From assembly GCA_014730235.1 (NCBI GenBank), contig WJIO01000377.1, forward strand, positions 1 to 13,154: a stretch of DNA of 13,154 bases, read 5' to 3'. The notes under the pieces were generated by a model. That model worked only from the letters and a program-made list of their open reading frames with translations. It was not told where the DNA came from and made no database searches. The position numbers and the translations under genes are program-made. Position 1 is the stretch's first letter, and each line of letters opens with the position of its first letter. Shown here in pieces: positions 1 through 13,154 of the stretch. The DNA is from Candidatus Poribacteria bacterium. Its GTDB lineage: Bacteria > Poribacteria > DTPJ01 > WJIO01.

Positions 1-266
1 CCTTCAGTATTGATCTGGACAACCTGAGCACCAGCGGCGGCTATTCGATCTGCGTCGTATGTGGTCTGTATGTCGCCTTCGATAACTGATATGGTAAATT
101 CGTCTTTCAGTGCCTTTATTGTATTTTCTATAAGAGTTGTTTTTCCAGAACCGGGACTGCTCATGACATTTATAGCCAGGAGATTTTTACTTTTGAATAA
201 AACCCGGTTTTCTGCGGCGATGCTGTCATTTGCTTTTAATACTTTTGTAACCAGCGGGACTTTCAT
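1..266 (-). CDS. hypB: HypB, hydrogenase nickel-insertion GTPase (N-terminal part, cut by window edge)
   Basis: HypB is a cytoplasmic SIMIBI-class GTPase that works with HypA to load nickel into the [NiFe] hydrogenase large subunit. Only the first 88 codons are inside the window; the gene continues past base 1. The ATG is at 266, with a GGGAG ribosome site about 7 bases upstream inside the end of hypA, and it starts 2 bases after the hypA stop. The P-loop SPGSGKTT lies at residues 37-44, and the conserved EGDIQTTYDADRI stretch follows. The N-terminus is short and lacks both the CxxCGC high-affinity nickel motif and a histidine-rich stretch, so this is the compact form of HypB and has no visible nickel store. 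It is the last gene of the hydrogenase operon visible here. Identification is firm; the C-terminal metal site cannot be judged. Confidence 0.95.
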   Translation of the reverse strand, partial: MKVPLVTKVLKANDSIAAENRVLFKSKNLLAINVMSSPGSGKTTLIENTIKALKDEFTISVIEGDIQTTYDADRIAAAGAQVVQINTE

Positions 267-268
267 TA

Positions 269-610
269 TTATTCTCCCTCGAATTCCAGTATTTCCAATT
301 CTCTTCCAGATACAATTTCTATTTCAACACCCTCACACTCAGGGCAGTTATCCATCCAGTCATTTACCTGGAAAATATGACCACAGGCTTTGCATTTTGC
401 TTTTGTGGGAACTTTATTTATAATCAGTTCTGCACCTTCCAGAGGTGTATCCTGACTGAGGATTTTAAAGCCAAAACGCAGGGCTTCCGGCTCTACATGG
501 TGCATTTCTCCAGCCTGAAGGGTAATGGACTGGACTTTTTCTATACCATGCTTTTCCATTTCTGCCTTGATAATTTTGATTATGTTGTCAGCGAGGGATA
601 CTTCGTGCAT
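269..610 (-). CDS. hypA: HypA, hydrogenase nickel metallochaperone
   Basis: HypA hands nickel to the hydrogenase large subunit together with HypB. The protein has 113 residues, a normal length for the family. It begins MHEVSLADNI, carrying the invariant N-terminal Met-His-Glu that binds nickel. A structural zinc site is formed by two CxxC pairs, Cys73/Cys76 (CKACG) and Cys89/Cys92 (CPEC). The ATG at 610 is the only sensible start because the MHE motif must be at the N-terminus. The ribosome site is weak. The gene follows the maturation protease after 17 bases and is followed by hypB after 2 bases, so it is probably translated from the same message. Nothing looks damaged. Confidence 0.97.
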   Translation of the reverse strand: MHEVSLADNIIKIIKAEMEKHGIEKVQSITLQAGEMHHVEPEALRFGFKILSQDTPLEGAELIINKVPTKAKCKACGHIFQVNDWMDNCPECEGVEIEIVSGRELEILEFEGE

Positions 611-627
611 TATCTAAACCAGGAATA

Positions 628-1071
628 TTACTTTGATATTCCCGATAATTCCAGAATTTTTTTTACGGCAATATCAGCCCATTTTTGTGTTCGGGTGGAT
701 AAATCTGTTCCAAAATCAAAATCATAACCTTTTACTGATACTATATAAGCCTTCGGTGTTTTTTGGAATATATTTTGAGTTAAGGCGAGGAGTGAATCTG
801 GTTTGAGGTGATGGGTAAAGGCTGATTGGGTAAAGGTGGCTTCTAAAGAAGCCACCTTTAGATCTTCTTCTCTATGACCTACATAGGCATCAGCAAATAT
901 AACTATATCGTAATCTTTAATGGTCTCAGATTGTTCGATTCCAAGCTGATGACAGCATACGGTGTCTATGCTTTCGCCGGCTTGTCGCTCAACTTCCTGG
1001 ACGATGTAGTGACCTACACCGTCGTCCTGGCGATGGAAATTGCCGTAGCCAATAACGATAGTATGGGACAA
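628..1071 (-). CDS. hoxW: [NiFe] hydrogenase large-subunit maturation protease (HoxW type, peptidase M52)
   Basis: This endopeptidase removes the C-terminal tail of the hydrogenase large subunit after nickel has been inserted. The 147-residue protein opens with IGYGNFHRQDDGVG (residues 7-20), the M52 signature. Probable nickel-sensing residues are Asp16 or Asp17, Asp61 (in FADAY) and His87 or His88. The glycine after the ATP-grasp-like first strand and the later VKGYDFDFG stretch also fit HoxW-like proteases of soluble hydrogenases. The start is TTG at 1071: no ATG lies ahead of the signature, and AAAGGA stands 5 bases upstream, overlapping the end of the large-subunit gene. The gap to that gene is 2 bases, which suggests translational coupling of enzyme and processing protease. 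The family is certain; the subtype name rests on context with the Hox-like subunits. Confidence 0.9.
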   Translation of the reverse strand: MSHTIVIGYGNFHRQDDGVGHYIVQEVERQAGESIDTVCCHQLGIEQSETIKDYDIVIFADAYVGHREEDLKVASLEATFTQSAFTHHLKPDSLLALTQNIFQKTPKAYIVSVKGYDFDFGTDLSTRTQKWADIAVKKILELSGISK

Positions 1072-1073
1072 AG

Positions 1074-2507
1074 CTATTCCTTTGAGTCTCTGGTTATCTG
1101 ATCCAGCAGATTACCGTCTTTGTCATACATTTCCAGAATTATGGGCATTTTACCCAGGGCATGGGTAGAGCACGACAGACATGGATCATAAGCCCGGATG
1201 GCTACCTCAACCCGGTTCAGCATACCTTCGGTAAGGTTGTTTCCATCCACATACTGTTTGGCCACGTCGTCAACGGATTTGCTCATGGCCCAATTGTTAT
1301 GTCCTGTGGCGATTATAAGGTTGACTTTCAGGAGTTTACCACCTTCGTCGACTTTATAATGGTGCAACAGCGTTCCGCGAGGAGCTTCAACACATCCGAC
1401 TCCCTCGCTCTGTAGTTCGCCGCCGTAGGCCCTTATATCATTGGAGAGAATATCCGGGTCGTCCAGAAGTTCCTTTACTCGCTCCATAGCATAAAGGGTC
1501 TCGATAAGTCTTGCATAATGATACCACAGAGAGCCTTCTACAGGTTTGCCCTCATTAATAGCTTTGAAATTTTTGAACTCTTCGTTTGCCAGCGGTGTGC
1601 TTATCTTGTCCGCAACGTTCAGACGACCCAACGGGCCGACGCGGTATACACCATCTGGATAACCAAGTTTTTTATAGAATGGGAACTTGAGGTAAGACCA
1701 GTCTTCCACATGTTCGCCGATATATTCCAGATAGTCAGAAGGATCAAATAACTCCCATGGTTCACCTTCCGGGCCTATCAGTCTTATTTTTCCTTCGTAG
1801 AGTTCCAGTGCACCGTCTTCTTTTACCAGCCCCATGTATCCTGTGGGGAAGACAGCGAAGGTCTCTACGGTTTCCATATTGTCACGAACCCAGCGTTTGG
1901 CTATTTCTATTCCCTGCTGGATGAAAGCAATATGCTCATCCATATCTTTAAGAATTGTATCTCGCTCTTCTTCTGTGAGAACGTTATTTACTCCGCCGGC
2001 AACGGCAAAAACCGGATGGATTTTCTTACCACCCAATGTCTTTATAATTTCCTGTCCGAATTTGCGAAGCATTACTGCCTTAGTCGCCAGGGTTGGGTTT
2101 ACCTGAACTATACCTATAACATTACGAATTTTCGGATCTGCATCAAAACTAAACAATAAATCAGGACCAGCCAGATGGAAAAAGTGCATGGCATGGGACT
2201 GAATAGTTTGTCCCATGTGCATCAATTCTCTAAGCAGGGAGGCTGTGCGCGGTGGTTCAATTCCGCTTACAGCGTCACATGCTTTGGCAGAACCCAGATG
2301 ATGGCTGACCGGGCATATACCACATATACGGGGTGTTATCTGGGGCATTTCATAATACATTCTACCCTCAGAGAATTTTTCAAAACCGCGGAATTGGTCA
2401 ATGTGGAGGTATGCGTTTTCTACTTTTCCATCATCATCCACATGGATGGTCACACGAGCATGTCCTTCTATTCGTGTTACAGGTTCAATGGCTATTTTTT
2501 TACCCAT
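1074..2507 (-). CDS. hoxH: [NiFe] hydrogenase large (catalytic) subunit, HoxH-like, group 3
   Basis: This subunit holds the NiFe(CN)2CO site that splits or makes H2. It has 477 residues. The N-terminal motif RICGIC gives Cys62 and Cys65, and IEPVTRIEGH (7-16) precedes it. The C-terminal motif DPCLSCSTH gives Cys443 and Cys446, ending at His449. A 28-residue tail beginning ALGKMP follows and should be removed by the protease encoded immediately downstream. The motifs and the long shared stretches (PRICGICPVSHHLG, VRVGPLGRLNVA, VEAPRGTLLHHY, IRAYDPCLSC) resemble HoxH of NAD-linked soluble hydrogenases much more than membrane uptake enzymes. GGAGG lies 6 bases before the ATG. It follows the small-subunit gene after 15 bases. 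There is no signal for export, so the enzyme is cytoplasmic. Group 3 placement is strong; the exact subgroup (3d or the bifurcating HydL type) needs a tree. Confidence 0.96.
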   Translation of the reverse strand: MGKKIAIEPVTRIEGHARVTIHVDDDGKVENAYLHIDQFRGFEKFSEGRMYYEMPQITPRICGICPVSHHLGSAKACDAVSGIEPPRTASLLRELMHMGQTIQSHAMHFFHLAGPDLLFSFDADPKIRNVIGIVQVNPTLATKAVMLRKFGQEIIKTLGGKKIHPVFAVAGGVNNVLTEEERDTILKDMDEHIAFIQQGIEIAKRWVRDNMETVETFAVFPTGYMGLVKEDGALELYEGKIRLIGPEGEPWELFDPSDYLEYIGEHVEDWSYLKFPFYKKLGYPDGVYRVGPLGRLNVADKISTPLANEEFKNFKAINEGKPVEGSLWYHYARLIETLYAMERVKELLDDPDILSNDIRAYGGELQSEGVGCVEAPRGTLLHHYKVDEGGKLLKVNLIIATGHNNWAMSKSVDDVAKQYVDGNNLTEGMLNRVEVAIRAYDPCLSCSTHALGKMPIILEMYDKDGNLLDQITRDSKE

Positions 2508-2522
2508 GAAAAACCTCCAGTA

Positions 2523-3065
2523 TCAGTCATACTTTAAGTATTCACCACTTAAAGTTGGTATGCGTCCTTCCAGTAATTCTTTTAATACAAAATATATAGA
2601 TTCAGCCGATGGAGGACATCCGGGAAGATTAACATCCACTTTTACAACCTCATGAACAGGCATAGATTGAGGAAGTAGTCGGGCAATCTCTCTGGATTTG
2701 GGTATCTTTCCATCCACAGTGCTTTCGGTTTCTACATACCCGCGAGTAAGAACGTCATCAGGTGTCAGGTCGTTGCGCATGGTAGGAATACCATTCATGG
2801 CAGCACAGTCACCTATTGCTACCAGTATTTTACACCGTTCTCTCATACGTCTGGCTACTCTTCTCTGGTGTGTGTCAGATACGGCTCCGGTAAGAATGCC
2901 TACATCCACGCCTTCCTCAGGCGGTTCCTTGAGGTCGGTTATAGGAGAAGAGGTTATTTCTATTTTGCTCAAAAGCTCGATCAGATGTTCATCCATATCC
3001 AGGAGCGACATGTGGCATCCTGCACAGACATCCAGCCAATCGGTTGCTACAGTTACCTTAGGCAT
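2523..3065 (-). CDS. hoxY: [NiFe] hydrogenase small subunit, HoxY-like
   Basis: The small subunit passes electrons between the NiFe site and the diaphorase part. At 180 residues it is the short, soluble form. Cys14 and Cys17 (CAGC), Cys87 (GDCAAM) and Cys150 (PGCPPS) form the set expected for the single proximal [4Fe-4S] cluster. The medial and distal cluster domains and the twin-arginine signal of membrane hydrogenases are absent. TGA ends the gene 15 bases before the large subunit. The ATG at 3065 has AAGGAG about 9 bases upstream. The 81-base gap between this gene and the NuoG-like gene before it is larger than most gaps in the operon and holds only weak dyads. With one cluster, electrons must leave directly to the NuoG-like subunit, as in NAD-reducing enzymes. 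Confidence 0.95.
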   Translation of the reverse strand: MPKVTVATDWLDVCAGCHMSLLDMDEHLIELLSKIEITSSPITDLKEPPEEGVDVGILTGAVSDTHQRRVARRMRERCKILVAIGDCAAMNGIPTMRNDLTPDDVLTRGYVETESTVDGKIPKSREIARLLPQSMPVHEVVKVDVNLPGCPPSAESIYFVLKELLEGRIPTLSGEYLKYD

Positions 3066-3146
3066 TTAGCTTATCTCCTTACAATATATTTTTAAAAGCC
3101 GATTAGTTTAACAGCTTTCTAATGTCCTTTATTCCCCAAGGAACGA

Positions 3147-4889
3147 TTAACCAATTTTTTCCGCCAGAGCGTTGAGAATATCCGCTTCTGCTTTAACCTC
3201 TTTGGGTGGGTCAACGGCTTTGTTTACTTTTAACTCCTGTCCTTCCATGTTTATAACTGTGCCTTCTCTTTCCGCCCATATAGTTGTTGGCAGAATAACG
3301 TCGGCAACTTCGTCCCAGGGTTCCATATAGCTTGTCTGAACAGCCACGAAATCAGCTTTTTTCAGCTTTGACAGAAGTTCCTCAGAGATGTCACCGGCTT
3401 CACAGGCCATTACATAGACGCAACTGGCTTTATCAGGGTCGAATTCTCCATCCAGACCAGCAGCCAGAGCGCCGCGGCTGTTGATACCAGGGGGCATCCA
3501 GAAAAATTTGGCATTGTCAGCAAGTTCTTCCCGCATTTTGTCTACCTGATTTATTGCTTCATCATTGTAAACAACAATGGGATTTTCTGCATCCTTACAA
3601 AGCTCGATAGCTTTGTCCAGTTCTGATATTTTCAGATGTTTATCGGCAAATTCAATCAGGCCGGTTTCTTCGTCGTTTACAATAACCAGCCTTTTATCCC
3701 TCTCGATTAAATTGCGCTTTATCAGAAAACCCACAACCTGATGCAGACCCTCCGAAAGGTCTTCGCCTACTACAACATACAAATCAGCGTCGTTCAGATC
3801 GGATAGGTCAAAGCCTTTCTCCGGCGGATCTGAGATGGGGCCTTCTATACAACCTACATTTTTTGCACCCATATCATCGGAATATTTGGCAAATAATTTC
3901 AGAGTTTCGGTAGTGGCATGGGTTGATACCAGTCCGCCTATTTTATCTTTATCGGTAAATTTAAGCTTTTCTGCAACAGCGTTCAGGGCTTCGTTCCAGG
4001 TTGCTTTCTGGAGTTGATCATCTTTTCGGATCATGGGTTTGTTGGCCCTGGCTCTACATTCATCATATAATGGGGAAAAACGACCAAGAACGCAAAGCAG
4101 ACCTTTATTTGGTTCAGCATCCCAGTCGCCTTCGATCCTGATAAGGTAGTTGTCACGACTGATTATTTCATTTCCGCATCCTACGCTGCAAAACAGACAT
4201 GTGCTTTTGGTGGTGTCTACTTCAGTTTTTCTTCCCATATATGCGCTGCGACGGTCAAGGATAGCTCCGGTGGGGCATACCTGAACGCATGTACCACAGC
4301 TAACACATCCGGATTCGCCTCGGTTTTCGCCCATATCGGATATAATCTGGGCTTTTGATCCTCTGTTGGATATACCAAGCACTTGGTTTCCGGCCATATC
4401 GTTACAAACCCTGACACATCGGTAACAAAGGATACAGCGATTTGGGTCGGCTACCAGGTATCTCTGGGAAGAATCAACATGCGTTGATTCCTCAGATGGC
4501 GTAACAGGCATTTTTATGTAATCAATTCCAAACCTGTAGGCCAGGTCCTGAAGTTCGCAGTCGCCACTGGCGGCACAGTACATACAATGGTGATTGCCCT
4601 CTGATAACAGGAATTCAAGGACATTTCTGCGCATCCCCCTGAGCTTTTCTGTATCAGTTTGTATTATCATTCCATCAGTTGCCGGAGTAGTGCAAGAGGT
4701 GCTTATACGAGGTCTTCCTGAGCCTTCAATTTCCACAATACATATCCTGCAGGAACCCATGTCCGGTATTCCATCAAAATGGCAGAGGGTAGGTACATCA
4801 ATGTCGTTTTTCTGACATACATTGAGTATGGTATCTCCATCCTCTCCTTTAACCTCTTTATCGTTTATGGTGAGTGTGATCTCAGCCAT
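3147..4889 (-). CDS. NuoG-like iron-sulfur subunit with shortened molybdopterin-oxidoreductase domain (HoxU/HydA-like)
   Basis: This is probably the electron wire between the hydrogenase pair and the flavin subunits. Its 580 residues carry, in order: a plant-ferredoxin [2Fe-2S] domain (Cys36, Cys47, Cys50, Cys66); a histidine-type [4Fe-4S] site (His100, Cys102, Cys105, Cys111); two [4Fe-4S] sites (Cys152/155/158/162 and Cys195/198/201/205); and a fifth site of the NuoG N7 or formate-dehydrogenase kind (Cys231/234/238 and Cys266). A molybdopterin-oxidoreductase-like domain (about 270-580) follows. It is much shorter than in formate dehydrogenase or full NuoG, shows no Cys/Sec active site, and has Leu268 where formate dehydrogenases usually have the lysine of CxKGRF. 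It is therefore probably structural. HoxU of classic NAD-linked hydrogenases is only about 230-240 residues, so this one is greatly extended. AAGGAGG lies 7 bases before the ATG. Confidence 0.9.
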   Translation of the reverse strand: MAEITLTINDKEVKGEDGDTILNVCQKNDIDVPTLCHFDGIPDMGSCRICIVEIEGSGRPRISTSCTTPATDGMIIQTDTEKLRGMRRNVLEFLLSEGNHHCMYCAASGDCELQDLAYRFGIDYIKMPVTPSEESTHVDSSQRYLVADPNRCILCYRCVRVCNDMAGNQVLGISNRGSKAQIISDMGENRGESGCVSCGTCVQVCPTGAILDRRSAYMGRKTEVDTTKSTCLFCSVGCGNEIISRDNYLIRIEGDWDAEPNKGLLCVLGRFSPLYDECRARANKPMIRKDDQLQKATWNEALNAVAEKLKFTDKDKIGGLVSTHATTETLKLFAKYSDDMGAKNVGCIEGPISDPPEKGFDLSDLNDADLYVVVGEDLSEGLHQVVGFLIKRNLIERDKRLVIVNDEETGLIEFADKHLKISELDKAIELCKDAENPIVVYNDEAINQVDKMREELADNAKFFWMPPGINSRGALAAGLDGEFDPDKASCVYVMACEAGDISEELLSKLKKADFVAVQTSYMEPWDEVADVILPTTIWAEREGTVINMEGQELKVNKAVDPPKEVKAEADILNALAEKIG

Positions 4890-4920
4890 CTACTGTCCTC
4901 CTTAAAAGGTATATTATATT

Positions 4921-4970
4921 AGTGATCCGTGATCAGTAATCTGCGATCGGTTCTCTGATCACGGGTCACT
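4921..4970. repeat. Intercistronic imperfect palindrome inside the hydrogenase operon
   Basis: The arms are 4921-4936 (agtgatccgtgatcag) and 4955-4970 (ctgatcacgggtcact). They pair over 16 positions with one G-T type mismatch and an 18-base loop. The element fills most of the 90-base gap between the NuoF-GltD fusion and the NuoG-like gene and begins 10 bases after the fusion's stop. The sequence is built from GTGATC/AGTAATC-like units, as short dispersed REP-type repeats often are. On the minus strand it is not followed by a T-run, so it is not a standard terminator. It may stabilise or process the message, or be an inserted repeat. Confidence 0.7.
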
Positions 4971-4979
4971 GATTACTGT

Positions 4980-7900
4980 TTAATCTGCCGGAACTTCGGC
5001 TTCCTCTTCTTCTTCCATATGTTCCAGAGCTTCTTTGGCATCTTCGGTCTGAAGATCACACCTTAAACAACGTCTGGCTTCAGTTACAGCCATTTTTTCA
5101 GTGTAACCCATTTCGACTTCCTTGAAGTTCTTCTGTCTGTCACATACCGGCAGATGTGGCATAGAAACTCTACCTTCCTGTTCTATTTCCTGTTCACTTA
5201 ATTCTACCGGAGGAACAAATATTGAAGGTCTGGATACGTTATAATCCCTGACCATCTTTTCACGTCGCAGGTATTTGTCGATCATCTCTGCGGCAATTTT
5301 ACCCGATGCCATAGCTTCTACAGCGTTGTTGGGTGCAGTTACAACATCACCACCGGCAAATATACCGTATACGTTGGTGGCATAAGTTTCTCGATCCACT
5401 TCTATAGTACCAATCTTCGATATGTTGATACCATGACCTTCACCCAGGAATTCCAGGGCGGCGGTTTCACCAATACCCAGAACCAATGTATCCAGTTCTA
5501 CAGTATACTCAGAATCAGGGACAGGTATTGGCCTTCTTCTGCCGCTGTCGTCCACTTCCCCTAACTCGGTCTTTATGAACTCTACAGCTTTAAGCTGACC
5601 ATTTTCCGCAATAATTCTCTTGGGTAATGTAAGAAGTTTGACATTGACACCCTCTTCAATGGCTGCGTCCAGTTCTTCTTCAAATCCCGGCATTTCGTGT
5701 CTTGTTCTTCTGTAAAATACAGTGACTTCTTCCACGCCTTCGAGCCTGTTGGCAACTCTGGATGAGTCTATGGCAGCGTTACCACCACCGATAACACCAA
5801 CTCTGGGGCCGACTTTAATTCCCATATGGAATTTCAAAGAACGCAGGAAGTCAATAGCATGGATTACACCTTCAGCATATTCATTTTTTATTGCCAGTCT
5901 GTTTTTCTTATGAGCGCCAGCAGCTATGAATGTAGCGGCGTAATCGGATATTACCTGGTCGAAAGGTATATCCTCGCCAATTCTGACGTTGGTTCTGATT
6001 TTAACGCCAGCCCGGCGAATATTGTCTATATCCCTTTCAAGAGCTTCTTTGGGAAGCCTGTAATCGGGTATATACATGGCCGGTGCACCACCTGCAATTG
6101 GCTCTGCTTCAAATACCGTAACATCATAACCTTTTTTGGCCAGGTAATAAGCAGCCGTTAATCCGGCAGGGCCTGAACCTATTACGGCCACAGGTTCTTT
6201 GTCAATTACCGGGGCTTCTTTTAGCTCATATCTGCTTGTTTGTTCGGCATAATCAGCCACGAATCGCTTAAGATGCCTGATAGCTATGGGATCACCCCAT
6301 TTGCCAGCCTGACATTTTGATTCGCATGGATAGTGGCATATTCTACCACAAAGAGAAGGTAGTGGGTTGTCCTTTCTGATGACTTCCCAGGCTTCGTTGT
6401 AGCGACCCCAGGAAATCAGAGATGTATATACCGCTGCCTCTGTGCCTATTGGGCATACATGACTGCAAGCCGACGATATGACTTCCTGACATATAACGGC
6501 AGGACATTTTTTGAGCTTAATATGGGCTTCATATTCGTCACGGAAGAAATCTATAGTGGATAAGATGGCATTGGGTGCTGTTTGGCCCAGAGCACACAGG
6601 GACGAATTTTTAACTGTATTGGCGATGTCCATGAGAAGCTCAATATCGCCCTCTTTGCCTTTACCCTTGGTGATACGGGTAAGGATTTCCAGCATCCGTT
6701 TTGTGCCCACACGACATGGAACGCATTTACCGCAGGATTCATCCTGTACAAATTCCATGAAGTAACGGGCTATTTCCACCATACAGGTATCTTCGTCCAT
6801 GACGATCATACCGCCTGAACCCATAATAGCACCTACACTGCTCAGGGATTCATAATCAACCGGCAGGTTGATGTACTGCAGGGGCACACAACCACCGGAA
6901 GGGCCCCCGATTTGAACGGCTTTAAATTCCTTGCCGTCCTGGATTCCTCCGCCGATCTCAAATATGATCTCTTTAAGGGTAGTTCCGTTGGGAACTTCGA
7001 TAAGACCGGTGTTGTTTACATCACCAGCCAGGGCGAACAGCTTTGTACCCTTGCTGTTTTTAGTTCCAATATCCGCATACCATTCAGCACCGTTGTTGAT
7101 GATATTGGCTATATTGGAGTAGGTTTCAACGTTGTTTATATTGGTTGGTTTTTCCCATAAACCTGAGTTTGCCGGGAAGGGGGGTCTTGGTCGGGGCATA
7201 CCCCTTTTACCTTCGATGGATGCCATTAATGCTGTTTCTTCACCGCATACAAAAGCTCCAGCGCCTTCCATAATATTTAGTTTGAAGTTGAAGCCGGTTC
7301 CCAGTATATTTTCGCCCAGAAGTCCCATATCTTCCATCTGTTTAACGGCTATTTTCAGGTGTTCCACCGCTATGGGATATTCGGCTCTGACGTATATGTA
7401 GCCTTCCTGCGCTCCAATAGCATAGGCAGCTATGCACATACCTTCCAGGGTTGTATGGGGGTCGCCTTCAAGAACGGCTCTGTCCATAAAAGCGCCAGGG
7501 TCGCCTTCGTCGGCGTTACATATAATATATTTTTCATCTCCTCTGGCACTTCTGGCGAACTGCCACTTCATGCCTGTGGAGAATCCTGCACCGCCGCGAC
7601 CACGCAGGCCGGAATTTTTAACTTCGTCAATTACCTCTTCCGGTGTCATGGTGGTCAGAGCTTTCACCAGGGCTTTATAACCATCCCGGGCTATATACTG
7701 GTTAACATCCTGGGGATCTATGTGACCACAGTTGCGAAGCACCAGCTTCATTTGTTTTTTGTAGAATGGAACTTCATCGGTTTTTGCGAATTTTTCGCCT
7801 GTTTCAGGGTCTTCGTATATTAGTTTTTCAATTACGTTGCCCTTCATCAGGGTTTCAGATACGATTTCAGGAACGTCATCAACAGATACTTCCTGGTAGA

Positions 7901-8153
7901 AATATCCATAGGGATCAATAGCCATTACAGGAGCTTTTGCGCAGAAACCGTGACATCCTGTGTCAACAATTTCTACCTTGTCCTGTATACCGGCTTTTTC
8001 GATCTCACTTACAAGAGCGTCCCTGATCTCCTCTGCGCCATAAGCACGACAGCCTGTCATACATATGCGCACCCGGATTTTGTCTGTATCCTGGGCTTCA
8101 ACCAATGATTTCCGCAAAGATTCCAGATCTTCAGGTGTTTTTAGCTTTTCCAT
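4980..8153 (-). CDS. Fused NuoF-like NADH/FMN subunit and GltD/NfnB-like FAD oxidoreductase (HoxF/HydB-GltD fusion)
   Basis: This is the pyridine-nucleotide-reactive subunit, with 1057 residues. Residues 1-110 form a thioredoxin-like [2Fe-2S] domain (Cys31, Cys35, Cys67, Cys71). Residues 135-545 form NuoF: the NADH/FMN site GLRGRGGAGFSTG (182-194), CNADEGDPGAF (212-222), GAFVCGEETAL (299-309), and a [4Fe-4S] site at Cys474/477/480 and Cys520. From about 549 a GltD/NfnB-like module begins: cysteines 550, 555, 563, 567 and 602, 606, 610, 614 for two probable [4Fe-4S] clusters; an FAD fold with VIGSGPAG (657-664) and IFAGGD (931-936); and an inserted NAD(P)H fold with VIGGGNAA (787-794). It closes with RRCLRC (1028-1032) and an acidic tail. 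The reading frame is unbroken, and AAGGAG lies 6 bases before the ATG, overlapping the nuoE stop. A second redox partner such as NADP(H) or ferredoxin is inferred, not shown. Confidence 0.93.
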   Translation of the reverse strand: MEKLKTPEDLESLRKSLVEAQDTDKIRVRICMTGCRAYGAEEIRDALVSEIEKAGIQDKVEIVDTGCHGFCAKAPVMAIDPYGYFYQEVSVDDVPEIVSETLMKGNVIEKLIYEDPETGEKFAKTDEVPFYKKQMKLVLRNCGHIDPQDVNQYIARDGYKALVKALTTMTPEEVIDEVKNSGLRGRGGAGFSTGMKWQFARSARGDEKYIICNADEGDPGAFMDRAVLEGDPHTTLEGMCIAAYAIGAQEGYIYVRAEYPIAVEHLKIAVKQMEDMGLLGENILGTGFNFKLNIMEGAGAFVCGEETALMASIEGKRGMPRPRPPFPANSGLWEKPTNINNVETYSNIANIINNGAEWYADIGTKNSKGTKLFALAGDVNNTGLIEVPNGTTLKEIIFEIGGGIQDGKEFKAVQIGGPSGGCVPLQYINLPVDYESLSSVGAIMGSGGMIVMDEDTCMVEIARYFMEFVQDESCGKCVPCRVGTKRMLEILTRITKGKGKEGDIELLMDIANTVKNSSLCALGQTAPNAILSTIDFFRDEYEAHIKLKKCPAVICQEVISSACSHVCPIGTEAAVYTSLISWGRYNEAWEVIRKDNPLPSLCGRICHYPCESKCQAGKWGDPIAIRHLKRFVADYAEQTSRYELKEAPVIDKEPVAVIGSGPAGLTAAYYLAKKGYDVTVFEAEPIAGGAPAMYIPDYRLPKEALERDIDNIRRAGVKIRTNVRIGEDIPFDQVISDYAATFIAAGAHKKNRLAIKNEYAEGVIHAIDFLRSLKFHMGIKVGPRVGVIGGGNAAIDSSRVANRLEGVEEVTVFYRRTRHEMPGFEEELDAAIEEGVNVKLLTLPKRIIAENGQLKAVEFIKTELGEVDDSGRRRPIPVPDSEYTVELDTLVLGIGETAALEFLGEGHGINISKIGTIEVDRETYATNVYGIFAGGDVVTAPNNAVEAMASGKIAAEMIDKYLRREKMVRDYNVSRPSIFVPPVELSEQEIEQEGRVSMPHLPVCDRQKNFKEVEMGYTEKMAVTEARRCLRCDLQTEDAKEALEHMEEEEEAEVPAD

Positions 8154-8163
8154 CAGGAGCTCC

Positions 8164-8667
8164 TTAACTCTCGTTTTTAATATTATTTTGATATTCTTTT
8201 AATATTTCTTCGGTTTTGTGTGGAGTAAGTTTACCATAGTATTTATCGTTTATCATCATAACCGGTGAAAGGAAACATGTACCAAGACAGGCCACTGTTT
8301 CCAGGGTAAAATTAAGATCAGGCGTGGTATCACCAGCTTTAATTTCCAGTGCCTTTTCCATGACTTCAAGAACATTCTTTGAGCCTCGGACATGGCAGGA
8401 AGTACCTGTGCATACCTTTATAACGTTCTTACCTCTGGGTTTCAAAGAGAACTGGGCGTAAAACGTGGCTACACCAAAAACCTGATTTTTGGGAATTCTG
8501 AGATGTTTGGCAATGCGTTCCATAAACTGTCCCGGCAGATAACCGTAAATTTCCTGAACATCCTGTAAAAATGGTATCAGCCGGCTGGCATCACCTGGTT
8601 CGTATTTGTCTAAAAGCTCTTCAAAATCAGCTACATCTACTTCTCTGAAGTCCAAAGCAACTCCCAT
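8164..8667 (-). CDS. NuoE-like [2Fe-2S] subunit (HoxE/HydC)
   Basis: This thioredoxin-fold [2Fe-2S] subunit partners NuoF-like proteins. The cluster ligands are two pairs, CTGTSC and CLGTC (Cys86, Cys91, Cys127 and Cys131 when counted from this start). The helical N-terminal part (RLIPFLQDVQEIYGYLP) and GVATFYAQF are typical. I chose the ATG at 8667, giving 167 residues, because CGGAGA lies 7 bases upstream. A TTG at 8697 would add 10 residues (MKSNEDRRFN) but has no ribosome site and would bury the GGAGA. This is the first gene of the hydrogenase operon. Its TAA overlaps the AAGGAG of the NuoF-GltD gene 10 bases downstream, so the two are probably made together. It could be called hoxE, hydC or nuoE; the function is the same electron relay. 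Confidence 0.94.
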   Translation of the reverse strand: MGVALDFREVDVADFEELLDKYEPGDASRLIPFLQDVQEIYGYLPGQFMERIAKHLRIPKNQVFGVATFYAQFSLKPRGKNVIKVCTGTSCHVRGSKNVLEVMEKALEIKAGDTTPDLNFTLETVACLGTCFLSPVMMINDKYYGKLTPHKTEEILKEYQNNIKNES

Positions 8668-8705
8668 ATTAAATCTCCGATCCTCGTTTGATTTCAATCA
8701 AGTTT

Positions 8706-8732
8706 ATCAAGGGTTTTTGTAAAATCCTTGAT
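8706..8732 (-). promoter_or_regulatory. Small dyad in the leader of the hydrogenase operon
   Basis: Seven-base arms atcaagg (8706-8712) and ccttgat (8726-8732) are perfect complements around 13 bases. The sequence lies about 40-65 bases ahead of the nuoE start. It may be a leader hairpin or an operator. A further CTTGAT copy lies just downstream. I found no convincing -35/-10 pair for this operon, so the start of transcription is open. Confidence 0.35.
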
Positions 8733-8760
8733 GGGGTTTGTGAATTTAGTTACAAGCCAT

Positions 8761-8797
8761 GATAAAATAAAAAGTTGGGATTAAATTTTACCCAACT
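8761..8797 (-). terminator. Weak terminator-like hairpin ahead of the hydrogenase operon
   Basis: Read on the minus strand, AGTTGGG (8797-8791) pairs perfectly with CCCAACT (8779-8773) across 11 bases, and TTTTATTTTATC follows. That is the layout of an intrinsic terminator, though the stem is short and has only four G-C pairs. It sits about 95 bases upstream of the nuoE start. It may stop transcription entering from the right, or act as an attenuator if the promoter lies further upstream. Confidence 0.4.
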
Positions 8798-9146
8798 AAA
8801 ACAAAATTTAACGTATACATAATAAATTTTATTATTAATTTTATGGAATTATCTATTTTTGGTTTGAGTTTGTTTGATAAGATGAAACTAATATTATAGA
8901 AAAAAGTCTTTAATATCGTTTCACAAGAAACTTTTTTAATCTCCGGTTTTTTGTTGCAAAGGTGAGTATAGTTAATTTTTGAGGCACTTATAACGCAGAA
9001 AATAAATACAAAATATAGAAATGTTTGAAGACAAAAATAATTATACACTATAATCAATGTATCTTTATCTTAAAATTATTGGCTTCTTCCGACTTGACGT
9101 GGAAATGCAAAAAAATATCTAATTAAGAAAAAACCTCATCTTTTTG
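8798..9146. other. AT-rich spacer, no supported gene
   Basis: The stretch is very rich in A and T. One minus-strand open frame (8788-9057) exists, but it starts with TTG, has no ribosome site, is dominated by Lys, Ile, Asn and Phe codons and resembles nothing I know. No RNA gene is recognisable. A TATAAT-like hexamer on the minus strand (8893-8898) lacks a well-placed -35 box. Confidence 0.5.
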
Positions 9147-9216
9147 GTCATTCCTGCGAAACCAGGAATCCAGTAGATCCGCATAAATACTGGATTCCTG
9201 GTTTCGCAGGAATGAC
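9147..9216. repeat. Long perfect inverted repeat (REP/MITE-like, 'CATTCCTGCGAA' family)
   Basis: Two 29-base arms, 9147-9175 and 9188-9216, are exact reverse complements around a 12-base spacer. The outer part reads gtcattcctgcgaaacc. The shorter hairpin at 10714-10743 shares its outer twelve or so bases. Dispersed repeats of the form TCATTCC(T/C)GCGAAAGC(A/G)GGAAT are common in many bacterial genomes, so this is probably a member of such a family. It has no coding content and stands in the spacer upstream of the transporter gene. Confidence 0.9.
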
Positions 9217-9244
9217 AGGCTGAGAAGATTTTCAAATTATTAAC

Positions 9245-9259
9245 ACACTAAACCCGGAA
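9245..9259. repeat. Direct repeat copy 1 (15 bases), partner at 10789-10803
   Basis: The 15-base string acactaaacccggaa occurs here and again, identical and in the same orientation, at 10789-10803. Each copy follows one of the two CATTCCTGCGAA hairpins at a short distance (about 29 and 46 bases), and each is followed by tttaacag some 30 bases or less further on. The hairpin and the tail therefore look like parts of one diverged composite element. Confidence 0.75.
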
Positions 9260-9426
9260 AAACCAATTATTATATAAACTTCTGGTTTCATATTTTAACA
9301 GAAATTAACAATTGGGTCAAGAGCTATTTGTTACTATTTTCACAAAGTTGAAAAATATAAGGAAATTAAGTAATAAGGATTAAATAACTTACGCATTTCA
9401 AATCGCACTCAATAATCTTCATAATG

Positions 9427-9455
9427 TTGTAATAGACTTTATAATTTGATATACT
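9427..9455 (+). promoter_or_regulatory. Likely sigma-70-type promoter for the transporter gene
   Basis: TTGTAA (9427-9432) and TATACT (9450-9455) are separated by 17 bases, the ideal spacing. TATACTAAT is repeated at 9469-9477, giving a second possible -10 box. Transcription starting near 9462 would give a leader of about 130 bases, which contains the structured element at 9519-9573. Confidence 0.5.
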
Positions 9456-9518
9456 AATGCTGTCGGTATATACTAATATTTTTCACGCAGTCTCTAATTA
9501 TGTTTAAGATACAGATTT

Positions 9519-9573
9519 AAGCTACAGAACAAATAAACTTAAGCGGCTCTATCGCCGCCTTTTTTTGTAGCTT
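9519..9573 (+). promoter_or_regulatory. Structured leader with terminator-like hairpin ahead of the transporter gene
   Basis: An outer helix is possible between aagctaca (9519-9526) and tgtagctt (9566-9573). Inside it lies the hairpin gcggc-tctatc-gccgc (9543-9558), followed by cttttttt (9559-9566). The inner hairpin with its T-run resembles an intrinsic terminator placed only 15-20 bases before the ribosome site AAGGAG (9581-9586), so transcription attenuation is plausible. The last T of the run also belongs to the outer helix. I cannot match it to a known riboswitch class. Confidence 0.5.
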
Positions 9574-9595
9574 TAAAAAAAAGGAGAATATCCTA

Positions 9596-10465
9596 ATGGG
9601 AACAAGTAACCCCTTACCTGCCGCCAGTTGTAAGTCACCATCAGCAATAGCAGAGAGTGTATCACAAACTATAGGAGTGGGAAAGTGTAATGCTTCTGCT
9701 TTCAACCTGATAATTCTCGGTATTCTGGCCGGAGTTTATATCGGATTTGGAAGTGCTCTGGCAACAACTGTAAGTCATGATGCCGCCAAGTTCGTAGGGC
9801 TTGGTATAGCCAAATTTATCACGGGTGCTGTATTTTCTGTGGGTCTGATGCTTGTCGTCATAGCCGGTGCTGAGTTGTTTACAGGTAACAACCTTATATT
9901 TGCCAGTGTTCTGGGTGGCCATTCAAGTCCCGGTAAACTATTAAGAAACTGGATAATAGTTTATATAGCAAACTTCGCTGGTTCATTACTGCTGGTAGGT
10001 ATAATGTATGGAACTGGTTTGTGGAAAGCCGGAAGCACCAGTATGGGTATTGGTGTAAAAGCCCTTGCTACTGCCAATAGCAAGGTAAATATTTCCTTTG
10101 GAGCAGCATTTTTCAGAGGAATTGGATGTAACTGGCTGGTTTGCCTGGCCGTGTGGTTGATGATATCAGCGAATGATACATCCGGAAAAATCTGGGCTGC
10201 TTTCTTTCCAATAATGGCCTTTGTTGCTACAGGTTTTGAGCACTGTATTGCCAATATGTATTTCATTCCCATGGGGTTATTCCTTAAAGGCACAGAAGTA
10301 GCAAAAATATCAGGGCTTAACCTGGCAAATCTTACGTGGGGCAATTTCTTCATAAAGAATCTTATTCCAGTCACAATCGGAAACATAATTGGCGGTTCGC
10401 TATTTGTCGCTCTGTTATACTGGAGTGTATATCAACGAAATGACAAAAATAAGGCTGATGCCTAG
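9596..10465 (+). CDS. Formate/nitrite transporter family channel (FocA/FdhC-like), probably formate
   Basis: FNT proteins form pentameric inner-membrane channels with six membrane helices per protomer, moving formate, nitrite or hydrosulfide. The protein has 289 residues. Family marks are AGVYIGFGSAL (45-55), AGAELFTGN (90-98), GCNWLVCLAVW (177-187) and FEHCIANMYFIP (214-225). His216 is the conserved pore histidine. NLIPVTIGNIIGG (255-267) is the last conserved block. Hydrophobic segments fit six helices. The start ATG has AAGGAG 9 bases upstream. The remnants of a formate dehydrogenase gene directly downstream, on the same strand, and mobA after them favour formate as the substrate over nitrite. 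There is no hydrogenase gene on this strand. Family confidence is very high; the substrate is inferred. Confidence 0.93.
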   Translation: MGTSNPLPAASCKSPSAIAESVSQTIGVGKCNASAFNLIILGILAGVYIGFGSALATTVSHDAAKFVGLGIAKFITGAVFSVGLMLVVIAGAELFTGNNLIFASVLGGHSSPGKLLRNWIIVYIANFAGSLLLVGIMYGTGLWKAGSTSMGIGVKALATANSKVNISFGAAFFRGIGCNWLVCLAVWLMISANDTSGKIWAAFFPIMAFVATGFEHCIANMYFIPMGLFLKGTEVAKISGLNLANLTWGNFFIKNLIPVTIGNIIGGSLFVALLYWSVYQRNDKNKADA

Positions 10466-10510
10466 CTTGGAAAATTACTATATAAAGTGTAGTTGATTAT
10501 ATTTAATAAG

Positions 10511-10576
10511 ACGGGTTTTCTGTCTCCAGTAGTAATGATTAATGATAAATATTTCGGGCGAATGACCTCTAAGGAA
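10511..10576 (+). pseudogene. Remnant of a second NuoE-like gene (C-terminal end only)
   Basis: One frame reads TGFLSPVVMINDKYFGRMTS. It aligns without gaps to the end of the intact NuoE in this window (TCFLSPVMMINDKYYGKLTP), matching at about two thirds of positions. The codons differ widely between the two, so it is an old paralogue and not a recent copy. The glycine after the first threonine stands where NuoE has its last cluster cysteine. Everything upstream of that threonine is missing, and no start or ribosome site fits. It runs straight into the formate dehydrogenase remnant. It is oriented with the transporter, opposite to the intact nuoE. Confidence 0.8.
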
Positions 10577-10579
10577 AGC

Positions 10580-10688
10580 ACCGGAGTCAACCCCTCTGCG
10601 TGGATAGAGCAACGTTCAGGGAACATGTGCCATGGGCGATTTACCGAAAGTCTACCCGGGTTGCCAGGGTGTAGTTAAAGATGAGATA
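10580..10688 (+). pseudogene. Remnant of a formate dehydrogenase catalytic subunit (internal fragment, frameshift and stop)
   Basis: The piece begins TGVNP in the frame of the NuoE remnant. After one extra base near 10595 it continues as LRG-stop-SNVQGTCAMGDLPKVYPGC and QGVVKDE. This is the well-known formate dehydrogenase stretch of the form [28 protein letters not shown], found in the molybdopterin domain of FdhF/FdhA. The in-frame TAG at 10605-10607 sits where a CAG glutamine codon is normal. So the fragment carries at least one frameshift and one nonsense change. It has neither the N-terminal clusters nor the Sec/Cys site, and resemblance ends about 25 bases before the hairpin repeat at 10714. 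It is a dead internal fragment. Confidence 0.82.
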
Positions 10689-10713
10689 TCGTTAAAAAAT
10701 GGATATAATTTAG

Positions 10714-10743
10714 TTGTCATTCCTGCGAAAGCAGGAATGACAA
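10714..10743. repeat. Perfect hairpin of the CATTCCTGCGAA family with GAAA loop
   Basis: Thirteen-base arms (10714-10726 and 10731-10743) pair perfectly around gaaa. The left arm reads ttgtcattcctgc. It is the short form of the element at 9147-9216, sharing its outer bases. It follows the formate dehydrogenase remnant and precedes mobA. Confidence 0.88.
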
Positions 10744-10788
10744 GCAAAGTAGATTTTTCTTGTGTAATTGTGCTTCTTCTTCATTACA

Positions 10789-10803
10789 ACACTAAACCCG
10801 GAA
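10789..10803. repeat. Direct repeat copy 2 (15 bases), partner at 9245-9259
   Basis: This is the second exact copy of acactaaacccggaa, in the same orientation as the first and again just downstream of a CATTCCTGCGAA hairpin. The following tttaacag is also shared, about 12 bases on. The start of mobA lies 38 bases further. Confidence 0.75.
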
Positions 10804-10841
10804 GAACTTCATTTTTTAACAGTTACTATAGAAATAAAAAT

Positions 10842-11447
10842 ATGTCAGATATTACGGGTATAATCCTGGCAGGTGGTCGGGGTAAGCGATTAGGATATAG
10901 AAATAAAGCCCTTCTGGAAATAGGCGGAAAACAGATAATACAACGCATTATAGAAACCCTGTCAGAAGTGACAGACCGGATAATGATAATGACAAATTTT
11001 CCAGAGGACTTCACCCATCTTGAATTTCCCACCTTTAGCGATATAATCCCAAATTCAGGCCCATTGGGAGGGATTTATACAGGATTAAAAATAACCAAAA
11101 CCCAATATAATATAATCCTGGCCTGCGACATGCCCTTCATCCAACCATTTATACTTAACAAAATTATAGATAATATAGAGGATTATGATATAATAGTTCC
11201 TGTCACTCCCGACGGCTATCATCCAACCACAGCCATCTACTCCAAAAACTGCCTTGATACAATAGAAAAGCAGATACAATCAGGCCATCTGAAAATATCC
11301 TCCATATTTTCACAACTGAAAGTAAAGGCCATTGAATTTGCAAAAATTCACGACGATAATAACCTTCTGGTCTTCTTTAATGTCAATACCCATAAAGATT
11401 ACATGAAAGCTGTTGATATGGTGGAAAAAGATAATTTAGTTTTTTAA
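10842..11447 (+). CDS. mobA: MobA, molybdenum cofactor guanylyltransferase
   Basis: MobA transfers GMP from GTP to molybdopterin cofactor, giving the (bis-)MGD form used by formate dehydrogenases and other DMSO-reductase-family enzymes. The protein has 201 residues, normal for MobA. Motifs: the nucleotide loop LAGGRGKRLG (9-18) followed by Lys22; SGPLGGIYTGL (72-82), whose GPLGGI is typical of MobA; the metal-binding Asp96 in ACDMPFI; and FNVNT (179-183) near the end. I place the start at ATG 10842 because MSDITGIILAGG is the family N-terminus. An open frame extends upstream to 10632, but that part is the formate dehydrogenase remnant and the hairpin repeat. The ribosome site is weak (gaaataaaaat). 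It faces the same way as the transporter. Without a visible molybdoenzyme here, its client lies elsewhere or was the decayed gene upstream. Confidence 0.93.
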   Translation: MSDITGIILAGGRGKRLGYRNKALLEIGGKQIIQRIIETLSEVTDRIMIMTNFPEDFTHLEFPTFSDIIPNSGPLGGIYTGLKITKTQYNIILACDMPFIQPFILNKIIDNIEDYDIIVPVTPDGYHPTTAIYSKNCLDTIEKQIQSGHLKISSIFSQLKVKAIEFAKIHDDNNLLVFFNVNTHKDYMKAVDMVEKDNLVF

Positions 11448-11512
11448 TCGGCTAATTTGTTTTACTTATTTTCTTCAGACGTAAATTTTATATTCCGCTA
11501 TCATAATTAGAT

Positions 11513-11620
11513 TTAGCTGAAATTTCCATGCCTTTTGCTATCTGGAATTGGTTCTATATTTATCTCTTCATAACGATGAAAATCACGAGAGTTATATTTT
11601 AGTAGATGATCTACTTTCAT
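11513..11620 (-). pseudogene. Possible remnant of a permease N-terminus (tentative)
   Basis: A 35-codon minus-strand frame begins MKVDHLLKYNSRDFHRYEEI, and its end reads IEPIPDSKRHGNFS. The IEPIPDSKRHG part recalls the start of NCS1-type purine/cytosine permeases, where a similar P-x-ER-x-G stretch precedes the first helix. There is no ribosome site, and nothing membrane-like follows: the frame stops after GNFS. It could be a truncated gene relic or chance. The rest of the 11448-11650 spacer shows no gene. Confidence 0.2.
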
Positions 11621-11650
11621 AGTTATGAATTACTCGTTATGTAAATTTAC

Positions 11651-11694
11651 AAAAAAAATATAGGGATAGTCATGTAGACATGACTATCCCTATA
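11651..11694 (-). terminator. Intrinsic terminator of the ribosomal protein/rpoA operon
   Basis: Arms of 16 bases, 11659-11674 (tatagggatagtcatg) and 11679-11694, pair perfectly around a 4-base loop. On the minus strand the hairpin is followed by eight T residues (11658-11651). It ends transcription about 25 bases after the rplQ stop. On the plus strand no T-run follows, so it does not serve mobA. Confidence 0.93.
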
Positions 11695-11718
11695 AATATC
11701 TAAAAAAAACCGGTCTGC

Positions 11719-12072
11719 TTATTCTACAAGCTCAATAACCGACATGGGAGCACCATCACCAAATCGGTATCCGAGTTTTATAATACGAGTATAACCGCCG
11801 TTTCTTTCGTTATAACGGGGGGCTATATCGTCAAATAGCTTTTTAAGAACATCTTTATCCCGGACAGTGACAGCCGCCTGCCTGCGAGCATGTAAATCTC
11901 CTCGCTTGGCTAACGTTATAAGCTTTTCTGCTGTCCGTCTTAACTCCTTGCTTTTAGGCAAGGTGGTTTCAATCTTTTCATGTTCGAAGAGAGAAGTAAC
12001 CATATTTGAGAGCATAGCTTTTCGGTGCGCGCTTGTCCGTCCCAGTTTCCTCCCTTTTCGCTTATGACGCAT
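11719..12072 (-). CDS. rplQ: 50S ribosomal protein L17
   Basis: L17 is a structural protein of the large ribosomal subunit. At 117 residues it has the usual length for a bacterial L17 without extension. The sequence starts [20 protein letters not shown], the classic L17 signature, and continues [18 protein letters not shown] and [20 protein letters not shown]. The ATG at 12072 lies inside the end of rpoA, so the two genes overlap by 11 bases. AGGAGG is provided by the acidic codons of rpoA, about 9 bases upstream. This is the last gene of its operon and is followed by a strong terminator. Confidence 0.98.
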
Positions 12073-13066
12073 CTTCAGGTTCCTCCTCTTCTTTCTCTAT
12101 TTCGTTGCCTTCTTCATCCAGTAACATTCCGAAGCGAAGTCCCATATCAGCCAGAATTTCTTTAATTTCATTCAATGACTTACGTCCAAAGTTCCTGAAT
12201 TTCAGCATTTCCGATTCTGTTTTTGTTACTAAATCCCTGATGGTAACGATTTCGGCGGCTTCAAGACAATTGGCAGAACGAACGGAAAGCTCAAGCTCTG
12301 CAACAGGTCTTGCTAGATACATCTTACGCTTTTCCGCTTCTTCGTCAATTTCTTCTTCTTCCTCAATATAATTCTCATCAAAATCAGTAAATATTGCGAG
12401 ATAATCAGATAAAATATTAGCTGCTTCTGCCACAGCATCTTTAGCCGTCATGCTTCCATCAGTCCAGACCTCTATAGAAAGTCTATCATAATCAATCATC
12501 TCTTCCCGTCGGTCTTCAACTCTAAATGTAGCTTTTTTTACGGGAGAAAAAGAAGCGTCAATGGGCATTAATCCGGGTTGTAAATTACCTTCCATTATAA
12601 GTTCCGCCGGAACATAACCCCTGCCGCTATCAACATATATTTCCATCTTCAGTTCGCCATTCTTATCCAGCGTAGCAATATGCTGATCGGGGTTCATTAC
12701 TTCCACCCTGTTATTGGGTTGAATATCAGCAGCAGTAACTTCGCTCATTCCCTTAACATCAAGATTAAGCGTCACCGGTCCGTCATCCAGAAGTCTGAAA
12801 CGAACCTCTTTGAGGTTAAGGACTATCTGGGTAACATCTTCAACTACACCTGGAATGGTAGAAAATTCATGAAGAACTCCATCTATCTTAGCTCCTGTTA
12901 CCGCAGCTCCCTTCAGGGAAGACAACAATACCCTTCGGAGCGAATTACCAAGAGTAATTCCAAAGCCTTTTGATAGCGGTTCTGCAATAAATTTTCCATA
13001 ATTATATGTTAGAGCATCAGGATCAGCCGACAGTCTTTTGGGCATCTTGAGCTCTTTCAAATGCAT
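12062..13066 (-). CDS. rpoA: RNA polymerase alpha subunit
   Basis: Alpha dimerises to nucleate RNA polymerase assembly and contacts promoter UP elements and activators. The 334 residues show the N-terminal domain with [20 protein letters not shown] (34-53), an acidic linker ([18 protein letters not shown], 231-248) and the C-terminal domain with [10 protein letters not shown] (259-268), whose arginine matches the DNA-contacting R265 of Escherichia coli, then [12 protein letters not shown] (290-301). The ending is unusually acidic ([11 protein letters not shown]). The ATG at 13066 has GGAGG 9 bases upstream; a second ATG seven codons in (MPKRLS) is a possible alternative. It sits between rpsD and rplQ in the standard bacterial order. 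Confidence 0.98.
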
Positions 13067-13128
13067 AGATCATAACCTCCTGGCCCAGGGCTATTTTTAG
13101 CAAGGTATGAGTCTTGCTTTGTTGTTAT

Positions 13129-13154
13129 TTATTTAGAATACAACTCCACAACCA
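13129..13154 (-). CDS. rpsD: 30S ribosomal protein S4, last codons only
   Basis: The bases from 13152 down to 13129 encode VVELYSK and a TAA stop. That is the typical S4 ending (Escherichia coli S4 ends IVELYSK), and rpsD is the usual neighbour upstream of rpoA. The rest of the gene lies beyond the right edge. The 62 bases between its stop and rpoA hold a small dyad (agcaag/cttgct, 13099-13118) with no T-run, so transcription probably continues into rpoA. Confidence 0.85.

Follow-up and report, generated by a model that had tools for sequence, protein, structure and literature searches.

A gene string on a contig of Candidatus Poribacteria raises the question of where the electrons of a [NiFe]-hydrogenase go when the ferredoxin-binding end of its HydB subunit has been replaced by a complete flavoprotein. 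The window, which here means the whole 13,154-nucleotide stretch of DNA that was analyzed, is a contig of a 5.53 Mb draft genome. The original prediction, made from the letters of this stretch, was that a NuoF-like hydrogenase subunit is joined to a GltD/NfnB-like flavoprotein and could link H2, NAD(H), NADP(H), and possibly ferredoxin in one complex. Gene content, cluster ligands, domain replacement, and recurrence of the fusion were established from sequence and are presented first, followed by the electron path that they suggest.

The hydrogenase operon

All genes of the operon were found on the minus strand, in the order HydC, HydB::GltD, HydA, HydS, HydL, maturation protease, HypA, and HypB, with intergenic gaps of 2 to 90 bases. 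HydC/BfuC (8164–8697) was identified as NuoE-like (PF01257, E 6.8e-55 on 8664-8164); an alternative start is possible at the ATG at 8664, and the C1 [2Fe-2S] ligands C96, C101, C137, and C141 are present. The 1057-aa HydB::GltD fusion (4980–8153) is described below. HydA/BfuA (3147–4889; 580 aa) is NuoG-like, with the Pfam domains PF13510, PF10588, PF22117, PF04879, and PF00384, the ligands of clusters A1-A5, and a C-terminal part that resembles molybdopterin oxidoreductases. The best PDB match of three subunits was the NiFe-HydABCSL enzyme of Acetomicrobium mobile (7t2r), including HydA (7t2r_A, E 1.5e-100), HydB residues 27-560 (E 1.9e-240), and HydL (7t2r_D, E 6.2e-187).

The [NiFe] partner named in the original prediction was borne out. 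HydS (2523–3065; 180 aa) is a [NiFe]-hydrogenase small subunit (PF01058, E 3.7e-28), and the large subunit HydL (1074–2507) has both nickel motifs intact (RICGIC and DPCLSCSTH) as well as a C-terminal extension; a search of the genome detected no second [NiFe] large subunit. Downstream genes encode a hydrogenase maturation protease (628–1071; TIGR00072, 63 bits, over the cut-off), the nickel chaperone HypA (269–610; PF01155, E 1.9e-34), and HypB (3–266; TIGR00073, E 5e-27), the last of which is cut by the contig end. By Pfam, HydA was found to lack (i) an H-cluster domain, which sets the enzyme apart from group A3 [FeFe]-hydrogenases; and (ii) a GltD domain, which is instead on HydB. Pfam detected neither an NfnA homologue nor any other second acceptor chain in the operon, and an Rfam search of the window gave no matches. 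A Wood-Ljungdahl context was considered and set aside, as no CdhC-type acetyl-CoA synthase was found in the genome.

Domain replacement in HydB

The fusion frame (8153 to 4980, minus strand) runs uninterrupted through 1057 codons, and its stop codon lies within that range. A domain search, in which each Pfam domain scored above its curated cut-off, confirmed the predicted content and placed the NuoF-type FMN domain and the GltD-type domains in one frame: residues 1-555 form a complete HydB/BfuB core and residues 556-1037 a complete GltD/NfnB-type flavoprotein. The core starts with a thioredoxin-like [2Fe-2S] domain (7854–8096; PF01257, residues 20-100) that has the B5 ligands C31, C35, C67, and C71. 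This domain had been read as a NuoE-type N-terminus; the [2Fe-2S] domain is indeed there, but it is the normal N-terminus of HydB/BfuB, and the NuoE homologue HydC is encoded separately (8697-8164). Next come the FMN/NAD(H) domain with an E216-x-D218 of the bifurcating type (7107–7622; PF01512, residues 178-349, E 4.5e-45), an SLBB domain (residues 374-421), and an NADH_4Fe-4S domain (residues 460-544). The four-helix region (6489–6785), delimited by alignment to 7t2r_B, includes the ligands of the [4Fe-4S] cluster B1 (C474, C477, C480, and C520) and of the [2Fe-2S] cluster B2. The latter, C457, T495, H544, C550, and C555, align with 7t2r_B residues C438, C476, H525, C531, and C536, which are the B2 ligands reported for A. 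mobile (PMC8880783); Thr is common at the second of these positions (PMC9304861).

The junction is tight. HydB homology ends at residue 560 and GltD homology starts at residue 562, such that the first GltD cluster ligand, C563, lies eight residues past the last B2 ligand. GltD thus occupies exactly the site of the usual ferredoxin-binding 2x[4Fe-4S] domain of HydB, and the dicluster motif for B3/B4 was absent downstream of the HydB core. In bifurcating HydB, B3 and B4 lie in the C-terminal domain, where ferredoxin has been proposed to bind (PMC8880783). The contrast drawn in the original prediction with HydB proteins that carry a ferredoxin-like tail was therefore correct, as 0 of 56 collected fusions keep the dicluster motif compared with 29 of 29 tailed HydBs; the tailed class is defined by this motif itself, so the informative half of the comparison is the zero among fusions. 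An AlphaFold2 model was built on 40 aligned fusions (pLDDT 89.5, pTM 0.82). By VIA-align, the first half matched the HydB chains 9mqx_B (Z 55) and T. maritima HydB (Z 52), while the second half matched the StnC-type GltD region of 9bov_A (Z 50) and 8oh5_C (Z 49).

The GltD module consists of an N-terminal dicluster domain (DPD-II/Fer4_20; 6237–6491; PF14691, residues 555-639) with cysteines C563, C567, C602, C606, C610, and C614, an FAD fold with an inserted NADP(H) Rossmann fold (5268–6191; PF07992, Pyr_redox_2, residues 655-951), and a C-terminal R-C1029-L-R-C1032 pair (5058–5072) that corresponds by homology to the RCLxC at the NfnB N-terminus. When aligned, the C-terminal segment ending in C1029-x2-C1032 pairs with the N-terminal end of NfnB, and the rest of the module with the NfnB sequence after it; judged by this alignment, the module is a circular permutation of free NfnB, in the order of the StnC GltD region. 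Two further four-cysteine groups had been predicted. The extra cysteines are present, and owing to the permutation one of the groups is probably completed by the C-terminal pair, of which both members occur in 40 of 40 fusions. Across the 40 aligned fusions, conservation extends to the cysteines of the clusters, the two glycine motifs, and the D and R that bind the nucleotide (G659xG661xxG664 for FAD; GGG789-791, D796, R799, and RR815-816 for NADP(H)), so the FAD-binding residues on which the original prediction depended are not lost. The module has the GGGNxAxD...RR motif of NADPH-binding GltD, and the family arginines predicted to bind the 2'-phosphate of NADP(H) are conserved.

The core was also compared residue by residue among 56 fusions, 29 ferredoxin-tailed HydBs, 7 short tail-less HydBs, and 30 NuoF-like proteins. 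The B2 ligands C457, H544, C550, and C555 were invariant in all fusions (56 of 56) and ferredoxin-tailed HydBs (29 of 29) and were missing from nearly all NuoF-like proteins, the few exceptions including HydB-like proteins in that set. Position 218, aligned as the equivalent of StnB D186 and Nqo1 Glu97 (residue equivalents from PMC10482914), was Asp in the 54 fusions that cover it and in all 29 tailed HydBs; it was Glu in 26 of the 30 NuoF-like proteins and in most short HydBs. The B2 His ligand is reported to be missing in non-bifurcating homologues (PMC9304861). On the B2 ligands, together with best PDB matches to bifurcating HydB, the reading of the subunit as a HoxF was rejected. However, retention of the B2 ligands is, on these alignments, no proof of bifurcation, because five of the seven short HydBs without any tail keep them as well.

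Ligand by ligand, the core features of Bfu enzymes were all detected: the FMN domain, B1, B2 with its His, and B5 in BfuB, and C1 in BfuC. The A3 and A5 clusters required of NiFe-Bfu (Type 3) are represented by HydA cysteines C152-C205 and C231-C266, and HydSL is present. The Bfu definition also calls for a B3/B4 domain (IPR017896) at the BfuB C-terminus (PMC9304861), where GltD was found instead. We do not file the fused enzyme as a strict NiFe-Bfu family member for this reason; it most likely works like NiFe-Bfu with a different exit.

Recurrence and origin of the fusion

A census of fusions and their neighbours, which combined a scan of species genomes with a phylum search, collected 56 fusions, a minimum for the total. 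The same junction was present in at least about 50 other genomes. A chance or assembly chimera was ruled out, since same-junction fusions recur, including in the isolate Moorella thermoacetica DSM 21394, whose fusion (L068) is of the [FeFe] form. Records came from at least Latescibacterota, Pirellulales, Spirochaetota, Gemmatimonadales, Chloroflexi, Firmicutes, Atribacteria, Deltaproteobacteria, Proteobacteria, and Aminicenantes, among others. Among the 56, the neighbour was an [FeFe] HydA in 16 cases, a formate-dehydrogenase A subunit in 15, and [NiFe] HydSL in three; for the remaining 22 no neighbour class could be assigned, many of them lying at contig edges. The three [NiFe] cases are the window, L039 (from genome G016), and L089 (Desulfobacterales), the last counted as [NiFe] though its NuoG-like HydA also matched the formate-dehydrogenase query.

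On a tree of the HydB core, the fusion label changed 10 times, with at least 7 changes forced by well-supported branches, and a single origin in one fusion clade was rejected (AU test, p-AU 9e-104). The fused GltD modules, in turn, formed nearly a single clade, which suggests that it was the module that spread. The trees thus indicate that the C-terminal module of HydB has been swapped repeatedly; the forced changes and the rejected clade argue that ferredoxin tail and GltD act as alternatives at one site. The window gene looks like a product of this process. Its HydB core is sister (100/90) to L037, a ferredoxin-tailed HydB of the same order (73% identity over residues 1-555). Its GltD, in turn, has as its sister (99/93) the GltD of L036, another fusion in the genome of L037. 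The gene therefore seems to have arisen by recombination between a HydB of canonical form and a GltD tail that already existed. An identical gene order is shared by the three [NiFe] fusions. Their common origin was rejected for the HydB core, where they form no clade, and divergence is uneven across their subunits; identity between the window and L039 is 70% for HydL, 58% for the HydB core, and 40% for GltD.

Proposed electron path, alternatives, and known systems

To our knowledge, all Bfu/HydABC enzymes are regarded as having ferredoxin for their low-potential partner. From the gene and ligand content we infer complex formation, an electron path, coupling, and nucleotide specificity for an enzyme of another kind, a soluble [NiFe]-hydrogenase on a bifurcating BfuBC core in which an NADP(H) port would replace the ferredoxin port of HydB. 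Electrons from H2 would pass from NiFe through HydS, HydA, and B1 to FMN. In the higher-potential branch, a hydride would be transferred from FMN to NAD+. In the lower-potential branch, single electrons would leave by C1/B2, the branch that otherwise feeds B3/B4 and ferredoxin, and here would reach the two GltD clusters, FAD, and finally NADP+. Counting ligands, the five-subunit enzyme is expected to contain FMN, FAD, and roughly 40-41 Fe. The net reaction, 2 H2 + NAD+ + NADP+ = NADH + NADPH + 2 H+, would be reversible, with NADPH assisting NADH in H2 production in the reverse direction. With in vivo potentials of -280 mV for NAD and -380 mV for NADP (PMC9304861 Table 1), H2 at 10-1000 Pa (-296 to -355 mV) falls between the two, as bifurcation requires. 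The H2 balance computed from published in vivo potentials is ~3 Pa for NADH, ~145 Pa for NADH plus NADPH, and ~15 kPa for NADH plus ferredoxin. On balance we favor this reading, an electron-bifurcating [NiFe]-hydrogenase that may do without ferredoxin by reducing NAD+ at FMN and, at FAD, NADP+, by a narrow lead over its being wrong. The predicted meeting of H2, NAD(H), and NADP(H) in one complex would thereby stand, while ferredoxin as a partner becomes less likely because the domain that binds it is the part replaced. We extend the reading more tentatively, with somewhat less than even confidence, to a widespread ferredoxin-independent Bfu class in which the C-terminal socket of BfuB may be an exchangeable port and H2 (by [NiFe] or [FeFe] partners) or formate may be bifurcated to NAD+ and NADP+.

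The alternative that survives best is a non-bifurcating two-port hydrogenase, in effect a hydrogenase plus an uncoupled transhydrogenase, where H2, NAD(H), and NADP(H) equilibrate along one cluster wire. B3/B4 have been held necessary for bifurcation, which counts against the bifurcating reading; the HydB of S. wolfei, which lacks B3/B4, is non-bifurcating, and sub-type II HydBs without B3/B4 are regarded as such (PMC11406978). The equal standard potentials of NAD and NADP also fit two equilibrating ports. Nevertheless, we consider this enzyme unlikely, as every fusion keeps the B2 ligands and all those covering position 218 keep its Asp, and an uncoupled short circuit between NADH and NADPH would waste the ~100 mV difference kept by cells. 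A four-way enzyme, with ferredoxin docking at the distal GltD [4Fe-4S] cluster and linked to H2, NAD, and NADP, appears rather doubtful. NfnAB reduces ferredoxin via the NfnB clusters (PMC7483475), and the fusion has a two-cluster domain of the same kind; however, the dedicated ferredoxin domain is lost from all 56 fusions, and ferredoxin in Stn is assigned to the StnB C-terminal domain and not to GltD (PMC10482914). A possible exchange of electrons between ferredoxin and the distal GltD cluster, of the kind seen in NfnB, counts against the preferred bifurcating explanation.

The FAD of GltD is expected to be an electron-transfer flavin and not a bifurcating one. K629, the equivalent of StnC K170, is Lys in 39 of 40 fusions; StnC K170 is a ligand of the FAD-proximal cluster where NfnB has Glu, and the StnC FAD was found to be non-bifurcating despite the same Arg (PMC10482914). 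It is thus very improbable that this FAD is a second classical bifurcating center beside FMN, as was suggested for sub-type I [FeFe] BfuABC (PMC11406978), for although R699, equivalent to StnC R239 and NfnB R201, is invariant, the proximal ligand is that of StnC, and neither NfnA nor a different chain leading to a second acceptor was detected in the operon.

The combination has a precedent in its [FeFe] counterpart, which was known already: Zheng & Huang 2024 described the replacement in [FeFe] BfuABC (PMC11406978). In the main texts of open-licence papers we found no [NiFe] or formate-dehydrogenase form of the fusion, no biochemistry on any fused enzyme, and no report of (i) the permuted, StnC-type nature of the HydB-fused GltD; (ii) a proposal that NADP+ replaces ferredoxin in Bfu; or (iii) an NAD+/NADP+ bifurcating hydrogenase. 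The repeated natural replacement of the ferredoxin-binding domain by an NADP(H) module, with the bifurcation core left intact, offers a way to test which parts are responsible for bifurcation, including the roles of B2, C1, and the tail. If the preferred bifurcating reading is true, anaerobes could connect both of their nicotinamide pools directly to H2 or formate, either to supply biosynthesis with NADPH or to release H2 with the help of NADPH at up to ~145 Pa. For the annotation of HydB genes, the presence of HydABC alone does not imply ferredoxin coupling.

Among known systems, the HoxEFUYH group 3d NAD-reducing hydrogenase likewise joins a NuoEF-like diaphorase to a [NiFe] pair; however, HoxF is non-bifurcating, without B2 or a C-terminal module, whereas the window fusion has the B2 ligands and GltD. 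NfnAB shares the GltD/NfnB fold, FAD, and NADP(H) site, but it is a free two-subunit enzyme with a Glu ligand, an unpermuted N-terminal RCLxC, and bifurcation at FAD, in contrast to the Lys ligand and permuted order seen here. The StnABC/Nfn-Bfu enzymes (Sporomusa ovata 8oh5, Caldicellulosiruptor 9bov, and Thermococcus sibiricus 9n5u) have a HydBC-like core and a permuted, Lys-ligand GltD, as in the window. The HydB-NfnB combination ascribed to Stn in the original prediction was nonetheless misplaced, as GltD is there fused to the NuoG-like StnC (PMC10482914), inserted as a third-substrate input, and not to HydB; these enzymes also retain the ferredoxin domain of HydB and have no hydrogenase, the opposite of the window on both counts. 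Sub-type I BfuABC of Hydrogenedentota and relatives has DPD_II plus FAD/NAD(P) domains in place of B3/B4, as in the window, but an [FeFe] partner instead of [NiFe], and NADP(H) was not named as its acceptor (PMC11406978). The NiFe-HydABCSL enzyme of A. mobile (NiFe-Bfu, Type 3 Bfu; 7t2r/7t30) has the same five subunits and shares the ligands of B1, B2, B5, C1, and A1-A5 with the window enzyme; the two differ in the length of HydA (692 aa in A. mobile and 580 aa in the window) and at the end of HydB, where A. mobile has a ferredoxin domain with B3/B4 and the window enzyme has GltD.

Surroundings of the hydrogenase operon and another HydB locus

Genes for a formate/nitrite transporter and MobA (window positions 9596-10465 and 10632-11447, plus strand) run divergently from the hydrogenase operon, their presence beside it hinting at formate metabolism, and are followed by rplQ and rpoA (11719-13066). 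Contig C246 of the same genome (L040:6150-10369) was found to encode HydC and HydB in a single-chain protein of 802 aa with a ferredoxin tail; the adjoining 545-aa protein has a NuoG-like start, a GltD dicluster and an FAD fold, and apparently lacks an NADP domain. The same arrangement, a HydC-HydB single chain with a GltD-bearing neighbor, was detected at L045.

Loci with two HydBs

Five clusters (L055:6561-13543, L057:6561-13571, L059:1704-8717, L061 and L063) combine a GltD-fused HydB and [FeFe] HydA with an additional tail-less HydB and an additional HydC, a gene content that would be consistent with a two-diaphorase hydrogenase. At the D218 position, Glu, the non-bifurcating type, is present in all but one of the seven short HydBs. 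An Aminicenantes operon (L077:5999-15136), close to a glutamate-synthase-like gene, encodes one GltD-fused and one ferredoxin-tailed HydB; its HydCs and its short HydA-like proteins likewise number two each.

A subunits of other fusion loci

The formate dehydrogenase A subunits at L069:9586-12333, L079:9667-12354 and L126:8378-11065 occupy two frames, broken at residue ~352, probably by a selenocysteine TGA. A possible further partner type for GltD-fused HydB is the adjoining ~1100-aa A subunit (L056:7296-10652 and L058:12632-15883), which combines a Pyr_redox_2 domain with a NuoG-like [2Fe-2S] start and with ferredoxin clusters at the C-terminus, and is perhaps HdrA-like.
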